Source of the DNA: Leptotrichia sp. oral taxon 847
GTDB taxonomy: Bacteria; Fusobacteriota; Fusobacteriia; Fusobacteriales; Leptotrichiaceae
Length of the DNA: 64,000 nt
Assembly: GCF_001553645.1 (NCBI RefSeq)
Contig: NZ_CP014231.1
Coordinates: 992,001 to 1,056,000 of the forward strand
Reading direction: 5' to 3'
In this document: piece by piece, positions 1 through 64,000 of the stretch
How positions within the stretch are numbered: position 1 is the first letter of the stretch
Layout: each line of letters begins with the position of its first letter
Made by a program: the position numbers and the translations under genes
Notes under the pieces: generated by a model
What the model was told of the DNA's origin: nothing
Database searches by the model: none
What the model saw: only the letters and a program-made list of their open reading frames with translations

Positions 1-3000
1 AGCCTTTGGTTTTCCATTTTCATCAATTAATTGACTAGCATGTTCAGGTGTTGTAAAAATTACTCTTACATTTTTATATCCCAAATCAGAGTAAGCCTCT
101 TCAAAGGCACTTGCTATTTCTTTTCTTGTTTGTGCAACTTTCAATCTCTCTCCAGCAATATTATTGACTGTTTCAGAAAGTCTAGTTTCTCTCAACTGTC
201 CAAAGAAATTTCTGTTGTCATCTCCTGGGTCATGAATTGAATTATCAAGTGCCTTTGTAACATCCTTTATTTCATCTTTAGCCTTATTCAAATCTTCTTT
301 CAACTTACCAGGATTAGTAGCATACTCAATAGTCTGGCTCTCAATATTAACATTCGTAGAATGATGTTCATCTTTTGTAACTTCATTAGCTTTTGTAATA
401 TCCCTATTTATTGGACTTCCAGAAGCTTCTCCTATTTCTACATTTCCAACTACCGTATTTCTAGTTACTCCCTGTTTATCTCTATCATCTTGATTAAATC
501 CAATATTTGTAACTCTAGGAGATTTTCCTAATGAAGTCCCTACTGAAATTCCTGTTGTTGTCATTGTATCGTAGTTTTGAATATCATGCCCAACATACTT
601 ATCAACTTTAAATGTAGTACCATTTTCACTCTGTTTTCCAATAATAGCTCCAGTATTTTCAACTGTTCCAACATGAAGATTACTTCCCTCTCCAACAATA
701 AAGCTGCTTTGATTATCTACAAATGCTCTACTTCCGCTTGTTCTGCTTCCATTTACATTTAAAGAACTAGGAACTCCATTTGCACTTATTCCTACACTTG
801 CTCCGCTTGATCTTCCAGTTGTCGTGCTTGTGTTCTGTCTGCTTTCTACAACCAGCTTGCCGATATTACCTGTAACTTTTCCGCCTTCCTGGTTAAATCC
901 TGAAAGTGTCATTGTACCAGTATTATTGTGAACTTCATTTACATTTTGAAAATTACCATTTTGATAAATAGTTTCAGTTGTATTCAAATTACTTCTATTT
1001 GCAGAAACACTTCCACCATTTCCAGTAATCTGTGTTCCGTAGCCATATCCAATTGTCGCTCCCGTACTTATTCCAAAGTTTGAACTTCTTGAACTGCTGC
1101 TGTTATGAAGTTCCACTGCTTCCTTCCGAATATTTTTAACATTGTTGTAGATAAATGTTCCGCCTTGTGCCTGTGTCCCCTGATAAGTTATGTTGTTTAC
1201 ATTGTTGTAGGTAATGCTAGAATTTTCATTCATTGGTTTCATTGTCGTAACTACAGCACTTTCATTGTGGGAGTTGTTACTGTTTTTAGAAGTAGAATAT
1301 CCTGCATTTACTCCAATATTTGCATAAAAGTTATTGTTTGCACTCGCATTTCTTACTTCACTTTGACTTAAATTTCCTGTGTGATAAGCCTGTCTTGTCC
1401 CTTGATTCCCTGCAAGTCCTGAAACCATTCCAGTTCCTGCATTTACTCCAGCTACAAGTCCACCTATCGTATCTCCTCTTCTAACTTGCTTTACAGCTCC
1501 AGCTGCTTGTTCCACTCTATCTTTTATTGGACTATTTATTCCAATTGACACACCAAAATTACTGCTTCTTGAAGTAGTTTTTACATCTCTTGTATCAATT
1601 CTTGCACCATATTTTACATCACCATTATTAATCTGAATATTTCCATACTCAAAATTTGTTGCCGTAATTTCTGCTCCGTTATTTAGCACACTTCCATCGC
1701 CAATTCTTAAATTTGATTTGGCATTTATCGTATCTTTTTCATCATAGGTGCTGCTTGACTTTCCATAATTTAATGAAGCCGTTCCGTGACTAATTCCTGC
1801 ACTAAATCCTCTGGATGTATTTTTTTCATAAAAACTATTATGTAATTCTCTCGAATCTGTTGTCAATTTTCCGCCAACAAAGGTATTTTCACCTAAATCA
1901 ATGTTACTTCCGATTCCTGTCAAGTTTCCTTCGATTCTTGCTCCACTAAGCTGTAAATTTCCTGCAACATTTTCTTCCTGATGAGATTTTATGTATGTAC
2001 TGCTTTTAGAAACCGTATTCTTACTTGTCTGTTTTGACTCCAAGTCGTAACTGTTTACAGCGGATTCTACATTCACTTTCCCAATTTTCAGACCTTGTGT
2101 ATCTCCGCCAATAAATGCTGAGCCTGTAAGGTTTAAATCTCCTATTCTTCCTGAAGTAGAATTTGCAGTTACTTCTCCGCCTAAATGTTCTGTTGCACCA
2201 TATTTTGTGTAATTATTGCTGCCCTTGCCGAATTTATCTTCACCGCTTAAAGATAATGCCGATACATTGAATTTATTTACATCAAGTTCAAGATGATTTG
2301 TGTTTAGAATTCCTCCTGTTGACTCATAGCTGTTACCCTTAATAAAAGTTAATCCATTTGAAGAAATTTGCCCAATTGAGCCTATTTCTTCATGCCAGCT
2401 TCTGTCAAACTCGCCATTATTGAATCCTACTTTTCTTTTGGTTGTATTGTTGATTACATTTCCATTTTCAGAAATTAAACCTACAACTTCATTTCCCTTT
2501 ATTTTTCCGCCGATATTTTCAATATTTCCAACTGAACTTATGAAAGTTCTATCTCCTGAAATTTCAGAAAGAAGATTTGTTGTAGTCTCATTTCTCACAG
2601 TATTTGCCTCAACATAGGTAACTCCACCATTACCCCATTTTGTACCATCGTTTACAAAGTCCTTAGTCTTGACATATGTTCCATTTATTCCACCAATTCT
2701 ATTTCTAGTGTCATCGCTTATGCTTTCCCTAGTTCTGCTTGACAAGTAAATTTGCGGTGTCAAAACACTGACTCCATTCACTTCCTTTGAAACATACCAG
2801 ATAATATCTTCATTTAAGGCATTTATCTGATCCTGAGTCAATGCCTGACCGACAACAAGACCAAGCCTTGCCTTTTCATCAGCTGCATTATCCATCATTG
2901 ACTGAATCAATTCCTGATTAGATTTTCCGTTCAAAAAGCTTGTTCCAAGCTTTTCATTTAAAGCTCTTGTTAGCAATTGATTGTACAAAATTTTAGGTAC

Positions 3001-3024
3001 ACTTAATTTTTTAAGATATTGATT
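1..3024 (-). CDS. Headless haemagglutinin-repeat (TpsA/FhaB-like) reading frame, runs off left edge
   Basis: The minus-strand frame stays open from just after a stop codon at 3027-3025 to the window edge, more than 1,000 codons. Its content is typical of the haemagglutinin-repeat part of two-partner-secretion exoproteins: an opening stretch with QALTQDQINAL and DIIWYVSKEV, then many Asn/Gly/Ser-rich beta-helix repeats. A recurring RSSNFG block appears in several of them. The last 150 or so codons before the edge look like a non-repeat pre-toxin region. There is no signal peptide, no TPS secretion domain, and no ATG with a ribosome site near the 5' end. The frame begins in phase directly behind the stop of the lipoprotein gene at 3025. 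It is therefore a truncated gene, an orphan recombination module, or a pseudogene. An internal ATG is possible but unsupported. The family call is firm; whether it is expressed is unknown. Confidence 0.75.
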
Positions 3025-3645
3025 TTATAAATTTTCAATAAGATAATCATATATCTCATGTGCTTCTTCTTGTAATTCTTGTTCATAATACGCATAGTAA
3101 TGTTCTGAAATTTTTTTCATTTTGTAAGTGTATTTTCCGTCAATTATAAATGTAGAAACTCCTTTATAGGTATTTAAAAGTTTATATTCATAAGTATTTA
3201 GAAGTTTATAATTTTCTTGTTTTTTTGCACTATTGTACAATTCTTCAAACGCTATTCTTTCATCTTTTGAATCAGTTATTGAAAAAAAACCTATATTTTT
3301 TTCTTTATCATATAAATAATAACCATCACTTATTTTCTTCAATATAAAATTTTTAGGTAAAGTAACAGTAAAAACTTCATTATTACCTTTGACTTTAATT
3401 TTTATTAATTCTCTTTTCTTTATGGATTCAAAATAATTTTTAACTTTTAAAGGGTTATTTTTTGTAAAAATATTTAATCCATCTACATCTTTTTCTGTTC
3501 TATCACGAGTACAACCATATTCAGCACAATAATAAGTCCCCATTGTCCCCAATAAATATGTTCCTGCCGCTGCTGTTGTTAATAAACAGGAATTTAAACA
3601 AAAAATGCTTATCAATATCAATAATATAAACTTTAACTTTTTCAT
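3025..3645 (-). CDS. Small lipoprotein, second copy of a tail-linked pair
   Basis: This 206-residue protein has a classical lipoprotein signal: MKK, a hydrophobic stretch, then lipobox LNSC at about residue 20. It is probably anchored in the inner or outer membrane facing the periplasm. The mature part holds a CAEYGC motif and a YYLYDKEK block. Both recur in the neighbouring lipoprotein at 3852-4442 (CADHGC, YYLYDKEK), so the two are paralogues. The ATG lies one base after the stop codon of a preceding tail remnant, the same junction as in the first copy. A short internal direct repeat (YKLLNTY twice) is visible at about residues 145-160. Being paired with the C-terminus of a secreted adhesin suggests an immunity or tethering role, but that is inference. 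I do not recognise a named family. Confidence 0.7.
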   Translation of the reverse strand: MKKLKFILLILISIFCLNSCLLTTAAAGTYLLGTMGTYYCAEYGCTRDRTEKDVDGLNIFTKNNPLKVKNYFESIKKRELIKIKVKGNNEVFTVTLPKNFILKKISDGYYLYDKEKNIGFFSITDSKDERIAFEELYNSAKKQENYKLLNTYEYKLLNTYKGVSTFIIDGKYTYKMKKISEHYYAYYEQELQEEAHEIYDYLIENL

Positions 3646-3646
3646 A

Positions 3647-3849
3647 TTAATTACCCACTCTTTCTCTCAACTTTTTTAACTGTTCATTTATATTTTGAGA
3701 TTTTTCTCTATTTATTTCAGGTTTCAGCATATTTACACCTTCATCAAGATTTATATTCTTAGATATGGATTATTTCTTGGAACATTCATAAGTATTTGTC
3801 CTTTCTTTGTTTAATCAAATCTTCCTGTTTTTTAAAGGTATTATCATAT
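3647..3849 (-). pseudogene. Eroded second copy of the adhesin C-terminal tail
   Basis: Reading on from the stop of the upstream lipoprotein gene, the translated fragments match the C-terminal tail encoded at 4444-4790. EYDNTFKKQEDLIKQRKDKY parallels QYENLVNKQKDYQVEFE, VPRNNPY parallels FPRNNSY, and NINEQLKKLRERVGN parallels NINDYLEHLRKRIGE. Frame changes and a stop separate the pieces, so it is a broken copy. It ends one base before the ATG of the second lipoprotein, exactly like the intact tail. It shows that tail plus lipoprotein was duplicated as a unit. Confidence 0.6.
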
Positions 3850-3851
3850 TC

Positions 3852-4442
3852 TTACCATTCTTTAACTAACTCTTTTAAAAAATTCGTAATCTTTTTCTCA
3901 TTTTCAGTGCTTGAGAGTATACCAAAAGTAAAATAAATATCCTTACCTATTCTATTTACATAATCTTTCTCAGAAGGATAAGATTTTGAAAAATAAATAT
4001 GCTCTCCTATTTTATTTATATACTCATTTGTTCCATCTATTACTCCAGTCATTAAATTTTCATTTTTATCTAATCTAAATCCCAAAGGGAAGCCTGTTTT
4101 TTTTTCTTTATCATATAGATAATAATTAATCATATATCCATATCTTCCAAATATATCATCACTATCATGATTGTACTTCATTAATGTCATGTTTTCCGGC
4201 AATAATATTTTCCGTCCTTCAATCTCTACATATTCTTTTTTTCTTTGCAATATTTCTTTTAAGTAATTTTCATACTCCTTTTTATCAAGAACTATATAAA
4301 TTCCTTGTGGATCTTTTTTAGTTGCCTTAGGCATTCCAGTCATCATACATCCATGATCCGCACAGAAACTTGCAAGGGTAAAACAAGAATTTAAACAAAT
4401 CATTGATAATAGTATCAATAATACAAACTTCAAATTTTTCAT
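3852..4442 (-). CDS. Small lipoprotein, first copy, coupled to adhesin tail
   Basis: A lipoprotein of 196 residues begins MKNLKFVLLILLS and carries lipobox LNSC near residue 20. A GTG nine bases upstream is also open, but AGGTG sits six bases before the ATG, so the ATG at 4442 is preferred. The mature part contains CADHGC (about residues 27-32), a YYLYDKEKKTGF segment and a duplicated KIGEHIYFSK / RIGKDIYFTF motif. The start codon lies one base after the stop of the adhesin tail at 4444, which implies translational coupling. It is paralogous to the lipoprotein at 3025-3645. Function is unknown; immunity to, or surface retention of, the adjacent exoprotein tail is plausible from position only. 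Confidence 0.7.
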   Translation of the reverse strand: MKNLKFVLLILLSMICLNSCFTLASFCADHGCMMTGMPKATKKDPQGIYIVLDKKEYENYLKEILQRKKEYVEIEGRKILLPENMTLMKYNHDSDDIFGRYGYMINYYLYDKEKKTGFPLGFRLDKNENLMTGVIDGTNEYINKIGEHIYFSKSYPSEKDYVNRIGKDIYFTFGILSSTENEKKITNFLKELVKEW

Positions 4443-4443
4443 A

Positions 4444-4710
4444 TTATTCACCTATCCTTTTTCTTAAATGTTCTAAATAATCATTGATATTTAATTGTTT
4501 ATTATCCTCAATCTTTTGCTTATTTGGAGCAAAAATCTCTAATTCCTTAATATCATAACTGTTATTTCGTGGAAAATCGGATTTCATTTCTTCTATCAAG
4601 ATATTATTTCTGAATTCTATCAAATCTTCAGGTTTAACCATAGGAATATTTATCAATCTATCTTTCACAACTGTTTCAAATTCAACTTGATAATCTTTTT
4701 GTTTATTCAC
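4444..4710 (-). pseudogene. Adhesin C-terminal tail, final fragment after frameshift
   Basis: An 88-codon stretch rich in charged residues ends in NINDYLEHLRKRIGE and stops one base before the downstream lipoprotein ATG. Upstream of its nominal GTG the same frame stays open to about 4790 (ELYQKWINEK, then FEKQYENLVN). It joins the preceding fragment (4749-5252) if one A is removed from an A-run near 4790. It is therefore the last piece of the broken tpsA-like gene, not a separate protein. No toxin family is recognisable. Confidence 0.55.
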
Positions 4711-4748
4711 TAAATTTTCATATTGTTTTTCAAATCCTTTTTTTACAT

Positions 4749-5252
4749 TTAAATTTTTTTCATTAATCCATTTTTGATATAATTCTTTTTTTCTTTTTCT
4801 ACTTCACGCAACTTATCACTGTATTCAAAAGATTCTGGGAAATATAGTCTATGAGGACTTAATTCTTCTGCTGTTTTCTTTCTTAACTCATTCATAACTT
4901 CTTTTTGAGCCTGTTCTTCTGTCATGTTAGTCTTGCTATTTTCAATTTTTTCTTTAATTTTTTTGTTTATATATTTATTTAAATCATTTTCATTTTTTAT
5001 ATTCTTAATACTCCTTTGAGTTACTACAGTTTTTTTTATTTCATCATCTGTGAATGTTAATATCTCACCGTTATGATTATTTGATTTATTTTTATTATTT
5101 TTATTGAAAAAACTAGGTAATAATAATGTTGTATCTCTTTCTATTGTTGCCAATGCAGAAATATTTTTAAATTTATCTTGAATAAATGTTCTTTGATGAT
5201 TTTCTATTCCTCCCATATTTACGTGTTTTTTTTCAGAAATTGTTCCTTTCAC
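4749..5252 (-). pseudogene. Adhesin tail fragment (third piece of broken tpsA-like gene)
   Basis: A 167-codon piece opens with a nominal GTG (KGTISEKKHVNMGG). The same frame extends upstream through DYKNLGSASNFTDGITS to about 5330, where it joins the 5309-5605 piece by a one-base change in an A/T run. The sequence is hydrophilic and Lys/Asn/Glu-rich with predicted helices (NDLNKYINKKIKEKIENSK). It is presumably the variable C-terminal region of the exoprotein. There is no catalytic motif I recognise. The 3' end is broken by another shift at about 4790. Confidence 0.5.
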
Positions 5253-5308
5253 ACCTAAAAAATATCCATCTTCACTTGTAATTCCATCTGTAAAATTTGA
5301 AGCAGAAC

Positions 5309-5605
5309 CTAAATTTTTATAATCAGCAATGCTACCTTGTTCATAAAAATTTTGTCAGCTCTTGGGCTTCCAGTATGATCCAAAGAAATATTAGAAAAAT
5401 CCATATCTCCATTTTTGATTGACAAATTAACTCCACCTTCAAAATAAAGGTTACCTTGACTATACTGTCTAACATGATACTGTTGATTTGGATTATTTGT
5501 TCTAATTAAAGTATTGTATCCTTTTGCAATTCCTGTTGAAATATTCCCTTTCCCATTAAACAACTTACCAAATATACTTTCCACTCCATCCCAGACACGT
5601 CCCAT
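5309..5605 (-). pseudogene. Adhesin fragment (second piece of broken tpsA-like gene)
   Basis: A 98-codon piece starts MGRVWDGVESIFGKLFNGKG and is open upstream in the same frame (KNREKFEITLTYNPT) to about 5675. There it overlaps the end of the 533-codon haemagglutinin piece in the neighbouring frame, so a one-base shift separates them. The content (NTLIRTNNPNQQYHVRQYSQ, then GSPRADK) fits the region between the beta-helix repeats and the C-terminal tail. At its 3' end the frame is lost in a run of four A followed by five T near 5330. Confidence 0.5.
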
Positions 5606-5649
5606 TGTTGGATTATAAGTTAATGTTATTTCAAATTTTTCTCTATTTT

Positions 5650-7251
5650 TTATTGCATCCTGAGATCTATATTGATTGCATTAGCAGCTCCTCTTTCAAG
5701 TTCTTCGGCCATTCCATTTCCAAACAAGTCCTTTTGATTTTCACTAATAGGAAGATCATCTAATCTTTCAATTTTAGTCATAGACTCTACAGAGTTCCCT
5801 CTTCCTCTTATTGTAATTCCATCAACTTTATTTTCAGTAAAGGCTTTTAAAATAAATTCTCCAACTGCACCATATTGTCCAGATGTAGGAATTAGCCCAT
5901 ATTCTTCATTGTACAATTTAGTATCAATAAAATCCTCAACTTGTCTTATAGTCTTAAATGTTGCTGCTCTAAATGTATCTTCATTACTTTTTCCAGCAAC
6001 AAATTGTGGAATAAATGAAATTTTATCAGTAAAATTACCAATAGTTGCTACATTTTCTGAAATTATCTGATTTCCTTTCCCCCATCCTTTTCTTTCATCG
6101 TTGTAATCTATTCCGATTCTTTTTACTTCTACATCTCTTGTCTTTTCATCAGATTTGGATATATCACGATTTACAGCAACTGTGCCCTGATTAGTAACTA
6201 TTGTTCCATTTCCAATGGTTGCTCTGCTTACTTTTTCCACTTCGCTTCCTGCAAATCCTGCTCCACCATCATTTTCATAACGTTCTACAACATAGTTATT
6301 ATCTTTGTTACCCTTTTGTTTATTTATTATGTCTCTTCTTGTGATATTTGCATTTGCATCCAGTGCCAAGAAATTGTCCTTGCTTACAATGTCATGTGTT
6401 TCAATTTCATTAGCTTTCACAATAAGATTTCCTTTATCAATTCCATTTTCCTCATTTGAAATTTTTGCTCCAGTTAATGTCAATTTATTTCCGACATCTA
6501 CTCTTACACTATTTCTTCCAATTAATGAAGTCTGTTCATTTACCCAGTTCTTATCTCTTGTAGTGTAGTTTAAGCCTCCAACATAGGATTTATTTGCTCC
6601 TGTTACATTTCCGACACCTGTATTTATTCCTGTCTGTCTCATTTTTTCATAATCCTGTAAACTTTCAATTTCCAAATTATTTTTAACACCCACATTTAAA
6701 TTATTTGCTGAAATATTTGCACCTTTTATTGTTCCGTTATCAATTTGAATATTCAAATTATTGGCTGCATCTATTTTTGCATTGTTATATGCATATCCCT
6801 CCATTTTCCCACGATTAATATTTCCTGAAATGGATAAATTTGGATCTAATATATTGTATTCTCCTGAAAGTTCATACGATGTATTTTTATTATTCATAGA
6901 TGATTTAGAAGCCTTTATATCAAGATTTTTTGTTTGAATATTAATATCGTTATATGATTTTATATCAGCTCCTCTTATCCCAATTTTTTCAGTCCCTCTA
7001 ATATTAATATTATTTCCTGCTGTAAGACTAGTTCTTTCAATCGTTCCTTCATTTCCTTCACTTGAAGTTCTGGCTATCGAAGCTTTAGCATAAAGTCCAG
7101 CCTTTCCACTTCCTTCTTTTGGTCCCGCAAACAAGTTATTAAGTCCATTTATTGCTTTTTCACTATCATGAAAAGCTCCTAAAAGATCATCTCCCTTAGC
7201 TAATTTTCTTATAGGCGAAATTAAGTCTTCCAAGTGTCCTAACCTTTCCAA
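5650..7251 (-). pseudogene. Haemagglutinin-repeat fragment of tpsA-like exoprotein
   Basis: A 533-codon frame holds haemagglutinin-type beta-helix repeats (SLTAGNNINIRGTEK, ADIKSYNDINIQTKNLDIKA, NLNIQIDNGTIKGANISANN). A pre-tail segment follows, ending near residue 533. It has no signal peptide and no TPS domain. The frame continues upstream of its nominal ATG (SKTVESFKDYYKGLERLGHL) to about 7300, where it abuts the POTRA part of the tpsB remnant. The 5' half of the gene has been deleted. A single-base shift at about 5670 ends this piece; the next continues in another frame. It would have been exported by the adjacent TpsB, which is also destroyed. Confidence 0.7.
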
Positions 7252-7880
7252 ACCTTTATAATAATCTTTAAAAGATTCAACAGTTTTAGATATGTAAAGT
7301 TATCCGTAGCAGTATCCAGATCTCTTATATTCAACACTTTCCCTCTGTTTTTAGGAAACATAAAAAATTCCTTATACTTGTCGAGTCCATTGCCAGAATT
7401 AATTCTGACATCTTCAATCTTCCCTGCGACAACTTTTAAGTTTAAAGTTCCTGTAGTCAAATCATTTTTATCTGAAACTGTCGCAATACTTGTAATATAC
7501 CCTTTAGAAACTAATTTATTAGTAATTTCAACCAGAATATTTTGAATATCGCTGTTTCCCATTTCCAAATATTCATATTTTTTAAGTATGTTTTTCTTTT
7601 CTTTCTTAGAAAGTAGTTTGTCTTTATCTTCAATATCAATTTCATTTATCAAAAATTTTTTAGAATTTTTATCATCAAAGTTGCTATTTTTATCAATTTT
7701 TGGAACATCATTAAATCTAGTATTTTCAAATTCTTCTTGACTTTTTTGCTGCTCCATCCTGCTTCTTTCCTGCTCAAGCTGTCTTTGCTGAATATCTAAA
7801 ATTTTAGTAGCATCATCAACAGGTGCTGAAAAATTAATAGTGGCTAGGAAAAAAATTAGTATTGTTATATATTTTTTATA
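7239..7880 (-). pseudogene. TpsB (FhaC/ShlB-type) transporter remnant, start lost and barrel deleted
   Basis: From 7757 the frame encodes 172 residues that include a POTRA-type domain (LVSKGYITSIATVS, LNLKVVAGKIEDVRI) ending in RDLDTATDNF. Upstream in the same frame lies an intact signal peptide (KKYITILIFFLATINFSA) and a Gln/Glu-rich linker, as in TpsB proteins. The codon where the start should be (7880-7878) reads TAT, seven bases after AAGGTGG, and an in-frame TAA precedes it. At about 7300 the sequence switches to the interior of a tpsA-like gene, so the beta-barrel is missing. This remnant cannot make a functional outer-membrane transporter. Confidence 0.75.
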
Positions 7881-7927
7881 ATTTTAACCACCTTTTTATT
7901 AAAATTTCAAAAAAAATATTATTTAAA

Positions 7928-7956
7928 AGTATACTCCTCTATTGGTAAATTGTCAA
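7928..7956 (-). promoter_or_regulatory. Sigma-70 promoter of the tpsB remnant
   Basis: TTGACA (7951-7956), a 17-base spacer and TATACT (7928-7933) on the minus strand, about 40 bases before the AAGGTGG ribosome site. It is close to consensus and well kept although the gene behind it has lost its start codon. Confidence 0.75.
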
Positions 7957-8119
7957 GATTTTTTTCAAGACGACGGAATAAGGTAAATTGCAAGAGTATG
8001 ACACTTTTTATAAAATGTTTTGAGAGCGTAAACTTCTTTGTGTAAATAAACTAGAGAATCCTTATATTACTGGACTTTCATATAACATTTACATAAACTA
8101 CTGGACATTTTATAATAAA

Positions 8120-8164
8120 AAAATAAACTATTCTTAATTTTTATATTTAAGAGTAGTTTATTTT
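8120..8164 (-). terminator. Terminator after the OmpA-family gene
   Basis: A long hairpin, arms AAAATAAACTA-TTCTTAA and TTAAGAG-TAGTTTATTTT, lies just past the stop at 8171 and is followed by A/T-rich sequence on both strands. The region from here to 7957 holds no gene that I can support; it has only a short repeated ACTGGAC near 8072 and 8102. Confidence 0.6.
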
Positions 8165-8170
8165 ATTTTT

Positions 8171-8713
8171 TTAACTTTGATTTTCACTGATTTTTATTTC
8201 AATTCTTCTGTTTTTTGCTCTTCCATCTTCGCTGTCATTTGATGCAATAGGATTACTGTCCCCTTTTCCAACTGTTTCAACAATTCTTTCAGGCGCAAGT
8301 CCTAAAGCAATTAATCTTTCCTCAATACTTTCAGCTCTTCTAAGTGACAACTCTTTGTTATAACTTTTTGTCCCTTTTGAATCCGTATATCCAATAATTG
8401 AAATCTTTAAATTTTTATCTTCAATATATTTTTTTACTTTTTCTAATATTGAATTGTACTCATCTTTTATATTTGCACTATTGTAGTCAAAGTTTAGCTT
8501 ATTTGTATCTAATACCAACAAATTTGCTTCATCTTTTTTTGCTTCAGTTACATACGATTCTTCTATATTTTCGGAATTTGTATTATCTACCTCGACAGCA
8601 TCCGTTCTCATAGCATTATCTCTTAAATTTGAAGTTGTTATTTTTTTTGCAGTAGTTGGTGCCGAAACTAATAGCACAGATAACATCGCTGTTACTTTTG
8701 ATTTTTTGTCCAT
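8171..8713 (-). CDS. OmpA-family peptidoglycan-binding outer-membrane protein
   Basis: A 180-residue protein with an N-terminal export signal (KVTAMLSVLLVSAPTTA), a short acidic linker, and a C-terminal OmpA domain over roughly the last 110 residues. The domain shows LNFDYNSANIK, IIGYTDSKGTKSYN, LSLRRAESI and GRAKNRRIEI, the hallmarks of the peptidoglycan-binding fold that grips diaminopimelate or its equivalent. There is no beta-barrel domain, so it is probably a periplasmic or lipoprotein-like anchor rather than a porin. An ATG 21 bases upstream is open, but AGAAGGTG lies inside that extension, seven bases before the ATG at 8713, so I take 8713. A TATAAT at 8774-8779 fits its promoter. It has its own terminator. 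Confidence 0.85.
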   Translation of the reverse strand: MDKKSKVTAMLSVLLVSAPTTAKKITTSNLRDNAMRTDAVEVDNTNSENIEESYVTEAKKDEANLLVLDTNKLNFDYNSANIKDEYNSILEKVKKYIEDKNLKISIIGYTDSKGTKSYNKELSLRRAESIEERLIALGLAPERIVETVGKGDSNPIASNDSEDGRAKNRRIEIKISENQS

Positions 8714-8889
8714 TCTATCACCTTCTCTTCCCATTTATTTCAATTTTATTTTTATTAAATATTCACTGTTCTAATTATACTACATTTCTTTAAATTTTCA
8801 TAGAATTTTTTTTGATTTTTTTTCAATTTCACATATTTAATAAGATAAATAATTTTTATTTTTTAGTATTTTCAAATATTTTAATAAAT

Positions 8890-10602
8890 TTATTTTTCCA
8901 AAAACTCTTCAATAAATTTTAAAACTTCCTCGCTCTTAATTTCCATACTCTTACCAGTTGCTCTCTCTTTAATCTCTACAATTCCACTGGCTGCGCCTTT
9001 TCCAATCACTACTTTTAACGGAAAACCAATCAAGTCGGCATCTTTAAATTTAAAACCAGCTCTTTCGTTTCTATCGTCCAGTACAACTTCCACATTATTT
9101 TCTTTTAATTCATTGTAAATTTTTTCAGCAAATTTTACTTGCGTTTCATCTTTCATATTAGTAATAATCACATCTACAATATACGGTGCAATTGATTTTG
9201 GCCAGATAATTCCATATTCGTCATTTTTTTGCTCAATTACCGCTGACATCAGTCTCGAAACTCCGATTCCATAACATCCCATTAAAATAACTTGCTGCTT
9301 TCCATTTTCATCCAAAACTTTCGCATTTAATGCTTTTGAATACTTATCTCCCAATTTAAAAATGTGTCCAACTTCCATTCCACGAGCAATTTTTAGCACA
9401 CCTTTTCCATCTGGCGAAATATCTCCCGCTCTAGCCGTCCTAATATCAGCAACCACATCATAATGCAAGTCTTCCAAATTAACATTAATAAAGTGATAAT
9501 CCTTTTTATTTGCTCCTAACGCAAAATTTATCACATATTTTACTGTTTCATCAATAACAACTGTAAGTCCTTCTTTTCTCTCATAAGAGCCTGCAAATCC
9601 AGGGACCAATCCAAATTTTTCACATTCTTCTTCTGTCATCATTTCCAATTCCATCGAAGCATTCACTGCATTTTTCAATTTAATTTCATTTACATCCAAA
9701 TCTCCACGAATAAGTGCCAACACATAATTTACCTTATGTTCCAACACTTCCTTCAACATAACCGCTTTAACAGTTTTTTCTTCTGGAATATTCAAAAATT
9801 CTGACAATTCCTTAATTGTCTTGGTATTAGGCGTTTCCACCAATTCTTTCGGTAATTTTTCTTCTGTACTTTCTTTCAATTCAATAATACTTGTAGCTTT
9901 TTCAACATTTGCAGCATAATCTGATGAATCACTATACAAAATATCATCTTCTCCATTTTCAGCAAGTACCATAAATTCATTTGAAGCATTCCCACCAATC
10001 GAACCAGAATCTGCATCAACCGCTCTAAATTTTAGTTCCATTCTTTCCAAAACTCTTGAATAAGCATTTTTCATATTCAAAAATTCCTCATCCAACGATT
10101 CTTTTGTTAAGTGGAAACTATAAGCATCTTTCATTAAAAATTCTCTACCTCTCATTAATCCAAATCGTGGACGCATTTCATCTCTAAATTTTGTTTGAAT
10201 TTGATACAAATTTACAGGCAATTCCTTATACGAACCAATCATATTTCTCACAATATCAGTTACCACTTCCTCATGTGTAGGCCCCAACGCAAATTCTCTT
10301 TCATTTCTATCCTTCATTCTCATAAGTTCAGGACCATAAGCGAACCATCTTCCTGATTCTTCCCAAAGTGAAGCCGGTTGCAAAACTGGCATAAGTATTT
10401 CCTGCGCACCAGCTCTATCCATCTCTTCTCTAACAATTTTTTCAATTTTCTTCAAAACCTTATATCCCAATGGCAAATAACTGTAAACCCCTCTCGTCAG
10501 CTGTCTAATCATTGACGCTCTCAACATTAACTGATGACTCACTACTTCCGCTTCTTTTGGCGCTTCCTTATATGTTTTTAAAAATGCCTTTGATAATCTC
10601 AT
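8890..10602 (-). CDS. proS: Proline--tRNA ligase
   Basis: Prolyl-tRNA synthetase charges tRNA-Pro with proline in the cytosol. The 570-residue length is that of the bacterial (ProS type 1) enzyme with an editing domain inserted between class II motifs 2 and 3. Visible parts are the N-terminal MRLSKAF, motif 1 around EILMPVLQPASLWEESGRW, motif 2 around TKFRDEMRPRFGLMRGREFLMKD, the YbaK-like editing insert at about residues 230-390, and motif 3 CYGIGVSRLM. The C-terminal anticodon-binding domain includes VVLDDRNERAGFKF. An upstream ATG five codons earlier is open, but AAAGGA precedes the ATG at 10602, which gives the usual MRLSK start. It is transcribed alone, behind a terminator and a TATAAT at about 10647-10652. 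Confidence 0.95.
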   Translation of the reverse strand: MRLSKAFLKTYKEAPKEAEVVSHQLMLRASMIRQLTRGVYSYLPLGYKVLKKIEKIVREEMDRAGAQEILMPVLQPASLWEESGRWFAYGPELMRMKDRNEREFALGPTHEEVVTDIVRNMIGSYKELPVNLYQIQTKFRDEMRPRFGLMRGREFLMKDAYSFHLTKESLDEEFLNMKNAYSRVLERMELKFRAVDADSGSIGGNASNEFMVLAENGEDDILYSDSSDYAANVEKATSIIELKESTEEKLPKELVETPNTKTIKELSEFLNIPEEKTVKAVMLKEVLEHKVNYVLALIRGDLDVNEIKLKNAVNASMELEMMTEEECEKFGLVPGFAGSYERKEGLTVVIDETVKYVINFALGANKKDYHFINVNLEDLHYDVVADIRTARAGDISPDGKGVLKIARGMEVGHIFKLGDKYSKALNAKVLDENGKQQVILMGCYGIGVSRLMSAVIEQKNDEYGIIWPKSIAPYIVDVIITNMKDETQVKFAEKIYNELKENNVEVVLDDRNERAGFKFKDADLIGFPLKVVIGKGAASGIVEIKERATGKSMEIKSEEVLKFIEEFLEK

Positions 10603-10655
10603 ATTTTTTCCTTTCATTAATTTTTTAATATTTTTATTTATATACCTATTATACT

Positions 10656-10686
10656 AAAAAAGACTGCATATAGTCCAGTCTTTTTT
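10656..10686 (-). terminator. Terminator of the LprI-type lipoprotein gene
   Basis: Arms AAAAAAGACTG (10656-10666) and CAGTCTTTTTT (10676-10686) form a perfect 11-bp stem with U-runs on both strands, eight bases after the stop at 10695. It also separates this gene from the proS promoter. Confidence 0.85.
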
Positions 10687-10694
10687 GAATTTTA

Positions 10695-11285
10695 CTATTT
10701 TAAATCATCGTACATCTTAGCCAGTTCAATTGTTCTATTTTTTATCAAATCTGCTATTGTGCCTGAATACAGTACGTTCGCTAAAGTTCCTCCTTCAGCT
10801 TCTTTCGCTGCTTCATTAGCTTTTACTTCTTTATTTTTTACCCAAGCTCTTTGAGTATTTTTCAATTTTTCTTTTTCACCATTAGGCAATCTTTCCATAA
10901 GTAGTTTATACACTTTATTTAACTCAACATCCCACGCTTTATAAAGTTCATCATTTGCATTTACCATCTCTGAAGTTACTCCTGAATCAAGTTTACTTTG
11001 TAATCTTTCTTCCACTTTTTTCATTTTTGCTTTTAGTTCTTTGGTATAATTTCCATTTGATGCCACATTAAAGCTGTTACTTTGATTCTTAGTTTCATTT
11101 CTACCTTTACTATAAGAACTTTCCTGACTTTGAGTTTCTTTTTCTTTTTCATTTTTAGATGCCTGAACTTCTGTAAAATTTCCCGAATCCACCTTTGAAA
11201 TTCTTTCTGTCTTATTTTCTTTACTTCCCTTAGAGCAACTAAGAGCAAAAATTAATACAACTAGAGAAATTACTAGTTTTTTCAT
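10695..11285 (-). CDS. LprI-type (DUF1311) lipoprotein
   Basis: A 196-residue lipoprotein: MKKLVISLVVLIFALSC gives a lipobox cysteine at about residue 17. A Ser/Asn/Lys-rich linker follows, then a C-terminal helical domain with NDELYKAWDVELNKVYKLL, EKLKNTQRAWVKNKE and GTIADLIKNRTIELA. That pattern (D/N-x-x-L-N, then Q-R-x-W) is the LprI domain first linked to lysozyme inhibition; many members have no tested role. The one usual cysteine pair of LprI is absent from the domain. The start at 11285 is chosen because AAGGAG lies nine bases before that ATG and only it gives a proper signal peptide. It is monocistronic, with a terminator at 10656-10686. Confidence 0.8.
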   Translation of the reverse strand: MKKLVISLVVLIFALSCSKGSKENKTERISKVDSGNFTEVQASKNEKEKETQSQESSYSKGRNETKNQSNSFNVASNGNYTKELKAKMKKVEERLQSKLDSGVTSEMVNANDELYKAWDVELNKVYKLLMERLPNGEKEKLKNTQRAWVKNKEVKANEAAKEAEGGTLANVLYSGTIADLIKNRTIELAKMYDDLK

Positions 11286-11380
11286 TTTAACCAACTCCTT
11301 TTTTTGTCTTAATATAGTATATCTTATTTTTTTCAAAAAATCAATTGTTTAAAAAAAAATTAAAATTAAAAATTTTTTAG

Positions 11381-11409
11381 TTGAGAAAACTAGTTTTTCG
11401 TGCTATACT
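11381..11409 (+). promoter_or_regulatory. Promoter of the DUF441 gene
   Basis: TTGAGA (11381-11386), 17-base spacer, TATACT (11404-11409), followed about 20 bases later by GAGGAG and the TTG start at 11445. Confidence 0.7.
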
Positions 11410-11444
11410 TTAAAGAAAAGAATTTTTGGAGAGGAGAATTTATT

Positions 11445-11936
11445 TTGGAAAGTTATATATTTTTAATCTTAATTTTATTAGTTGGAACTGTAAAATTTAA
11501 TAAATCTATCGTTTATGCAACCATTTTTGTTATTCTTTTAAAAATTTTATTCGATATTTCAAAATTTTATAATTTCAAATTTTTAGACATTGAAAAATTT
11601 ATTACACAATTTAGGAAAAATGGTATTAACTGGGGAGTTTTAGTCATTACAGTTGCAATTTTAATTCCGATTGCCACTGGAGAAATTAGATTTTATCACT
11701 TATTTAACGCTTTCAAATCTCCAATTGGATGGATTACCATTTTTAGTGGAATTTTGGTATCGATTTTATCTGCAAAAGGGGTGTCATTACTCTCAAATCA
11801 GCCAGAAATTACAGTAACTTTGATTGCTGGAACTGTAATTGGAGTTGTCTTTTTGCGCGGAATTGCAGCTGGACCTGTCATTGCAAGCGGAATCACATTT
11901 TGTATATTAAAAATTGTATCATTATTTTTTAAATAA
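11445..11936 (+). CDS. DUF441 family integral membrane protein
   Basis: A 163-residue hydrophobic protein with four to five membrane segments. It resembles the DUF441 (YeaL-like) family: an N-terminal helix SYIFLILILLVGTVKF, a middle IPIATGEIRF segment, then GWITIFSGILVSILSAKGVSLL and a C-terminal VTLIAGTVIGVVFLRGIAAGPVIASGI segment. The family has no established biochemical function. A GTG at 11400 is also in frame, but it overlaps the promoter. GAGGAG at 11431-11436 sits eight bases before the TTG at 11445, which gives the usual N-terminus. It stands alone between a divergent lipoprotein gene and a convergent one. Confidence 0.8.
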   Translation: MESYIFLILILLVGTVKFNKSIVYATIFVILLKILFDISKFYNFKFLDIEKFITQFRKNGINWGVLVITVAILIPIATGEIRFYHLFNAFKSPIGWITIFSGILVSILSAKGVSLLSNQPEITVTLIAGTVIGVVFLRGIAAGPVIASGITFCILKIVSLFFK

Positions 11937-12003
11937 AAAAATAGAAAAAAGGAACTGCTCCTAATATAAAATTAGAAGTAATTCCTAAAAATTCTATTTT
12001 TTT
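11937..12003. terminator. Bidirectional terminator between convergent genes
   Basis: Outer arms AAAAAATAGAA and TTCTATTTTTTT, with an inner imperfect stem AGGAA/TTCCT, fill the whole gap between the stops of the DUF441 gene and the lipoprotein gene at 12002. U-runs occur on both strands. Confidence 0.7.
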
Positions 12004-12310
12004 AATTTTTATATTTCAAAACTTTACTTGAAACAATTTTCCCATCTTCGGTTACCTTTACTTGATAATATGCGTTTTCTCCATATAAAATCACTTTCCA
12101 GTCGCTAAAACCTTTTTTATAAATTCCTACATCTTGTGGTTTTATTTCTTCTCCAAATTTATTTTTTATTTCTAAAATACTATTTTCTACTACTGTATCT
12201 CTTGATACAACCGCTGAATCAGGAACCGTTCTCACTCCAACATAAGAACAGCTCACTATTAACCCAAAACACGCTATTATTATCTGTTTTTTCAAATTAT
12301 TTTTTCTCAT
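12002..12310 (-). CDS. Small lipoprotein of unknown function
   Basis: A 102-residue protein with a lysine-rich start (MRKNNLKK), a hydrophobic helix and lipobox LIVSC at about residue 21. The mature part is about 80 residues and ends in a beta-rich segment (WKVILYGENAYYQVKVTEDGKIVSSKVL), reminiscent of small single-domain periplasmic lipoproteins. No family is recognised. It is the last gene of a minus-strand set, 15 bases after the 70-codon gene at 12326-12538, and ends on the shared terminator. Confidence 0.65.
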   Translation of the reverse strand: MRKNNLKKQIIIACFGLIVSCSYVGVRTVPDSAVVSRDTVVENSILEIKNKFGEEIKPQDVGIYKKGFSDWKVILYGENAYYQVKVTEDGKIVSSKVLKYKN

Positions 12311-12325
12311 ATCACTTTTCCTATT

Positions 12326-12538
12326 TTATCTGTTTATTACTTCAATATTTATTTCAAAATTTAATTTTGTCTTTTCTTCGTCCAAATACTTAAACTCAAT
12401 TTTTTTTAGTACTGCATTCGGATTCTTATTTAAAATATCGTTAATATTTTGATTCATTTCTTCTATTTTCTCAAAATGATTTACTAATTCCTCATTTGTA
12501 AAACCTTTCATTTTCAAATAGTTGAACATATCAAACAT
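12326..12538 (-). CDS. Small hypothetical protein
   Basis: A 70-residue, mostly helical protein (MFDMFNYLKMKGFTNEELVN, then a C-terminal LNFEINIEVINR strand). It has no signal peptide or membrane segment. It lies 24 bases after the DHH phosphoesterase gene and 15 bases before a lipoprotein gene, with a plausible GAGGTAAAAAC ribosome site, so it is probably co-transcribed. I do not recognise the family. Confidence 0.55.
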   Translation of the reverse strand: MFDMFNYLKMKGFTNEELVNHFEKIEEMNQNINDILNKNPNAVLKKIEFKYLDEEKTKLNFEINIEVINR

Positions 12539-12562
12539 AAGTTTTTACCTCTTTTTTATTTT

Positions 12563-13561
12563 TTACAAAACTTCAAATTTTTCATACACTTTTTTTAAAA
12601 TTTCGTCAAAAGTCAATTTAGTTTTAAATCCTGCCGCTTTTATATGACCACCGCCGCCAAAATTTTGCGCCAATTCATTTACATTGTATTTTTCATTTGC
12701 ACGAAAACTTCCTTTTATCGTACCATCTGATTCTTCTCTTGCAAAAAGTGAAATTTCCATACCTTCTATTTTTAAAAGCATTTCTGCTATTCCATCAGTG
12801 TCATCCTTCTCAATTCCCAACTCTTTCATTTTTTTGTGTGTCAAATAATAATACGCAAAATCGTAGTTATGATCAATTTTTTTGTTTTTATAAACTTCAC
12901 CGAAAAAATCTATTTTTTTCTCGCTGACAGCAAAAATTATATTAGCAATTTTATGATTATCTGCTCCCGCTCTAATTAATTTGGAACAGACAAAAAATGT
13001 GTGTTCAGTAACATTATCGTGCCTGAAATTTCCCGTGTCATTAATTATCCCAAGATACAAATACGTCGAAATTCTTTCATCTAATTCAATATCAAATATT
13101 TCTAAAAACTGATACAGAAGCTCAGCTGTACTGCAAATATCTTCGATATAATTAAAATCTGCGTGTTCTGTATTACTTATGTGATGATCAATATTTATTG
13201 AAATTTTGCTTTGTTTTTTTATTTCCAAAGATTTTTGATAACGCTCTTCATTTGCGCAATCAAGACTTATAAATAAATCATTTTTTTTATTTTTCAAGTC
13301 ATTTTTTTGAAAGAATTTTTCATAACTTAAAATAAGTTTTGTATCCTCAAAATGACGCATATATTTTGGTAATTCATCATCTACTACAATTTGAATATTT
13401 TTTTTTTCGTCAAATTTTTTTATTATAAAATAAAATGCTAAAAGTGAGCCTAATGCATCTCCATCTGGATTTATGTGAGCTGTCAACACAATATTTTTTG
13501 AATTTTTTATTTTTTTTATAATTTCTTTTGGCGTAATATTCCCTCTAAAAATTTTTTTCAT
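12563..13561 (-). CDS. DHH/DHHA1 phosphoesterase (NrnA-type nanoRNase / pAp phosphatase)
   Basis: This 332-residue protein has the DHH domain first: HINPDGDALGS at about residues 30-40, a metal-binding FISLDCANEER, and the name-giving DHH motif in NIDHHISNTEHADFNYIE. The C-terminal DHHA1 domain carries the substrate-binding GGGGHIKAAGF. NrnA-type enzymes degrade very short RNA oligomers from the 5' end and dephosphorylate 3'-phosphoadenosine 5'-phosphate. Cytosolic. The gene follows the SPOR-domain gene after 12 bases and sits in the same operon. Two ATGs occur in a row; the second (13561) is better spaced from AGAAGGTG. c-di-nucleotide phosphodiesterase activity is possible for this family too. 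Confidence 0.85.
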   Translation of the reverse strand: MKKIFRGNITPKEIIKKIKNSKNIVLTAHINPDGDALGSLLAFYFIIKKFDEKKNIQIVVDDELPKYMRHFEDTKLILSYEKFFQKNDLKNKKNDLFISLDCANEERYQKSLEIKKQSKISINIDHHISNTEHADFNYIEDICSTAELLYQFLEIFDIELDERISTYLYLGIINDTGNFRHDNVTEHTFFVCSKLIRAGADNHKIANIIFAVSEKKIDFFGEVYKNKKIDHNYDFAYYYLTHKKMKELGIEKDDTDGIAEMLLKIEGMEISLFAREESDGTIKGSFRANEKYNVNELAQNFGGGGHIKAAGFKTKLTFDEILKKVYEKFEVL

Positions 13562-13576
13562 CATTCACCTTCTTTT

Positions 13577-14320
13577 TTATTTTCCACCTCTTATCATATA
13601 ACCACCACCATATCTGGATTTAACAGTATTTTGCATAGAATTTAATTTTGCTGGGTCATTTGTCATATTTGACATTACAACATATGCTTTTCTCCCGTTT
13701 ACAACTGTCTTTTTATAATAAAAATTTCCTCCTAATTTTTTTACTATACTTTTGGCGGTTGCTTCTGTTTTTACAGATGCCACTTGAATGTATTTTTTAG
13801 GACCTTTTTCAGCTTCTTTCTTAGCTTTTTGCTGTGCTGCTAGAGCTTTTGCCTTTTGCGCTTTTTCTCTTTCAATCTTTGCGGCTTCTTCTTTTTCTTT
13901 TTGTTTTCGTTTTTCTAATTCTTGTTGTGCTTTTTTTTGCTGCTCCTTGATTTCCTGCTGCGCTTTTTTGATATCTTCATTTTTTTTCTCAGTTTGATTC
14001 TTCTCAGCTTGATTTTTCTCATTCTGATCTTTCTGAATATCTTTTAAATTTATATTTTTTGTTTTATTTTCATCTGTCTTTAATTCATTTATAACATTTT
14101 GATTGTTGTCTTCAATGTTTTTTTCTGGCAATGTTAAATTATTTTTGTAGTCTTTTGATTTGTAAAAATCTTTTGTTCTAAGTTTTACATCTTTCTTTAT
14201 TTCATTAGTTGTAGCTTCTTTAGTTTTTTTAAAGTTGATAGTAACCACTACTAGACAAATAATAATTATTAAAATTACCACACTTCTCAAAATTTTATAC
14301 GGATTTAATCGATAACTCAT
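13577..14320 (-). CDS. SPOR-domain membrane protein
   Basis: A 247-residue protein with one N-terminal membrane helix (residues about 12-30, VVILIIIICLVVVTINF), then a long Lys/Glu/Gln-rich linker. The linker includes a predicted coiled coil at about residues 105-170 with heavy AAQQKAKKEAEK content. A C-terminal SPOR domain (about 175-247) begins KKYIQVASVKTEATAKSIVKK and contains NGRKAYVVMSNM. SPOR domains bind denuded septal peptidoglycan, so the protein probably acts at the division site, as FtsN and DedD do. It heads the set with the DHH gene. The linker makes its length poorly conserved. Confidence 0.8.
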   Translation of the reverse strand: MSYRLNPYKILRSVVILIIIICLVVVTINFKKTKEATTNEIKKDVKLRTKDFYKSKDYKNNLTLPEKNIEDNNQNVINELKTDENKTKNINLKDIQKDQNEKNQAEKNQTEKKNEDIKKAQQEIKEQQKKAQQELEKRKQKEKEEAAKIEREKAQKAKALAAQQKAKKEAEKGPKKYIQVASVKTEATAKSIVKKLGGNFYYKKTVVNGRKAYVVMSNMTNDPAKLNSMQNTVKSRYGGGYMIRGGK

Positions 14321-14444
14321 ATTTTTCCCCTTTCCTTAAAATAGTAAAAAATATTTTAATATAATCCCATAATTAATAATTAATTGTGTAAATAAAATCT
14401 TCTTAAAATCAATAATTTTTTATAAAAATTTCATGTAATATTTT

Positions 14445-15110
14445 TTATATTATTTCTTTTAAAATCTCTTTTGAATTTTTTGCCGCCAATTTTACAAAAC
14501 TGTTATATTCCATATCCGATTCATCAGTAAGGCTGTCCGAAATAGAGCGAATTATTAAAAATTTAACATTTAGACGGCTACAAACCTGTGCGACAGCGCC
14601 ACTTTCCATATCTACACAAAGCGCCGAAAAATCCTTACCCAGTTTTATTTTCACGTCTTTCTTACTAATAAACTGATCTCCAGTCAAAATTCTTCCCAAA
14701 ATAACTTTATGACTTATATTTTGAACTTTTTCCAAAAGATTTTTATCCGATTCAAAAGCCCACTGTTTCATCTGTGGAATCTGCCCTATTTTATAGCCAA
14801 ACGCTGTAGCATCGACATCGTGATAAACAACATCAACTCCCGCAACAACATCTCCCACTTTTAAACTTTCATTTAATGAACCAGCAACACCAGAAAAAAT
14901 AACAGTTTTAACATCAAAGTTTTCTATTAATAGCGTCGTCGTAATCGCAGCATTCACTTTTCCAATTCCTGACTGAACAAAAACGACTTCTTTCTCATTA
15001 AATTTTCCACGAAAGAAAGAAATTCCCTTTATCAGTTCCTCCTTTACATCTTTAATTTCTTTTTTTATTTCTGTTGCTTCTTCATCGACAGCTCCTATAA
15101 TCCCAATCAT
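14445..15110 (-). CDS. mtnN: 5'-methylthioadenosine/S-adenosylhomocysteine nucleosidase
   Basis: MtnN (Pfs) cleaves adenine from methylthioadenosine and S-adenosylhomocysteine, feeding methyl-cycle recycling and AI-2 formation. The 221-residue length is standard. MIGIIGAVDEEATEI at the N-terminus carries the conserved early Glu, ATAFGY is in the substrate loop, and CVDMESGAVAQVC holds the Met-Glu pair that binds ribose. RSISDSLTDES provides the catalytic Asp. A TTG two codons upstream is open, but AGGAG abuts it; the ATG at 15110 has seven-base spacing. The gene is 20 bases downstream of ddl and probably shares its transcript. Confidence 0.93.
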   Translation of the reverse strand: MIGIIGAVDEEATEIKKEIKDVKEELIKGISFFRGKFNEKEVVFVQSGIGKVNAAITTTLLIENFDVKTVIFSGVAGSLNESLKVGDVVAGVDVVYHDVDATAFGYKIGQIPQMKQWAFESDKNLLEKVQNISHKVILGRILTGDQFISKKDVKIKLGKDFSALCVDMESGAVAQVCSRLNVKFLIIRSISDSLTDESDMEYNSFVKLAAKNSKEILKEII

Positions 15111-15130
15111 TTTCAACTCCTTTTTTTATT

Positions 15131-16057
15131 TTATCTCTCCACATTAATTGAAGAATTTATAAGTAAATCTAGTGTCTGTTCATAGTTATAACCCAGAGAT
15201 GCTGTACTCTTAGGTAGTAAACTTGCAGCTGTCATTCCAGGTAATGTATTTACTTCCATAAAATATGGCGTGTCTTCATTTACCACCATAAAGTCTATTC
15301 TTGAAAACCCTTCGCATTTTAGTCCATAATAGCTATCTTTTGCAAATCTATTTATTTCACTTTGAACTTTTTCGCTAAATTCATAGACGTATTCTTTTGC
15401 TCCACCTTTTGCATATTTAGATTCAAAGTCAAAGTAATCTCCTGCAAGCGCTTCTATTCTTATAGTTGGAAAAACTTTCCCATCAATTACCGGCACACTT
15501 ATTTCAACTCCCGTCAAAACTTCTTCAATTAAAGCTTCCTTATCCATACTAAATACTAAATCAAGACCTTTGTCAAGTTCTTTTTGATTAGAAACAAAAC
15601 TTACTCCAATACTTGAACCTCCGCTATTTGGTTTTACGACAACTTCATCTCCTAATTTTTCTTTTATTTCATCGAAATTCGCAGTTTCTCCACGACGCAC
15701 GCTTATCCATTTTGCAATTCTAACTCCGTATCCTGCGACAATTCTTTTAGAAAATTCCTTGTCCATACAAACTGCACTTGACATCACGCCAGGTCCACTG
15801 TATGCCACTCCAAGACTTTGTAAAATAGCCTGTATCCTTCCATCTTCCCCGAAAACTCCATGAAGTGCAATATAAGCAAAATCAAGATTCAAATCTTTTA
15901 CTTTTTCAAAAACTTCATTTTCCTTGTCAATTACAATATCAAACACTTCATATTTGTCCCTATTCAAATTTGCTACAATCTCACTTCCAGTTTTCAACGA
16001 GATTTCTCTTTCTGTTGAAACTCCACCTCTTATTACTCCTACTCTTATTTTACCCAT
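15131..16057 (-). CDS. ddl: D-alanine--D-alanine ligase
   Basis: Ddl joins two D-alanines with ATP to make the terminal dipeptide of the peptidoglycan stem. The 308-residue ATP-grasp protein shows the N-terminal VIRGGVSTEREISL, ALHGVFGEDGRIQAIL, a central VVKPNSGGSSIGVSFV for ATP binding, and the C-terminal FSRIDFMVV and FMEVNTLPGMTAASLLPKSA-like metal and substrate region. The KPNSGGSSIG loop and the C-terminal N-T-L-P-G-M are diagnostic. Upstream is hslO; downstream is mtnN after 20 bases. No VanA-like lactate-ligase signature is evident, but I cannot exclude altered specificity from sequence reading alone. Confidence 0.93.
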   Translation of the reverse strand: MGKIRVGVIRGGVSTEREISLKTGSEIVANLNRDKYEVFDIVIDKENEVFEKVKDLNLDFAYIALHGVFGEDGRIQAILQSLGVAYSGPGVMSSAVCMDKEFSKRIVAGYGVRIAKWISVRRGETANFDEIKEKLGDEVVVKPNSGGSSIGVSFVSNQKELDKGLDLVFSMDKEALIEEVLTGVEISVPVIDGKVFPTIRIEALAGDYFDFESKYAKGGAKEYVYEFSEKVQSEINRFAKDSYYGLKCEGFSRIDFMVVNEDTPYFMEVNTLPGMTAASLLPKSTASLGYNYEQTLDLLINSSINVER

Positions 16058-16192
16058 TTTTACATCCTTTCTTTTTTTATTTGATATTCATATTTGAATT
16101 TTTTCAAACATAAATTTACAATTAATTTTTTTATCTTTGAAAAAAACTCTATTTTCAAATTTAAAAAATCACATTTTTTCAGTTATTTTAAC

Positions 16193-17131
16193 TTAAAACT
16201 CTCCTTCAAAATCTTTTTTTTCAAATTGATGTTTTTCCCCACAAAAATGACATTCCACTTCAATTTTTCCCTGCTCTTTTAAGATTTCATCAATTTGCTC
16301 TTTTCCCAAAGTAATTAAACCCTTAAAAAATGTATCTCTTGAACAGTTACATTTATACTCAATTTCACTTTTTTCCAAAATTTCAAAATTCTCAACATAT
16401 TTCTTTTTATGATTTCCATCAACATCTTCAGTTTCTTCAAACACCGAAATATCTTCATATAAAAGTTCAACTATTCTCTCAAGACTAAATCCTCCGTTTA
16501 ATAACTCTGTGATACTTCTGATTTGCTTCAATTTATCTTCCAGTTTATCTATAAAAGTATCTTCTACACCAGGAAGAAGCTGGATTAAATAACCTCCTGC
16601 ACGATTTACAGTTCCATCTTCGTTAAGTTTTACTCCAAGCGCAACAACGGATTTTATTTGCTCTGAATGTAAAAAATAACTTGCGACAATGTCCGCTATA
16701 TCTTGATTTTTTAGCGCAACCATTCCTGAAAACGGCACTTTTAGTCCAATATCTTTTCTAACTTGCATTATTCCATCGCCAATAAGCTTTATTCTCCCTT
16801 TTTCATCTCTTACAAAATTTCCATCTTTGTCTACAAGTTTAGCATTTGAAGTATTTCCAACATATCCTTTTACATAGCCTTTCATATTCGCAGTTGCAAC
16901 CATTTTTCCATAGGCACCATCGCCACTTATTTCCAACGAAATAAGCCCATCTGCCACTTTCAAATCCTTTCCCATCATAGCTGCGGCAGTAAGGAGTTTT
17001 CCAAAATTAACCGTTGCAATCGCATCCAGTCTGTGTATATTTTGTGCTTCTTTCACAACTTGTGTAGTATCACAGACAAAAAATCTGGCACATTTACTCG
17101 TCCCTCTTATCAATTCTGATTTTTTTACCAT
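16193..17131 (-). CDS. hslO: Hsp33 redox-regulated chaperonin
   Basis: Hsp33 is a cytosolic holdase chaperone activated by oxidation of a zinc-bound cysteine cluster. The 312-residue protein has the usual N-terminal domain (ELIRGTSKCARFFVCDTT, LDAIATVNFGKLLTAAAMMGKDLK) and a C-terminal zinc domain. The four zinc ligands are the CNC pair and the ECHFC pair near the end (CxC and CxxC). The GTG start three codons upstream is possible; I prefer the ATG at 17131, giving MVKKSELIRG. A promoter at 17191-17218 drives it. It is followed by ddl and mtnN in the same direction, though with a 135-base gap before ddl. Confidence 0.92.
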   Translation of the reverse strand: MVKKSELIRGTSKCARFFVCDTTQVVKEAQNIHRLDAIATVNFGKLLTAAAMMGKDLKVADGLISLEISGDGAYGKMVATANMKGYVKGYVGNTSNAKLVDKDGNFVRDEKGRIKLIGDGIMQVRKDIGLKVPFSGMVALKNQDIADIVASYFLHSEQIKSVVALGVKLNEDGTVNRAGGYLIQLLPGVEDTFIDKLEDKLKQIRSITELLNGGFSLERIVELLYEDISVFEETEDVDGNHKKKYVENFEILEKSEIEYKCNCSRDTFFKGLITLGKEQIDEILKEQGKIEVECHFCGEKHQFEKKDFEGEF

Positions 17132-17190
17132 TTTTCCCACTTTCTATCTTTCTATTATTAGCTATATTTAAATTTTCACTTTATGTGTAA

Positions 17191-17218
17191 ATTATACAAT
17201 ATTTTTTTACATTTTCAA
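17191..17218 (-). promoter_or_regulatory. Promoter of hslO
   Basis: TTGAAA (17213-17218), 16-base spacer, TATAAT (17191-17196) on the minus strand, 60 bases before the hslO start. Confidence 0.65.
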
Positions 17219-17256
17219 AACTATTTTTACTAGAAAAATAAAATAAAATAAAAAAA

Positions 17257-17285
17257 TCTCACTATCTAAAATTAGCGTAGTGAGA
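17257..17285 (-). terminator. Terminator of lysS
   Basis: Arms TCTCACTA (17257-17264) and TAGTGAGA (17278-17285) with A-run before and after, 40 bases past the lysS stop at 17325. It separates lysS from the hslO promoter. Confidence 0.75.
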
Positions 17286-17324
17286 AAAAATTTTATTAAA
17301 TAATATTTTTTAAAACTAAATAAT

Positions 17325-18818
17325 TTATAAATCAATGTCTTCTTTTCTAAGAGTTGGAAATAAAATGACATCTCTTATTGAAGCAGAATTTGTCTGTAAC
17401 ATAACAAGTCTATCTATTCCAATTCCAAGTCCTCCTGCAGGTGGCATTCCATATTCCAGTGCTCTTATGTAGTCTAAATCCATTCCCTGAGCTTCGTCAT
17501 CTCCTGCTTCTTTTAATTTAACCTGTTCTTCAAATCTTTCCTTTTGATCTTGAGGGTCGTTTAATTCTGAATACGCATTTGCAAACTCTCTTCCTGAAAT
17601 AAATAGCTCAAATCTATCCACCCACTCAGTTTCACCTTTTTGATTTTTTGAAAGCGGTGAAATTTCTTTTGGATATTCTGTTACAAATGTTGGGTTAATC
17701 AACGTTTCTTCCACTTTTTCTTCAAAGAATAAATTCAAAATCCCAAATTTTGTATAAGTTTTATCTTTTTCTAAAGGAATTTCGAATTCTTTCGCTTTTT
17801 CTATGGCTTCTTCGTCGTCTGAAATACTGTCAAAATCAAATCCAGTTTTCTCTTTGACAATTTCTTTCATTGTAACCCTTCTCCAAGGTTTTGCCATATT
17901 AATTGTCTTATCTTCATATTCAATGTCATATTTTCCGTGAAGCTCTAAAGTTAGATTTGAAATTAAGTCTTCTGTCAAATCCATCATATCGTTAAAATCA
18001 GCGTAAGCTTGATAAAGTTCCATCATTGTAAACTCTGGATTATGTTTTACAGAAATTCCTTCATTTCTAAAACTTCTGTTTATTTCAAACACTTTTTCAA
18101 ATCCACCGACTAATAATCTTTTTAAATAAAGTTCTGGTGCAATTCTTAAAAATAACTCCATATCAAGAGCATTGTGATGTGTTACAAATGGTCTTGCAGT
18201 CGCTCCCCCAGCAATTGGATGCATCATCGGAGTTTCAACTTCAGTAAAACCTTTTTTCTCCAAATAATTTCTGAAAAATCGTATCACTTGAAATCTTTTT
18301 TTCATAGTTTCCATAACTTCCCTGTTCATTACCAGATCAACATATCTTTGTCTGTAACGAGTTTCCACATTAGTCAGTCCGTGAAATTTTTCTGGAAGTG
18401 GTCTTACATTTTTTGATAGCACTTCAAAAGATTTTACTCTTAATGTCAATTCTCCTGTTTTAGTTCTAAAAAGTGTCCCTTCAATTCCAAGAAAATCTCC
18501 AAGTCCCAATTTTTTATAAATTTCGTATTGTTCTTCTCCCACTTCTTCTTTTTTCACATAATACTGAATTTGTCCAGTTGGATCTTGCAACTTTCCAAAT
18601 CCATTTTTCCCCATTCTTCTAAATCCTACAATTCTTCCCGCTGTTTTAAATACTTTGTCGTATGTTTCATCGTATTTATTAATTTCGGCAATGTCGTTTT
18701 CTTTGTCGTAAGTTCTTCCATAAGGCTCAATTCCCATCTCTTTTAATTCTGCCACTTTTTTTAATTTTTCTTTTATTATACCATTGTCATTTGGCGTTTG
18801 ATTTTTTTGATTACTCAT
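17325..18818 (-). CDS. lysS: Lysine--tRNA ligase, class II
   Basis: LysS charges tRNA-Lys. The 497-residue protein has an N-terminal OB-fold anticodon domain ([20 protein letters not shown]), then the class II catalytic core. Motif 1 lies around [21 protein letters not shown], motif 2 in [26 protein letters not shown], and motif 3 in [13 protein letters not shown] close to the end. The MxHPIxGGAxARPF signature is typical of bacterial LysS. GTG-ATG occur as adjacent start candidates; AAAGGAAAA fits the ATG. No T-box-like leader is visible upstream. It is followed by its own terminator, so it is probably monocistronic or the end of the set that begins with mutL and rlmH. Confidence 0.95.
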
Positions 18819-18857
18819 CACTTTTCCTTTCTTTATTTTGATTTTTTTATTTTTCTT

Positions 18858-19229
18858 TTATTTTCTCATAAAATAAATATTTAATTTTATGTTGTTTATT
18901 ACAATGTCATTATCCATTATATCATATTCTAACGTCATTTTGTCATTTTCTTTTTCAAAATTTTTTGTAAAAATTTTATATTTTGTATGAAATTGCTTTG
19001 TCATATAAATAAATGGTGTATGTTTACTGACTTTAAATACTTGCTTTGAATTGATTTCTCCACGGCGGTAAATCTCAACAAAATCATTGTAGTCAACGAT
19101 TTTACACCTTCCATATTCATCGCTGTAATGATACTCTTTCTTTTCGTCCAAATCTATTACTTTCGTAAGTTCAAATACTTTCTCGTAATCTTGTAAAAAT
19201 TTGTCCAAACTTTTTATTTTTATTTTCAT
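18858..19229 (-). CDS. DUF1934-like beta-barrel protein, uncertain
   Basis: A 123-residue soluble protein with alternating beta-strand pattern. The C-terminal half (SKQVFKVSKHTPFIYMTKQF, then EYDIMDNDIVINNIKLNIYF) resembles the small calycin-like DUF1934 family (YwiB type), whose function is unknown. I cannot confirm that without a profile search. There is no signal peptide. It lies 21 bases after the acidic-protein gene and 37 bases before lysS on the same strand. Confidence 0.5.
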   Translation of the reverse strand: MKIKIKSLDKFLQDYEKVFELTKVIDLDEKKEYHYSDEYGRCKIVDYNDFVEIYRRGEINSKQVFKVSKHTPFIYMTKQFHTKYKIFTKNFEKENDKMTLEYDIMDNDIVINNIKLNIYFMRK

Positions 19230-19250
19230 AATTTTCCCTTTTTAAATTTT

Positions 19251-19676
19251 TTATTTTTCATCCAAAAATTCATCCAAAAATTCATCCAAATCTTCGTCAA
19301 TTTCTTCGTCATCGTCTTCTTCCTCTAAAAATTCATTTTCGTCGTCATCGAGTACTCCAAAATCACTCTCATCAATTTTTTCTTCAAAATCATCGCCTTT
19401 GTCATATTCTCCGAAATCTTCATTCCAATACATATAATCCTTATCAGAACCATAATATTCGTTGTCCCAAATCTCTAAAATTCGCTCCTGCTCATCTTCA
19501 TCCAAATCTTTTATTTCTTCTTCGATACTGTCATACAAAAAAACTCTTTTATCCCCATTTTCATCATCACATACTAAATATTCCTTGCCATCGGTATTGA
19601 CATTAGCAATACAAGTAAAACTTTCCAATTCATCTTCTTCGTTGTATCTCTCAAATTCTTCACCAGCTGAATACAT
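19251..19676 (-). CDS. Highly acidic DUF1292-like protein with FLDE repeats
   Basis: A 141-residue, strongly acidic protein. The N-terminal 50 residues (SFTCIANVNTDGKEYLVCDD, RVFLYDS) resemble the DUF1292 domain of small Firmicute proteins. The rest is dominated by Asp and Glu and ends in three FLDE repeats, which come from a 12-base direct repeat in the DNA (19257-19292). The GTG at 19688 is in frame, but GTGGAGGAA then acts as the ribosome site for the ATG at 19676. The gene begins 11 bases after the rlmH stop, and the ribosome site overlaps the end of rlmH. Function unknown. Confidence 0.65.
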   Translation of the reverse strand: MYSAGEEFERYNEEDELESFTCIANVNTDGKEYLVCDDENGDKRVFLYDSIEEEIKDLDEDEQERILEIWDNEYYGSDKDYMYWNEDFGEYDKGDDFEEKIDESDFGVLDDDENEFLEEEDDDEEIDEDLDEFLDEFLDEK

Positions 19677-19687
19677 AATTTCCTCCA

Positions 19688-20158
19688 CTATTTATGATAT
19701 TTAATATTATTATTTATCGAAATCCATCTATATATTTGTTCAACTAATATAAGTCGCATCAATTGATGCGGAAATGTAAAATTAGAAAATGCTAACCTAA
19801 AATCGACAATCTCTCTAAGTTTGTCAGCAACTCCATTTGAGCCGCCGATTATAAAATTAATTTCACTGTTTGTAAGCAAAATTTTTTCTATCTTTTCTGC
19901 CATCTCCACAGATGTCATCATCTTTCCAGATAAATCCAGCAAAATGCTGTATGAATAATTTTTTTTAGTAATTGTACCTATTATTCTCTGTGTTTCAATA
20001 TCTACGGCATTTTTTACCCCTTTGTTGTCATCTTCTTCAGTTAATTCGATTATATCCAATTTTACATATTTTGACAACCTTTTTAAAAATTCTTCTATCC
20101 CATCTTTTATATACTTTTCTTTAACTTTCCCCACACACACTACATTAATTCTTACCAT
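19688..20158 (-). CDS. rlmH: 23S rRNA (pseudouridine-1915-N3)-methyltransferase
   Basis: RlmH methylates pseudouridine 1915 in helix 69 of 23S rRNA using S-adenosylmethionine. It is a SPOUT-class, knotted methyltransferase of 156 residues, the expected size. Visible are VVCVGKVKEKYIKDGIEEF at the start, FIIGGSNGV for cofactor binding, and the C-terminal FTFPHQLMRLILVEQIYRW and YHK end that mark the family. GGAG lies just before the ATG. It sits 23 bases after mutL, and the ribosome site for the following acidic-protein gene overlaps its last codons, so these are one transcription unit. Confidence 0.95.
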   Translation of the reverse strand: MVRINVVCVGKVKEKYIKDGIEEFLKRLSKYVKLDIIELTEEDDNKGVKNAVDIETQRIIGTITKKNYSYSILLDLSGKMMTSVEMAEKIEKILLTNSEINFIIGGSNGVADKLREIVDFRLAFSNFTFPHQLMRLILVEQIYRWISINNNIKYHK

Positions 20159-20181
20159 ATTTTCTCCTCATTGTCAATTAT

Positions 20182-22221
20182 TTATTTTCTTCTCCCAAAC
20201 ATTTTATCCAAATCGTTCTTAGTAAGTTTTACAATAATTGGTCTGCCATGCGGACAAGTGTACTTTCCAACTTCATGGATTCTTCTCACCATATTTTGCA
20301 TCTCATCAAAAGATAATTTTTGTCCTGCCTTTACAGCTCCTCTACAGGACATTGAAATAATAATCTTTTCCCTCAAATCCTTTATTTCAACTTCATTTTT
20401 CAAATCGCTCAACAATTTTTCAAAGACATTTTCTGCGCTGTCTCTAAAATCAAAAATCGGTACCGCCCGAATTAAAATCTCATTTTCATAAAATTCGTCA
20501 ATTTCAAACCCAAAATTGTTAAAAATTTCAATATTTTCAAATATAATCTCTTTTTCAATTTGAGTAACTTCCATCTTTTTAGGAATCAAAAGCTGAATTG
20601 AGTCAATTTTTTTCCCATAAAACTTCTCCTTTAACTCCTCGTACAAAATTCTTTCGTGAATGATGTGCTGGTCGTAGATTTCAAGCTCATTGTCTTTTTT
20701 AACCAAAATATAAGTGTCAAAAATCTGTCCTAAAACATCATATTCCACTTGCAATCCAACTTTTTTTTCAAATGTTCCAACTTTATAATTAGAATTTCCC
20801 CCTTGATTTATTTCCAGAATTTCATCATTTTTATAAGGAACTTCACCTTTTACTTTTTCTGTTTTTTCACTTTCAAAATTTTTGCTACTAAAAATTTTAT
20901 CTTCATCTTTTTTATAAAACTCAGTTAAATTAGAATTTTTATTTTGACCTTTATTAAAAATTCTTTCTGGTTCTAGTTTAGACATATTTTTAAACTTATT
21001 ATTTTCTTTAGTTTCATTATTTTTTCTATCATCTTGAGAAAAATTTTTCAATTCTTTATTTTCTTCATTTCTTTTATCGTCTTTTTTTTCTTTATTTTTT
21101 TCTTCACTTTCAATTTTCCCATCAAAAGTCTCAAGACTTAAAAATTTATTCTCTTCAACTGTTGGCACTTCACTTGCAAACAAATCATTTTTTGTACTAT
21201 TTTTTTCATTCAAATTTATATTTTTTTTAATCAAATCAATATTCGGTTGCCAATTTTCTCTGTCAGCGTAATAAAAAAAGTCATCAATCGCTGATTTTAT
21301 TTCACTATAAACAATTTTATCATTGGAAAATTTAACTATTTTTTTGGACGGATGGACGTTGACATCAATTTCTTTTGGGTCGGTGTTATAAAAAATTATG
21401 GCAAAAGGATATTTCCCTTTCATAAGTTTTGTGTAATATCCATCTATTATCGCTCTTTCAATTGTAAGTGATTTTACATATCTGTTATTTACAAAAGTAA
21501 ATAAAAAATCTTTTGTACTTCTCAAAATTTCCACATTTCCTAAATATCCGTACTCAAATTTTTTTAAATTTCTTAAAACCGACTTTCCAAACAATTCCAA
21601 AATCGTATTTTCCATCCCTTTTCCGCTTGTCCTGATAGAATTCTTCCCGTCCAAATCCAGTGAAAAAGCGACACTACTATTTGCCAGAGCCTCTCTTAGA
21701 ACGATTTCCCTAATTTTAGAATATTCCGTGGAAGCCTTTCGTAAAAATTTTTTTCTCGCAGGGGTGTTGTAAAATAAATCTCGCACTTCCACTTCTGTCC
21801 CAACATTTTTTGAGACTTCTTCAAATTTTCTCACAACTCCACCGTAACTTGAAATTTTATATCCTACCAGACTTTCCTTTGTTCTCGTCAAAATCGTAAG
21901 TTTTGAAACAGCGGCAATTGAAGAAAGCGCTTCTCCACGAAAACCGTAAGTATTTAAATTAAACACATCTTCCTTTTTCTCAATTTTAGAAGTGGCGTGT
22001 CGCTCCACCGATAAAAGTGTGTCCTCTTTATCCATTCCGATACCGTTGTCGCTAATTTTGACATCTACCCCCGACTTAAAAACTTCAATTTTAATCATCG
22101 TAGCTTTTGCATCTAAAGAATTTTCAACCATCTCCTTAATCATCGAAGCTGGATTTTCCACAACTTCCCCTGCTGCAATAACGTTAGACACACTTTCGTC
22201 CAAAATTTTTATAATTCCCAA
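20182..22221 (-). CDS. mutL: DNA mismatch repair protein MutL
   Basis: MutL links mismatch recognition by MutS to strand incision. The 679-residue protein begins with a GHKL ATPase domain: MIKEMVENSLDAKATMIKIE with the catalytic Glu, DNGIGM, and TYGFRGEALSSIAAVSKLTI. A transducer domain follows (FVNNRYVKS, INVHPSKKIVKF-like), then a long Lys/Glu/Asn-rich linker at about residues 350-480. The C-terminal dimerisation domain has DQHIIHERILYEELKEKF and the terminal CPHGRP, both parts of the metal-dependent nicking endonuclease of MutL proteins in organisms without MutH. No mutS is adjacent in this window. It heads a unit with rlmH. Confidence 0.94.
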   Translation of the reverse strand: MGIIKILDESVSNVIAAGEVVENPASMIKEMVENSLDAKATMIKIEVFKSGVDVKISDNGIGMDKEDTLLSVERHATSKIEKKEDVFNLNTYGFRGEALSSIAAVSKLTILTRTKESLVGYKISSYGGVVRKFEEVSKNVGTEVEVRDLFYNTPARKKFLRKASTEYSKIREIVLREALANSSVAFSLDLDGKNSIRTSGKGMENTILELFGKSVLRNLKKFEYGYLGNVEILRSTKDFLFTFVNNRYVKSLTIERAIIDGYYTKLMKGKYPFAIIFYNTDPKEIDVNVHPSKKIVKFSNDKIVYSEIKSAIDDFFYYADRENWQPNIDLIKKNINLNEKNSTKNDLFASEVPTVEENKFLSLETFDGKIESEEKNKEKKDDKRNEENKELKNFSQDDRKNNETKENNKFKNMSKLEPERIFNKGQNKNSNLTEFYKKDEDKIFSSKNFESEKTEKVKGEVPYKNDEILEINQGGNSNYKVGTFEKKVGLQVEYDVLGQIFDTYILVKKDNELEIYDQHIIHERILYEELKEKFYGKKIDSIQLLIPKKMEVTQIEKEIIFENIEIFNNFGFEIDEFYENEILIRAVPIFDFRDSAENVFEKLLSDLKNEVEIKDLREKIIISMSCRGAVKAGQKLSFDEMQNMVRRIHEVGKYTCPHGRPIIVKLTKNDLDKMFGRRK

Positions 22222-22299
22222 AAAAATTTCCCCTTTCTTTTTTTACTTTTTAATTTTTTTATTTGAAGAATAGCGGTTCTCCTTTTTTATTTTATAATA

Positions 22300-23277
22300 C
22301 TACAATTCAACAGTTTTACTCACAATCACTTCATATTTTTTAGAAAATATCCTTGCCAATCTCTCCAAATCTTCTTCCAAGCAAAGCACCTTCACATTTG
22401 GTCCCGCATCCATCGTAAAATAACATTTTTCGCTATCCTTATCTCTTAAATTTTTTACAAATTCCATAGCTTTATAAGTTTGAGGTAAAAAATATGAAAA
22501 TGGCGGATTTGCAGTTTCAGTTGTCTTATGCATTCTTAACGCATTTTCTTCCGCTAATTTTCCAACTTTTTCAAAATCATTATCTTGCAAATATTTTTTC
22601 ATATTTTTAAAATCAATTTCCGACTGCTTTATCCACTCTTCAAAATATGTCGAGGTTTTTAAGCAACGTTCCATTCCATCCCGACTAGATACTTCCTTTT
22701 TACTTTTGCTCAAAACTAAGACAATCATCGCCAATTTTAAATCCGTATTTATCTTGTAAATTTTTCCACTGTCCTTGTCCCAAGCGGCAACAGGTCCAAA
22801 AAAACTTCTGGCAGAAGACCCTGAACCATACTTAGAAATTTGTGCCAATTGTTCCTGCGACAAATTTTTTTTGAATAACTTGTTACAGGCTTTGATTACC
22901 GCTGATAATCCGCTTGAACTTGATGAAAGGCCCGCAGCTGTTGGCATATTATTTGTCGTTTTAATTTTAACTTTTTTATTTTTTTCATTTTCTTGCGTTC
23001 TAAACAAATCCACTACTTTGCTAATTTTTTCTGTATGAATTTTATCTTGCAGCTCGCTGTTTAAAAAAAATAAATCTCTAATTCCAGAAAATTTTTCTCC
23101 ATTTTTTTCGACTTCTTTTTTTATTTCCATGTCATCTATAAACCCAATTTCCGTTTCCGTATACAAATCTTTCAAAGTTAAAGAAATACTGCTTGTGGCA
23201 GGTATCATTTTTTTTGCGTCTTTTTTTCCCCAGTATTTTATAATCGCTATATTTGCGTACGACTTCACCTTTTCCAT
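22300..23277 (-). CDS. mvaD: Diphosphomevalonate decarboxylase
   Basis: MvaD converts diphosphomevalonate to isopentenyl diphosphate with ATP, the last step of the classical mevalonate pathway. The 325-residue GHMP-family protein shows SYANIAIIKYWGKKDAKKMI at the start, PATSSISLTL, the ATP loop PTAAGLSSSSSGLSAVIKA, and RSFFGPVAAWDK. YFTMDAGPNVKVL near the C-terminus corresponds to the usual DAGPN motif. The reading frame opens seven codons further upstream, but GGAG precedes the ATG at 23277. It lies 50 bases downstream of the mevalonate kinase gene. Phosphomevalonate kinase is not in this window. Confidence 0.93.
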   Translation of the reverse strand: MEKVKSYANIAIIKYWGKKDAKKMIPATSSISLTLKDLYTETEIGFIDDMEIKKEVEKNGEKFSGIRDLFFLNSELQDKIHTEKISKVVDLFRTQENEKNKKVKIKTTNNMPTAAGLSSSSSGLSAVIKACNKLFKKNLSQEQLAQISKYGSGSSARSFFGPVAAWDKDSGKIYKINTDLKLAMIVLVLSKSKKEVSSRDGMERCLKTSTYFEEWIKQSEIDFKNMKKYLQDNDFEKVGKLAEENALRMHKTTETANPPFSYFLPQTYKAMEFVKNLRDKDSEKCYFTMDAGPNVKVLCLEEDLERLARIFSKKYEVIVSKTVEL

Positions 23278-23327
23278 CTTAATTTTTCTCCATCTCAAAT
23301 TTTTTTATTTTTCCAACATTTCTATTT

Positions 23328-24212
23328 TTAAATTTTTTCTATCCAAATATTTACCGCTCCACTCTCAATCAAAATTTTTTTTACATTTTTTACAATTTTT
23401 TGCGACTTACAAAGTGCGATAACACAGCCTCCTAGTCCTCCGCCAGAAATTTTTGCTCCACTTGCTCCATTTTCCAACGCTTTTTTTACAAATATTTCTG
23501 TTTTTTCAATCGTAACACCTATTTTTTTTAATTCGTCATTCGCATTTGTCATTATTTGTCCGATTTTTTTTACTTTTTCAGTTTCAAATTTATTTTTTAT
23601 CAAACTTTCAAATCTTTCGGTTAATTCTCCCAGCTTTTTTAATGGCTCTTTTGCAATATCTCCCAATTTTCTCACCTTTTCCACAGCTTCTTTTGTGTTC
23701 CCATAAATTCCCGAATCCGCAATGACAAGATACGCTCCTAAATTTATTTCGATATAGGAAAAACCTTTGTTTTTTATAAATTTTATAGGCTTTTCGCTAA
23801 GGCAGGTCTTTGCGTCGAGTCCGCTTGGATTTTGATGTGCCGTAATTTCGGCAATGTTTGCCAGTTTTTCCAATAAATCATCTTTAATTTCTCTATCAAA
23901 GTAATTAAACACCGCCCGAATTGCTGCAATGCTCACTGCTGCTGACGAACCCATTCCCCTTTTTGGCGGAATTTTTGACTTTATATTGTATTTTATTTTT
24001 GCTTTTTCTTTTTTCAAATATTTTAGTGCCGTAAAAATTGCAACCGAAAGTGTGTCATTTTTATTACATAAAAAGTTTGTCCTACTTTCCAAAATCTTAC
24101 ATTCTATCTCAATTTTTTTTAACGGAATTGCTATTGCGGGATAGCCATAGACAACGGAATGCTCTCCTAATAATATAATTTTACTGTGTGCTTTTCCAAT
24201 ACCTTTTTTCAT
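23328..24212 (-). CDS. mvk: Mevalonate kinase
   Basis: This 294-residue GHMP kinase phosphorylates mevalonate. It opens with GIGKAHSKIILLGEHSVVYG, the characteristic substrate-binding start of mevalonate kinases, followed by YPAIAIPL. The ATP-binding loop is PPKRGMGSSAAVSIAAIRAV, and the C-terminal motif is ASGAKISGGGLGGCVIALC. An ATG two codons upstream abuts AAAAGGG, so the second ATG (24212) is better. The mvk-mvaD order is common in bacterial mevalonate operons; the promoter at 24263-24291 serves both. Confidence 0.93.
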   Translation of the reverse strand: MKKGIGKAHSKIILLGEHSVVYGYPAIAIPLKKIEIECKILESRTNFLCNKNDTLSVAIFTALKYLKKEKAKIKYNIKSKIPPKRGMGSSAAVSIAAIRAVFNYFDREIKDDLLEKLANIAEITAHQNPSGLDAKTCLSEKPIKFIKNKGFSYIEINLGAYLVIADSGIYGNTKEAVEKVRKLGDIAKEPLKKLGELTERFESLIKNKFETEKVKKIGQIMTNANDELKKIGVTIEKTEIFVKKALENGASGAKISGGGLGGCVIALCKSQKIVKNVKKILIESGAVNIWIEKI

Positions 24213-24262
24213 TCTCATCCCTTTTCAAAAAAATATTTTTTTATCCAAATTTACTTATTTTT

Positions 24263-24291
24263 ATTATAATATATTTATTTTATTTTAGCAA
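24263..24291 (-). promoter_or_regulatory. Promoter of mvk-mvaD
   Basis: TTGCTA (24286-24291), 17-base spacer, TATAAT (24263-24268), about 50 bases before the mvk start. Confidence 0.6.
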
Positions 24292-24295
24292 ATAA

Positions 24296-24329
24296 AAATA
24301 GGTCAATAACAATTACTATTAACCTATTT
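24296..24329 (-). terminator. Terminator of the gatCAB-pbp transcription unit
   Basis: Arms AAATAGGT (24296-24303) and ACCTATTT (24322-24329), extended by AATA/TATT inside, lie 48 bases past the stop of the gene at 24378 and just upstream of the mvk promoter. Confidence 0.6.
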
Positions 24330-24377
24330 ATAATCAAAATTTCCAAATTTAAATTATAATTTTTTTATTTTTAAAAT

Positions 24378-24875
24378 TTATAATTTAGATTTTATATTTT
24401 TTAAAAGCATTTTTACAAAATTTGCTTTTGTATCCGATCCGCCCTCAAGATTCACATTTCCTTCGATTTCTTCTGGCGAATTATAAACATTGTAAGTCCA
24501 GTTGTTTTTAGCTGCAATATTTCTCAAATTTGAATTTTCTGTTCTTGCAATTTCTGTAACTATAATTTGTCCTGAAAATCTATTTTTTTCGAATAATTTT
24601 AGTGCTCCTAAAACTGCGCTTTCTTCATTTTTTTCGATTATAAATTCTATTTTTGAAGCATTTTTTAAATTTGAATAAATTTTTTGAGAAAGGTCACCGC
24701 CTTTTTTCCAGCCAAAAAGTTTATCAGCTAATTTCCCACGACTTACTGAAGTTATTAAGTATGCAGCGCTGTAATCATCATTTCTAACTACGATTACTCC
24801 TTTATCTATCGCTGAAAACGATAACACTCCAAAAATTACAAATAACATAAAAATTAATTTTTTCAATAATCTCAC
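24378..24875 (-). CDS. Exported protein of unknown function
   Basis: A 165-residue protein with an N-terminal signal peptide (KKLIFMLFVIFGVLSFSA, probable cleavage near residue 22). The mature part has mixed alpha/beta character: GVIVVRNDDYSAAYLITSVS, FSGQIIVTEIARTENSNLRN, and a C-terminal helix. The family is not recognised. It is the last gene of the run that contains the PASTA penicillin-binding protein, starting 28 bases after it, so a cell-envelope role is likely but unproven. Confidence 0.6.
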   Translation of the reverse strand: MRLLKKLIFMLFVIFGVLSFSAIDKGVIVVRNDDYSAAYLITSVSRGKLADKLFGWKKGGDLSQKIYSNLKNASKIEFIIEKNEESAVLGALKLFEKNRFSGQIIVTEIARTENSNLRNIAAKNNWTYNVYNSPEEIEGNVNLEGGSDTKANFVKMLLKNIKSKL

Positions 24876-24903
24876 CTCACAAAATTTTTTATTTTTAATA
24901 ATT

Positions 24904-27021
24904 TTACTGAAAAACTATACTAATATTTGTTTTCCCATCAATTTTTTCTCCAGCTTTTGGATACTGTTCCACGACTTTCCCACTTCCTGAAACTTTAAAA
25001 TTTGGATACTTGCTCTGAGGATAAATTGAATAAAAATCTCTTAGGACAACTCCTGTCAAATCCGGCATAATATTTTTAGAAAATCCTTCTTTAATTCCAC
25101 TTAAATCTTTTTTCTTTTCTTCAGTTACAACTTCCTTTACTGAAGGTTCTTTTGTTACTTCTCCATTTGGATTGATACGCTTATAAGCAATCAATTCTGT
25201 TAATACTTTTTTTACCGAAGGCAATGCGACTGAAGCCCCGTAATATTTTCCACCTTTGGGCTCATTTATCGTAATAAGTATCGCATATTTAGGATGATCT
25301 GTCGGAAAAAACGCAAAAAACGAACTGAAATAACGACCTTTTTGATAACCACCTTTACCAGATTTCTGTGCCGTTCCAGTTTTACCTCCAATACGGTATC
25401 CTTCTATTTTAGCTTCCATTCCTGTTCCGCGGCTGACAACTGCTTCCATATAACTTCTGTTCAATTTTGAAACTTCATCGCTAAAAACTTTTCTTAACAC
25501 TGTAGGAAGATTTTTTTTGACGATGTTTCCACCATCATCTTCAATTCTATCAACTATATAAGGCTTCATAAGCTTTCCATTGTTTATTACTGTATTAAGC
25601 GCCATTATCATCTGAATCTGAGTCATAGCGATACCTTGTCCAAATGCTATATTTGCTTTTTTTACTTCTGTCAAATCTTTTAATTTTAAAAGCTCTTTTG
25701 TCATTTCAGCATAAGTATCAATTCCCGTTTTTGAACCGAGTCCTACACTTGCTAAATAGTTATAAAATGTATTTTTGTCCAATTTCTGAGAAATTTTTAC
25801 CATTGCGACATTTCCTGAGTGAGCTATTGTGTCCGCCAAAGTTAAATTTCCTGTAGTTGTACTGTCATGATCACTTATAATTCTGTCTTTTACTTTAATC
25901 GAACCGCTTGATTCTATTCTGGTGTCAGCATTTATTTTTTTTGACTGCAATCCCATTGCCATCGTTACAGGTTTAAAAATTGATCCTGGTTCAAAAAAGT
26001 CTGTAATCGTTCTATTTTTTATTTTTGAGTGATCGCTAGATTTCGGATACGACGACATTGCGAGTATTTTACCGGTTTCCACTTCCATTAAAATTCCCAT
26101 TGTAGAAGTCGCATCATATTCATAAAATGTTCTGTTAAGTTCTCTGTCCAGCATATCCTGAATTTTGTTATCAATGGTTAAAACTATGTTATTACCGTCT
26201 TTTGCTGGTTTGGATTCACCTTTATTTTTTATACTTGACATATTTAAAAATACTTTTGGTATTCTCAAAGACGCTTTAATAACTCCCATTTCTCCAGAAA
26301 GCTCTTTATCATAATATTTTTCAATTCCATAGATACCTTTATTTTCATTGTTCACAAATCCTACTGTTTCCTGAAAAGGCTCAATATTTTCATATTTTCT
26401 CGTGTATACTGTTTCAAACGTAATTCCTAAAAATGGATTTGTCTTTCTTTGAGATTTATCTTTCCCTTTGTTGTTTTCCTTAGTTTGTTTATCAGCAACT
26501 TCTATTTCCTGCTCAATAGCATGTCTTGCGTCTTCCTCTATTTTGTAATCCAATTTTAAATATTTTTTATTATAGTTTTTCTTAATTTCATAGGTATCTC
26601 TCGCTTTGTCAGTATCCAAAGGTTCTATATACCTTTTGAGCATCTCTAGCAACTTATCAATATTTTCATTTTTAATTACCGAAGGATCCAAAATTACTAC
26701 ATATTGCTCATTGTCGTACGCCAATAATTGTCCATCATCAGTTGAAATTTTCCCTCTTTTAGCTTTTATATAATTTTCTGAAGAATACTGTTTTTCACCT
26801 TCTGCTCTATATTTATCTCCGTTTAATATCTGTAAATTAAATAAATTACCAATTAGTACGAAAGTATAAATAAGAAGAGCAAAACAGAGCATTATTACTC
26901 TTACATACCACTTGTTCCACATACTTTCGGAATTACTTTTTTTATTTTTTCCATTTTTTCTATTTTCTAAATTTAATTTTGCTCTGTTTACAATATTATT
27001 TTTTTTATTCGAATCTTTCAT
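24904..27021 (-). CDS. Class B penicillin-binding protein with PASTA domain (FtsI/SpoVD type)
   Basis: A transpeptidase that cross-links peptidoglycan, probably at the septum. The 705-residue protein has a cytoplasmic Lys/Asn-rich N-terminus, one membrane helix (about 41-62), a PBP dimerisation domain, then the transpeptidase domain. Its catalytic motifs are SIFK (S347, K350), SGN (402-404) and KTG (547-549). A long charged insert lies near residues 150-195. The C-terminus carries one PASTA-like domain from about residue 652 (MPDLTGVVLRDFYSIYPQ, then VVEQYPKAGEKI). PASTA domains are typical of Firmicute SpoVD and PBP2x. It follows gatB by 26 bases, a less usual partner for a division PBP. Confidence 0.9.
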   Translation of the reverse strand: MKDSNKKNNIVNRAKLNLENRKNGKNKKSNSESMWNKWYVRVIMLCFALLIYTFVLIGNLFNLQILNGDKYRAEGEKQYSSENYIKAKRGKISTDDGQLLAYDNEQYVVILDPSVIKNENIDKLLEMLKRYIEPLDTDKARDTYEIKKNYNKKYLKLDYKIEEDARHAIEQEIEVADKQTKENNKGKDKSQRKTNPFLGITFETVYTRKYENIEPFQETVGFVNNENKGIYGIEKYYDKELSGEMGVIKASLRIPKVFLNMSSIKNKGESKPAKDGNNIVLTIDNKIQDMLDRELNRTFYEYDATSTMGILMEVETGKILAMSSYPKSSDHSKIKNRTITDFFEPGSIFKPVTMAMGLQSKKINADTRIESSGSIKVKDRIISDHDSTTTGNLTLADTIAHSGNVAMVKISQKLDKNTFYNYLASVGLGSKTGIDTYAEMTKELLKLKDLTEVKKANIAFGQGIAMTQIQMIMALNTVINNGKLMKPYIVDRIEDDGGNIVKKNLPTVLRKVFSDEVSKLNRSYMEAVVSRGTGMEAKIEGYRIGGKTGTAQKSGKGGYQKGRYFSSFFAFFPTDHPKYAILITINEPKGGKYYGASVALPSVKKVLTELIAYKRINPNGEVTKEPSVKEVVTEEKKKDLSGIKEGFSKNIMPDLTGVVLRDFYSIYPQSKYPNFKVSGSGKVVEQYPKAGEKIDGKTNISIVFQ

Positions 27022-27047
27022 TTCTCTCCTAAATTACCTCAAAAAGA

Positions 27048-28481
27048 TTAACTTAATTTATCTAAAATCATTTTGTTTATCATTTGTGGATTAGCTTTTC
27101 CACGAGATAACTTCATAGCTTGTCCCATAAGATATTTTATTGCATTATCTTTTCCATTTTTGTAATCTTCAACAGACTGTGGATTTTCTGATAAAACTTG
27201 ATCCACAATTTTTTCAATTTCGCTGTCATCTGTTATTTGAACCAATCCTTTTTCTTTTACAATAACTTCTGGATCTTTATCTTCTGTCAATAAAATTTCA
27301 AATACATCTTTTGCTATTTTTGAACTAATTGTTTTATTTTTGATTAATTTAATCAATTTTCCTAGATTTTTCGGAGTTACGTTAAATTCTGAAATTAAAA
27401 TATTTCTCTCTTTCAAAACTCTCAAAATTTCTGTAAGTACCCAGTTTGCCGCAAGTCTAGGCTCTTTCGTATCGTTTACAACTTCCTCGTAATATTCAGC
27501 TAACTCTTGCTCTGAAGAAAGTGTCGCAGCTTCCATTTCATGCAATTTATATTCATTCACAAATCTTTTCGCCTTTTCATCAGCAAATTCAGGCATTTGT
27601 CCTTTTACTCTTTCAAGTCTTTCATCTGAAATAATCACTTTTGGCAAATCAGGCTCTGGGAAATATCTGTAATCCATAGCTTCTTCCTTACTTCTCATAG
27701 TTTTAGTAACCGCATTTTCTTCATCCCAAAGTCTTGTTTCCTGCACGACTCTTCCACCATTTTCAATCACTTCTATTTGTCTATTCGTTTCATATTCAAT
27801 CGCTTTCATAACCGCTTTGAATGAGTTCAAATTCTTAGTTTCCGTTCTAGTCCCTAATTCTTTTTCACCTTTTTTTCTGACAGAAACATTTGCATCACAT
27901 CTAAGCGATCCCAATTCCATACTTACATCACTAACTTTAGTATATTTCAATCTATCTTTCAATGTATTCAAGTACGCATAAGCCTCTTCAGCGTTTTTAA
28001 TTTCTGGCTTAGAAATAATCTCGATTAACGGCACAGATGCTCTGTTGTAATTTAACAGTGTTTCAGAAGTCGTATGAATACTTTTCGCCGTATCTTCTTC
28101 TATTTGAATCCGTTCAATTCCAACACTTGCCTCTTTTCCACTATTTGTCGTAATTTTCAAGACTCCATTTTCAGCATAAGGTTTAAAAAACTGTGTAATT
28201 TGGTAATTTTTTGGTGAATCTGGATAAAAATAATTCTTTCTGTCAAACTGACTTTCCCTATTTATCTCACATCCCAATGCAAGTGCCGCTTTTATTGCAT
28301 AATCAAGCACTTTTTCATTAAGTTTTGGCAGTGCTCCCGGCTGACCTGTACAAACTGGACACACCGATGTATTTGGATGTTTGTTATCATAATCGGCATC
28401 GCACGAACACCATACTTTTGTTTTTGTTTTTAATTGACAGTGAACTTCAAGTCCGATGACTGTTTCATATTCTATACTCAT
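27048..28481 (-). CDS. gatB: Asp/Glu-tRNA amidotransferase subunit B
   Basis: GatB binds misacylated Glu-tRNA-Gln or Asp-tRNA-Asn and phosphorylates the amino acid so that ammonia from GatA can amidate it. The 477-residue protein opens with YETVIGLEVHCQLKTKTK, followed by the zinc cysteines in WCSCDADY and SVCPVCTGQPGALP. QIEEDTAKSIH and ELGSLRCDANVSVR are family signatures. A C-terminal YqeY-like tail domain ends in KLSRGKANPQMINKMILDKL. It is the third gene of gatC-gatA-gatB and lies upstream of the penicillin-binding protein gene. Confidence 0.96.
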   Translation of the reverse strand: MSIEYETVIGLEVHCQLKTKTKVWCSCDADYDNKHPNTSVCPVCTGQPGALPKLNEKVLDYAIKAALALGCEINRESQFDRKNYFYPDSPKNYQITQFFKPYAENGVLKITTNSGKEASVGIERIQIEEDTAKSIHTTSETLLNYNRASVPLIEIISKPEIKNAEEAYAYLNTLKDRLKYTKVSDVSMELGSLRCDANVSVRKKGEKELGTRTETKNLNSFKAVMKAIEYETNRQIEVIENGGRVVQETRLWDEENAVTKTMRSKEEAMDYRYFPEPDLPKVIISDERLERVKGQMPEFADEKAKRFVNEYKLHEMEAATLSSEQELAEYYEEVVNDTKEPRLAANWVLTEILRVLKERNILISEFNVTPKNLGKLIKLIKNKTISSKIAKDVFEILLTEDKDPEVIVKEKGLVQITDDSEIEKIVDQVLSENPQSVEDYKNGKDNAIKYLMGQAMKLSRGKANPQMINKMILDKLS

Positions 28482-28545
28482 TTTTTAAATTTTTCCTTTC
28501 TTAAAATTACTTTCTTCTATCTAAAACTACTAAACTAAGTCAAAT

Positions 28546-30009
28546 TTACAACTCAGGATATTCAATTTTCCCACGAACACCTTCAAATTTATGAGAAATA
28601 TTAAACAATAAATCTTCACTAAAATAATTTCCGATTAACTGAATTCCAACAGGAAGTCCATCTACAAATCCAGCAGGTACTGAAATTGCAGGAAGACCCG
28701 CCATATTTATTGATACGGTAAAAATATCTCCCAAATACATCTGGACTGGATCAGTAATTTTTTCACCTTTTTTAAATGCTATAGTTGGAGAAACTGGTGT
28801 TAATAAAACATCAACTTCCTTCAACGCTTTTGAAAAATCATCCCTTATAAGTCTTCTCACTTGAGAAGCCTTTTTGTAATAAGCATCATAAAATCCAGAA
28901 CTCAATACATAATTTCCAATCATTATTCTACGCTTAACTTCATCTCCAAAACCTTCTGTTCGTGATTTTACATACATTTCCTCAATATTTTCATCACTTT
29001 GTCGCACTCCATATCTCACTCCATCGTATCTTGACAAATTTGAAGCCGCCTCAGCCGATGAAATAATGTAATAAGTCGAAATCGCATATTTTGAATATGG
29101 AAGTGATACTTCTTTAATTTTGGCTCCCAATTCCTTCAATTTTTCCACCGAATCCATTATTACTTTTTTAATATTTTCATCTAATCCTTCTGCAAAATAT
29201 TCTTTCGGAATTCCAATTTTCAAGCCTTTCAAGTCATTATTCAAAGTTTCCAAATAGTTAGGAACTTCCACATTTACACTTGTCGCATCTTTTTCATCAT
29301 ATCCTGCAATTATTTGCAAAAGTCTAGCCAAATCTTCAGTTGATTTTGCCAAAGCTCCAATTTGATCAAGCGAAGATCCAAACGCCATAAGTCCATATCG
29401 TGAAACCCTTCCATAAGTCGGCTTAATCCCAACAGTTCCAGTCAAACAAGCAGGTTGTCTAATACTTCCACCTGTATCCGAACCAAGTGCAATCGGTGCT
29501 TGTCCCGCTGCAACCATCGCTGCCGATCCTCCACTACTTCCACCAGGCACTCTTGTTAAATCCCAAGGATTAGAAACCGATTTTATCGATGAATTCTCAT
29601 TTGAAGACCCCATCGCAAACTCATCCATATTAGCTTTCCCAATTATCGGTGTTCCGGCTTTTTTCAATTTTTCCACAACTGTCGCATCATAAACTCCCAC
29701 ATAATTTCTAAGAATTTTCGATGCAGCCGTAGTCAAATCTCCTTTTGATACAATATTATCCTTCAAAGCCACAGGCACTCCAAACAACAACTCATTATCA
29801 TAATTTTTTCTACCTTTTTCATTATTTTCAGAATCATATTTTTTTGCCTCATCTAAAACCTTTTCATGAAACACATTAGAAAATGCTCCTATTTTTTCTT
29901 CAGTTTTCTCAATTCTATCCAAAAAAGATTTTGTCACTTCTTCAGAAGTAATTTTTTTATTTTTTATCATTTCAGCCAGTTCTGTCGCTGTTTTTTTGTA
30001 TAAATTCAT
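28546..30009 (-). CDS. gatA: Asp/Glu-tRNA amidotransferase subunit A
   Basis: GatA is the glutaminase subunit, releasing ammonia from glutamine. The 487-residue amidase-family protein has the Lys of the Ser-cisSer-Lys triad in FGVPVALKDNIVSKGDLTT. The triad serines lie in the Gly/Ser-rich signature PGGSSGGSAAMVAAGQAP and the following ALGSDTGGSIRQPACLTG. The C-terminal part includes MAGLPAISVPAGF and LPVGIQLIGNYF. These mark GatA rather than a general amidase, and the location between gatC and gatB confirms it. Confidence 0.96.
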   Translation of the reverse strand: MNLYKKTATELAEMIKNKKITSEEVTKSFLDRIEKTEEKIGAFSNVFHEKVLDEAKKYDSENNEKGRKNYDNELLFGVPVALKDNIVSKGDLTTAASKILRNYVGVYDATVVEKLKKAGTPIIGKANMDEFAMGSSNENSSIKSVSNPWDLTRVPGGSSGGSAAMVAAGQAPIALGSDTGGSIRQPACLTGTVGIKPTYGRVSRYGLMAFGSSLDQIGALAKSTEDLARLLQIIAGYDEKDATSVNVEVPNYLETLNNDLKGLKIGIPKEYFAEGLDENIKKVIMDSVEKLKELGAKIKEVSLPYSKYAISTYYIISSAEAASNLSRYDGVRYGVRQSDENIEEMYVKSRTEGFGDEVKRRIMIGNYVLSSGFYDAYYKKASQVRRLIRDDFSKALKEVDVLLTPVSPTIAFKKGEKITDPVQMYLGDIFTVSINMAGLPAISVPAGFVDGLPVGIQLIGNYFSEDLLFNISHKFEGVRGKIEYPEL

Positions 30010-30070
30010 TTTTATTTTTTACCTTTCTACAATAAATACTTTTATATAATTATTTCATTTTCTTTTTTTA

Positions 30071-30370
30071 TTAATTATCTGCATTTTCTCCCACAACTTT
30101 AGGAACTATTACGAATTCATCATCACCATTTGGCGCATTAGACAAAATTTCTTTTTTAATCTTTGCATCTTTCACTTCATCTTTTCTAAGCGCATCTTTT
30201 AAATCCAAGACATTGAACAAAGGTTCGATATTACTTGTATCAATTCCATTTAATTCTTCCATATAATCAAATATTTTATTCAAATCCACTCTAAATTTTT
30301 CAATTTCACTTTCCGAAAATTCCAACTTTGAAAGTGCTGCTATTTTCAGTACATCTTCTTTACTTAACAT
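30071..30370 (-). CDS. gatC: Asp/Glu-tRNA amidotransferase subunit C
   Basis: GatC is the small belt-like subunit that stabilises GatA against GatB. The 99-residue protein has the typical start MLSKEDVLKIAALSKLEFSE, a central FDYMEELNGIDTSNIEPLFN, and the acidic end with LRKDEV. GatC ends 61 bases before gatA. It begins 17 bases after the zeta-type toxin gene, so a toxin-antitoxin pair is inserted just ahead of the essential amidotransferase genes. Confidence 0.92.
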   Translation of the reverse strand: MLSKEDVLKIAALSKLEFSESEIEKFRVDLNKIFDYMEELNGIDTSNIEPLFNVLDLKDALRKDEVKDAKIKKEILSNAPNGDDEFVIVPKVVGENADN

Positions 30371-30386
30371 TCGCTATTTTCCTCCT

Positions 30387-30950
30387 TTAAAAAATATTTT
30401 TAGCCCAATCGGGTAACTCATCAGATTGTTTTATTATTTTTTTATTTATAATTTTTAAAATCATTTTATACTCTTTTGTATTATCATAAACTGTAACATT
30501 ATCAAATTTATTTAAAACTTTCGATAAATTTTCCAAAGATTCATTATATCTTTTTTCAACAATTTTATCAGGAATATCATGTCCGCCTCTTAAAACTCTA
30601 TTTTTTATTCTTTCTTTTGCAATATCTATGCTATTTATTCCTACATAAAACAAATGAAGTTTATAATTTTTGCTTTTTAATTTATCAATTAATTTTAATA
30701 TTGTTTTTCCAGTTAATGTAGTTTCCTCATTAAAAGAAAGTCCTTTTTCAATATATTCATTTCTCAATTTAATTGCTATTTTTGCTGATTTTATTTGATC
30801 AGATTCATTTTTCCAATTTCCAATTTTTTTAACTATTTCATCAGTATTTATTCTAAAAGTTCCTTTAATGTCCTCAGCAATTATACTAAACAAAGTAGAT
30901 TTTCCTGCTCCATTTACTCCTGCAAACAAATAAAAATTTCTATCTTCCAT
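30387..30950 (-). CDS. Zeta-toxin family P-loop kinase
   Basis: A 187-residue P-loop protein with Walker A GVNGAGKST near residue 12-20. NTDEI and the following acidic residues fit the nucleotide-sugar site of zeta/PezT toxins, NEETTLTGK comes next, and the RGGHDIP ... RY pattern is common in the group. Zeta toxins phosphorylate UDP-N-acetylglucosamine and block peptidoglycan synthesis; small AAA-type members of unproved substrate also exist. A GTG and an ATG lie next to each other; the ATG at 30950 is preferred. It is preceded by a 66-codon gene that overlaps or abuts it, the arrangement of an antitoxin-toxin operon. Confidence 0.8.
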   Translation of the reverse strand: MEDRNFYLFAGVNGAGKSTLFSIIAEDIKGTFRINTDEIVKKIGNWKNESDQIKSAKIAIKLRNEYIEKGLSFNEETTLTGKTILKLIDKLKSKNYKLHLFYVGINSIDIAKERIKNRVLRGGHDIPDKIVEKRYNESLENLSKVLNKFDNVTVYDNTKEYKMILKIINKKIIKQSDELPDWAKNIF

Positions 30951-30952
30951 CA

Positions 30953-31153
30953 CTAATATATCCCTTTTTCAATCGCTTCTTTTTGCTTTCTCTGCATAAC
31001 CAAATCCTGCAATTCAATATAAAAATCAATATCTTTCTTATTTTCTGTTCTTTCTAGCAATGTATTAAAATCTTTATAACTTATCATTTCTATCAATTTT
31101 TTCAATTCCATATTTTCAATATCTTGATTTGGAAATAATTCTTTTAATTTCAT
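30953..31153 (-). CDS. Putative antitoxin paired with zeta-type kinase
   Basis: A 66-residue, helical, charged protein (MKLKELFPNQDIENMELKKL, then VMQRKQKEAIEKGIY). Its start ATGA overlaps the stop of the acpH-like gene by four bases and its stop adjoins the start of the zeta-family kinase. That translational coupling to a toxin-family gene is the main reason for the antitoxin call. It resembles neither a DNA-binding nor an epsilon antitoxin that I can name, so the class is open. Confidence 0.6.
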   Translation of the reverse strand: MKLKELFPNQDIENMELKKLIEMISYKDFNTLLERTENKKDIDFYIELQDLVMQRKQKEAIEKGIY

Positions 31154-31770
31154 AGTTTCTCACTTCCCTCAAAATTTTCCATAATTTTTCTCTTCACAAA
31201 CAAAAACTCCCTTAACGATTTCTCCTCAAATTCTACATAATTCCTTCTCAGTTCACAAACCGCATTTCTAAGAATTTCCCCTTTTCTCACTCTTTTCGAC
31301 ATTCCGAAAAAAACTTTCTCCAAAAAATCCAAATTTTTATATCTTACTAGGACTTTTTCTCTCTTCAGCCAGTCAAAAAAACTTTTAAAATCACTCGGAA
31401 AAAATTTATCATATTTTTCGACACTTTGAATTATTTTTCGCTCAACTTTTTCCACATTTCCAAAATCAGAATTATCATTAAAAATTTTCTCAAAATTTTT
31501 GCACAAAAAATGGTCAACATACATATCCGACACAATCCCTTTAAAAATTCCAAATTCTTTTTGTAAAAGTTCATTCAAAAAATTTTTTTCCCTATCAGAA
31601 ATCTTATCAATTAATCTGTGAAGAACTATTCCACTTTTTAAATTTTTTTGCAAATCAATTTTTTCAATTTTTCCTTTGTAAAAATCTCCAGTAAAATTTC
31701 CATAAAGTGTATTTTTATTTGTTTTTTTATCTATTTCAAGCGATATAACGGAATGTGCTAAATAGTTCAT
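31150..31770 (-). CDS. Acyl-carrier-protein phosphodiesterase family (AcpH-like)
   Basis: A 206-residue protein beginning MNYLAHSVISLEI and containing GNFTGDFYKG, GIVLHRLIDKISD and VSDMYVDHFLCKNF. These His/Asp-containing segments are the signature of the AcpH/DUF479 family, HD-like hydrolases that can remove 4'-phosphopantetheine from acyl carrier protein. Activity here is inferred. It overlaps the antitoxin gene by four bases and follows the HAD phosphatase gene by 36. Similar to E. coli AcpH in length (about 193 residues). Confidence 0.75.
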   Translation of the reverse strand: MNYLAHSVISLEIDKKTNKNTLYGNFTGDFYKGKIEKIDLQKNLKSGIVLHRLIDKISDREKNFLNELLQKEFGIFKGIVSDMYVDHFLCKNFEKIFNDNSDFGNVEKVERKIIQSVEKYDKFFPSDFKSFFDWLKREKVLVRYKNLDFLEKVFFGMSKRVRKGEILRNAVCELRRNYVEFEEKSLREFLFVKRKIMENFEGSEKL

Positions 31771-31806
31771 TTTGACTCCTACTTTTTTTTAGTGTAAAAC
31801 TTAATT

Positions 31807-32439
31807 TTAAAAAATTTTTAGGATTTCAGAAAAACTCTCAAATTCTCTAAAATTAATTCCATTTTCACTGCAAAACTTCACAGCTCTCGTTCCTTTTCTC
31901 ACCAAGACAAAGTCAGCCACTTCCATCGCTCTGTAGTCTGAAGGACCATCTCCTACATAAATTACTTCGTAACCTTGCTTTTTAAATTTTTCTACCGCTT
32001 CTTTCTTATCCACCCCATAAATTTTTTCTTTGTCTAAAAAAGGATTTTCCACTGTAATTTTATTCCCATCAAATTTTAAATCGTTTGAAATTACTTTTTC
32101 ATTAGGTAAATCTATTCCGTAGCCTAAAAGAGAACCTTGCACATTAAGTCTTGAACCAGCGCTAACAATTCTAAACTCGAGTCCACTTTTCACAAAATCT
32201 TTAAAACTTTCATCTATCGTAACTTTTTTTTGTAATGTTTTAATATACTCGTCTTTTGTGATGTTTAGTGAACTTAGTCCTTCTTTTATAAACTGTCTTA
32301 TTGTTACTTTTCCAGCTTTGTATCTTTTTCGTAAATCCTTTTTAAACTCCGGATTGTGAGTTTCCAGCAAAACATCAGTAGAATCTTCATTACTTATTGT
32401 CCTATCAAAATCTATTAAAAAAATTCTTTTTTTACTCAT
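31807..32439 (-). CDS. HAD-superfamily phosphatase (MtnX/PSPase-like)
   Basis: A 210-residue HAD hydrolase. Motif I is IFLIDFDRTIS (catalytic Asp pair), motif II FRIVSAGSR, motif III K in VDKKEAV, and motif IV VIYVGDGPSDYRAMEVADF. The cap region after motif I (about residues 20-75) resembles subfamily IB members such as MtnX and phosphoserine phosphatases; the substrate cannot be read from sequence. AGGAG precedes the ATG at 32439. It begins only nine bases after the pseudouridine synthase gene, so the two are co-transcribed. Confidence 0.8.
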   Translation of the reverse strand: MSKKRIFLIDFDRTISNEDSTDVLLETHNPEFKKDLRKRYKAGKVTIRQFIKEGLSSLNITKDEYIKTLQKKVTIDESFKDFVKSGLEFRIVSAGSRLNVQGSLLGYGIDLPNEKVISNDLKFDGNKITVENPFLDKEKIYGVDKKEAVEKFKKQGYEVIYVGDGPSDYRAMEVADFVLVRKGTRAVKFCSENGINFREFESFSEILKIF

Positions 32440-32448
32440 CAATTTCTC

Positions 32449-33135
32449 CTATAGTCCTTTTAAATATTTTATTTCATCTTCAGTTAAAGCTCGGTATTCT
32501 CCAACTCCCAAGTGTCCCAACGTAAGTTCTCCCACTTTTACTCTTTTTAGTGCATCAACCGTATATCCCAAAGTTTCAAACATTTTTCTTATTTGTCTGT
32601 TTCTTCCTTCAAAAATGGCAATTCTAATCTCTTTCTTGTCAAGTTTTTTTACTTTAGCGGGAGCAGTTCTTCTCCCATCGATTACCACTCCATGTTGCAG
32701 TGCTTCAATATCTTTTTCTTCAATATCTCTATTTATTTTTGCAATGTAACTTTTATACAATTTTTTCCCTGGGTGCATAACGTGATTATAGACATCACCA
32801 TCATTGCTTATAATGATAAGCCCTTCTGTCATAAAATCCAGTCTTCCATATGTAAAAAGTCTTGCACGTGATTTTATAAAATCTATCGCCAGTTTTCTAC
32901 CAAATTTATCCTCATTTGAACAAAGTACTCTTTTTGGCTTATTTAAAATATAATATTCGTATTTTGTGTTTAATCTTACTCTTTCTCCATCAATTTTCAC
33001 AACATCTTCAGGCTTTACATCCATTCCAATTATAGCTTCGTGTTTATTTACGCTTACTCTTCCCTCGTTTATCAATTCATCAGCTTTTCTTCTGGAACAA
33101 AATCCCGTCTCCGCTATAAATTTATTTAATCTCAT
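32449..33135 (-). CDS. RsuA/RluB-family rRNA pseudouridine synthase
   Basis: A 228-residue protein with an N-terminal S4 RNA-binding domain (MRLNKFIAETGFCSRRKADE) and a pseudouridine synthase domain. Visible are YYILNKPKRVLCS, the catalytic Asp in FTYGRLDFMTEGLIIISNDG, and FEGRNRQIRKMFETLG. These assign it to the RsuA/RluB/E/F group that modifies 16S or 23S rRNA; RluB-like is likeliest from the scpB neighbourhood, as in Firmicutes. An ATG 14 codons upstream is in frame, but AAGGGG lies before the ATG at 33135. It follows scpB after 84 bases. Confidence 0.88.
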   Translation of the reverse strand: MRLNKFIAETGFCSRRKADELINEGRVSVNKHEAIIGMDVKPEDVVKIDGERVRLNTKYEYYILNKPKRVLCSNEDKFGRKLAIDFIKSRARLFTYGRLDFMTEGLIIISNDGDVYNHVMHPGKKLYKSYIAKINRDIEEKDIEALQHGVVIDGRRTAPAKVKKLDKKEIRIAIFEGRNRQIRKMFETLGYTVDALKRVKVGELTLGHLGVGEYRALTEDEIKYLKGL

Positions 33136-33219
33136 TACTTTTTTTACCCCTTTATATTTTCTTATTAATTTTTTCAAATTTAAAATTTTAATAATTTAAC
33201 TTTATTTTTTATTTTTTGT

Positions 33220-33864
33220 CTATTTTTCAACTATTTCATTCAATTTTTCAGTTTTTTCCGAAGATTCTTCTTTTTTTATTTCGTTGTTAGTTTCATTATT
33301 TTTTTCTTCATCACTGTAAAGTAATTTTATTTGTTCAAATTGTTTGTATCCTGGGAGTTCTTTCTTTCCATAAATGTTTAAATAGCTGTAAAATTCCTCA
33401 CTCACTTCGTACAAATTTGGTGTTCCCATTGCTTTTTTCTTCCCTGAAATATAGATTAATTTTTTTTCTAGTAAAGTAGTCAGACTTTTTTCAGCACCAA
33501 CTCCTCTTATTTGTTCTATTTCTAATTTTGTAACAGGACCTTTATATGCGATGATTGCCAATGTTTCCATCGCTGATTTGGACAGTTTCTTTAACTTTAC
33601 TTCGGGATTAAAAAAATTTTTTATGTCAAGTCCAAATAATGGATTTGACACCAAATAAACGACATCATTTTCGATTTTTAGATTTATTCCAGTATCTTTT
33701 CTTTTTTCTTTCAGATTTAACAAGAGCTTTTTCATTTCCTGTTTTTCTATATCATAAAATGAAGCAAGGCTGTCAATTTTTAAAATTTCTTTTGACAGAA
33801 ATATAATTGCTTCTAACTTTTCTTCTATTTTGAAATATTTACTTTGAGTGTTTTCATTTTCCAC
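33220..33864 (-). CDS. scpB: Segregation and condensation protein B
   Basis: ScpB is the winged-helix partner of ScpA in the SMC condensin complex. The 214-residue protein has the family core: LEAIIFLSKEILKIDSLAS, SKSAMETLAIIAYKGPVTKL, IEQIRGVGAEKSLTTLLEKK and GTPNLYEVSEEFYSYLNI. A Lys/Glu/Asn-rich tail follows. The start is GTG. scpA is not directly upstream, since mreB precedes it, so the pair has been separated or lies elsewhere. The downstream pseudouridine synthase order matches that of many Firmicutes. Confidence 0.92.
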   Translation of the reverse strand: MENENTQSKYFKIEEKLEAIIFLSKEILKIDSLASFYDIEKQEMKKLLLNLKEKRKDTGINLKIENDVVYLVSNPLFGLDIKNFFNPEVKLKKLSKSAMETLAIIAYKGPVTKLEIEQIRGVGAEKSLTTLLEKKLIYISGKKKAMGTPNLYEVSEEFYSYLNIYGKKELPGYKQFEQIKLLYSDEEKNNETNNEIKKEESSEKTEKLNEIVEK

Positions 33865-33956
33865 ATTTTCACATCCAAATTTTATTTTCTCAAATATTAA
33901 AATTATTAGGGATTGCCTTTTTTAATGTTTTTTAAGACAGTCCCTTTTCATATTTT

Positions 33957-35003
33957 TTAATATTCAACTACTGGTGAAATGATTATATTTTTATACTCAT
34001 TAAAATCATCTAACACTTTTGCGATACCATTTATAACAGCGTGAATTGCATCATCGCCAACAGTTACTTTTAATTTTAATTCTTCTTCTATTCTTTCTTT
34101 TAAAAGTCTGATTGTAGCTCCTCCACCAGATAAGAAAATTCCTGTTTCATAAATATCAGCTGCCACTTCTGGTTCAATTTCTTCAATTGTCATTCTAATT
34201 TCATCAATTATCATATCAATATGTCTTTCAATTGCCTTTTCGATTTCAGATGCTTTAATTCTCATACTTTTTGGAAGCCCAACTCCCAATTCTCGACCTC
34301 TTATTTCATACTCTTTATCTGGGTCATCTTGACTTATTGTATTTATTTTTAGTTCTTCGGCTGTTTTTTCGCCAATTAGTAAGTTGTGTTCATCTTTTAC
34401 AAATTCCGCTATATCATCATTCAAGTGATCACCTGCAACTTTTATAGATCTTGAAAGTGCTGACCCTCCTGACACGATGAACGCAATCTCAGTAGTACCT
34501 CCACCTATATCGACTATAAGATGCCCTTTGGGCTCAAATAAGTCAATTCCAACTCCGATTGCAGCTGCAACGGGCTCTTCAATTAAATAGACATCCTTTG
34601 CACCCGCATCTTTTACAACTTCCACAACTGCTCTTCTCTCAACCTGTGTTACACCACTTGGTACACAAATAATGACCCTTGCGTGATTAAATTTATCCTT
34701 TTTTAATTTACTTAAAAATTCCTCTATCATTTTTTCTGTTACTTCATAATTAGAAATGACTCCGTTTTTTAACGGTCTTATTATTTCTGTGTGTTTTGCA
34801 GTTCTTCCGATTATTTCTTTAGCTTTTGATCCAATAAACTCCACATCTTCTGTTTTTATATTAATTGCTACATAAGTTGGCTCATCTATTCGAATCCCTT
34901 CTCCTTTTACATAGACAACAGTATTTGCTGTTCCCAAATCAATCGCTACATCACGCATTGATTTCGGTGAAATACTAGTTTTAAAAAAATCTAAAAATTT
35001 CAT
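33957..35003 (-). CDS. mreB: Rod-shape-determining protein MreB
   Basis: MreB is the actin-like filament protein that guides elongation-phase wall synthesis. The 348-residue protein has the phosphate-1 loop MRDVAIDLGTANTVVYVKGE, the connect region IRPLKNGVI, IICVPSGVTQVERRAV, phosphate-2 HLIVDIGGGTTEIAFI, and the adenosine motif GIFLSGGGATIRLL. The N-terminal MKFLDFFKTSISP resembles the membrane-binding amphipathic helix. It follows ftsK, with its own promoter at 35096-35124, and precedes scpB. mreC and mreD are not adjacent. Presence of MreB fits a rod-shaped or filamentous cell. Confidence 0.95.
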   Translation of the reverse strand: MKFLDFFKTSISPKSMRDVAIDLGTANTVVYVKGEGIRIDEPTYVAINIKTEDVEFIGSKAKEIIGRTAKHTEIIRPLKNGVISNYEVTEKMIEEFLSKLKKDKFNHARVIICVPSGVTQVERRAVVEVVKDAGAKDVYLIEEPVAAAIGVGIDLFEPKGHLIVDIGGGTTEIAFIVSGGSALSRSIKVAGDHLNDDIAEFVKDEHNLLIGEKTAEELKINTISQDDPDKEYEIRGRELGVGLPKSMRIKASEIEKAIERHIDMIIDEIRMTIEEIEPEVAADIYETGIFLSGGGATIRLLKERIEEELKLKVTVGDDAIHAVINGIAKVLDDFNEYKNIIISPVVEY

Positions 35004-35095
35004 CTAATTTCTCCTTTTCACAATATTTTTTAATTATTTCAAATAAAACAATAGAAGATTTTTATCTCTTGTTTTCAATTTTATACTTACATTGT

Positions 35096-35124
35096 ATTTT
35101 ACCATTTTTTTCAAATAATCTCAA
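35096..35124 (-). promoter_or_regulatory. Promoter of mreB
   Basis: TTGAGA (35119-35124), 17-base spacer, TAAAAT (35096-35101) preceded by TGG (extended -10), 93 bases before the mreB start. Confidence 0.6.
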
Positions 35125-35248
35125 TTACCATTACAAAAATTTTAAATATTTTTTTAATTCCATAATTTTTTTACAGCTCTCGCACTTAAAACTAAAAATA
35201 TCATAGTGTTAGCCAAAAAATCAAATTATTTTTACAGAAAATTTTTCA

Positions 35249-37735
35249 TCATTCCAAATCTTCGCTTGATATTTGTCCATCGTCACCAATTACTCCATTA
35301 TCTTTTAACTGGTTATAAATTCTTGAAGCTCTGTTGAATCCCACTTTTAATTTTCTCTGGAGCATTGCAATTGACACCTTCTGTTCTTCTCTTATCACTT
35401 TTACTGCATTGTCAAAAAATGGATCTAAATCATTTTCTTCTTCTTCATTTTCTTCCAAAATTTCATTTTGGTAGTGAACTTTTTTACTTCTTTTCAACGT
35501 ATCTGTCAAATTTTTAACTTCTTCATCCGAAATATAAGCTCCTTGTATTCTCTCTAATTTAGACGAACCATTTGCAAGTAAAAGCATATCTCCTTGTCCT
35601 AATAACTTTTCGGCTCCTGATGTATCAAGAATCGTTCTGGAATCAACTTGAGAACGAAGTGCAAAGGAAATTCTACTTGGAAGATTTGCCTTTATCATTC
35701 CCGTAATTACATCTGTTGACGGTCTTTGAGTTGCAACTACCAGGTGGATTCCAACCGCTCTTGCTTTTTGCGCAATTCTTGCGATAGACTCTTCTACGCT
35801 ATTTGAGGCAACCATCATCAAGTCTGCAAGTTCATCAATAATTATTACAATGTACGGCATTCTTTCAACAAAATTTAAAGAATTGTAGCTTACAATATTT
35901 CTAACTCCATTTTCCATAAGTTTTTTGTATCTGTTTTCCATTTCATTTACTGCCCATTTCAGTGCGATTGCCGCTTTCTGTGGGTCAATTATAACGGGAA
36001 CAAGTAAATGCGGAATTTCGTTATATGGCATAAGTTCCACCATTTTGGGATCAATCATTATAAATTTTACTTCTTTGTCCGATTTTTTTGAAATCAAAGT
36101 TGAAATTATTGTATTTACTGCAACCGATTTTCCCGAACCAGTTTGCCCTGCAATAAGCAAATGGGGCATTTTTACAATATCTATAAATTTATCTCTTCCT
36201 ACAATATTTTTCCCTAAAATTACTTTTAGCTCACCCTTGTCAAGTTCCTTATTTTTTATAATGTTGGCAAAATGAACATTTTCTTTGATTTTATTCGGAG
36301 TTTCAATTCCAATGGTATTTTTTCCTGGAATTGGTGCTTCTATTCTGATACTTTCTGCCGCCAGATTCATTGCAATGTCATCAGCTAAATTAGTCACCTT
36401 GCTCACTTTTATCCCCTTTGGAATCACAATTTCATATCTTGTTATTGTCGGTCCATATTCATAGTTTACGACTTTTGCATCAACTCCAAACTCTTTTAAA
36501 ACGCTTTCCAAATGACTTACATTATCTCGTATGCTTTTTTCAATTTTTCTTTTTGTGTCAAAATCCATCGATTTTGATTTAAAAATTTTTTCAATTGATT
36601 TTTTTATAACTTCATCATATCCTTGATTTTTTTCAAGTAAATTATTGGCTTCTTTCAATTTCTCTTCCAATTTTTTTTCTTTTTCAATAACTTCCTTGTT
36701 TTCAAAAGCTGAAAGTTTAGGAAACTGCTGAAAACTCAAGTCTTCTTCCAATTCTTTTTTCACTTTTTTATTTGTAAATGGTGATAAAATTTCTAATTTC
36801 ATTTTTTTTGGCGGATTATCTTTATTACTGCTATCTTGTTCTTTTTTTTCATTTTCAGTATTAGATTTTTTTATTTCACTTTTAAGGTTATTTTCAACAA
36901 TTGATTTTTTTGTATTGTTATTTTCTTTGATTTCTTTATCTTGATTTTCTTTTTTTTCTAAAATTTCCATCCATTCTTTTTCTTTTTCTTTTAATTCTTC
37001 ATCAGAATATACTTGTGTCTTTTGTAAAAAATTTTCTTTCGGTTTTTTTGCAATTTCAAAACTTAATTTTTCATTTCTTGAACTTATAATTTTTTCTTTT
37101 AACATCTGTTTCTGATATTCTTTGTAATTTGTCTTTTTCAACTTTTCAGCATATTTTTTTGCTGCCAATTTTCTTTTTTTCTCTTTAAATTCATCGCTTC
37201 TTGAATATTTAATCCACTCTTTTGCATATTCATACCAAAATTCCATCAAATCCTTAAAAATAAAAAAAACGGACAAAAGTGTCAAAATTATAAGTGCTAT
37301 TCCCATTCCAGATGAAGAGATTATTTGATAAAATGGCATACTGATTATTCCACCCAAAACTCCTCCACTCTGTTTGTTAAATCCGTAACTTAAAAGTTCT
37401 CTTCCTGCTTCAATAAATGTTTTACTAAGTGGAGTTCCACCCAAAACAGAATTTCTAATCAAAATCACTGATAAACACAAGAAACACCCGATAAAAGCAG
37501 TTATTTTCCCACGTGTAACATTCATTTTTTCGTAAAAAAATATTAAAATCCCATAAACAATCGCCGAAATTACCAAAAACCAAGTCATTTTTCCAAAAAA
37601 TAGTAAAACGAGCGAGAACAAAGTTTCATTTGAATTTTTAGTTGAAACATCAGTTGTATCAGCAATCAAAAGCAACAGCATTATCAATCCAACTGCAAAC
37701 CATATAACACCTTCTATTTTTCTCTTTTTATTCAT
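35249..37735 (-). CDS. ftsK: DNA translocase FtsK/SpoIIIE
   Basis: FtsK pumps chromosomal DNA through the closing septum and orients termini. The 828-residue protein has four to five N-terminal membrane helices (to about residue 165), a Lys/Glu-rich linker to about 390, the alpha/beta motor and a gamma winged-helix domain. Walker A is AGQTGSGKSVAVN and Walker B is YIVIIIDELADLMMV. AQKARAVGIHLVVATQRPS is also typical. The C-terminal gamma domain (VSIAMLQRKLKVGFNRASRI) reads KOPS/SRS sites. It has its own promoter at 37815-37843. Confidence 0.95.
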   Translation of the reverse strand: MNKKRKIEGVIWFAVGLIMLLLLIADTTDVSTKNSNETLFSLVLLFFGKMTWFLVISAIVYGILIFFYEKMNVTRGKITAFIGCFLCLSVILIRNSVLGGTPLSKTFIEAGRELLSYGFNKQSGGVLGGIISMPFYQIISSSGMGIALIILTLLSVFFIFKDLMEFWYEYAKEWIKYSRSDEFKEKKRKLAAKKYAEKLKKTNYKEYQKQMLKEKIISSRNEKLSFEIAKKPKENFLQKTQVYSDEELKEKEKEWMEILEKKENQDKEIKENNNTKKSIVENNLKSEIKKSNTENEKKEQDSSNKDNPPKKMKLEILSPFTNKKVKKELEEDLSFQQFPKLSAFENKEVIEKEKKLEEKLKEANNLLEKNQGYDEVIKKSIEKIFKSKSMDFDTKRKIEKSIRDNVSHLESVLKEFGVDAKVVNYEYGPTITRYEIVIPKGIKVSKVTNLADDIAMNLAAESIRIEAPIPGKNTIGIETPNKIKENVHFANIIKNKELDKGELKVILGKNIVGRDKFIDIVKMPHLLIAGQTGSGKSVAVNTIISTLISKKSDKEVKFIMIDPKMVELMPYNEIPHLLVPVIIDPQKAAIALKWAVNEMENRYKKLMENGVRNIVSYNSLNFVERMPYIVIIIDELADLMMVASNSVEESIARIAQKARAVGIHLVVATQRPSTDVITGMIKANLPSRISFALRSQVDSRTILDTSGAEKLLGQGDMLLLANGSSKLERIQGAYISDEEVKNLTDTLKRSKKVHYQNEILEENEEEENDLDPFFDNAVKVIREEQKVSIAMLQRKLKVGFNRASRIYNQLKDNGVIGDDGQISSEDLE

Positions 37736-37814
37736 TTTTTATTCTCCTTTCTTCCAGTTTTTCATATCAATACAGCAATTTAAATTTTATATAAAATTTA
37801 CATTTAAACAATTT

Positions 37815-37843
37815 ATTATACAATATTTTTTCAATTTTGTCAT
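37815..37843 (-). promoter_or_regulatory. Promoter of ftsK
   Basis: ATGACA (37838-37843), 17-base spacer, TATAAT (37815-37820), about 80 bases before the ftsK start. Confidence 0.55.
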
Positions 37844-37882
37844 TTTTTATCTAATTTTCTCAATTACAATCTTTCATAATAT

Positions 37883-38130
37883 TTATTTTTGATTACAAAA
37901 TATTACTCTGTTTAATAATATTTTCTATTTTTTTCATAAGAGAAAAGAGCCGCTATTTCCCCTTATAATCACGATACTTTTTATATACTAGTAAAATTTG
38001 ACCCGTTGGAACATTTATCTGTACCGACAAAACCGTTTGAACGTAAGTAAGTTTTCTATCAGTACATAAAAATGTCGTAGACTTAGCCAGGGTGCAGGAG
38101 TATGGCAATGATACCTGCTTAAAAGAGGAA
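37883..38130 (+). repeat. Intergenic repeat family, copy A (internally shortened)
   Basis: The gap of more than 500 bases between ftsK and the DUF1304 gene holds no believable gene. Most of it is a copy of a repeat seen in reverse orientation at 54728-55141. Matching blocks include TTGATTACAA near 37889, TTTCCCCTTATAATC near 37957, AGTAAAATTT at 37991 and TACATAAAAATGTC near 38062. Others are GGGTGCAGGAGTATGGCAATG (38090 on) and CCTGCTTAAAA. About 95 bases present in the middle of the 54.7 kb copy are missing here. The paired arms of the internal hairpin are retained. Confidence 0.7.
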
Positions 38131-38271
38131 ATAGAAAGATTTCACTAAAAAAATAAACAAATAAATTTCCATAATAAAAAATAGAGTTTAAAATTTTATA
38201 AAATAAAAAATGCACTTTTTATGTTAAATATTTTAACATTTTTATGCATTTATTATTTAAAATTTTATTTT

Positions 38272-38649
38272 TTATGAAATTAATAGTGGTAATAATAAAG
38301 CTATTAATGCTAAAATTGCTGGAACTCCCTGTAACATAAATATTCTTTTTGAGACTGTCACTGAGCCGTAAAACGCTGCGCATATGATACAAACAATAAA
38401 AAATACTGCGATTTGAACTTGATATTCAGTTGCGTCAACCAAGCTCCAAATTAGTCCAGAAGCTAGAAAGCCATTGTATAATCCTTGGTTTTCAAGCATT
38501 TTTTTCACTCTCTCATCTCTCAAAAATTCAAAATCTAAATCGAATGTCTTTTGCATTGTCTTGCTTTCAGTTTTGTACATTTCGAGAAATAAAATATAAA
38601 AATGCTCCAGCGCCACTAAAAGTATTAAAAATTTTGCTAATATACTCAA
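38272..38649 (-). CDS. DUF1304 family membrane protein
   Basis: A 125-residue protein with four predicted membrane helices. The pattern LAKFLILLVALEHFYILFLEMY, then NQGLYNGFLASGLIW and a hydrophobic C-terminus, is that of the DUF1304 family of small integral membrane proteins, whose role is unknown. The conserved E-H-x-x-x-x-x-E-M-x-x-W/Y motif in helix 1 and the NQGxYN loop are visible. It is in the same direction as map and 64 bases downstream of it. Confidence 0.8.
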   Translation of the reverse strand: MSILAKFLILLVALEHFYILFLEMYKTESKTMQKTFDLDFEFLRDERVKKMLENQGLYNGFLASGLIWSLVDATEYQVQIAVFFIVCIICAAFYGSVTVSKRIFMLQGVPAILALIALLLPLLIS

Positions 38650-38713
38650 AATTATAAATTTTCCTTTCTAAAATAATATAATATTTTTTTTACTGTTTAT
38701 AAACCTTCAATAG

Positions 38714-39487
38714 TCAGTCTTTTAAACTTAAGATAACAGGTTTTCCATCAATAATAGCAAGACTGTGTTCGTATTGAGCAGATCTTTTTTTATCTCTTGT
38801 AACAGCTGTCCACATATCAGATAATATTTTTATTTTGTGAGTTCCTACATTTACCATAGGTTCCACTGTAATTACCATGCCATTTTCAATTTTTGCACCG
38901 GTTCCAGCCCGTCCATAATTTGGAACCATTGGATCCTCATGCATCTCTTTTCCAACTCCGTGTCCCGCAAAATCTCTGACTAAAGAAAATCCATATTTTT
39001 CGACATATTCTTGAATTGCAGCTCCTATATCCCCTATTCTGTTTCCAGCTTTTGCTGTTTCAATCCCAATTTCACGAGCTTTTTTAGTAACTTCCATCAA
39101 TTTTTTAGAAGTTTCGTCAATTTCTCCAACAGCGTAAGTGGTTGCCGCATCTCCAAAATATCCGTCCAAAACTGTAACAGTATCAACTGTCAAAATATCT
39201 CCTTCTTTTAAAATCTTATCCTTGCTTGGAATTCCGTGAACGACTACTTCATTTACAGAAATGCAAGTCGCAGCTGGATATGGCGGATATGGTCTTCCTA
39301 TGTCATATCCCTTTGTTCCAGGAATTGCACCTTGACTTCTTATGTAATCTTCTGCAATTTTATCCAATTCATAAGTGCTGACTCCAGCTTTTACATATTT
39401 TGGCAAAACATCTTCCAAAAGTCTTGCAATTATTTCATTAGCTTTTTTTATTTTTTTTATTTCTTCTAATGTTTTGTAAATAATCAT
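38714..39487 (-). CDS. map: Methionine aminopeptidase, type I
   Basis: Map removes the initiator methionine from nascent proteins. The 257-residue length is standard for type Ia. The five metal ligands are visible: two Asp in DILTVDTVTVLDGYFGDAATTY, His in RDFAGHGVGKEMHEDP, Glu in ITVEPMVN, and Glu in QYEHSLAI. Also CISVNEVVVHGIPS. It lies 43 bases downstream of adk, in the adk-map order that follows secY in many bacterial ribosomal-protein operons; the rest of that operon is absent here. Confidence 0.95.
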   Translation of the reverse strand: MIIYKTLEEIKKIKKANEIIARLLEDVLPKYVKAGVSTYELDKIAEDYIRSQGAIPGTKGYDIGRPYPPYPAATCISVNEVVVHGIPSKDKILKEGDILTVDTVTVLDGYFGDAATTYAVGEIDETSKKLMEVTKKAREIGIETAKAGNRIGDIGAAIQEYVEKYGFSLVRDFAGHGVGKEMHEDPMVPNYGRAGTGAKIENGMVITVEPMVNVGTHKIKILSDMWTAVTRDKKRSAQYEHSLAIIDGKPVILSLKD

Positions 39488-39530
39488 TTTAATTCTTCTT
39501 TCTTTTTTCTGTCTTTATTTTTTCTCTTTT

Positions 39531-40163
39531 TTATTTTTCTAAAATTTCAATGATAGCTTTTGTAATTTCTTCCATTTTTTCCTTGTGTCCACCAACACTG
39601 TAAACTTTATTTTGAGCTTTGTAAAAATCTAAAACTGGCGCTGTCTGCTGTTTATAAACTTTTAGTCTGTTTCTAACTGTTTCTTCATTGTCATCTGGTC
39701 TTTGCACCAAATCTTCTGGATTTTCATCAACTGGTGGATTATATTTTATATGATAAATTTTCCCTGTTTTTTTCGACACTCTTCTTCCAGTTATTCTTTC
39801 GATAATTTCTTCATCACTCACTCGAAGTTCTATAACTTTATCAATTTTTTTCCCAAGTCTATCCAAAATTTTGTCTAATTCCTGTGCCTGCGCCACAGTT
39901 CTTGGAAATCCATCTAAAATAAATCCATCTTCACAGTCTTTCTCAGTAAGTCTTTTTTCCACAAGTCCGTCTACAATTTCATCTGAAACTAATTTTCCTT
40001 GATCCATAAGCTTTTTAGCTTTAAGTCCAAGTGGAGTTTCGTTGGCGATTGCCGCTCTTAAAATATCTCCAGTTGAAATTTGAGGTATTCCGTATTTTTT
40101 AACCAGTTGTTTTGCCTGAGTACCTTTTCCAGCACCTGGCGCTCCAAATAATACTATATTCAT
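39531..40163 (-). CDS. adk: Adenylate kinase
   Basis: Adk interconverts 2 ADP and ATP plus AMP. The 210-residue protein has the P-loop MNIVLFGAPGAGKGTQAKQL, AMP-binding GIPQISTGDILRAAI, and FILDGFPRTVAQAQEL. The LID domain ERITGRRVSKKTGKIYHIKY lacks the four zinc cysteines (bacterial short-zinc pattern), as ITGRRV-KKTGK carries none. RPDDNEETVRNRLKVY completes the family pattern. It has its own promoter at 40210-40238, divergent from manA, and leads into map. Confidence 0.95.
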   Translation of the reverse strand: MNIVLFGAPGAGKGTQAKQLVKKYGIPQISTGDILRAAIANETPLGLKAKKLMDQGKLVSDEIVDGLVEKRLTEKDCEDGFILDGFPRTVAQAQELDKILDRLGKKIDKVIELRVSDEEIIERITGRRVSKKTGKIYHIKYNPPVDENPEDLVQRPDDNEETVRNRLKVYKQQTAPVLDFYKAQNKVYSVGGHKEKMEEITKAIIEILEK

Positions 40164-40209
40164 CTTTCTTTCCTTTCTTTGATTTCATTTAATTAAATTT
40201 TATAATAAT

Positions 40210-40238
40210 ATAATAACATTTTACAAAATTTTTTTCAA
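40210..40238 (-). promoter_or_regulatory. Promoter of adk-map
   Basis: TTGAAA (40233-40238), 17-base spacer, TATTAT (40210-40215) on the minus strand, about 47 bases before adk. Confidence 0.6.
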
Positions 40239-40262
40239 TGGCGACATAACAAAAATTTTCAA

Positions 40263-40291
40263 TTGTTTTTTTCCCATATAAATGTTATTAT
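40263..40291 (+). promoter_or_regulatory. Promoter of manA
   Basis: TTGTTT (40263-40268), 17-base spacer, TATTAT (40286-40291), about 39 bases before manA, with AGAAGGAG as its ribosome site. Confidence 0.55.
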
Positions 40292-40329
40292 TAAAATACA
40301 AGAATATTTAAAAAGAAGGAGATGTTTTT

Positions 40330-41298
40330 ATGCTGTATCCATTAAAATTTAAAAAAGTTTTTATTGAAAAAATTTGGGGTGGGAGAAATTTAGAAAAAAA
40401 ACTAGATATTAAACTTCCAAAAGACAAGAATATTGGAGAATCTTGGGAAATTTCCGCTCATCCAAATGGCATGGGGGTCGTTTCAAATGGAAAATTGAAA
40501 GGCAAAACTCTGAAAGAAATTTATTCTGAATATAAAGACAAGTTAGTTGGAAAAAAGGTTTTTGAAAAATATCCGAATAGATTTCCACTTCTTATAAAAT
40601 TTTTGGATGTAAACGATAGACTTTCCATTCAAGTTCATCCAAATGACGAAGTAGCAATGAAAAAACACAACGAATTTGGGAAAAGTGAGTCTTGGTACAT
40701 CGTTTACGCAAGTGACGACGCTACTTTGATTTTAGGAACGAAACCTGATGTCACAAAGGAAAAATTTTTAGAAAAAGTTAAAAATAATGATTTTAGTAAC
40801 TTATTTGAAGAAAAAGCTGTTAAAACTGGAGATTTTATTGATATAACTCCTGGAACTGTCCACGCAAGTTTAAAAGGAAGTGTCATTTTTGCAGAAATCC
40901 AGCAAAGTTCCGATGTTACTTACAGAATTTACGACTTTGACAGAATTGACAAAAATGGGAAAAAAAGAGAATTGCACTTAGATGATGCTGCCGAAGTGAT
41001 TGATTTTGGAAAAAAGGTCGAAATTAAACACACCCTTTTTAAAGACGGGGAAACTAAAAAAAATATAATAAAAAAAGAATTTTACTCAATCGACAAAATA
41101 AAAATTTCAAATTCTTATAATGACCACTGCTCCGAAAGTATGATAATTTATACTGTTTTGGATGGAAGCGGAAAAATTTTTTGGAATAAAAATGAAGTTT
41201 TGGAATTAAAAAAGGGAGAAAATATTTTAATTCCAGTAAATTTAAAAGTAAAACTTGAAGGAAATTTTGAAATTTTGAGAACGGTAATCGAACAATAA
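40330..41298 (+). CDS. manA: Mannose-6-phosphate isomerase, class I
   Basis: ManA interconverts fructose 6-phosphate and mannose 6-phosphate. The 322-residue protein is of the short Firmicute type. It starts PLKFKKVFIEKIWGGRNLE and carries GESWEISAHPNG, LSIQVHPNDEVAMK (a zinc-binding His) and ESWYIV. FIDITPGTVHASLKGSVIFAEIQQSSDVTYRIYD holds further metal ligands and the active-site Arg. The lower part is a second cupin-like domain. It is followed after 53 bases by the malY-type gene in the same direction. Confidence 0.92.
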   Translation: MLYPLKFKKVFIEKIWGGRNLEKKLDIKLPKDKNIGESWEISAHPNGMGVVSNGKLKGKTLKEIYSEYKDKLVGKKVFEKYPNRFPLLIKFLDVNDRLSIQVHPNDEVAMKKHNEFGKSESWYIVYASDDATLILGTKPDVTKEKFLEKVKNNDFSNLFEEKAVKTGDFIDITPGTVHASLKGSVIFAEIQQSSDVTYRIYDFDRIDKNGKKRELHLDDAAEVIDFGKKVEIKHTLFKDGETKKNIIKKEFYSIDKIKISNSYNDHCSESMIIYTVLDGSGKIFWNKNEVLELKKGENILIPVNLKVKLEGNFEILRTVIEQ

Positions 41299-41351
41299 AA
41301 TAAATTAAAAAAAAATTTAATAACAAAAAAATTTACTGAAAGGAAGATTTT

Positions 41352-42557
41352 ATGAAATACAACTTTGACGAAATTATTGACAGAAAAAATAATCACTCCG
41401 TAAAATATTGTGAAATTGATAAAAAATTTGGAGTTGACAAAAATAGCGACATTATTCCGCTTTGGATTGCCGATATGGACTTTAGAACAGCAAAACCAAT
41501 AATTGATGCCATTCAAAAAAAAGCTGAACACGGGATTTTTGGATATGTCTACCGTCCCGATGAATATTTTGAGTCATTTATTAACTGGCAAAAGAGAAGA
41601 TATAACTGGGAGCCGAAAAAAGAACTTGTAAGTTTTAGTATCGGTGTCGTGCCGACGCTTGGCTCTCTTGTTCAAATTTTTTCAAAACCAAATGACAAGA
41701 TTTTGATTCAAACTCCAGTTTATTCAGAATTTTACGACATCAGCGAAGACAACAAAAGAATTGTAATCGAAAATCGTTTTATAGAAAAAGACGGAAAATA
41801 TTCGCTAGATTTAGCTGATTTGGAAAATAAATTAAAAGAAAAGCCAAAATTTCTTATTTTTTGCAATCCTCACAATCCTTTGGGAAAAGTTTGGACTTAT
41901 GACGAATTAAAAGCGATTGGTGATCTGTGTATAAAATACGGTGTCACTGTTATTTCAGATGAAATTCACTCAGATTTGACTTTGTGGAACAACAAACACA
42001 TTCCGATGGCGAGTGTTTCTGAAGAAATACGAAAAAACACAATCACTTGTACTTCGACTGGAAAAGCGTTTAATGTAGCTGGACTGCAATGTGCAACAAT
42101 TGTTTTCAACAACCTTAAAACAAAAGAAAAATTTTACCGATTTTGGAAAGATTTAGAAATTCATAGAAACAACCCTTTTAATTTAGTTGCCACAATGGCC
42201 GCCTATTCCGATGAAGGTGAAGAATATTTAAACCAATTAATTGAATACTTACAAAACAATATTTTATTTTTAAATGATTTTTTCAAAAAGCATATCCCAG
42301 AAATTAATCCAAATGTGCCACAAGCAACTTACTTAGTTTGGCTGGATTGCAGAACATTATGCAAAAAATTTGGATTCAATCAAGAAGAACTGGAAGAATT
42401 TATGTTAAAAGAAGCAAAACTGGGACTAAATCCTGGAAGAAGCTTTCAAAAAGGACTTGAAGGCTTTATGAGATTAAATACAGCTTGTCCTCGAAGTGTA
42501 CTAGAAAAAGCTTTAAACCAATTAAAAATAGCAATTGAAAATTTCAAACATAAATAA
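41352..42557 (+). CDS. MalY/PatB-type PLP cystathionine beta-lyase
   Basis: This 401-residue fold-type I aminotransferase-like enzyme cleaves cystathionine or cysteine S-conjugates. It shows NHSVKYCEIDKKFG and DIIPLWIADMDFRTAKP, which are typical MalY/PatB starts, and YGVTVISDEIHSDLTL. STGKAFNVAGLQCA has the PLP-binding lysine, and LNPGRSFQKGLEGFMRLNTA holds the carboxylate-binding Arg. Whether it acts on cystathionine, methionine precursors or a thiol conjugate is not readable. It is probably co-transcribed with manA (53-base gap, GAAAGGAAG ribosome site). Confidence 0.85.
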   Translation: MKYNFDEIIDRKNNHSVKYCEIDKKFGVDKNSDIIPLWIADMDFRTAKPIIDAIQKKAEHGIFGYVYRPDEYFESFINWQKRRYNWEPKKELVSFSIGVVPTLGSLVQIFSKPNDKILIQTPVYSEFYDISEDNKRIVIENRFIEKDGKYSLDLADLENKLKEKPKFLIFCNPHNPLGKVWTYDELKAIGDLCIKYGVTVISDEIHSDLTLWNNKHIPMASVSEEIRKNTITCTSTGKAFNVAGLQCATIVFNNLKTKEKFYRFWKDLEIHRNNPFNLVATMAAYSDEGEEYLNQLIEYLQNNILFLNDFFKKHIPEINPNVPQATYLVWLDCRTLCKKFGFNQEELEEFMLKEAKLGLNPGRSFQKGLEGFMRLNTACPRSVLEKALNQLKIAIENFKHK

Positions 42558-42749
42558 AATTAATTTTTAATATTAAAAATATACCTAAATTTGAATAGAA
42601 TAATAATAACGTCGATATATAGAATATTTAATGCACATTAGGATTACCTTCTCATAAAAATAAAAGATTATAATAACCTTTTTCTATTTAACTATTTATA
42701 TAATATACAAATATTAAATAAAAAAATCAAAGGAGGTGTATCTTTAAAT

Positions 42750-43259
42750 ATGGAAAAAGAAATTTATTTAGCTGGAGGATGTTTCTGGGGAGTACAGGAA
42801 TTCTTTAAAAAAGCTCCCGGTGTTTTAAAGACAACCGTTGGCTATGCAAATGGACAGACTTTGGAAACTAACTATGACATTTTAAAAATGACTGACCACG
42901 TTGAAACAGTTTATGTAAAATATGATTCTGGTAAAGTTTCGCTTGAGCAATTACTCACTTATTATTTTTCGATAATAGATCCTACGAGCTTGAACAGACA
43001 AGGATATGATGAAGGTCGCCAATACAGAACGGGAATTTATTACAAAGATCCTGATGATTTAAAAATTATTACAAAAAAAATTGAAGAAGAACAAAAAAAA
43101 TATTCCACAGATATAAAAGTTGAAGTAAAAAAATTAAATCACTACATCTTAGCTGAAGATTACCATCAAAATTATTTGGAAAAACATCCTGAAATAGATT
43201 GTCATATCGATTTAGAAAATGCTATAAAGATTTTTGAAAAAGAAGGCGAAAAATATTAA
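42750..43259 (+). CDS. msrA: Peptide-methionine (S)-S-oxide reductase
   Basis: MsrA reduces the S epimer of methionine sulfoxide. The 169-residue protein carries the active-site GGCFWG (Cys11) right at the start, GVLKTTVGYANG, YYFSIIDPTSLNRQG with DEGRQYRTGIYY, and AEDYHQNYLEKHP near the end. It lacks a fused MsrB domain. AAAGGAGGTG precedes the ATG by 11 bases, a slightly long gap. The 192 bases upstream carry nothing I can name except A/T-rich sequence. A strong terminator follows. Confidence 0.92.
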   Translation: MEKEIYLAGGCFWGVQEFFKKAPGVLKTTVGYANGQTLETNYDILKMTDHVETVYVKYDSGKVSLEQLLTYYFSIIDPTSLNRQGYDEGRQYRTGIYYKDPDDLKIITKKIEEEQKKYSTDIKVEVKKLNHYILAEDYHQNYLEKHPEIDCHIDLENAIKIFEKEGEKY

Positions 43260-43290
43260 AAGAAACTTAATTTTTTTAAGTTTCTTTTTT
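43258..43290 (+). terminator. Terminator of msrA
   Basis: Arms AAAAGAAACTTAA and TTAAGTTTCTTTTTT, overlapping the stop codon of msrA, with a U-run. Confidence 0.8.
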
Positions 43291-43304
43291 AGTATATTTT
43301 TATC

Positions 43305-43332
43305 TTGACAATGAAGTTTTTTGAGCTACAAT
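43305..43332 (+). promoter_or_regulatory. Promoter of the fucO-type gene
   Basis: TTGACA (43305-43310), 16-base spacer, TACAAT (43327-43332); AGGAAGTGAG then precedes the ATG at 43387. Confidence 0.65.
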
Positions 43333-43386
43333 TATATTAGAGAAAAATAATCAAATATTTTTTTAAAAAAAGGAAGTGAGCTTGTT

Positions 43387-44535
43387 ATGGCAAACCGTAT
43401 CATTTTAAATGAAGTATCATATCACGGATTTGGAGCAATTGAATCTATTCCAGATGAAGTGGAAAAAAATAAATTCAAAAAGGCTTTTATTTGTACAGAT
43501 CCTGGATTAATTAAGGCTGGAGCAGCTAAAAAAATTACTGATGTACTTGATAAAGCTAATTTGGGATATGTAGTATTTTCTGATGTTCAGCAAAATCCTA
43601 CAATTGAAAATGTAAAAGCTGGAGTTGAAAAATTTAAAGAAAGTGGTGCAGATTATATTATTGCAATCGGTGGAGGTTCTGCTATGGACTGTGCCAAAGC
43701 TGTGGCAATTATTATAAATAATCCTGAATTTTCTGATGTACGAAGTCTTGAAGGAGTCGCAGATACAAAAAATAAATGCGTTCCAATAATCGCAGTTGCA
43801 ACTACAGCTGGAACAGCTGCCGAAGTTACAATAAATTATGTAATAACAGATGCCCAAAAAAATAGAAAATTTGTCTGCGTTGACCCACACGATATGCCAA
43901 TAGTTGCGATAGTTGATCCAGGAATGATGATGACTATGCCAAAAGAATTGACAGCTGCGACTGGACTTGACGCACTAACTCACGCAATCGAGGGATTTAC
44001 AACAAAAGCAGCTTGGGAAATGACCGACATGTTTCATTTAAAATCAATTGAATTAATAGCAAAATATTTGAGAAAAGCTGTAGAAAATGACAAAGAAGCT
44101 AAAGAAAAAATGGCTCTTGCTTCATACTTAGCAGGAATGGGATTTTCAAATGTGGGACTTGGGATCGTACACTCAATGGCTCATCCGCTAGGCGCATTTT
44201 ATGGAACTCCGCACGGTGTCGCAAACGCAATAATTTTACCAACTGTAATGGAATATAACGCTGAATATACAGGGGAAAAATTTAGAGAAATAGCAAAGGC
44301 TTTTGGAATAAAACATACTAGAAGAATGGCTCCTGAAGAATACAGAAAAGCAGCAGTAGACGCTGTAAAACAATTGGCACGCGATGTAAATATCCCTGAA
44401 AATTTAAAAGGAATAATGGATATAAAAGATTTAGATTTTATTGCAGAATCAGCTTTAAATGATGTTTGTACTGGTGGAAATCCACGAGATACAAATTTGG
44501 AAGAAATAAAAGAACTTTATAAAAAATTATTGTAA
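43387..44535 (+). CDS. fucO: Iron-dependent alcohol dehydrogenase, lactaldehyde reductase type
   Basis: A group III metal-dependent alcohol dehydrogenase of 382 residues. It looks strongly like FucO, which reduces lactaldehyde to 1,2-propanediol with NADH. FucO-like segments are MANRIILNEVSYHG at the start, IAIGGGSAMDCAKAV for NAD, TTAGTAAEVTINYVITD, RKFVCVDPHDMP, and CTGGNPRDTNLEEI at the end. Metal ligands are the Asp and His of GLDALTHAIEG and the two His of SMAHPLGAFYGTPHGVANA. No fucose or rhamnose genes surround it, so it may act as a general aldehyde or propanediol oxidoreductase. It has its own promoter and terminator. Confidence 0.87.
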   Translation: MANRIILNEVSYHGFGAIESIPDEVEKNKFKKAFICTDPGLIKAGAAKKITDVLDKANLGYVVFSDVQQNPTIENVKAGVEKFKESGADYIIAIGGGSAMDCAKAVAIIINNPEFSDVRSLEGVADTKNKCVPIIAVATTAGTAAEVTINYVITDAQKNRKFVCVDPHDMPIVAIVDPGMMMTMPKELTAATGLDALTHAIEGFTTKAAWEMTDMFHLKSIELIAKYLRKAVENDKEAKEKMALASYLAGMGFSNVGLGIVHSMAHPLGAFYGTPHGVANAIILPTVMEYNAEYTGEKFREIAKAFGIKHTRRMAPEEYRKAAVDAVKQLARDVNIPENLKGIMDIKDLDFIAESALNDVCTGGNPRDTNLEEIKELYKKLL

Positions 44536-44541
44536 TTTATT

Positions 44542-44580
44542 AAAAAATCTCCTAATAACTTTCTTCAAAGGAGATTTTTT
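44542..44580. terminator. Bidirectional terminator between fucO and bioY
   Basis: Arms AAAAAATCTCC (44542-44552) and GGAGATTTTTT (44570-44580) between convergent fucO and bioY, with U-runs on both strands. Confidence 0.8.
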
Positions 44581-44623
44581 ATTTAACTCTTATCATTTTA
44601 ACAAATAAAACAATTTAGTTCAT

Positions 44624-45202
44624 TTAATTCTTATCTTTTCCAATAAATTTCCACAATGTTGGAAGTAAAAGTGTAGTTGTAGTTGATTTTATCGCATCAC
44701 CAGGAAGGAAAGGTCGTACACCAACCATAAATGCATTTTTACCAGGCATAAATAATGACAATACCAATGATCCCAATGTCAAAATAATAGCACTTGAAAG
44801 TAACAGTGATAAAAATGTTTTCACATAAGATTTTGTAATACCTCTGTCAGATAAATATCCTAAAACTATTGTAGATACAATATATCCTAAAATATATCCT
44901 CCTGTTGGTGAAAACAATGAACCCGCTTTAAATCCTGCAAAAATAGGAGCACCTAAGCTACCTGCCGCAACATATGAAAGTATAGTTGCTGTTCCTAATT
45001 TTCTCCCGTATAACAACGCCATTAATGTTACTCCAAATGTTCCAAGTGAAATTGGCACAGGAGTATTAGGAAGCGGAATTATAACTTGAGACATTATTGA
45101 TAAAAATGTAACTCCACCTAACACTAAAAGAATATTTTTTAAAGTTTCTTTTTCTTTTGTTTCAATTTTTATAATGTTACTAATTAAAGTATTCTGTTTC
45201 AT
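44624..45202 (-). CDS. bioY: Biotin ECF transporter substrate-binding subunit
   Basis: BioY is the S component that captures biotin for an energy-coupling-factor transporter. The 192-residue protein has six predicted membrane helices. ITLMALLYGRKLGTATILSY-like segments occur, as do LGAPIFAGFKAGSLFSPTGGYILGYI and VGVRPFLPGDAIKS with the conserved Pro-Gly-Asp near the end. These are the BioY family motifs, in particular the GG-x-x-x-A-P-x-F loop. No ecfA/ecfT genes are in this window, so it must use a shared module or work alone. A TTGACT/TATAAT promoter is at 45233-45261. Confidence 0.9.
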   Translation of the reverse strand: MKQNTLISNIIKIETKEKETLKNILLVLGGVTFLSIMSQVIIPLPNTPVPISLGTFGVTLMALLYGRKLGTATILSYVAAGSLGAPIFAGFKAGSLFSPTGGYILGYIVSTIVLGYLSDRGITKSYVKTFLSLLLSSAIILTLGSLVLSLFMPGKNAFMVGVRPFLPGDAIKSTTTTLLLPTLWKFIGKDKN

Positions 45203-45232
45203 AAAAAGCCTCCACTATTTTCATTTTATAGT

Positions 45233-45261
45233 ATTATAACATCCGTTATATGAAAAGTCAA
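45233..45261 (-). promoter_or_regulatory. Promoter of bioY with overlapping palindrome
   Basis: TTGACT (45256-45261), 17-base spacer, TATAAT (45233-45238) on the minus strand. An inverted repeat TATAAC-ATCC-GTTATA overlaps the -10 and the spacer, a possible repressor site; no regulator is identified. Confidence 0.6.
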
Positions 45262-45271
45262 TAAACCTATT

Positions 45272-48241
45272 TTAGAAGTTTACTCTCACTCCTGTTGTAA
45301 ATACATTATTATGTCCCTTTCCTTTTTTACCGCTGTCAACTGAACCATCATAATTTGTATACCATCCAAAGTTTTTATTTACTTCTGTCAATGCTCCGAC
45401 TCCTACCCAAGTTTTATTTTTAGCCAGACCTATTCCTTTTACTTTGAACTTGGCGTTAGATAGTCCTGTATAACTAGCGTCAAAACTTAAATCTTCGTTG
45501 TTAAAGGCAGTCTGGTGAGTTACGTAACCTTGGAATGTAGATTTGCTTCCACTTTTCCAATCGACTGATTTTCCAACTCTTAGTCCAACCAATCCTGAAG
45601 TCTGAGCATATGTTTTTTTATCCGCTTTTAGACCAAATTGGCTGTTGTCTTCTGAGAAAGAACCACGGATTACTGTATCGTGAGAAAGTCCAACAAACGG
45701 TGTTATAACAAAATCCCCTTTTTTATTTTTAAAGTCATAGCCTGTTTCTAAATACCCTGAAACCACTTTGTCATTGTGATTAATTTTAGCTCTTGAAAAA
45801 TCAGTCGGACTTAAAATAATATCCCTTTCAACATCACTATCAACAAATCCAATTCCTGCACGACCTTGTAAATATAACGGATTTGTTTTATTACCTAATC
45901 TTCCATACAATGAAATACCAAAATTATTTGCATCAGATTTTCCACCATATCTGTTAAATTTGACATTTGCTTTAGAATAGGATAGTGCAGTTCCTAAAAT
46001 CAAATTGTCACCAAATTGTTTATCAACTCCAACTTGACCACCGTAAACTTTAGTTTTTCCTTCAGCGTAACCATCCTGTTTTAATTTTCCATTTGCTCCA
46101 AGTCCTGTTATCCAAAGTCCAAAGTTATCTCCGACATTGTCAAGAGTACCAAGCATTACAAGACGATTTGACAAGTCTTTATTGACTGTCTGTGATTGAT
46201 GGAAAGTTAGCGCTTGAGCAGAGGCATAAATTTGCCCAGATAAACTGTCTAGCACTGCTGCACTTGTTGCGCTTCTTGTTGAAAGAGACTGCAATACCGC
46301 TGCTTTTTTCTCAAAATTTTCCACATTTTTGGTATTTCCATTTTCAACTTCTTCATCTAATTTTTGAAATGCTGTTTCTATATTTTCCGCTGTATTTTGC
46401 TGCATTTCATCAGAATTTTTGGAATTTTTTACATATGTTTCTACATTTTTACGACTAAGATTTGCTGTAACTTTATTTTCTTTTTTTTGAACGTCCACAT
46501 TTACCAAATCTTTTTCATTCTCACCTTTTACGGTTCCTTCAATTTTTCCATCTGAAGTGATTACATCATTTGTAATACCTTTAGCTGTAACATATCTATC
46601 TTGTCCATTCTGATCTTTTGCTGCAACTTCTATCGCAACACCATTTAATTTGACATCACCATTTACGTGTAATGTTGAATTTGTATCTGTTTTAATTCTC
46701 GAATTTTCAAGTGAAATATATTTTCCAGCAAATGTCGTTCTACCACTATTTTCAACTGTTCCTGCATTTATTACGTCATTTTGAATCAGTGCATTTTGAG
46801 TAGCAAGTGTCGCTTGTGGTCTTACGTTAAGTGAAGAAGTATAAACTCCGTTTATTTGAACTTTTCCTGCGTTTACTGTTGTATTTCCTGTAAATGTACT
46901 GTTTCCTGACAAAATCAATATTCCAGCTCCATTTTTGATCAAACCTGCATCTCCTGAAATATTATTTGAAAATGTGTAAGTCCCGCTTGGTATATCGACT
47001 GTAACATTGTCATCCAGTGCAAGTGCTTTACTAAATTTAGCAGGTCCATTTAGAGCTTTGTCAATATTTATAAGCCCCCAACCGTAAGTTGAATCCACTC
47101 CAGGTTCACCTATATCCGTTGCTGTTGACAAAATAGTCTGTCTTATAAGACTTCCGTCCATCCAAGGATATTTTTCTTTAATTAGTGCCGCTGTACCTGA
47201 AACAACTGGTGCCGCATAAGAAGACCCTGAACCGACATATCTTTGACCTTTTATTTCAAAAATTTGATCTCCCACAACTGTAACTGTCCAGTTTTTTGCA
47301 ACTCCCGCTGGAGTCAATGCAGTAAGATTATCCCAAGAAGTATCTCCCAAATCAGAAACTTTTTTAGAAGTTAAGGAAACTACATTTATCCAACCTTTTT
47401 GCAGTGTATTATCGAAATAAGGTAAACTTGACTCAAGTGAAGGATTTTTATCTAATGAATTATTTCCCGCTGCCCATATAAATAGAGCTCCTTTGTTATT
47501 TACAGCATCTTTATAGAATGCCAAAATATCATTTCCTACCTGGTTACCATAATAGTTGGCTGCAGTTGAAGATGAACTAAATTTAGTAACATCACTGTCC
47601 ACTCCAAAAGACTGATTATAAATTTTTACTCCAGCATTGTCCAACGCTTGGTACATACTAAGACTGATTTCTGGATATGTTTTTCCTTCGTTATTTTGTT
47701 TTGCGGCATCAATCGCATAAAGTTCAACATTTTTTGCCACCCCTTCTTTTACTCCTCCTAAAAATGAGGCAACGACAACTCCATGATCATCATTTCGTTT
47801 AGGCGACGCTGTAAATCCTGGAACTGTCAATTTGTGAAGTCTACTTCCAAATTTTGTAGATAAATCAGATGCTAAAGAGGAATTTTCAAATCCCACATCT
47901 ATGATTCCAACTTTTACATTACTTCCTTTATAAGTCGTGTCTGAGTGACTGTGCTGATTATCTTTGTCATAACTTACCGAAGAATCATTCCAAGCAATTG
48001 GACCCACTGAAGGCACTGTTGGCGTCGTTGTTTGTGATGGACCACTTGTTGGCGGAATTGACGGTTTTACTACTGGATTTGAAGGCGCAACTGGCGTAGA
48101 AGAACCTGTTGTGCTTCCACCACCGCCACCTCCTCCTCCACAACTGACAATAGAAAAGGCAAGTATTGCTGCTATTGCGTACTTCGTAAAATTAGATTTT
48201 CTCTTAAAATCTTTTTTTGGATATTTAAAATCTTTACCCAT
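45272..48241 (-). CDS. Subtilisin-family (S8) autotransporter serine protease, lipoprotein-like start
   Basis: This 989-residue type Va autotransporter has a passenger peptidase. A lysine-rich N-terminus leads into a signal with lipobox SIVSC (Cys34), followed directly by eight glycines and a Thr/Pro/Ser linker to about residue 80. The S8 domain has the triad Asp115 (VGIIDVGFEN), His153 (NDDHGVVVASF) and Ser341 (GSGSSYAAP), with the oxyanion Asn at about 260. Autotransporter-associated beta-helix repeats follow. The last 300 residues form a beta-barrel ending in GVRVNF, with a terminal Phe as expected. An ATG 43 codons upstream is open, but it precedes the likely transcript start. GAGGTG fits the ATG at 48241. 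It probably displays or releases a protease at the cell surface. Confidence 0.92.
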   Translation of the reverse strand: MGKDFKYPKKDFKRKSNFTKYAIAAILAFSIVSCGGGGGGGGSTTGSSTPVAPSNPVVKPSIPPTSGPSQTTTPTVPSVGPIAWNDSSVSYDKDNQHSHSDTTYKGSNVKVGIIDVGFENSSLASDLSTKFGSRLHKLTVPGFTASPKRNDDHGVVVASFLGGVKEGVAKNVELYAIDAAKQNNEGKTYPEISLSMYQALDNAGVKIYNQSFGVDSDVTKFSSSSTAANYYGNQVGNDILAFYKDAVNNKGALFIWAAGNNSLDKNPSLESSLPYFDNTLQKGWINVVSLTSKKVSDLGDTSWDNLTALTPAGVAKNWTVTVVGDQIFEIKGQRYVGSGSSYAAPVVSGTAALIKEKYPWMDGSLIRQTILSTATDIGEPGVDSTYGWGLINIDKALNGPAKFSKALALDDNVTVDIPSGTYTFSNNISGDAGLIKNGAGILILSGNSTFTGNTTVNAGKVQINGVYTSSLNVRPQATLATQNALIQNDVINAGTVENSGRTTFAGKYISLENSRIKTDTNSTLHVNGDVKLNGVAIEVAAKDQNGQDRYVTAKGITNDVITSDGKIEGTVKGENEKDLVNVDVQKKENKVTANLSRKNVETYVKNSKNSDEMQQNTAENIETAFQKLDEEVENGNTKNVENFEKKAAVLQSLSTRSATSAAVLDSLSGQIYASAQALTFHQSQTVNKDLSNRLVMLGTLDNVGDNFGLWITGLGANGKLKQDGYAEGKTKVYGGQVGVDKQFGDNLILGTALSYSKANVKFNRYGGKSDANNFGISLYGRLGNKTNPLYLQGRAGIGFVDSDVERDIILSPTDFSRAKINHNDKVVSGYLETGYDFKNKKGDFVITPFVGLSHDTVIRGSFSEDNSQFGLKADKKTYAQTSGLVGLRVGKSVDWKSGSKSTFQGYVTHQTAFNNEDLSFDASYTGLSNAKFKVKGIGLAKNKTWVGVGALTEVNKNFGWYTNYDGSVDSGKKGKGHNNVFTTGVRVNF

Positions 48242-48296
48242 GATTAACTTCACCTCTATATTTATTTTTTTATCAAAATCATATTTCCCACATTTT

Positions 48297-48305
48297 ATTT
48301 TACCA
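48297..48305 (-). promoter_or_regulatory. Extended -10 promoter of the autotransporter gene
   Basis: TGG then TAAAAT on the minus strand (48305-48297), about 50 bases before the ATG at 48241. No good -35 is present. The site lies downstream of the alternative start at 48370, which supports the shorter protein. Confidence 0.4.
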
Positions 48306-48432
48306 TATTTTTTGGGGAAATTCCACAACAATAAAGCAAAAATTTTCTTTAAATTACGCCTCCTTTTCAAATAAATTTTTTTACTTTTATTAAAAAATAT
48401 TAAAACAAAACTTTTTATGAAAAATATTTTTT

Positions 48433-48575
48433 ATATAACAATGAAGGTCGAATTATCGAAGCATTTTTCTATGCCAACAAAATAGTTTGAACGAAAAAGA
48501 GTTTTTGACAATATACAAAAACACAGTAATTTAACTTAAATACGAAGTTATAGCAATATTCCACTTGTCTAAAAA
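48433..48575 (+). repeat. Intergenic repeat family, copy C (eroded)
   Basis: The 470-base gap between the autotransporter and mnmA holds, besides promoters, a decayed copy of the repeat at 37883-38130 in the same orientation. GCATTTTTCTATGCCAACAA near 48461, AGTTTGAACGAAAAAGAGTT near 48484, and GAAGTTATAGCAATATTCC near 48545 line up with the corresponding blocks of copy A. Divergence is high. Confidence 0.5.
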
Positions 48576-48645
48576 AATGATTAAATTAAAGAAACATTGA
48601 ATTAAACAAAAAAATGATCAGTGTTATGTATAAATTTCAAAATAA

Positions 48646-48674
48646 TTGACAAATAAAATACTTAATGTTATTAT
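48646..48674 (+). promoter_or_regulatory. Promoter of mnmA
   Basis: TTGACA (48646-48651), 17-base spacer, TATTAT (48669-48674), about 41 bases before mnmA. Confidence 0.7.
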
Positions 48675-48703
48675 TTGCATATAAAAATAAAAACAGAAAG
48701 TGA

Positions 48704-49840
<1,137 letters not shown>

Positions 49841-49965
49841 TATTCAAAATCTTTTTTTTACTCTTAAATTTAATTGAATTAAAAATTATTTATCAAATCA
49901 AAAAAATAAAAATTTTCAACTTTTAACTATTTTATTTTAATTCAAAAAATTTTTAAACAAAAAAA

Positions 49966-50736
49966 TTAATCTTTATTTAGTCTATAAAACTCAAAAATTC
50001 CTTTAGCACCTAAATTTTCTATATATTCATCTATTGTTTCAACATATTCAGAAATTTTTTTACCTTGTCCACCTGTCGCTATCACACAAGCGTTCGAAAA
50101 ATCTTTTTTGTACTGAAAAATAAGTTCTTTTATTGCTCCAACATTTCCAAAAAATATTCCCGCATTAATTTGCTCCGTTGTATTTGTGCCAAGTGCTGAA
50201 TTTGACTTTTCAAATGAAACTTTTGGCAATTTTGCCGTATTTGTGAATAGTGCATTTATTGAAAGCGTAACACCAGGTAAGATACAGCCACCACAGTAAA
50301 CTGAGTCTTTTATCACATCAAAAGTAGTTGCTGTACCAAAGTCAATTACAATAAATTCATTTTTTTTATAAGTTTTTTTTAGAGCCAAAATATCGCAAAT
50401 CCTGTCAGCTCCCAATCCACGCTCAAAATTCTCTGAAAAAATAATTTCATTTTTTGTATTTTCTAGCGAAATAAATTTGGGTTTAAGCTTAAAATATTTT
50501 TTTCCAAGATAGTAAAAAATTTCATTTATATGTGGCACAACTGAAGAAACAATAATACTTTGAGTTCTATAAATATCTATTTTACTATTTTCAGATAATG
50601 TCTTCAATACAGCAAAAAAAGTGTCTTCCGTATAAGTTAAATTTGTAGGAATTCTAAAAGACGCCAAAATTTCCCCTTCATTGCTGTAAAAAATTGGAAC
50701 AATGTGTGTATTTCCAATGTCAAATCCTAAAATCAT
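49966..50736 (-). CDS. coaX: Type III pantothenate kinase
   Basis: CoaX phosphorylates pantothenate, the first step of coenzyme A synthesis. The 256-residue ASKHA-fold protein has the phosphate loop MILGFDIGNTHIVPIFY, RGLGADRICDILAL-like substrate region (GADR), and IVIDFGTATTFDVIK. GGCILPGVTLSINALF contains the CoaX-typical pattern, and VIATGGQGKKISEYV is the adenosine motif. CoaX is the potassium- and pantothenamide-insensitive form. It is 30 bases downstream of the OPT transporter gene. Confidence 0.92.
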   Translation of the reverse strand: MILGFDIGNTHIVPIFYSNEGEILASFRIPTNLTYTEDTFFAVLKTLSENSKIDIYRTQSIIVSSVVPHINEIFYYLGKKYFKLKPKFISLENTKNEIIFSENFERGLGADRICDILALKKTYKKNEFIVIDFGTATTFDVIKDSVYCGGCILPGVTLSINALFTNTAKLPKVSFEKSNSALGTNTTEQINAGIFFGNVGAIKELIFQYKKDFSNACVIATGGQGKKISEYVETIDEYIENLGAKGIFEFYRLNKD

Positions 50737-50766
50737 ATTTAATCACCTCTCGTCATGTTTTAATTT

Positions 50767-52374
50767 TTAGCGAAATAACAGAAAATAATATGCAATTAGT
50801 GAAATTATGACTCCAATAATTGCTTCACCTGACATCAATCCGTTTGAAAACATCATAAATTTTTGTGAAAATTTAGTAGAAATTTTTCCAAAGATTAAAT
50901 TTAGAAGTCCACCTAAAAATACTGGTAAAGTCAAATAAAATGGGACATAAATTCCTATTCCAAAAGTTAGCACGGGAAAATTTAGAATATAAAGTGCAAA
51001 ACCGATTAAAAGTCCTGTAAAGAAAAACTGAATAAACGGAATTCCATTTATAATTGAAGCGACGATTGAAGCTTGAAGCACTATTAATTCTGAATTTTCT
51101 TTAGGACCAATATTTTTATAAATATTAAAAAATACGAAAAATAGCCAGGTTATGACAACTGAACTCACGATAGCTCCTATAAGTTCTCCTAAAAATTGCT
51201 CTTTCGGATTAGTTTTTACTTTATAACCCGATTTAAAGTCATTTAAAATATCTCCGGCAAGTCCACAAGCTACTGCGACGATACATGCTAAAAAAAATAA
51301 TAAAAGTGTTGAAAAATTTGTGGAAAAAGCAAAGTTTAAAAATTTTAATTTTCCTAAAAAAGAAATTATTAAAATTGTGATAATTGCATAAATTTCCATC
51401 GGATTTACACCCGTTTTTCCAGTTGAATATCCAGCAATTACCGTACATAAAATACAAATTACTAAAAGAACAAATGCTAAGAAAACTGGCAATTTGTAAA
51501 TAAAAGTAATTAGTAACACTGTTATTACAAAATAGATAAATAATTTTTTTGAAAATATAGAAGTGCTTTTTTTCTCTTTTTTAAATTTAGAAAAAATCAA
51601 TTTTACAATTACTCCAAATCCAATTCCGACAACAATTCCCATTCCAAAACTGTTTTTTATAAGATCAAAATCTTTTACATTTTTGGAAATTGCCAAAGGC
51701 TGTGCTATAAAATGAACTAAAGCTCCTCCCAAAAACCAGATAAAAGTGTTTAAAAATCCTAAAATATAGCCAATTCCAACCAATAATGGAGAGACATAAA
51801 AACTTAAAAATCCATTTTTTGTAGAAATTAGCGTTGGAATAATTGGAGATTTTCCTTTAGTAAAGTTAACATCTCTCAAAATGGAAACAACTGTGCTAAA
51901 TAGGACTCCCAATCCAACAAAAAGTCCATCTTTTTTGGTGTTATCCGAATTTACCAAATTATAAGCCGCTTCTCCAATTGGAAATTCAAGCTTCTCTTCT
52001 TCAATCATCTTTTTTCTAAAAATAAAAGAAAGAACACAACCTAACACGGAACCAAGTAAAATCGTCACAAAAAGCAAAATTTTATTGATATTTTCAAGTT
52101 TTCCACCTAAAATCAAATATCCCGGCATCGTAAATGCGACTCCTCCAGCTACCATGGACCCTGCGCTCATAATTGTATGAGTAACAGTAATTTCCTTACT
52201 ATCAGTCTTCTTTAAAAAATTTAGTGCTGTAATGGAAATCAGCGTTACCATCACCGTTGGCAAAGGCAAGGCACCAAATTTTAAGACAGTATAAAATGAA
52301 CTAGCAGAAATAAGTACAGCTCCAATGACACCAATTATTATAGAAGCTGGTGTAATTTTTATTTTTTCTATCAT
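50767..52374 (-). CDS. OPT-family transporter
   Basis: A 535-residue protein with about 14 membrane helices belonging to the oligopeptide transporter (OPT) superfamily. The first helices read ITPASIIIGVIGAVLISASS, followed by TVTHTIMSAGSMVAGGVAFT and EEEKLEFPIGEAAYNLVNS-type loops, and a conserved late GLMSGEAIIGVII. Bacterial OPT members carry small peptides or metal chelates; the cargo is unknown here. The frame is open eight codons earlier, but AAAGGGG precedes the ATG at 52374. Coupled to coaX downstream by a 30-base gap. Confidence 0.85.
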   Translation of the reverse strand: MIEKIKITPASIIIGVIGAVLISASSFYTVLKFGALPLPTVMVTLISITALNFLKKTDSKEITVTHTIMSAGSMVAGGVAFTMPGYLILGGKLENINKILLFVTILLGSVLGCVLSFIFRKKMIEEEKLEFPIGEAAYNLVNSDNTKKDGLFVGLGVLFSTVVSILRDVNFTKGKSPIIPTLISTKNGFLSFYVSPLLVGIGYILGFLNTFIWFLGGALVHFIAQPLAISKNVKDFDLIKNSFGMGIVVGIGFGVIVKLIFSKFKKEKKSTSIFSKKLFIYFVITVLLITFIYKLPVFLAFVLLVICILCTVIAGYSTGKTGVNPMEIYAIITILIISFLGKLKFLNFAFSTNFSTLLLFFLACIVAVACGLAGDILNDFKSGYKVKTNPKEQFLGELIGAIVSSVVITWLFFVFFNIYKNIGPKENSELIVLQASIVASIINGIPFIQFFFTGLLIGFALYILNFPVLTFGIGIYVPFYLTLPVFLGGLLNLIFGKISTKFSQKFMMFSNGLMSGEAIIGVIISLIAYYFLLFR

Positions 52375-52416
52375 AAAATTATTTTTCCCCTTTCTCAAAA
52401 TTAGTAATCAATTTAT

Positions 52417-53226
52417 TTATTTTAAAAATAACTCCTGTAATTTTAGTGCTTCTCCATCTTCCATATTTTTTCCTACATACTCAAAATCATTTGGTAGCAA
52501 ATTTCTTAATCTATCAATGGCATTTCCCATCGCATAGCCTTTTCCAACCATCGTAAGCAACTCAAAATCGTTTTCTCCATCACCAAAAGCCACTGCTTCT
52601 TCCAACTTTATATTTTCTTTTTCAAGAAGAAATTTTGCCGCAAGTCCTTTATTTGCTCCTTTTGACATAATTTCCATACAGTTGTCCGCAACAAATATTA
52701 CATTTACACCTTTCGTCACTTTCAAAATCTCCTTTTCCAATTTTAAAAGTTCGTTGTGATCACCGATATAAAAGATTTTTAAAATATCTAATTTTTTAAA
52801 TTCTGTTTCTGGAAGTTCCTTAAAATTTACTTTTACTTGATTAGTTATTCTGTCAAAGACATCCTGTGCCGTCCCTTTTGTTATAATCCAGTCATTTCCA
52901 GAAAAAATGTTAAGGTGAGATTTTTTAGCAATATTTCTGTAATCCAAATTAAATATTGCATCAGAATCCTCTTTATTTAATCCTTTTTCATAAATTAATT
53001 TCCCTTCTCCATCAAAAATTCTTGCACCATTTGCAGCAATTACAGGAATTTTTATGTCAAGCTGTTCTGTCACGTACCCAATTTGCTCATAGCTTCTTCC
53101 AGATGCGATATAAAATTTGATCCCTCTTTCCATTATTTTTTTTATTGTATCAATAGTAACAGGTGAAATATAATGTCCTTTTCCTATTAATGTTCCGTCT
53201 AAATCACTAATAACTGCTTTATACAC
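52417..53226 (-). CDS. Cof-type HAD-IIB phosphatase, copy 1
   Basis: A 269-residue Cof/YidA-type sugar-phosphate or cofactor phosphatase. Motif I is AVISDLDGTLIGKGHYIS; motif II is IKFYIASGRSYEQIGYV; motif III lysine is in SKGANKGLAAKFLL; motif IV is VAFGDGENDFELLTMVGKGYAMGNA. The C2 cap lies between residues about 85 and 190. Substrate unknown. It is paralogous to 53772-54578, with a receiver-domain gene between them. The OPT gene follows 42 bases downstream. Confidence 0.88.
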   Translation of the reverse strand: MYKAVISDLDGTLIGKGHYISPVTIDTIKKIMERGIKFYIASGRSYEQIGYVTEQLDIKIPVIAANGARIFDGEGKLIYEKGLNKEDSDAIFNLDYRNIAKKSHLNIFSGNDWIITKGTAQDVFDRITNQVKVNFKELPETEFKKLDILKIFYIGDHNELLKLEKEILKVTKGVNVIFVADNCMEIMSKGANKGLAAKFLLEKENIKLEEAVAFGDGENDFELLTMVGKGYAMGNAIDRLRNLLPNDFEYVGKNMEDGEALKLQELFLK

Positions 53227-53355
53227 TTTTTGTCTCCTTTTACGAATTTTTATAAAAATCTCTTTAACTTAATAAACTCATTTATAGCTTCTAAAATCTT
53301 ACCGTATGTGAAAAATTCTTCCTGATTTTTTTTAACTTATTCAGTGAATTCAATT

Positions 53356-53718
53356 TTACAAGAATAATTTTGAAAATGCATCTACAAATTCTTCATCAGT
53401 AAATGGTTTTGGTAAAAATGATTTTGCTCCCGCTTCACGTCCCATTTTTTGATAATTTGGAAACATTACCATCGTACTGCAAATCATTATTTTTGCGTTT
53501 TTATCATAATTTGAAATTTCTTTTGTGGCTGCAAGTCCGTGCATATTTGGCATATTAATATCCATTGTTACAACTGTCGGTTTTATTTTTTTATACATTC
53601 TCAAAGCTTCCAGTCCGTCATTTGCTTCGTATACCTCGTATCCCATTTCCTCTAATATATCTTTTATATCTTCTCTAATATAAGGTGTGTCATCGACAAC
53701 TAATGCTAATTTTTTCAT
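53356..53718 (-). CDS. Stand-alone CheY-like receiver protein
   Basis: A 120-residue single receiver domain without an output domain. The acidic pair is Asp9/Asp10 (LVVDDTPYIR), the phospho-acceptor is Asp53 (VVTMDINMPNMHG), Ser81/Thr82 is the switch residue (MICSTMV) and Lys104 the conserved lysine (LPKPF). All key residues are present, so it should be phosphorylatable. There is no histidine kinase, no chemotaxis cluster and no flagellar gene in the window. It sits between two paralogous HAD phosphatase genes in the same direction, each separated from it by only 50-130 bases. Its partner is unknown. Confidence 0.88.
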   Translation of the reverse strand: MKKLALVVDDTPYIREDIKDILEEMGYEVYEANDGLEALRMYKKIKPTVVTMDINMPNMHGLAATKEISNYDKNAKIMICSTMVMFPNYQKMGREAGAKSFLPKPFTDEEFVDAFSKLFL

Positions 53719-53771
53719 AATAATTTCCTTTCTAAAAATAATTTTTTTTACAATTTTTTCACTTCAAAAAA

Positions 53772-54578
53772 CTACAAATCAAATATTTCTCGCACTTTTT
53801 TAGCCATTCCATCATTTTCATTACTTTCGATAATTTCTATATCAGAAAGTTTTTCCAGCAGCCTATAAATAGAATTTTTCATTGCAAAGCCAAGTCCTGT
53901 TTGCGTAATTAAATCATAATCGTTAACTCCATCTCCAAAAGATACCGCATCTTTTAATGTAAGTTCGTCCTTTTTCAGTAAAAAATCAGCCGCAATGGCT
54001 TTATTACAAGTTTTTGAAAAAATCTCCAAACTTCTTTCATTTACAAAAACGACGTTTGTTTCGTTATTTGTAACTCTTTTTACTTCTTTTTCCAATTCTA
54101 GCAATTTTTTGTGTTCACCTAAAAAGAATATTTTTGAAAAATTTTTTTTGCTAAAATATCCAAAGGAAATTTGTTCCGGGTACAATTTTCGCTCTGGTTT
54201 CTGCGCATAAAAATAATCATGTGCATCTTCTGTCACGTACCAGTTACTGTCTGAATATCCATTTAAAATAATATCATTTCCAAATGATTTATAATCTATG
54301 GCAAGCAATTTTTCGACATATTTTCTTTCAAGATTATTCACATAAATTTCAACTCCAGATTCATCCAAAATTCTTGCTCCATTTGATGTAATTAATGGAA
54401 TTTTTAGTCCGATTTCTTCCATAACTTCCTTTGCACCAAGATAACTTCTCCCAGTTGCAATGTAAAACTTTATTCCTTTTTTCAAAAGTAGTTTAATAGT
54501 TTCTTTCGTGTACGGACTAGCCTTGTGCTTTTCATTCAAAAGTGTTCCATCCAAATCGCTGACAACAGCTTTGTACAT
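53772..54578 (-). CDS. Cof-type HAD-IIB phosphatase, copy 2
   Basis: A 268-residue protein of the same family as 52417-53226. Motif I is AVVSDLDGTLLNEKHKAS, motif II IKFYIATGRSYLGAKEV, the lysine is in SKTCNKAIAADFLL, and motif IV is VSFGDGVNDYDLITQTGLGFAMKN. The two copies share order and length but differ through the cap (for example YFYAQKPERKLYPEQISFGY here), which suggests distinct substrates. The receiver gene lies downstream by 53 bases. Confidence 0.88.
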   Translation of the reverse strand: MYKAVVSDLDGTLLNEKHKASPYTKETIKLLLKKGIKFYIATGRSYLGAKEVMEEIGLKIPLITSNGARILDESGVEIYVNNLERKYVEKLLAIDYKSFGNDIILNGYSDSNWYVTEDAHDYFYAQKPERKLYPEQISFGYFSKKNFSKIFFLGEHKKLLELEKEVKRVTNNETNVVFVNERSLEIFSKTCNKAIAADFLLKKDELTLKDAVSFGDGVNDYDLITQTGLGFAMKNSIYRLLEKLSDIEIIESNENDGMAKKVREIFDL

Positions 54579-54727
54579 AATATAACCTCCTTCGCTAATT
54601 TTAGCATATTATAAAAAAAAGTCAAAATTTTTATTTTTTTCGAGACAGAGTAAAATAGTTAGGGGTAAATAAAAAATCTTATTTTAAGTTTTTCATTCAA
54701 TCCAGAAAGTTACTAAAATTTTTTTTC

Positions 54728-55141
54728 TTTTTTAAGCAGAAGTGCTCATCGCCGCACCCCTGCACCCCGGCAAGGCTCAAGACATTTTTATGCACTGCCA
54801 AAAAACTCGCTTACGGCGGGGCAGTTTTGTCAGCACATAAAAATGCTCCGACGGTTTAAATTTTACTATTATACAAAAGGTGTCGTGATTTTTTTGGAGT
54901 AAAGACGATTGTTTGAGCACGTCTAGTGCGAGTTTCGGCTTTGCTTCAAAAAAATGCTTAGACGAGCGTGGGGATTATAAGGGGAAATGGCGGTCCTTTC
55001 CCCTTATGTAAAAAAATAAAAAAATAATATTAAACAAAATAACATCTTGTAATCAAGAATAACTTAAAAAATTTGAAATTAAAAAATCTGCCCCTAAAAT
55101 TTTTAAACCATCTTTTTTTCGATGGTGTAAAAATTTTAGAA
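54728..55141 (-). repeat. Intergenic repeat family, copy B (longest, G+C-rich)
   Basis: The 727-base gap between the HAD gene and spoVG is mostly this element, on the opposite strand from copies A and C. It is visibly richer in G+C than everything around it (for example CCGCACCCCTGCACCCCGGC from 54753). It carries an inverted repeat, CATTTTTATGCACTG (54783) against CAGCACATAAAAATG (to 54845). A second stem is formed by AAGGGGAAA and TTTCCCCTT near 54980-55012. A near-perfect 19-bp hairpin sits at 55096-55141. No reading frame looks protein-coding. Confidence 0.7.
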
Positions 55142-55242
55142 ATAGAAAAAAATTGTTATTTTATGAATTTCGTGAATTGAATAAAAAACTTAAAATAGAA
55201 GTTTTTATTTACTTGATATATAAAAAATATCGAAGAATTCTC

Positions 55243-55270
55243 TTGTTTTTTATGATAAATGAGGTATAAT
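55243..55270 (+). promoter_or_regulatory. Promoter of spoVG
   Basis: TTGTTT (55243-55248), 16-base spacer, TATAAT (55265-55270), 35 bases before spoVG, which has AAAGGAG before its ATG. Confidence 0.65.
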
Positions 55271-55305
55271 TATATTGAAAAAATAACAGAAAAGGAGAAA
55301 AAATT

Positions 55306-55587
55306 ATGAAAGTAACAGATGTTCGTATTAGAATAGGAAAAAAGCCCGAAGATGCTAATGATAGATTAAAGGCACATGTGGACATTACTTTTGAAGATAG
55401 CTTTGTTATTCATGGTTTAAAAATAATTGATGGTCAAAATGGTTTATTTATTGCAATGCCATCTAGAAAAATGCCCAATGGGGAATTTAAAGATATAGTT
55501 CATCCTATAACTCCTGAATTGCGACAAGAAATAACAAAAGTTATACTTGATAAGTTCAATGAAGAAAGTAATAAAATAGAAGAATAG
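55306..55587 (+). CDS. spoVG: Septation protein SpoVG
   Basis: A 93-residue protein that aligns along its whole length with SpoVG: MKVTDVRIRIG, LKAHVDITFEDSFVIHGLKI, NGLFIAMPSRKMPNGEFKDI and HPITPELRQEITKVILDKF. SpoVG binds nucleic acids and modulates division, virulence and envelope genes in non-sporulating bacteria as well. It has a promoter directly upstream and is isolated on the plus strand. It is followed by a weak hairpin TAGTT/AACTA, then a stem CTCC...GGAG near 55615-55636. Confidence 0.95.
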   Translation: MKVTDVRIRIGKKPEDANDRLKAHVDITFEDSFVIHGLKIIDGQNGLFIAMPSRKMPNGEFKDIVHPITPELRQEITKVILDKFNEESNKIEE

Positions 55588-55650
55588 TTTTTTAACTATT
55601 TCTTGCAAAAATTCTCCAACTCTTACAAGTGGGAGATAAGTGCTTTTTTC

Positions 55651-55679
55651 TTGGTATTTTTTAGAAAATATGATATATT
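55651..55679 (+). promoter_or_regulatory. Promoter of a candidate small RNA
   Basis: TTGGTA (55651-55656), 17-base spacer, TATATT (55674-55679), with TG at 55671-55672 making an extended -10. No reading frame with a ribosome site follows. Confidence 0.5.
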
Positions 55680-55685
55680 CAATCT

Positions 55686-55825
55686 AATAACAATCTTTGA
55701 ACTGCCCAGAAATCTTGATAAATAATATGCAGCATATACTTTTTAAGAATCTGCATTTTTAAATTGGAACAGTTCATTTACACCATATTTTTTTTAATTT
55801 TACAAATATATGGTGTATTTTTTTT
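55686..55825 (+). ncRNA. Candidate structured small RNA ending in a terminator
   Basis: About 140 bases between an extended -10 promoter and a strong terminator. The body contains nested inverted repeats: GAACTG (55699-55704) with CAGTTC (55770-55775), and ATGCAG (55727-55732) with CTGCAT (55751-55756). ATATGCAGCATAT is also self-complementary. The terminator arms are TACACCATAT (55779) and ATATGGTGTA (to 55817), followed by eight T. There is no ORF with a ribosome site. It does not look like 6S, SRP, RNase P or tmRNA. The class is unknown. Confidence 0.45.
55779..55825. terminator. Terminator between candidate small RNA and the TIGR02206-type gene
   Basis: Stem TACACCATAT/ATATGGTGTA with T-run 55818-55825 on the plus strand. 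A-run on the other side allows it to end the minus-strand gene at 55843 as well. Confidence 0.7.
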
Positions 55826-55842
55826 AATTCTTAGTTACAAAT

Positions 55843-56529
55843 TTAATCAAACTTGCTTTTTATTTTTATTTTTGAAAAAAAATAAAGTAAAACCTCCAGT
55901 AGTATCATTACAGTAATCAATCCCACTCTATACACCCAAAAAGGTTTTACAAATCCAAATAATTTAGGTGCAATATATTCTCGTAAAAACATCGCATTCA
56001 CATCTTTAAACAAATAATTATAAAATACAGCGTACAAAAATATCCCTAATAAAGTTATTATAGATTGAAAAAGACCTTTCTTTGTCGGAGTCCCATTTAA
56101 ATATTTGGCACCAAAAACTGCAGCAAAAACAATTAGAGCATGCATTATCATAAAGATATAAACATAATAATTGTTATAATAATTTGTAATACCAGGCAAA
56201 ATCAATGCTAAAACAGGACCAAAAGATAAATAATAAACGACATTATACAAGTATTCCGTTCTAAAAATGAGATAAAAAGCAGCAAAAATCGCAACAAAGT
56301 TACAAAGATGAACAAGCATTACATTATAAATCGGTTCATTTTGATAAATCACCCGATAGACAGAATCAACTACTTTAAAGAATAACAAAAAATATCCCAA
56401 AAAAAGTGAATATTTTTTTAAATCAAGTCTTTTAAAAATTTTTGGAATAAAAAGCAGCAAAGTGCAGAATAATGCTGAAACAATAAATGTTTCTATATGA
56501 ATTGGACTAAAATAACTAAAATTATACAT
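55843..56529 (-). CDS. TIGR02206-type (YwaF-like) membrane protein
   Basis: A 228-residue protein with about seven membrane helices. It starts MYNFSYFSPIHIETFIVSAL and has LVHLCNFVAIFAAFYLIFR, YLSFGPVLALILPGITNYY and YIFMIMHALIVFAAVFGAKY. This H-L-C-N and H-A-L pattern is that of the YwaF/TIGR02206 family of unknown function. The frame is open 13 codons upstream, but AGAGAGGGAATTT precedes the ATG at 56529. It lies 44 bases downstream of the MFS transporter. Confidence 0.75.
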   Translation of the reverse strand: MYNFSYFSPIHIETFIVSALFCTLLLFIPKIFKRLDLKKYSLFLGYFLLFFKVVDSVYRVIYQNEPIYNVMLVHLCNFVAIFAAFYLIFRTEYLYNVVYYLSFGPVLALILPGITNYYNNYYVYIFMIMHALIVFAAVFGAKYLNGTPTKKGLFQSIITLLGIFLYAVFYNYLFKDVNAMFLREYIAPKLFGFVKPFWVYRVGLITVMILLEVLLYFFSKIKIKSKFD

Positions 56530-56573
56530 AAATTCCCTCTCTTTTTGCAATTTTTTTAATTTTACCATAAATT

Positions 56574-57782
56574 TTAGTTTTTTTCTATTTTTTCTTTATC
56601 AAATTTATTTAATAAAATAAGCAAAAATACAACTCCCATCACGACAATATTTGTAATAAAAGGTAAAAATTCACTCATTTTTAGTAAATGTCCCGACAAA
56701 AGTGAACCTATTGCATTTCCAAGCGATCCTACAGCAGACGCCACTCCTAAAATTTTCCCCTGATTTTCTTTATACCTTTTAGCAATAATTGTATTTCCTA
56801 GTGATCTTACCATTTCGTAAGTCATTGTATAAATTGCCATTATAATATACGGAACTACTCCTGATTTTATTTTTAACAAAATTACTGTCATAAGCGCTAT
56901 TCCAATTAAAATCATAAATTTATAAATATTTTTTTCTTTAATTTTTAAAACTAATTTTTCCAGCAAAAATGCCGTTCCAAAAAAGGCACTAAGCGAGGAA
57001 CACATAACAAAAGTTCCTATCGTATTTGAAGAGACTTTTTCATTAAATCTCAAAAAATAGTTAAGTGCATTTGCATATGAATAAATCCCTATTCCAGAAA
57101 GCAAAATTATAAGGCAAAAATATTTTGAATAATTGTCCAATTCTTTTATATATTTAAAAGTTGCAAACGGATTTAATTTTTTTCTGTCCATTTTTTCCAC
57201 TTTATCTTGTTTATTAACAATTTCTTTCATAAGAAATAATATAACAATTGAAACTATGCTTCCACATATAAATTGCAATGCAAACGAATAACTGGGATTG
57301 ATGTCAGCCACCATTCCTCCGATCTTTTGTCCAATTGCACCACCGATTACAGTAGCAGAACTAACCTTCGCGATATTTTTAGCTTTGTCACTGCTTTTTG
57401 ACAATTGACTTACATATCCAAAAGCAATTGCATAAGTTCCTCCAGATGCAAATCCTGAAACAACTCTTGCAACAAATACAAAAGGCAATTGCGTAACAAA
57501 TCCAAAAAATAATTGCGACGTCCCATAAATAACCGGCATAAAAACAAATAACTTTTTCATCCCAATGTGATCCGCAATAGCACCTAAATACGGCGATGAA
57601 ATAAACATAGCTACACTCATAAATGCCAGAAGTTCCCCTGAAACACTTTTTTCCCATCCTCTCATTTCAATAAGTGCAGGAGTTCCTGGATGACCAAGAT
57701 TATAGACAATAATACATAAAAACATCATTACTATCATTTTATTAATATTCTTTTTCTTTTCTAATTCAACTTCTTTTTCCAT
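56574..57782 (-). CDS. Major facilitator superfamily transporter
   Basis: A 402-residue protein with 12 predicted helices. The A-like motif between helices 2 and 3 reads GAIADHIGMKKLFVFMP, helix 4-5 region ARVVSGFASGGTYAIAFGYV resembles drug/proton antiporters (DHA1), and AVGSLGNAIGSLLSGHLLK lies in the second half. The substrate is not readable. It is the gene nearest to the tRNA cluster and precedes the TIGR02206-type gene in a small unit. Upstream DNA up to the tRNA-Arg gene has no clear promoter. Confidence 0.85.
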   Translation of the reverse strand: MEKEVELEKKKNINKMIVMMFLCIIVYNLGHPGTPALIEMRGWEKSVSGELLAFMSVAMFISSPYLGAIADHIGMKKLFVFMPVIYGTSQLFFGFVTQLPFVFVARVVSGFASGGTYAIAFGYVSQLSKSSDKAKNIAKVSSATVIGGAIGQKIGGMVADINPSYSFALQFICGSIVSIVILFLMKEIVNKQDKVEKMDRKKLNPFATFKYIKELDNYSKYFCLIILLSGIGIYSYANALNYFLRFNEKVSSNTIGTFVMCSSLSAFFGTAFLLEKLVLKIKEKNIYKFMILIGIALMTVILLKIKSGVVPYIIMAIYTMTYEMVRSLGNTIIAKRYKENQGKILGVASAVGSLGNAIGSLLSGHLLKMSEFLPFITNIVVMGVVFLLILLNKFDKEKIEKN

Positions 57783-57889
57783 TTATTCCTCCCTTAATTT
57801 TTTTCAAAAAAAAATCAATAAAAATTATTTATTGACTTTTCATTTCTAATATTTCAATTTACTAACTTATCAATTTTATATTTTTTAAA

Positions 57890-57966
<77 letters not shown>

Positions 57967-57989
57967 AAAAAAACTACTTTAAAAAAAAA

Positions 57990-58084
57990 TGGCGGAGAAG
58001 GAGGGATTTGAACCCTCGATCCAAGTTTTAGCCCGGATACTCCCTTAGCAGGGGAGCGCATTCGGCCAGCTCTGCCACTTCTCC
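57990..58084 (-). tRNA. tRNA-Ser (GCT)
   Basis: GGAGAAG acceptor, anticodon loop CTGCTAA, long variable arm typical of serine tRNAs, TTCAAATC T-loop and encoded CCA. Confidence 0.95.
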
Positions 58085-58097
58085 AAAATCATATTTA

Positions 58098-58184
58098 TGG
58101 CGGGTGAACTGGGATTCGAACCCAGACATCTTGCGATTTCGCCGGTTTTCAAGACCGGTCCCTTAGCCGTTCGGACATCCACCC
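58098..58184 (-). tRNA. tRNA-Ser (TGA)
   Basis: GGGTGGA acceptor paired with TTCACCC, anticodon loop CTTGAAA, long variable arm, TTCGAATC T-loop and encoded CCA. Confidence 0.95.
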
Positions 58185-58243
58185 ACACGTTACATGTGTC
58201 ATTTTATCATATTTTATTGAACTTGTCAAACATTTTTTAACTT

Positions 58244-58340
58244 TTAGATAATGTAAAAATTTTAGCGACAAATTTTAATTTCAATATTTTTTAACTTATT
58301 CTTGACTACAAGATGTTATTCTGTTTAATATTATTTTTTG
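58244..58340 (+). repeat. Intergenic repeat family, copy D (one end only)
   Basis: GACTACAAGATGTTATTCTG near 58314 and the flanking TTATTC and TTTAATATTATTTTTT blocks match, on the opposite strand, the end of copy B around 55025-55066. The similarity continues to AATGTAAAAATTTTAG near 58250, matching the B hairpin arm. Only about 100 bases of the family are present. Confidence 0.55.
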
Positions 58341-58350
58341 TAAAATTAAA

Positions 58351-58392
58351 AAGAAACTGTTTCATAGAATTATTTCTTATAAGACAGTTCTT
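58351..58392 (-). terminator. Terminator of the tRNA-ybaB transcript segment
   Basis: Arms AAGAAACTGT and ACAGTTCTT with a long A/T-rich loop, followed on the minus strand by TTTTTAATTTT. It lies after the micro-ORF at 58420. Confidence 0.5.
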
Positions 58393-58419
58393 CTTCATTT
58401 TCAATATTTTTAAAATTTA

Positions 58420-58470
58420 CTAGTCTGATATTCTTCCAAATTCATCAGTGGGTAAATTATCCACTGACAT
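58420..58470 (-). CDS. Candidate 16-residue micro-ORF
   Basis: ATG-to-TAG frame encoding MSVDNLPTDEFGRISD, preceded by AAAGGAG with ideal eight-base spacing. The first codons include half of an inverted repeat TCAGTGG/CCACTGA (58445-58467), so a hairpin forms just after the start codon. It lies between ybaB and a terminator. It may be a small protein, a leader-like peptide, or the eroded start of a longer gene. Nothing downstream in frame supports the last option. Confidence 0.4.
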   Translation of the reverse strand: MSVDNLPTDEFGRISD

Positions 58471-58520
58471 AATAAACTCTCCTTTAATTTAAAAATATAT
58501 TTTATGTAAACAATTTTTTA

Positions 58521-58880
58521 TTAAAATAATCCTGGAATGCTTACACCACCTGTAACAACTTCCATTTCCTTTTCAGCCATTTCTTCAGCTTTATCTAAAA
58601 TTTCATTTACTGCATTTATAATTAAATCTGAAACAATTGTCGAATCATTTTCTTCAACAGCGTCCTTTAAAACATCCAAAGAAATTGATAAATCAACTAT
58701 TTTTTTTTGACCATTGGCTTTAACAGTGATTCCCCCACCAGCTACAGAACTTTCTACAAATTTATCTTTCAATCCGTCTTGGATTTTCAACATTTCTTGT
58801 TGCATCACTTGAGCTTGTTTTATAATATCTTGTTGGCTTCCTCCTGATTTATTTCCTGCTCCTTTTATTTTTCTAACCAT
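58521..58880 (-). CDS. YbaB/EbfC nucleoid-associated protein
   Basis: A 119-residue DNA-binding protein of the YbaB family. MVRKIKGAGNKSGGSQQDII precedes the core QAQVMQQEMLKIQDGLKDKF, VESSVAGGGITVKANGQKKI and VSDLIINAVNEILDKAEEM. The family is a dimeric tweezers-like fold that binds DNA with little sequence preference. In many bacteria it is next to dnaX and recR; here it is embedded among tRNA genes, with tRNA-Tyr upstream, and is probably read from the tRNA promoter. Confidence 0.9.
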   Translation of the reverse strand: MVRKIKGAGNKSGGSQQDIIKQAQVMQQEMLKIQDGLKDKFVESSVAGGGITVKANGQKKIVDLSISLDVLKDAVEENDSTIVSDLIINAVNEILDKAEEMAEKEMEVVTGGVSIPGLF

Positions 58881-58943
58881 AATTAATATTTCCTCCTACG
58901 AAATTATATGATTTCAACATTTAATAATCTTTATAAAAAAAAA

Positions 58944-59028
58944 TGGTGGAGAGAGAAGGATTCGAACCTTCGAAGGCTGAGCCGGCAGATTTACAGTCTG
59001 ATCCCTTTGGCCACTCGGGAACCTCTCC
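58944..59028 (-). tRNA. tRNA-Tyr (GTA)
   Basis: GGAGAGG acceptor, anticodon loop CTGTAAA, long variable arm as in bacterial tyrosine tRNAs, TTCGAATC T-loop and encoded CCA. Confidence 0.95.
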
Positions 59029-59048
59029 ACAACATTATTAATTTTTTA

Positions 59049-59124
<76 letters not shown>

Positions 59125-59130
59125 ATAAAA

Positions 59131-59207
59131 TGGCGGAAGTGACGAGATTTGAACTCGCGACATCTTGCGTGACAGGCAAGCACTCTAACCAGCTGAGCTA
59201 CACCTCC
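59131..59207 (-). tRNA. tRNA-Asp (GTC)
   Basis: GGAGGTG acceptor, anticodon loop CTGTCAC, TTCAAATC T-loop and encoded CCA. Confidence 0.95.
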
Positions 59208-59213
59208 ATAAAA

Positions 59214-59289
59214 TGGTGGTCACAATTGGGCTCGAACCAATGACCCCCTGCTTGTAAGGCAGGTGCTCTCCCAACTGAGCTATGCGACC
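59214..59289 (-). tRNA. tRNA-Val (TAC)
   Basis: GGTCGCA acceptor, anticodon loop CTTACAA, TTCGAGCC T-loop and encoded CCA. Confidence 0.95.
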
Positions 59290-59300
59290 ATTAACTTGGA

Positions 59301-59375
59301 TGGTACGGTCTAGGGGAGTCGAACCCCTGTTGCCAGGATGAAAACCTGGAGTCCTAACCACTAGACGAAGACCGC
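59301..59375 (-). tRNA. tRNA-Glu (TTC)
   Basis: GCGGTCT acceptor with a G-U closing pair, anticodon loop TTTTCAT, TTCGACTC T-loop and encoded CCA. First gene after the promoter. Confidence 0.95.
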
Positions 59376-59413
59376 ACGTTTTGTAAAAAAACATTTTCTT
59401 ACAGACGAAAAAA

Positions 59414-59442
59414 ATTATATCATATATTCTTTGCATTGTCAA
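59414..59442 (-). promoter_or_regulatory. Consensus promoter of the tRNA cluster
   Basis: TTGACA (59437-59442), exactly 17 bases, TATAAT (59414-59419): both hexamers are perfect. It lies 38 bases upstream of tRNA-Glu and probably drives all five downstream tRNAs and ybaB. Confidence 0.85.
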
Positions 59443-59555
59443 CACTTTATTTTACAATTTTTATATAACTTTTCAACTTTTTTATATTTTATAAAGTAAT
59501 TTAAATTTTTTGTTAAACCAATAAAATATGAATCTAATTTTTTTATAAAGCAAAA

Positions 59556-59579
59556 AAGTAAGTTACCGATAACTTACTT
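59556..59579 (-). terminator. Terminator overlapping the rpmB stop codon
   Basis: Arms AAGTAAGTTA (59556-59565) and TAACTTACTT (59570-59579), loop CCGA, then TTTTTTG on the minus strand. The stop codon (59574-59576) is inside the stem. Confidence 0.8.
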
Positions 59580-59837
59580 TACTGAAAATAATGCTTTTTG
59601 AATTTTAGGACTTAATGTTTTAATGTTTTTTAATAATATTTTTTTTACTTGTTCAACATTTTTCCCTTTTAGTGTTTTCATAGCTTTTGTACAAACTTTT
59701 ACTCTTACTTCACTTCCGTTAATATTTAAAAGCATTGTTTGTAAATTTGGTTTCCATATTCTTTTTGTAGCTTTGTGAGAGTGGCTTACTCTATTTCCGT
59801 GGCTAACTTCTTTTCCAAAAACTTCACATCTTCTCAT
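59574..59837 (-). CDS. rpmB: 50S ribosomal protein L28
   Basis: An 87-residue protein with MRRCEVFGKEVSHGNRVSHS, TKRIWKPNLQTMLLNINGSE and VRVKVCTKAMKTLKGKNVEQ. These are the L28 signatures. Only the first cysteine of the usual CxxC zinc ribbon remains (CEVFG), so this is a zinc-independent-looking variant. It stands alone with its own promoter, an unusual leader and a terminator. Confidence 0.92.
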   Translation of the reverse strand: MRRCEVFGKEVSHGNRVSHSHKATKRIWKPNLQTMLLNINGSEVRVKVCTKAMKTLKGKNVEQVKKILLKNIKTLSPKIQKALFSVK

Positions 59838-59955
59838 TGTTTTTCAACCCTACTAAAACTAGTAGCTCCTTTCTTATTTTTCTATAGTTTTCACTATTTA
59901 TAATATTTAATTTATTAACTAATTTTATTTTTTAGTTAAAATTCTTCACATATCG
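59838..59955 (-). promoter_or_regulatory. rpmB leader with a hairpin between the Shine-Dalgarno site and the start
   Basis: The leader is about 118 bases. It contains AACTAA/TTAGTT (about 59913-59935) and, near the start, AGGAG (59866-59870) followed directly by CTACT-agtttt-AGTAG (59850-59865). The Shine-Dalgarno sequence is 28 bases from the ATG unless that hairpin forms, which would bring the two close. The layout suggests structural control of L28 translation. Confidence 0.45.
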
Positions 59956-59961
59956 GCTTAC

Positions 59962-59990
59962 ATTTTACCATATTTCATAAAATTTTACAA
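59962..59990 (-). promoter_or_regulatory. Promoter of rpmB
   Basis: TTGTAA (59985-59990), 17-base spacer, TAAAAT (59962-59967) preceded by TGG (extended -10). Confidence 0.6.
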
Positions 59991-60009
59991 GTCTTTTCCA
60001 CACTGTCAA

Positions 60010-60399
60010 TTACTTTTTTTCAAAAAATTGTTTTAAATTTGGTGGAAAATAATTTGGGCCTTTTATCACCTTTCCATCTTTTCGATAAATTGGATTTCCA
60101 TCTTCGTCCAATTTACTAAGATTACTTCGGTGAATTTCTTCGAAGACATCGTCGATTACATCCTGCATACCATGCTCTATAATTGTGCCGCAAAGAATGT
60201 AGAGCATATCTCCTAATGCATCTGCCACTTCCACTACGTCTCCATTTTGAGCTGCTTCCAAATACTCTTCATTTTCTTCTTGCATTAAGTTAAATCTTAA
60301 TTTTTCTAATCCATCTTCTAATTTCCCAATCGGCTTACTAGAATTTCCCAATTTATAAATTCTATGAAACTCTTCGACACACTCTATTTTTCTTTTCAT
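60010..60399 (-). CDS. MazG/HisE-like nucleotide pyrophosphohydrolase
   Basis: A 129-residue all-helical protein with the metal-binding EENEEYLEAA ... EVADALGDMLYILCGTI pattern (ExxE, then ExxD) of the MazG/phosphoribosyl-ATP pyrophosphohydrolase superfamily. Members hydrolyse nucleoside triphosphates or related pyrophosphates; a house-cleaning role is usual for such stand-alone forms. The C-terminal HRSNLSKLDEDGNPIYRKDG resembles phage and plasmid MazG-like proteins. It starts 17 bases after the small membrane-protein gene at 60417. Confidence 0.85.
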   Translation of the reverse strand: MKRKIECVEEFHRIYKLGNSSKPIGKLEDGLEKLRFNLMQEENEEYLEAAQNGDVVEVADALGDMLYILCGTIIEHGMQDVIDDVFEEIHRSNLSKLDEDGNPIYRKDGKVIKGPNYFPPNLKQFFEKK

Positions 60400-60416
60400 T
60401 CATTTTCCTTTCATTC

Positions 60417-61001
60417 TTATATCAAAATCATTGTGCTTATTATGAGTAAAATTAATATTTTTACAATATCTGTATACAGAACTACTGCTACATAAAACGT
60501 TATTTTTTCTAAAAATTCAGTTTCTTTATTTTCTAAAATTTTTATTTCTATCATTTTTTTTATTTTTCGCAAATCAAAAATTATTAAAATTATTGCTAAA
60601 AATAGCGATACCAATAACAATATTATAGGCAATACCCCTATATTTCTCTGAAATAAAAGCTTTATTTCAGAAGAAAAAATTGATAAATTTAAACCTGTCA
60701 AAAGCGAATAAATTACAAAACTTGATTTTATAATTTTTTTACTTTTATTGATTATCATTTTGTACAAAAAAAATGTTAAAAAAATTTCTAGAATAATTAC
60801 TGCAATAAATAAAATTGATTTTATATCTGAAATCTTTTTTATTCTAAAAATATACATAATTTTGTACATTTCAGTTTCTAAATTTAACATCTGCGATAGC
60901 AAAACTGAAATAATTATTCCACAAAGCACCCAAATTTTGCTATTTATAATCTCATCATCAATAAATTTTCTTACATCTTTATCCAATTTATTATCCTGCA
61001 A
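60417..61001 (-). CDS. Degenerate Bax-inhibitor-1-like membrane protein (paralogue)
   Basis: A 194-residue protein with about five to six helices. Several segments echo the Bax-inhibitor-1 protein encoded just upstream: FVIYSLLTGLNLSIFSSE against FVVYSILTGISFSVLFAAD, and the C-terminal FDLRKIKKMIEIKILE against VDINRIKNNIVNHAVQ. The central part around YGYVTNEDLTKFG is missing, so it is about 60 residues shorter. It is probably a diverged tandem duplicate; whether it still functions is unclear. Transcribed downstream of the hairpin at 61032-61066. Confidence 0.6.
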   Translation of the reverse strand: MQDNKLDKDVRKFIDDEIINSKIWVLCGIIISVLLSQMLNLETEMYKIMYIFRIKKISDIKSILFIAVIILEIFLTFFLYKMIINKSKKIIKSSFVIYSLLTGLNLSIFSSEIKLLFQRNIGVLPIILLLVSLFLAIILIIFDLRKIKKMIEIKILENKETEFLEKITFYVAVVLYTDIVKILILLIISTMILI

Positions 61002-61031
61002 ATTCTTCTCACTTTCTAAAAAAAGTAAAAT

Positions 61032-61066
61032 TGCTTTAAAGTTAGAAAACTTCCAACTTTAAAGCA
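61032..61066. terminator. Terminator-like hairpin between the two Bax-inhibitor paralogues
   Basis: Perfect 12-bp arms TGCTTTAAAGTT (61032-61043) and AACTTTAAAGCA (61055-61066). The plus-strand side is followed by CTTTTTG; the minus-strand side by AATTTTACTTTTTT. It may only attenuate reading into the downstream paralogue. Confidence 0.7.
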
Positions 61067-61093
61067 CTTTTTGTATCAATATTTTTTTGATTT

Positions 61094-61852
61094 TTACTTT
61101 CTTCTTCCCAATATTCTTAAAATGTAAAGGAATAAATTTATAAAATCTAAATATAAACTTAGAGCTCCCACGATTTCAATTTTATCAAGAACTTCAGTAT
61201 CACCTTGCACAGCATGATTAACTATATTATTTTTTATTCTGTTTATGTCAACGGCAATAAAAATAACAAATACGATTACTCCAAGAATTGTTGTAAACCA
61301 AACTATACCATCACTTTGTAAAAATATATTTACTATACTTGCCAAAATAATTGTAATTAATCCCACTGTTGCGATGCTACCAAATTTTGTCAAATCTTCA
61401 TTTGTAACATAACCATACACACCCAAAATCAAAAATAGCAATGCTGTAATAGAAAATGCTGTAATCACGATATTTAAATCAGCTGCAAAAAGGACTGAAA
61501 AACTTATCCCTGTGAGTATTGAATATACAACAAACATCAATTTCAAAACACTTGACGACACTTTATAAATTAAAAATGTGAATGCCAAAACTGTTACTAA
61601 TTCTAATATTACTGATATTTTTACTAAAGCTGAAAACATTTCATAAGAAAACATTCCAGCATAAGCTGCATTTATTACAAAAAATCCTGCAATTCCAGAT
61701 AATACCAATCCGAAAACCATCCACAACACACTTCCTCGAACTTTTGAAGCAACTAATTTGTTTAAATCTCCATAAGTCGCCATTTTAGGAAATTTTTCTT
61801 CGTTTTTGTATTCCTGTTCTAAAAAGTCATTGTTTTCATCATAATTACTCAT
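61094..61852 (-). CDS. Bax-inhibitor-1/YccA-family membrane protein
   Basis: A 252-residue protein with seven predicted helices belonging to the BI-1 family (YccA/YbhL). Key segments are KVRGSVLWMVFGLVLSGIAGFF, FMVFVVYSILTG-like helix, GVYGYVTNEDLTKFGSIATVG and AVDINRIKNNIVNHA. The C-terminal ALSLYLDFINLFLYILRILGRR holds the conserved acidic residues that sense pH and calcium in homologues. In bacteria YccA restrains FtsH; the role here is inferred. GAGGTGATTTTT precedes the ATG at 61852. Confidence 0.88.
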   Translation of the reverse strand: MSNYDENNDFLEQEYKNEEKFPKMATYGDLNKLVASKVRGSVLWMVFGLVLSGIAGFFVINAAYAGMFSYEMFSALVKISVILELVTVLAFTFLIYKVSSSVLKLMFVVYSILTGISFSVLFAADLNIVITAFSITALLFLILGVYGYVTNEDLTKFGSIATVGLITIILASIVNIFLQSDGIVWFTTILGVIVFVIFIAVDINRIKNNIVNHAVQGDTEVLDKIEIVGALSLYLDFINLFLYILRILGRRK

Positions 61853-61923
61853 AAAAATCACCTCTATTTTTATTTATTTAGTAACTTTTTAAATTACAAT
61901 CTAAAATAATTTTTTGCATAAAA

Positions 61924-63834
61924 TTATTTTTTAAACGGAACTTTTGATTCTTTTGTCAAAATATTTACAATTTCATTAACCGATATATTTTTACTGTCCT
62001 GCGAACCAAATCTTCTAACATTTACTTCGTTATTTTCAACTTCATTTTTACCAATTATTAATTGAACTGGTATTTTTTGTTCTCCGTTTGCTTCTCTGAT
62101 TTTGTATCCAATTTTTTCAGCTCTTGTGTCAATTTCCACTCTTATTCCAGCATTTTGTAATTTTTCAAACACTTCATTTGCAAATGGCACCTGCTCATCA
62201 GAAATTGTAAGAATTCTCACTTGTGTCGGTGCAAGCCAGAATGGAAAAGCCCCTGCATAATGTTCGATTAAAATTCCAAGGAATCTTTCTAAACTTCCGT
62301 ACATCGCACGGTGAATCATTACTGGTTCATGTTTTTCTCCGTCCGCACCGATATAACTCATTTCAAATCTTTGAGGCAAGTTGAAGTCAAGTTGAATTGT
62401 TCCACATTGCCAAATTCTTCCGATTGAATCTTTCATCTTAAAGTCAATTTTTGGACCGTAAAATGCTCCATCTCCAGGATTTAACTTGTAATCAATTCCT
62501 TTGTGTTCCAAAGCTGATTTTAAATTAGCTTCTGCCATTTCCCAAATTTCATCTGAACCAATTGCTTTATCTGGTTTTGTCGATAATTCAATATGATATT
62601 CAAATCCGAATAAAGTGTAGAATTTATCGTATAAATCAATAATTTCAATAATTTGTTCCTCAATTTGTTCTTTAGTACAGAAAACGTGTGCATCATCCTG
62701 AGTAAATGCTCTAACTCTCATAAGTCCATGCAAAGCTCCACTAAATTCGTGTCTGTGAACAAGTCCCATTTCTCCATATTTTAATGGCAAATCTTTGTAT
62801 GAATGCAAGTTATTTTTATATGCTATTATTGAACCCGGACAGTTCATTGGTTTAATTGCATAAATTTTTTCATCAATTGTCGATGTATACATATTTTCTC
62901 TGTAATTAAACCAGTGTCCAGAAATTTCCCAAAGTTCTCTATCCAGCATAATTGGAGTTTTTATTTCCTGATAACCTCTTTTTTTATGCTCAACTCTCCA
63001 CATTTCTTGAAGTTTGTTAAAAATTTCCACACCTTTTGGCATAAAAAATGGAAAACCAGGTCCGTGTTCATCTACAAAAAATAAGTCAAGCTGCTTTCCT
63101 AACTTTCTATGATCTCTTTTTTCAGCTTCTTCCATCATCTTTAAATAATCATCCAGCTCTTTTTTTGTTGCAAAAGCCACTCCGTAAATTCTTTGAAGCA
63201 TCTTGTTATTTGAATCTCCACGCCAGTAGGCCCCAGCTGTTGACATAAGTTTGAACGCTTTTAAATAACCAGTCGATGGGATATGTGTTCCACGACAAAG
63301 ATCCACAAATTCTCCCTGCTTATAAATGCTGACTTTATCCACTCCTAAATCGTCTATTATTTCAACTTTGTAAGTTTCACCTTTTTCGGCAAAGAATTTT
63401 TTAGCGTCATCCGCGCTCATTTCACTTCTTTCAAACGGATAATTTTCTTTTACTATCTTTTTCATTTCATTTTCTATTTTTTCCAAATCTTCTTCAGTAA
63501 AAGGTTTTTCAGGATCAAAATCATAGAAAAATCCATTTTCTACAACAGGTCCTATTGCAACTTTTGTATTGGGAAAAAGTCTTTGCACAGCTTGAGCCAT
63601 TATATGAGCTGCACTATGTCTAATTATTTCTATTCCCTCTTCACTTGTATTTGTTATAAGCTGTATATTTCCTGACTTTTCAATTATGTATGAAGGATCT
63701 ACTTGGGTTCCATCAATCATAGCTCCTACAGTTGCCTTACCTAAGCTAGAACCTATCGTTTTTGCAAATTCCACTACTGTCATTGGTTTTTCTAGGTGTC
63801 TTTTGCTACCATCAGGTAATATCATTTCTATCAT
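61924..63834 (-). CDS. thrS: Threonine--tRNA ligase
   Basis: ThrRS charges tRNA-Thr. The 636-residue protein has the TGS domain (MILPDGSKRHLEKPMTVVEF), the editing domain (IIRHSAAHIMAQAVQRLFPN, FCTKEQ), and the class II core. Motif 1 lies in MLDRELWEISGHWFNYRENM, the zinc ligands include Cys in IKPMNCPGSI, motif 2 is GLVHRHEFSGALHGLMRVRAF, and motif 3 is HRAMYGSLERFLGILIE. The C-terminal anticodon domain ends in NILTKESKVPFKK. GGAG precedes two close ATGs; I take the second, giving MIEMILPDGS. No T-box leader is visible. Confidence 0.95.
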   Translation of the reverse strand: MIEMILPDGSKRHLEKPMTVVEFAKTIGSSLGKATVGAMIDGTQVDPSYIIEKSGNIQLITNTSEEGIEIIRHSAAHIMAQAVQRLFPNTKVAIGPVVENGFFYDFDPEKPFTEEDLEKIENEMKKIVKENYPFERSEMSADDAKKFFAEKGETYKVEIIDDLGVDKVSIYKQGEFVDLCRGTHIPSTGYLKAFKLMSTAGAYWRGDSNNKMLQRIYGVAFATKKELDDYLKMMEEAEKRDHRKLGKQLDLFFVDEHGPGFPFFMPKGVEIFNKLQEMWRVEHKKRGYQEIKTPIMLDRELWEISGHWFNYRENMYTSTIDEKIYAIKPMNCPGSIIAYKNNLHSYKDLPLKYGEMGLVHRHEFSGALHGLMRVRAFTQDDAHVFCTKEQIEEQIIEIIDLYDKFYTLFGFEYHIELSTKPDKAIGSDEIWEMAEANLKSALEHKGIDYKLNPGDGAFYGPKIDFKMKDSIGRIWQCGTIQLDFNLPQRFEMSYIGADGEKHEPVMIHRAMYGSLERFLGILIEHYAGAFPFWLAPTQVRILTISDEQVPFANEVFEKLQNAGIRVEIDTRAEKIGYKIREANGEQKIPVQLIIGKNEVENNEVNVRRFGSQDSKNISVNEIVNILTKESKVPFKK

Positions 63835-63878
63835 TATTTCATCCACTCCTTCATTCTTTATTTTTTTTGTTATTGTTC

Positions 63879-63907
63879 ATTATAATACAATTGAAAAATT
63901 TTTTCAA
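63879..63907 (-). promoter_or_regulatory. Promoter of thrS
   Basis: TTGAAA (63902-63907), 17-base spacer, TATAAT (63879-63884), about 45 bases before thrS. Confidence 0.65.
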
Positions 63908-63915
63908 CTTAAAAT

Positions 63916-64000
63916 TTATCCCAAAATATATCTTTTGAATAAAAAACTCAACATTATTCCCAAAACAGTTCCCCAAAATACTTCTAGCGGAGTATGTCCC
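63916..64000 (-). CDS. Divergent PAP2 (DUF212) membrane protein, C-terminal end
   Basis: The last 27 codons of a minus-strand gene whose 5' part is beyond the right edge. GHTPLEVFWGTVLGIMLSFL matches the C-terminal signature of divergent PAP2 (YuiD/DUF212) proteins, with the conserved GHTP-x-EV histidine. The stop TAA is at 63918-63916. Family proteins are small integral membrane proteins with putative phosphatase histidines. Confidence 0.7.
   Translation of the reverse strand, partial: GHTPLEVFWGTVLGIMLSFLFKRYILG

What the first reader, a model, noticed from the sequence alone, without database searches (positions are those of the whole stretch)
3025..4790. Tandem 'adhesin tail + lipoprotein' cassettes
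Two copies of the same module lie in tandem: an unrecognised Lys/Glu-rich tail (intact end at 4444, eroded copy at 3647-3849) followed after exactly one base by the ATG of a paralogous lipoprotein. Both junctions read TAAT-ATG. Shared tail words are NIN(D/E)...L(R/K)(K/E)R(I/V)G and (F/V)PRNN(S/P)Y. This is how toxin/immunity or exoprotein/anchor pairs are organised, but the tail matches no toxin family I know and the partner is a lipoprotein. It may be an undescribed secretion-linked pair, for example immunity at the periplasmic face. That role is inference; the duplication is visible in sequence.
Basis: partly seen in the sequence, partly recalled or inferred. Interest (0 to 1): 0.75.

Follow-up and report, generated by a model that had tools for sequence, protein, structure and literature searches.

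The report
Secreted hydrolase toxin with lipoprotein immunity
In these bacteria a worn-out pair of gene cassettes probably encodes a secreted enzyme that attacks rivals' membranes together with the matching membrane-anchored protein that protects kin; intact copies in related species suggest a little-known weapon of this bacterial group.

Summary
In detail: two lipoprotein genes each start one base after a related tail (TAA-T-ATG), and both tails match one tail of another Leptotrichia genome. The tail is the last ~100 residues of a larger C-terminal domain (CT) of a two-partner-secreted protein. In intact relatives the CT has invariant Ser(-Gln), Asp and His in alpha/beta-hydrolase order and faintly resembles lysin B/cutinase esterases; no Pfam or NCBIfam family matches credibly. 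A CT profile matches, in whole or part, 14 of 98 Fusobacteriia genomes (6 of 29 genera). Of 21 lipoprotein places found by lipoprotein similarity in the genus, 18 keep the tail end one base before the ATG; 27 cassettes in four genera pass a stricter filter. Tail and lipoprotein types co-vary (Mantel r 0.65, 0 of 5000 shuffles). Cassettes form tandem orphan arrays, and none of five other TpsA C-termini at home is followed by a lipoprotein. Best reading: a polymorphic (CDI-like) lipase/esterase toxin with envelope lipoprotein immunity; here the effector is broken while the lipoproteins are open. It would work like T6SS Tle/Tli but use two-partner secretion. Activity, killing and immunity are inferred. 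New variant of a known kind.

The parts
3025..3645 (-). lipoprotein A (206 aa, lipobox LNSC), predicted orphan immunity protein
   Evidence: few differences from the G012 copy (2 synonymous, 3 non-synonymous)
3647..3849 (-). eroded tail remnant: 40 open codons ending ...LRERVGN-TAA, older remnants in other frames upstream
3852..4442 (-). lipoprotein B (196 aa, lipobox LNSC), predicted cognate immunity protein of the hydrolase-like CT
   Evidence: dN/dS 0.18 against the G012 copy
4444..4803 (-). C-terminal tail of the effector (119 open codons plus stop), one base before lipoprotein B
4752..5354 (-). effector piece in another frame; carries stretches that correspond by eye to the invariant Asp and His of intact relatives
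   Evidence: residues 4752-5252 alone match none of the other 12 genus genomes
5312..5680 (-). effector piece in another frame; carries YSQG (predicted nucleophile Ser) and the following GSP
   Evidence: E 1.8e-25
5653..7299 (-). 3' part of tpsA: hemagglutinin repeat, then the start of the hydrolase-like CT (GNGM stretch, to about 5892)
   Evidence: Fil_haemagg_2, E 2.7e-17; E 4.3e-9
7242..7883 (-). truncated tpsB: POTRA domains only, running into tpsA
   Evidence: (POTRA_2, E 1.1e-15; POTRA_3, E 9e-8)

Best explanation
The two cassettes are orphan effector/immunity modules of a polymorphic, contact-dependent-inhibition-like system carried by two-partner secretion. Intact forms: TpsB exports TpsA; its C-terminal domain is a predicted alpha/beta-hydrolase (lipase or esterase; Ser in x-[YHF]-S-Q-[GAS], then Asp and His) that reaches a neighbouring cell and hydrolyses envelope lipids; kin are spared by the cognate lipoprotein, anchored in the envelope where the enzyme acts and translated from the same message (stop and start within a few bases). 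New cassettes enter by recombination, with the conserved 3' tail as one boundary, leaving older lipoproteins behind as an immunity archive. In this genome the effector is broken and tpsB/tpsA truncated, so only immunity (at least lipoprotein B, under purifying selection) is likely to work. Shown: gene pairing, co-variation, arrays, invariant residues, broken frames. Inferred: hydrolase fold, substrate, delivery, inhibition.
For: Invariant S, D, H in 8 of 8 aligned CTs; S in 15 of 15 and D in at least 90% of the wider set. Profile matches in 14 of 98 genomes, 6 of 29 genera (some are tail-only, and the profile was built from five of these genomes); one CT as single query reaches 6 of 98. 18 of 21 lipoprotein places keep the junction; 27 cassettes pass a stricter filter. 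Co-variation r 0.65, 0 of 5000 shuffles, also when shuffled only within three taxon groups. Nine-cassette array in G084, arrays in Fusobacteriaceae. 0 of 5 other TpsA C-termini at home followed by a lipobox protein; one has a SUKH partner. Intact tpsB-tpsA-lipoprotein on L. hongkongensis plasmid pJMUB5056. Lipoprotein B dN/dS 0.18 though the effector is broken. Fold leads: lysin B and cutinase-like protein aligned at YSQG (E 0.062 and 1.3), hhalign 58%.
Against: No fold evidence passes a usual threshold. PDB matches are E 0.06 or worse, with unrelated chains between them (RecA at E 1.1; NHE-RF3 at 1.2-1.3). Pfam FSH1 (serine hydrolase) reaches E 0.0074 in 1 of 15 members, but clearly unrelated families score as well or better (PADLOC Csm3 E 0.00093 in 1 of 15; NCBIfam cas7 E 0.005; Pfam PP2C_C E 0.0026 for a window piece). 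The AlphaFold model of one CT has pLDDT 38.7. The Gly two before the Ser is not conserved (G, A, F, T, L, W or M; Q in the window), and the His is not aligned in all of the wider set. With the wider alignment 1 of 200 column shuffles beat the observed hhalign score. Most genus cassettes hold only a tail remnant, so their pairing with a hydrolase rests on relatives. 11 of 27 cassettes do not have the same nearest neighbour for tail and lipoprotein. Several lipoprotein frames are broken (three in G084; one in G072). No toxicity or binding was tested.
Confidence: 0.68

Rival explanations
1. The lipoprotein is not an immunity protein but an accessory factor for secretion or anchoring of TpsA, like BcpO of Burkholderia CDI loci (in some species a predicted periplasmic lipoprotein, needed for BcpA function).
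For: Strict adjacency to tpsA 3' ends would also fit an accessory; BcpO precedent (PMC5422565, passages read).
Against: At home lipoproteins follow only this CT type (0 of 5 other TpsA C-termini); they co-vary with CT type, are repeated with CT fragments in arrays, and persist where hardly any effector is left.
Confidence: 0.12
2. Toxin/immunity pair, but the CT is not a lipase: an alpha/beta-hydrolase or other fold acting on another envelope target (for example a cell-wall ester), or a pore former.
For: Only local profile similarity to esterases; low-confidence model; lysin B itself is a cell-wall lipid esterase (recalled).
Against: Invariant Ser-Asp-His order; SQG context like the XHSQG motif of Tle3 phospholipases (PMC9860674, passages read).
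Confidence: 0.3
3. The lipoproteins are ordinary lipoproteins caught beside decayed TPS genes; the pairing is a relic of one old insertion and the lipase reading is spurious.
For: Effector broken here; many genus cassettes hold only tail remnants; three similar lipoproteins lack a tail.
Against: Same arrangement with intact effectors in other genera and another family; several dissimilar lipoprotein types that co-vary with CT type.
Confidence: 0.05
4. The hydrolase-like CT acts on host cells rather than rival bacteria, and the lipoprotein protects the producer.
For: Two-partner-secreted proteins can act on host cells (PMC5422565, abstract listing), and some Tle phospholipases act in both kingdoms (PMC9860674, passages read).
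Against: Arrays of many orphan lipoprotein genes and fast lipoprotein diversification fit conflict between bacteria better.
Confidence: 0.08

Closest known systems
CDI / polymorphic toxin systems with orphan CdiA-CT/CdiI cassettes (two-partner secretion)
   Same: TpsB/TpsA carrier, variable C-terminal domain, partner gene immediately downstream, orphan cassettes in tandem (PMC5422565, passages)
   Different: The partner is a lipoprotein. In the survey PMC3482391 (section 33 and passages read) Imm65 is called the only immunity protein of that collection that appears to be a lipoprotein, and it pairs with Tox-JAB-1.
Type VI lipase effectors Tle1-4 with Tli immunity (for example Tle3/Tli3)
   Same: Predicted Ser-Asp-His hydrolase with SQG context (Tle3: XHSQG); immunity proteins usually periplasmic or lipoproteins, genes in tandem (PMC9860674, passages)
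   Different: C-terminus of a two-partner-secreted protein, not delivered by a type VI apparatus; no detectable sequence membership
Tox-ABhydrolase-1/2/3 toxin domains (PMC3482391)
   Same: Alpha/beta-hydrolase toxin domains in polymorphic toxins
   Different: No match of the scanned CTs to DUF2235 or another hydrolase family at a Pfam cut-off; immunity partners listed there (SUKH, Imm66, Imm69) were not found here
Mycobacteriophage lysin B / cutinase esterases
   Same: YSQG elbow followed 34-35 residues later by G[S/T/N]P, then a conserved Asp and a PHxY-like stretch (that these are the catalytic residues of lysin B is recalled)
   Different: Match limited to about 70 columns, probability 58% against the lysin B profile, 44% against one sequence

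Membership tests
Polymorphic toxin / CDI-type two-partner system | TpsB transporter with POTRA domains | tested here: met
   POTRA_2 and POTRA_3 in the truncated window copy; a gene annotated ShlB/FhaC/HecB family beside the intact pJMUB5056 tpsA
Polymorphic toxin / CDI-type two-partner system | TpsA with TPS domain and hemagglutinin repeats | tested here: inconclusive
   Repeat present in the window copy; the four TPS-domain matches at home all lie elsewhere, so this copy lacks it; not tested on pJMUB5056
Polymorphic toxin / CDI-type two-partner system | Cognate partner gene directly after the variable C-terminus, co-varying with it | tested here: met
Polymorphic toxin / CDI-type two-partner system | Known pre-toxin motif before the CT | tested here: not met
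   No Pfam pre-toxin family in the pieces of hydrolase-type TpsA that were scanned; PT-TG only in the neighbouring TpsA fragment and one other home TpsA
Polymorphic toxin / CDI-type two-partner system | Toxicity to cells without the partner, neutralised by the partner | not testable with these tools
   needs bench work
Type VI lipase effectors (Tle/Tli) | Ser-Asp-His triad with GxSxG or XHSQG | tested here: inconclusive
   S, D, H invariant in 8 of 8; first Gly of GxSxG not conserved
Type VI lipase effectors (Tle/Tli) | Delivery by a type VI apparatus | tested here: not met
   The intact forms are C-termini of long two-partner-type proteins; no search for type VI genes was made
Tox-ABhydrolase-1 (DUF2235) | Match to the family profile | tested here: not met
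   15 members scanned against Pfam, no DUF2235 among the families listed up to E 1
Alpha/beta-hydrolase, cutinase/lysin B group | Significant profile or fold match | tested here: inconclusive
Bacterial lipoproteins | Signal peptide with lipobox Cys | tested here: met
   Simple pattern, no dedicated predictor; Pfam LPAM_1 above cut-off for one partner (L080); residue after the Cys is never Asp (0 of 27)

The most novel reading that the evidence does not exclude
Fusobacteriota carry an undescribed class of two-partner-secreted effectors whose toxic tip is a lipase-like hydrolase working in the target's envelope, each paired with a dedicated lipoprotein immunity protein. Recombination anchored in the conserved tail builds arrays of orphan lipoproteins, a standing archive of immunity that outlives the weapons.
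Probability: 0.48. Interest if true: 0.75.

Novelty: new variant of a known kind. Interest (0 to 1): 0.57.

Why it matters
It gives testable candidates for antagonism among Leptotrichia and Fusobacteriaceae; the listings of five literature searches in an open-licence library showed no title or abstract about such a system there, though most of the listed papers were not opened. It would add a lipase-like, lipoprotein-neutralised module to two-partner secretion, and it offers arrays in which immunity is kept while the effector decays.

Tried and rejected
Family libraries: Pfam, NCBIfam and PADLOC gave no credible family for the CTs, tails or lipoproteins scanned; the chance-level matches are listed under evidence against. 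PDB by sequence with one intact CT-containing frame: nothing. Phage records and viral contigs: nothing. Plasmid records: one, pJMUB5056. Bacterial genome contigs: the first scan confirmed no relative, the second found one record, a Fusobacteriaceae MAG contig. Structure: lipoprotein model pLDDT 52.3 and CT model 38.7, both too poor; the CT model's best PDB match is a cutinase at E 0.027, with none at 0.001 or better, and I give it little weight. Alignment A3 of the Fusobacteriaceae CT with window pieces was visibly misaligned and not used.

Considered and set aside: the tail as the toxin (it lies outside the predicted active site and is often all that remains). A Shine-Dalgarno role of the tail end is plausible (it stays when only about 6-8 tail codons remain), but low synonymous variation along the last ~43 codons fits recent recombination as well, so it is not claimed. 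Rows dropped before counts: the filter required an ATG start, a lipobox pattern, a 40-codon upstream frame and a gap of -4 to +12, so it left out shorter remnants, broken lipoproteins, and lipoproteins whose start overlaps the CT stop by about 11-14 bases (L115, L116). The gene after the CT of L117 lies beyond the contig end; L120 (weak match, E 3.6e-4) was scanned but not examined further. The de-replication step removed none.

Full report
What is there. The window lies at 992001-1056000 of a 2.19-Mb single-contig genome; one genome of the same genus carries a 23-kb contig that is plasmid pJMUB5056 of Leptotrichia hongkongensis. On the - strand, two lipoprotein genes (3025-3645 and 3852-4442) each begin one base after the stop of a related reading frame, TAA-T-ATG. 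The upper frame is the end of a TpsA-type protein. Its pieces lie in different frames (4447-4803, 4752-5354, 5312-5680, 5653-7299) and upstream a tpsB reduced to its POTRA domains runs into it. The lower frame is a 40-codon remnant with older remnants beyond it. So the finding is real; the effector is broken by its frames and by the truncation upstream, while both lipoproteins are open. That the frame breaks are not sequencing errors cannot be shown here.

The pair elsewhere in the genus. Lipoprotein A and B each have matches in 9 of 13 genus genomes, home included, the upper tail also in 9 of 13. The piece 4752-5252 alone matches only the home genome (1 of 13). I checked 22 lipoprotein places: the 21 distinct ones plus one beside a tail match (G006). 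In 18 of the 21, and in the added one, the upstream frame ends in the tail end (such as ...RERVGN) with the stop exactly one base before the ATG, even where only about 6-8 tail codons are left. Three (lipoprotein E 1e-7 to 7e-6) have no tail.

The effector domain. In intact relatives the tail is the end of a C-terminal domain of several hundred residues. Aligning eight of them (A1) leaves as invariant an NG pair, a G..D..E..GK block, Ser-Gln, a Gly 34 residues after the Ser, an N..D pair and a His. Fifteen members from wider sources (A5) keep the Ser-Gln in all and the Asp in at least 90%, but the His is not aligned in all. The window pieces keep counterparts by eye: YSQG in 5312-5680, and N..D and SPHRLY in 4752-5354. 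This is the order of an alpha/beta-hydrolase triad. Direct fold evidence is weak. The profiles find phage lysin B and a cutinase-like protein aligned at YSQG (E 0.062 and 1.3; E 1 and 1.8), but RecA (1.1) and NHE-RF3 (1.2-1.3) stand between them. One member of 15 touches Pfam FSH1, a serine hydrolase, at E 0.0074, while unrelated families reach 0.00093 (Csm3) and 0.005 (cas7). Profile against a nine-sequence lysin B profile gives 58% and score 39-40, against 0.1-0.2% for reversed columns, with 0 of 200 column shuffles reaching it for A1 and 1 of 200 for A5.

Spread. A profile of A1 matches 14 of 98 genomes of the class, in 6 of 29 genera; five of these genomes supplied its rows and some matches are tail-only. 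A single CT as query reaches 6 of 98. In another genus of the family (G084) about 16 kb hold nine complete or partial CTs, each followed by a lipoprotein start adjacent to or overlapping the stop; six of the nine lipoproteins are open, three broken. In Fusobacteriaceae-type genomes CTs with WHSQ, FSQG or AHSQG are again followed by lipoproteins of other sequence types, several in tandem in L114 and L115; the partner is beyond the contig end in L117, and in L081 it starts right after the stop but its frame is broken. An intact tpsA (3251 aa), its lipoprotein and a ShlB-family gene lie together on plasmid pJMUB5056 (tpsB and tpsA meet across the record's start).

Pairing test. Twenty-seven cassettes in four genera pass a filter for an ATG-started lipoprotein at -4 to +12 bases from an upstream frame of at least 40 codons; observed gaps run from -4 to +5 and, by eye, all 27 upstream frames end in a tail or CT of this family. 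Similarity of the last 60 tail residues and of the lipoproteins correlates with r 0.65, 0 of 5000 permutations as high, also when permuting only within three taxon groups; within Leptotrichia r 0.52 (n 14, 0 of 5000), within G084/G085 r 0.98 (n 7, 3 of 5000), within the Fusobacteriaceae group r 0.87 (n 6, 21 of 5000). Nearest neighbours agree in 16 of 27, so in 11 they do not. Relatedness of tandem copies inflates such a test; the pair shared by pJMUB5056 and the large contig of another species (tail 87%, lipoprotein 68%) does not depend on tandem copies. Only loci already fetched through these families were used, so the count is not a survey.

Specificity. The home genome has four TPS-domain matches in long open frames (2820-3246 aa). 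The CT profile finds nothing at home outside the window locus. One of the four is followed by a SUKH-type protein, a known immunity family. Neither these four nor the neighbouring TpsA fragment (window 1-3024 and on beyond the window's start, where PT-TG lies) is followed by a lipobox protein: 0 of 5, all starts within 400 bases tested. So at home lipoproteins go with the hydrolase-like CT, not with TpsA in general.

Evolution. Between home and G012, lipoprotein B has 17 synonymous and 15 non-synonymous changes (dN/dS 0.18), so it is under purifying selection although its effector is broken at home and reduced to 26 open tail codons in G012; lipoprotein A has too few changes (2 and 3) to say. 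Among six cassettes sharing a tail type, in all 15 pairs the last 86 tail codons have lower dS and lower dN than the adjacent lipoprotein. Different histories across one base suggest recombination near the junction. The tail may serve as a recombination anchor and perhaps as the lipoprotein's ribosome-binding region; both are inference.

How it most likely works. TpsB exports TpsA; its hydrolase tip attacks lipids of a neighbour's envelope; the lipoprotein, made from the same message, blocks it in kin. That the residue after the lipobox Cys is never Asp (0 of 27) would fit outer-membrane sorting by the rule known for E. coli (recalled). All functional steps are inferred.

Compared with what is known. 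Organisation: orphan CdiA-CT/CdiI cassettes (PMC5422565, passages) and polymorphic toxins in general (PMC3482391, section 33 and passages). [quoted passage not shown] PMC3482391 names one lipoprotein immunity protein in its collection, Imm65, with a different toxin. I did not find this combination in print; the searches were made, of which I saw the listings, plus passages of PMC6555100 and the papers just named. So: it would work like Tle/Tli, is organised like CDI, and by sequence I can file it under neither lipase family.

Noticed in passing
window 1-3024 (- strand), continuing beyond the window to L038:10921: A second TpsA-like fragment, by eye, with pre-toxin PT-TG in the part beyond the window's start and a different C-terminus, followed by a non-lipoprotein gene; further C-terminal fragments and possible immunity genes lie beyond it.
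   Followed up: partly
home genome, L140-L143: Ends of four long TpsA genes with other C-termini; one is followed by a SUKH-type protein, and orphan C-termini lie downstream of some (by eye).
   Followed up: partly
L044, L045, L046, L047, L065: tails against adjacent lipoproteins: The last 86 tail codons are less diverged, also at synonymous sites, than the lipoprotein one base away, in 15 of 15 pairs.
   Followed up: yes
L045:7060-7485: A small protein with its own apparent signal peptide ends in a stretch that matches the first part of the hydrolase-like domain (7252-7482, E 8.4e-12): a separately secreted or truncated variant.
   Followed up: no
L144 (pJMUB5056), 34-10345 and 21259-23067: A 23-kb plasmid, typed as non-mobilizable, carries an intact tpsA, its lipoprotein and a ShlB-family gene.
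   Followed up: partly
window 10698-11288 (- strand): Predicted lipoprotein with an LprI lysozyme-inhibitor domain (Pfam E 1.5e-16).
   Followed up: partly
L114 and L116: The same arrays hold other C-terminal fragments with an H-E-[FL]-G-H stretch, possibly metallopeptidase toxins (by eye).
   Followed up: no

Follow-up and report, generated by a model that had tools for sequence, protein, structure and literature searches.

A decayed, tnpB-less IS200/IS605-type element as the probable source of a candidate small RNA gene downstream of spoVG in Leptotrichia sp. oral taxon 847

Introduction

Does the spacer downstream of spoVG in Leptotrichia sp. oral taxon 847 hold a small RNA gene of its own? 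The spacer, which separates spoVG from a convergent gene for a TMEM164-like membrane protein, lies in a stretch of 64,000 nucleotides (the window; G000:C1:992001–1056000) of the 2.19-Mb host genome, G000. A first-pass annotation of the window had placed a stand-alone RNA gene at 55651–55825, with an extended −10 promoter, a body of nested inverted repeats, a terminator with eight T and no protein frame. Here, we examine where each of these parts comes from (Table 1).

Results

The promoter was found as described, with TG preceding the −10 of TTGGTA-17-TATATT. GAACTG/CAGTTC and the inner inverted repeats were equally present in the candidate body, and a 10-bp hairpin (TACACCATAT/ATATGGTGTA) followed by eight T closes the unit at 55779–55827. 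Plain promoter matches in the region are at chance level (23 found versus 22 expected). The window's 28 intergenic regions contain a single case of an extended −10 promoter with a strong terminator after it, and 20 shuffles of these regions contain none; a chance origin of the order was rejected on this ground. The candidate body by itself folds weakly (z −1.1 to −1.9); it is the terminator hairpin that folds strongly (z −3.8). Neither of the candidate's small frames matched a Pfam protein family. An Rfam search of the region returned no family at gathering score and nothing relevant. Elsewhere in the window, the strongest intergenic hairpin lies upstream of spoVG at 55059–55180 (AAATTTTTAAACCATC...GATGGTGTAAAAATTTT; z down to −9.5), and the minus strand carries a cluster of eight tRNA genes at 57893–59375, split into two groups by a gene.

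Table 1. Features at the spoVG locus (window coordinates).
Feature	Coordinates	Strand	Evidence or remark
spoVG	55306–55587	+	Upstream of the insertion; PF04026, E 1.4e-32; NF009749
Target-site motif TTTAAC	55591–55596	+	Directly precedes the element; read in the sequence; same motif before intact solo copies
Putative decayed solo (tnpB-less) IS200/IS605-type element, PATE-like	55597–55778	+	End-to-end alignment with 16 intact solo elements
Left-end (LE) hairpin TCTCCAACT..AAGTGGGAGA	55613–55636	+	Near-identical to the LE hairpin of a G005 solo copy (L095/L136); folds as a hairpin
Element-borne promoter TTGGTA-17-TATATT, extended −10	55651–55679	+	Same position as the promoter of intact subfamily-A solo elements
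Right end (RE)/omega-RNA (reRNA) scaffold, decayed	55690–55778	+	Reciprocal covariance searches
Long-range helix (T)GAACTG/CAGTTC(A), enclosing the scaffold	55698–55776	+	Family counterpart GAACTA/TAGTTC or GGACTG/TAGTTC
Probable native spoVG terminator, outside the element	55779–55828	+	Hairpin z −3.8 and T8; ten other species have a TACACC..GGTGTA hairpin at this place 3′ of spoVG
TMEM164/TIGR02206-like membrane-protein gene	55843–56568	−	Convergent; PF14808, E 1.3e-30

Does the candidate body have relatives? BLAST against relatives and public collections (33 family genomes, 98 phylum genomes, phages, plasmids, viral contigs and bacterial genomes) found no full-length homolog and gave only short AT-rich or coding chance matches; those to query positions 76–105 in G002, G003, G005, G007 and G022 were coding sequence and were set aside. 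The case for homology thus rests on covariance searches and end-to-end alignment. A covariance model of the candidate's single sequence (R1), run on 13 congeneric genomes, gave four non-self matches in the genus, each of them a scaffold copy. The best match (G005:C1:1125061; E 0.013 for one genome) is full length and lies directly 3′ of the stop codon of a 365-aa TnpB (PF01385, PF07282 and PF12323: OrfB_IS605, Cas12f1-like TNB and HTH_OrfB). Another, L095, lacks tnpB and carries an LE hairpin nearly identical to the one in the window. Conversely, a model built from 24 intact REs and not from the candidate (R2) ranked 55702–55778 first in the 64-kb window at 15.2 bits (E 0.14, weak alone and roughly calibrated).

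We then aligned 55588–55800 with 16 intact tnpB-less copies of about 200 bp, using 300 shuffles for each. The scores lay 9.2–13.3 standard deviations above those of the shuffles, and neither a shuffle nor any other window segment matched them. The alignment runs end to end over 55591–55778, from TTTAAC through the LE hairpin and the promoter to the end of the RE scaffold, with 70–76% identity over aligned positions in the five solo copies measured. The element itself sits directly 3′ of this short fixed motif with no target duplication, and it is too short to encode a transposase. These comparisons point, with a probability of about 0.93, to a decayed non-autonomous IS200/IS605-type (PATE-like) element of some 182 bp, whose insertion, 3′ of TTTAAC, separates the spoVG stop codon from the spoVG terminator. 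The promoter would then be the element's own, which explains the promoter-terminator order. That order had been taken as the mark of a small RNA gene; it does exceed chance, but the end-to-end match to solo IS605 elements speaks against a stand-alone host gene. The structured body has a genuine non-coding RNA as its homolog, the RE/omega-RNA scaffold of IS605-type elements, but it sits in a decayed mobile-element copy and not in an sRNA of the spoVG locus. An independent host gene that arose de novo, unrelated to transposons, could account for the anatomy of promoter, body and terminator and for little else: it is scarcely credible beside an alignment that includes the LE hairpin and the promoter position, and beside a terminator that appears to belong to spoVG.

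The family is well represented in the genus. RE matches number 7 in the host genome, 27 in G005 and at least 40 each in G003 and G007. Three TnpB genes of this family, 95% identical to the query, are present in the host genome; an RE follows each of them, and a Y1 TnpA gene lies at 1569240, just before one. The scaffold lies at the RE directly after tnpB in the full-length copies (L092, L094 and the three host copies). Many other copies are solo, consisting of TTTAAC, an LE hairpin, 38–56 bp, the RE and the flank, with neither tnpA nor tnpB; at least 26 such copies of full length were found in five species. In 10 of the 16 solo copies read, TTGAAA-17-TATAAT (CATAAT in one) with an extended −10 stands directly before the RE scaffold, and the hexamers are otherwise identical although the spacers differ. 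In intact elements of subfamily A, the better-preserved subfamily, the promoter is TTGAAA-17-TATAAT with TGG preceding the −10. The remaining solo copies have a weaker TTGACA/TTGATA/TTAACA-17-TACACT, apart from one shortened copy without a promoter.

Several individual copies may be recorded here. L133–L142 and L144–L149 are intact solo IS605 elements; those with the promoter may be stand-alone genes for TnpB guide RNAs. Intact solo copies in the host genome include those at G000:C1 315536 and 945583. G003 holds a diverged RE copy on the minus strand between rpsG-like and fusA-like genes (L093:1534–1622, the same as L143:327–415). Its terminal hairpin has altered base pairs but can still form (GCTCT/AGAGC), a hint that the structure has been retained. 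Other decayed RE copies occur in the host genome (L156–L158; G000:C1 1517729, 1513385 and 1416335), and at 1517729 an LE-like stretch is joined straight to an RE end, as after deletion of the core.

Is the element present at spoVG in related species? The spoVG/TMEM164-like gene pair is retained in most species of the genus. Its spacer measures 255 bp in the host, whereas G005 and G007, the closest species (spoVG DNA 91% and 89% identical to the host), have about 75 bp there, with one terminator and nothing else; the host spacer is longer because of the insertion between the spoVG stop codon and terminator. The element is absent from the orthologous site in 12 of 12 sister species examined (G005, G007 and ten others), a comparison with species whose spoVG-downstream sites have themselves diverged. 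A covariance search downstream of spoVG, the check first proposed for the RNA gene, found no homolog of the candidate body in relatives at that position; its homologs are at transposon right ends in other parts of the genomes. The TACACC..GGTGTA hairpin with T8, previously assigned to the RNA gene, starts where the element ends, and its matching position and stem in ten species suggest that it is the native spoVG terminator. Thus, hairpin and T-run exist as described but lie outside the element, and the unit 55651–55825 gives way to an element at about 55597–55778 with the terminator beyond it.

The hairpin after spoVG has features of its own. About 60 nt long and directly 3′ of the gene, it is 93–99% identical to a single query in ten related species (L041–L050). 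Its AT-rich loop is conserved too, the flanks diverge, and those genomes contain no second strong copy; this conservation exceeds what a plain terminator needs. Because of its TGTATA core, a dif site was considered and then dropped, as the window has no sustained reversal of GC skew. The look-alike in the host genome, which sits in unrelated sequence, also argues against a dif site.

Is the element transcribed only as part of spoVG mRNA? The fossil may simply be part of an extended spoVG 3′ UTR, read through as far as the native terminator, with its own promoter inactive. The LE hairpin has no adjoining T-run, and the first good terminator 3′ of spoVG is the one beyond the element, as expected for such read-through; the promoter hexamers, still near consensus and at the family's position, argue the other way. 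We consider this only slightly less than an even chance, and it is compatible with a decayed element.

Which parts of the scaffold survive in the window copy? Of the helices, the central one (CTTGG/CCAAG) persists as CTTGA/TTAAG, through a G-C to A-U change and a G-U pair. The long-range helix GAACT(A/G)/(T/C)AGTTC, which had been noted in the first-pass annotation as an outer repeat and which is paired in 97.9% of cells in the family, is kept as well. The first scaffold hairpin is lost, and so is the RE hairpin (GCTCCC/GGGAGT in intact copies), which leaves the LE hairpin as the remaining near-terminal hairpin. Because of the loss of the RE hairpin, we call the window copy a decayed descendant and not a functional member of the family. 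Since hairpins close to the element ends are what TnpA of this class recognises, the copy is probably immobile. Most likely, it is a fossil, immobile and no longer a working guide, and there is some chance that its promoter may still fire.

Persistence of an ordered extended −10 promoter and a terminator despite 25–30% divergence, together with a central helix that survives by a compensated pair and an intact long-range helix, could instead reflect exaptation as a host RNA: a working promoter and a transcript of about 140 nt, stopped by the spoVG terminator, that serves in regulation or as a residual TnpB guide. Listeria Rli31 (PMC4959528) prompted a test of pairing with the spoVG 5′ UTR, and such pairing was not in excess (67 of 200 shuffles were as good). 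The copy is moreover single and lineage-specific with no sign of conservation, two of its hairpins are gone and its body folds weakly, all of which makes exaptation improbable.

Discussion

What could maintain elements that encode no protein? Solo elements without tnpA and tnpB are probably mobilised in trans by the TnpA of full-length copies. The internal promoter of an intact solo element would give rise to an omega-RNA, and the flanking DNA would supply its 3′ guide. By analogy with ISDra2, the CRISPR-like nuclease TnpB from another copy, directed by the solo guide, would cut the empty site, so that the solo element would be retained. If the window copy made an omega-RNA, the first ~16 nt of the spoVG terminator would be its guide part. 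The same analogy allows a wider proposal, which we advance tentatively and think rather doubtful: intact solo elements may be self-contained guide-RNA genes that load TnpB in trans and so protect each insertion, and the window copy may be an old representative that still has an active promoter and relies on the host's terminator to end its RNA.

A locus-specific sRNA candidate is thereby replaced by a general explanation: anonymous intergenic "sRNA genes" with promoter and structure in this genus can be solo IS605 elements or their fossils. Intact solo copies resemble promoter-driven guide-RNA genes without a nuclease, and their near-consensus promoters before the omega-RNA scaffold predict that guides for TnpB are expressed in trans by nuclease-less elements. 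TnpB studies in Geobacillus reportedly mention tnpB-less copies too.

How does the family compare with known systems? ISDra2 integrates on the 3′ side of a fixed target and does not duplicate it; the omega-RNA (reRNA) of TnpB is located at its right end, and TnpB uses this RE-derived RNA with ~16 nt of flank as guide to cut the empty site beside the target motif (PMC8612924). The present family is alike in that the scaffold lies at the transposon RE, on the tnpB strand and directly after the tnpB stop codon in full-length copies, in that the guide would derive from flanking DNA, and in that the target motif lies on the element's other side. It differs in that the ISDra2 reRNA overlaps the tnpB 3′ end within an element that carries tnpB (PMC8612924), whereas the solo copies have their own promoter and no tnpB. 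Intact REs also match Rfam RF02841, Ref70 (Enterococcus sRNA 70), weakly and with similar helix order (L094:1497–1612 and L146:266–379; E 0.014 and 0.21; 32.7 and 26.2 bits versus a gathering score of 115); the window copy is unmatched. Ref70 may itself be an IS605 right end.

The closest likeness is to the palindrome-associated transposable elements (PATEs) of the IS200/IS605 family in Haloquadratum walsbyi (PMC3119063) and Halanaerobium (PMC7290912). The present elements and the PATEs alike are short, lack a transposase gene and have near-terminal palindromes related to IS605-type ends; both show no terminal inverted repeats and no target duplication, reach many copies and have related full-length elements in the same genomes. 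The present family differs in that a near-consensus promoter immediately precedes the RE RNA scaffold in intact copies, and in that the window copy is heavily decayed. The word "promoter" is absent from the Halanaerobium paper (PMC7290912), and we found no description of the promoter-bearing solo form in the literature searched, which takes in few subscription papers; we claim no priority. PATEs and reRNA are already known, and the window copy is a further, decayed PATE-like case.
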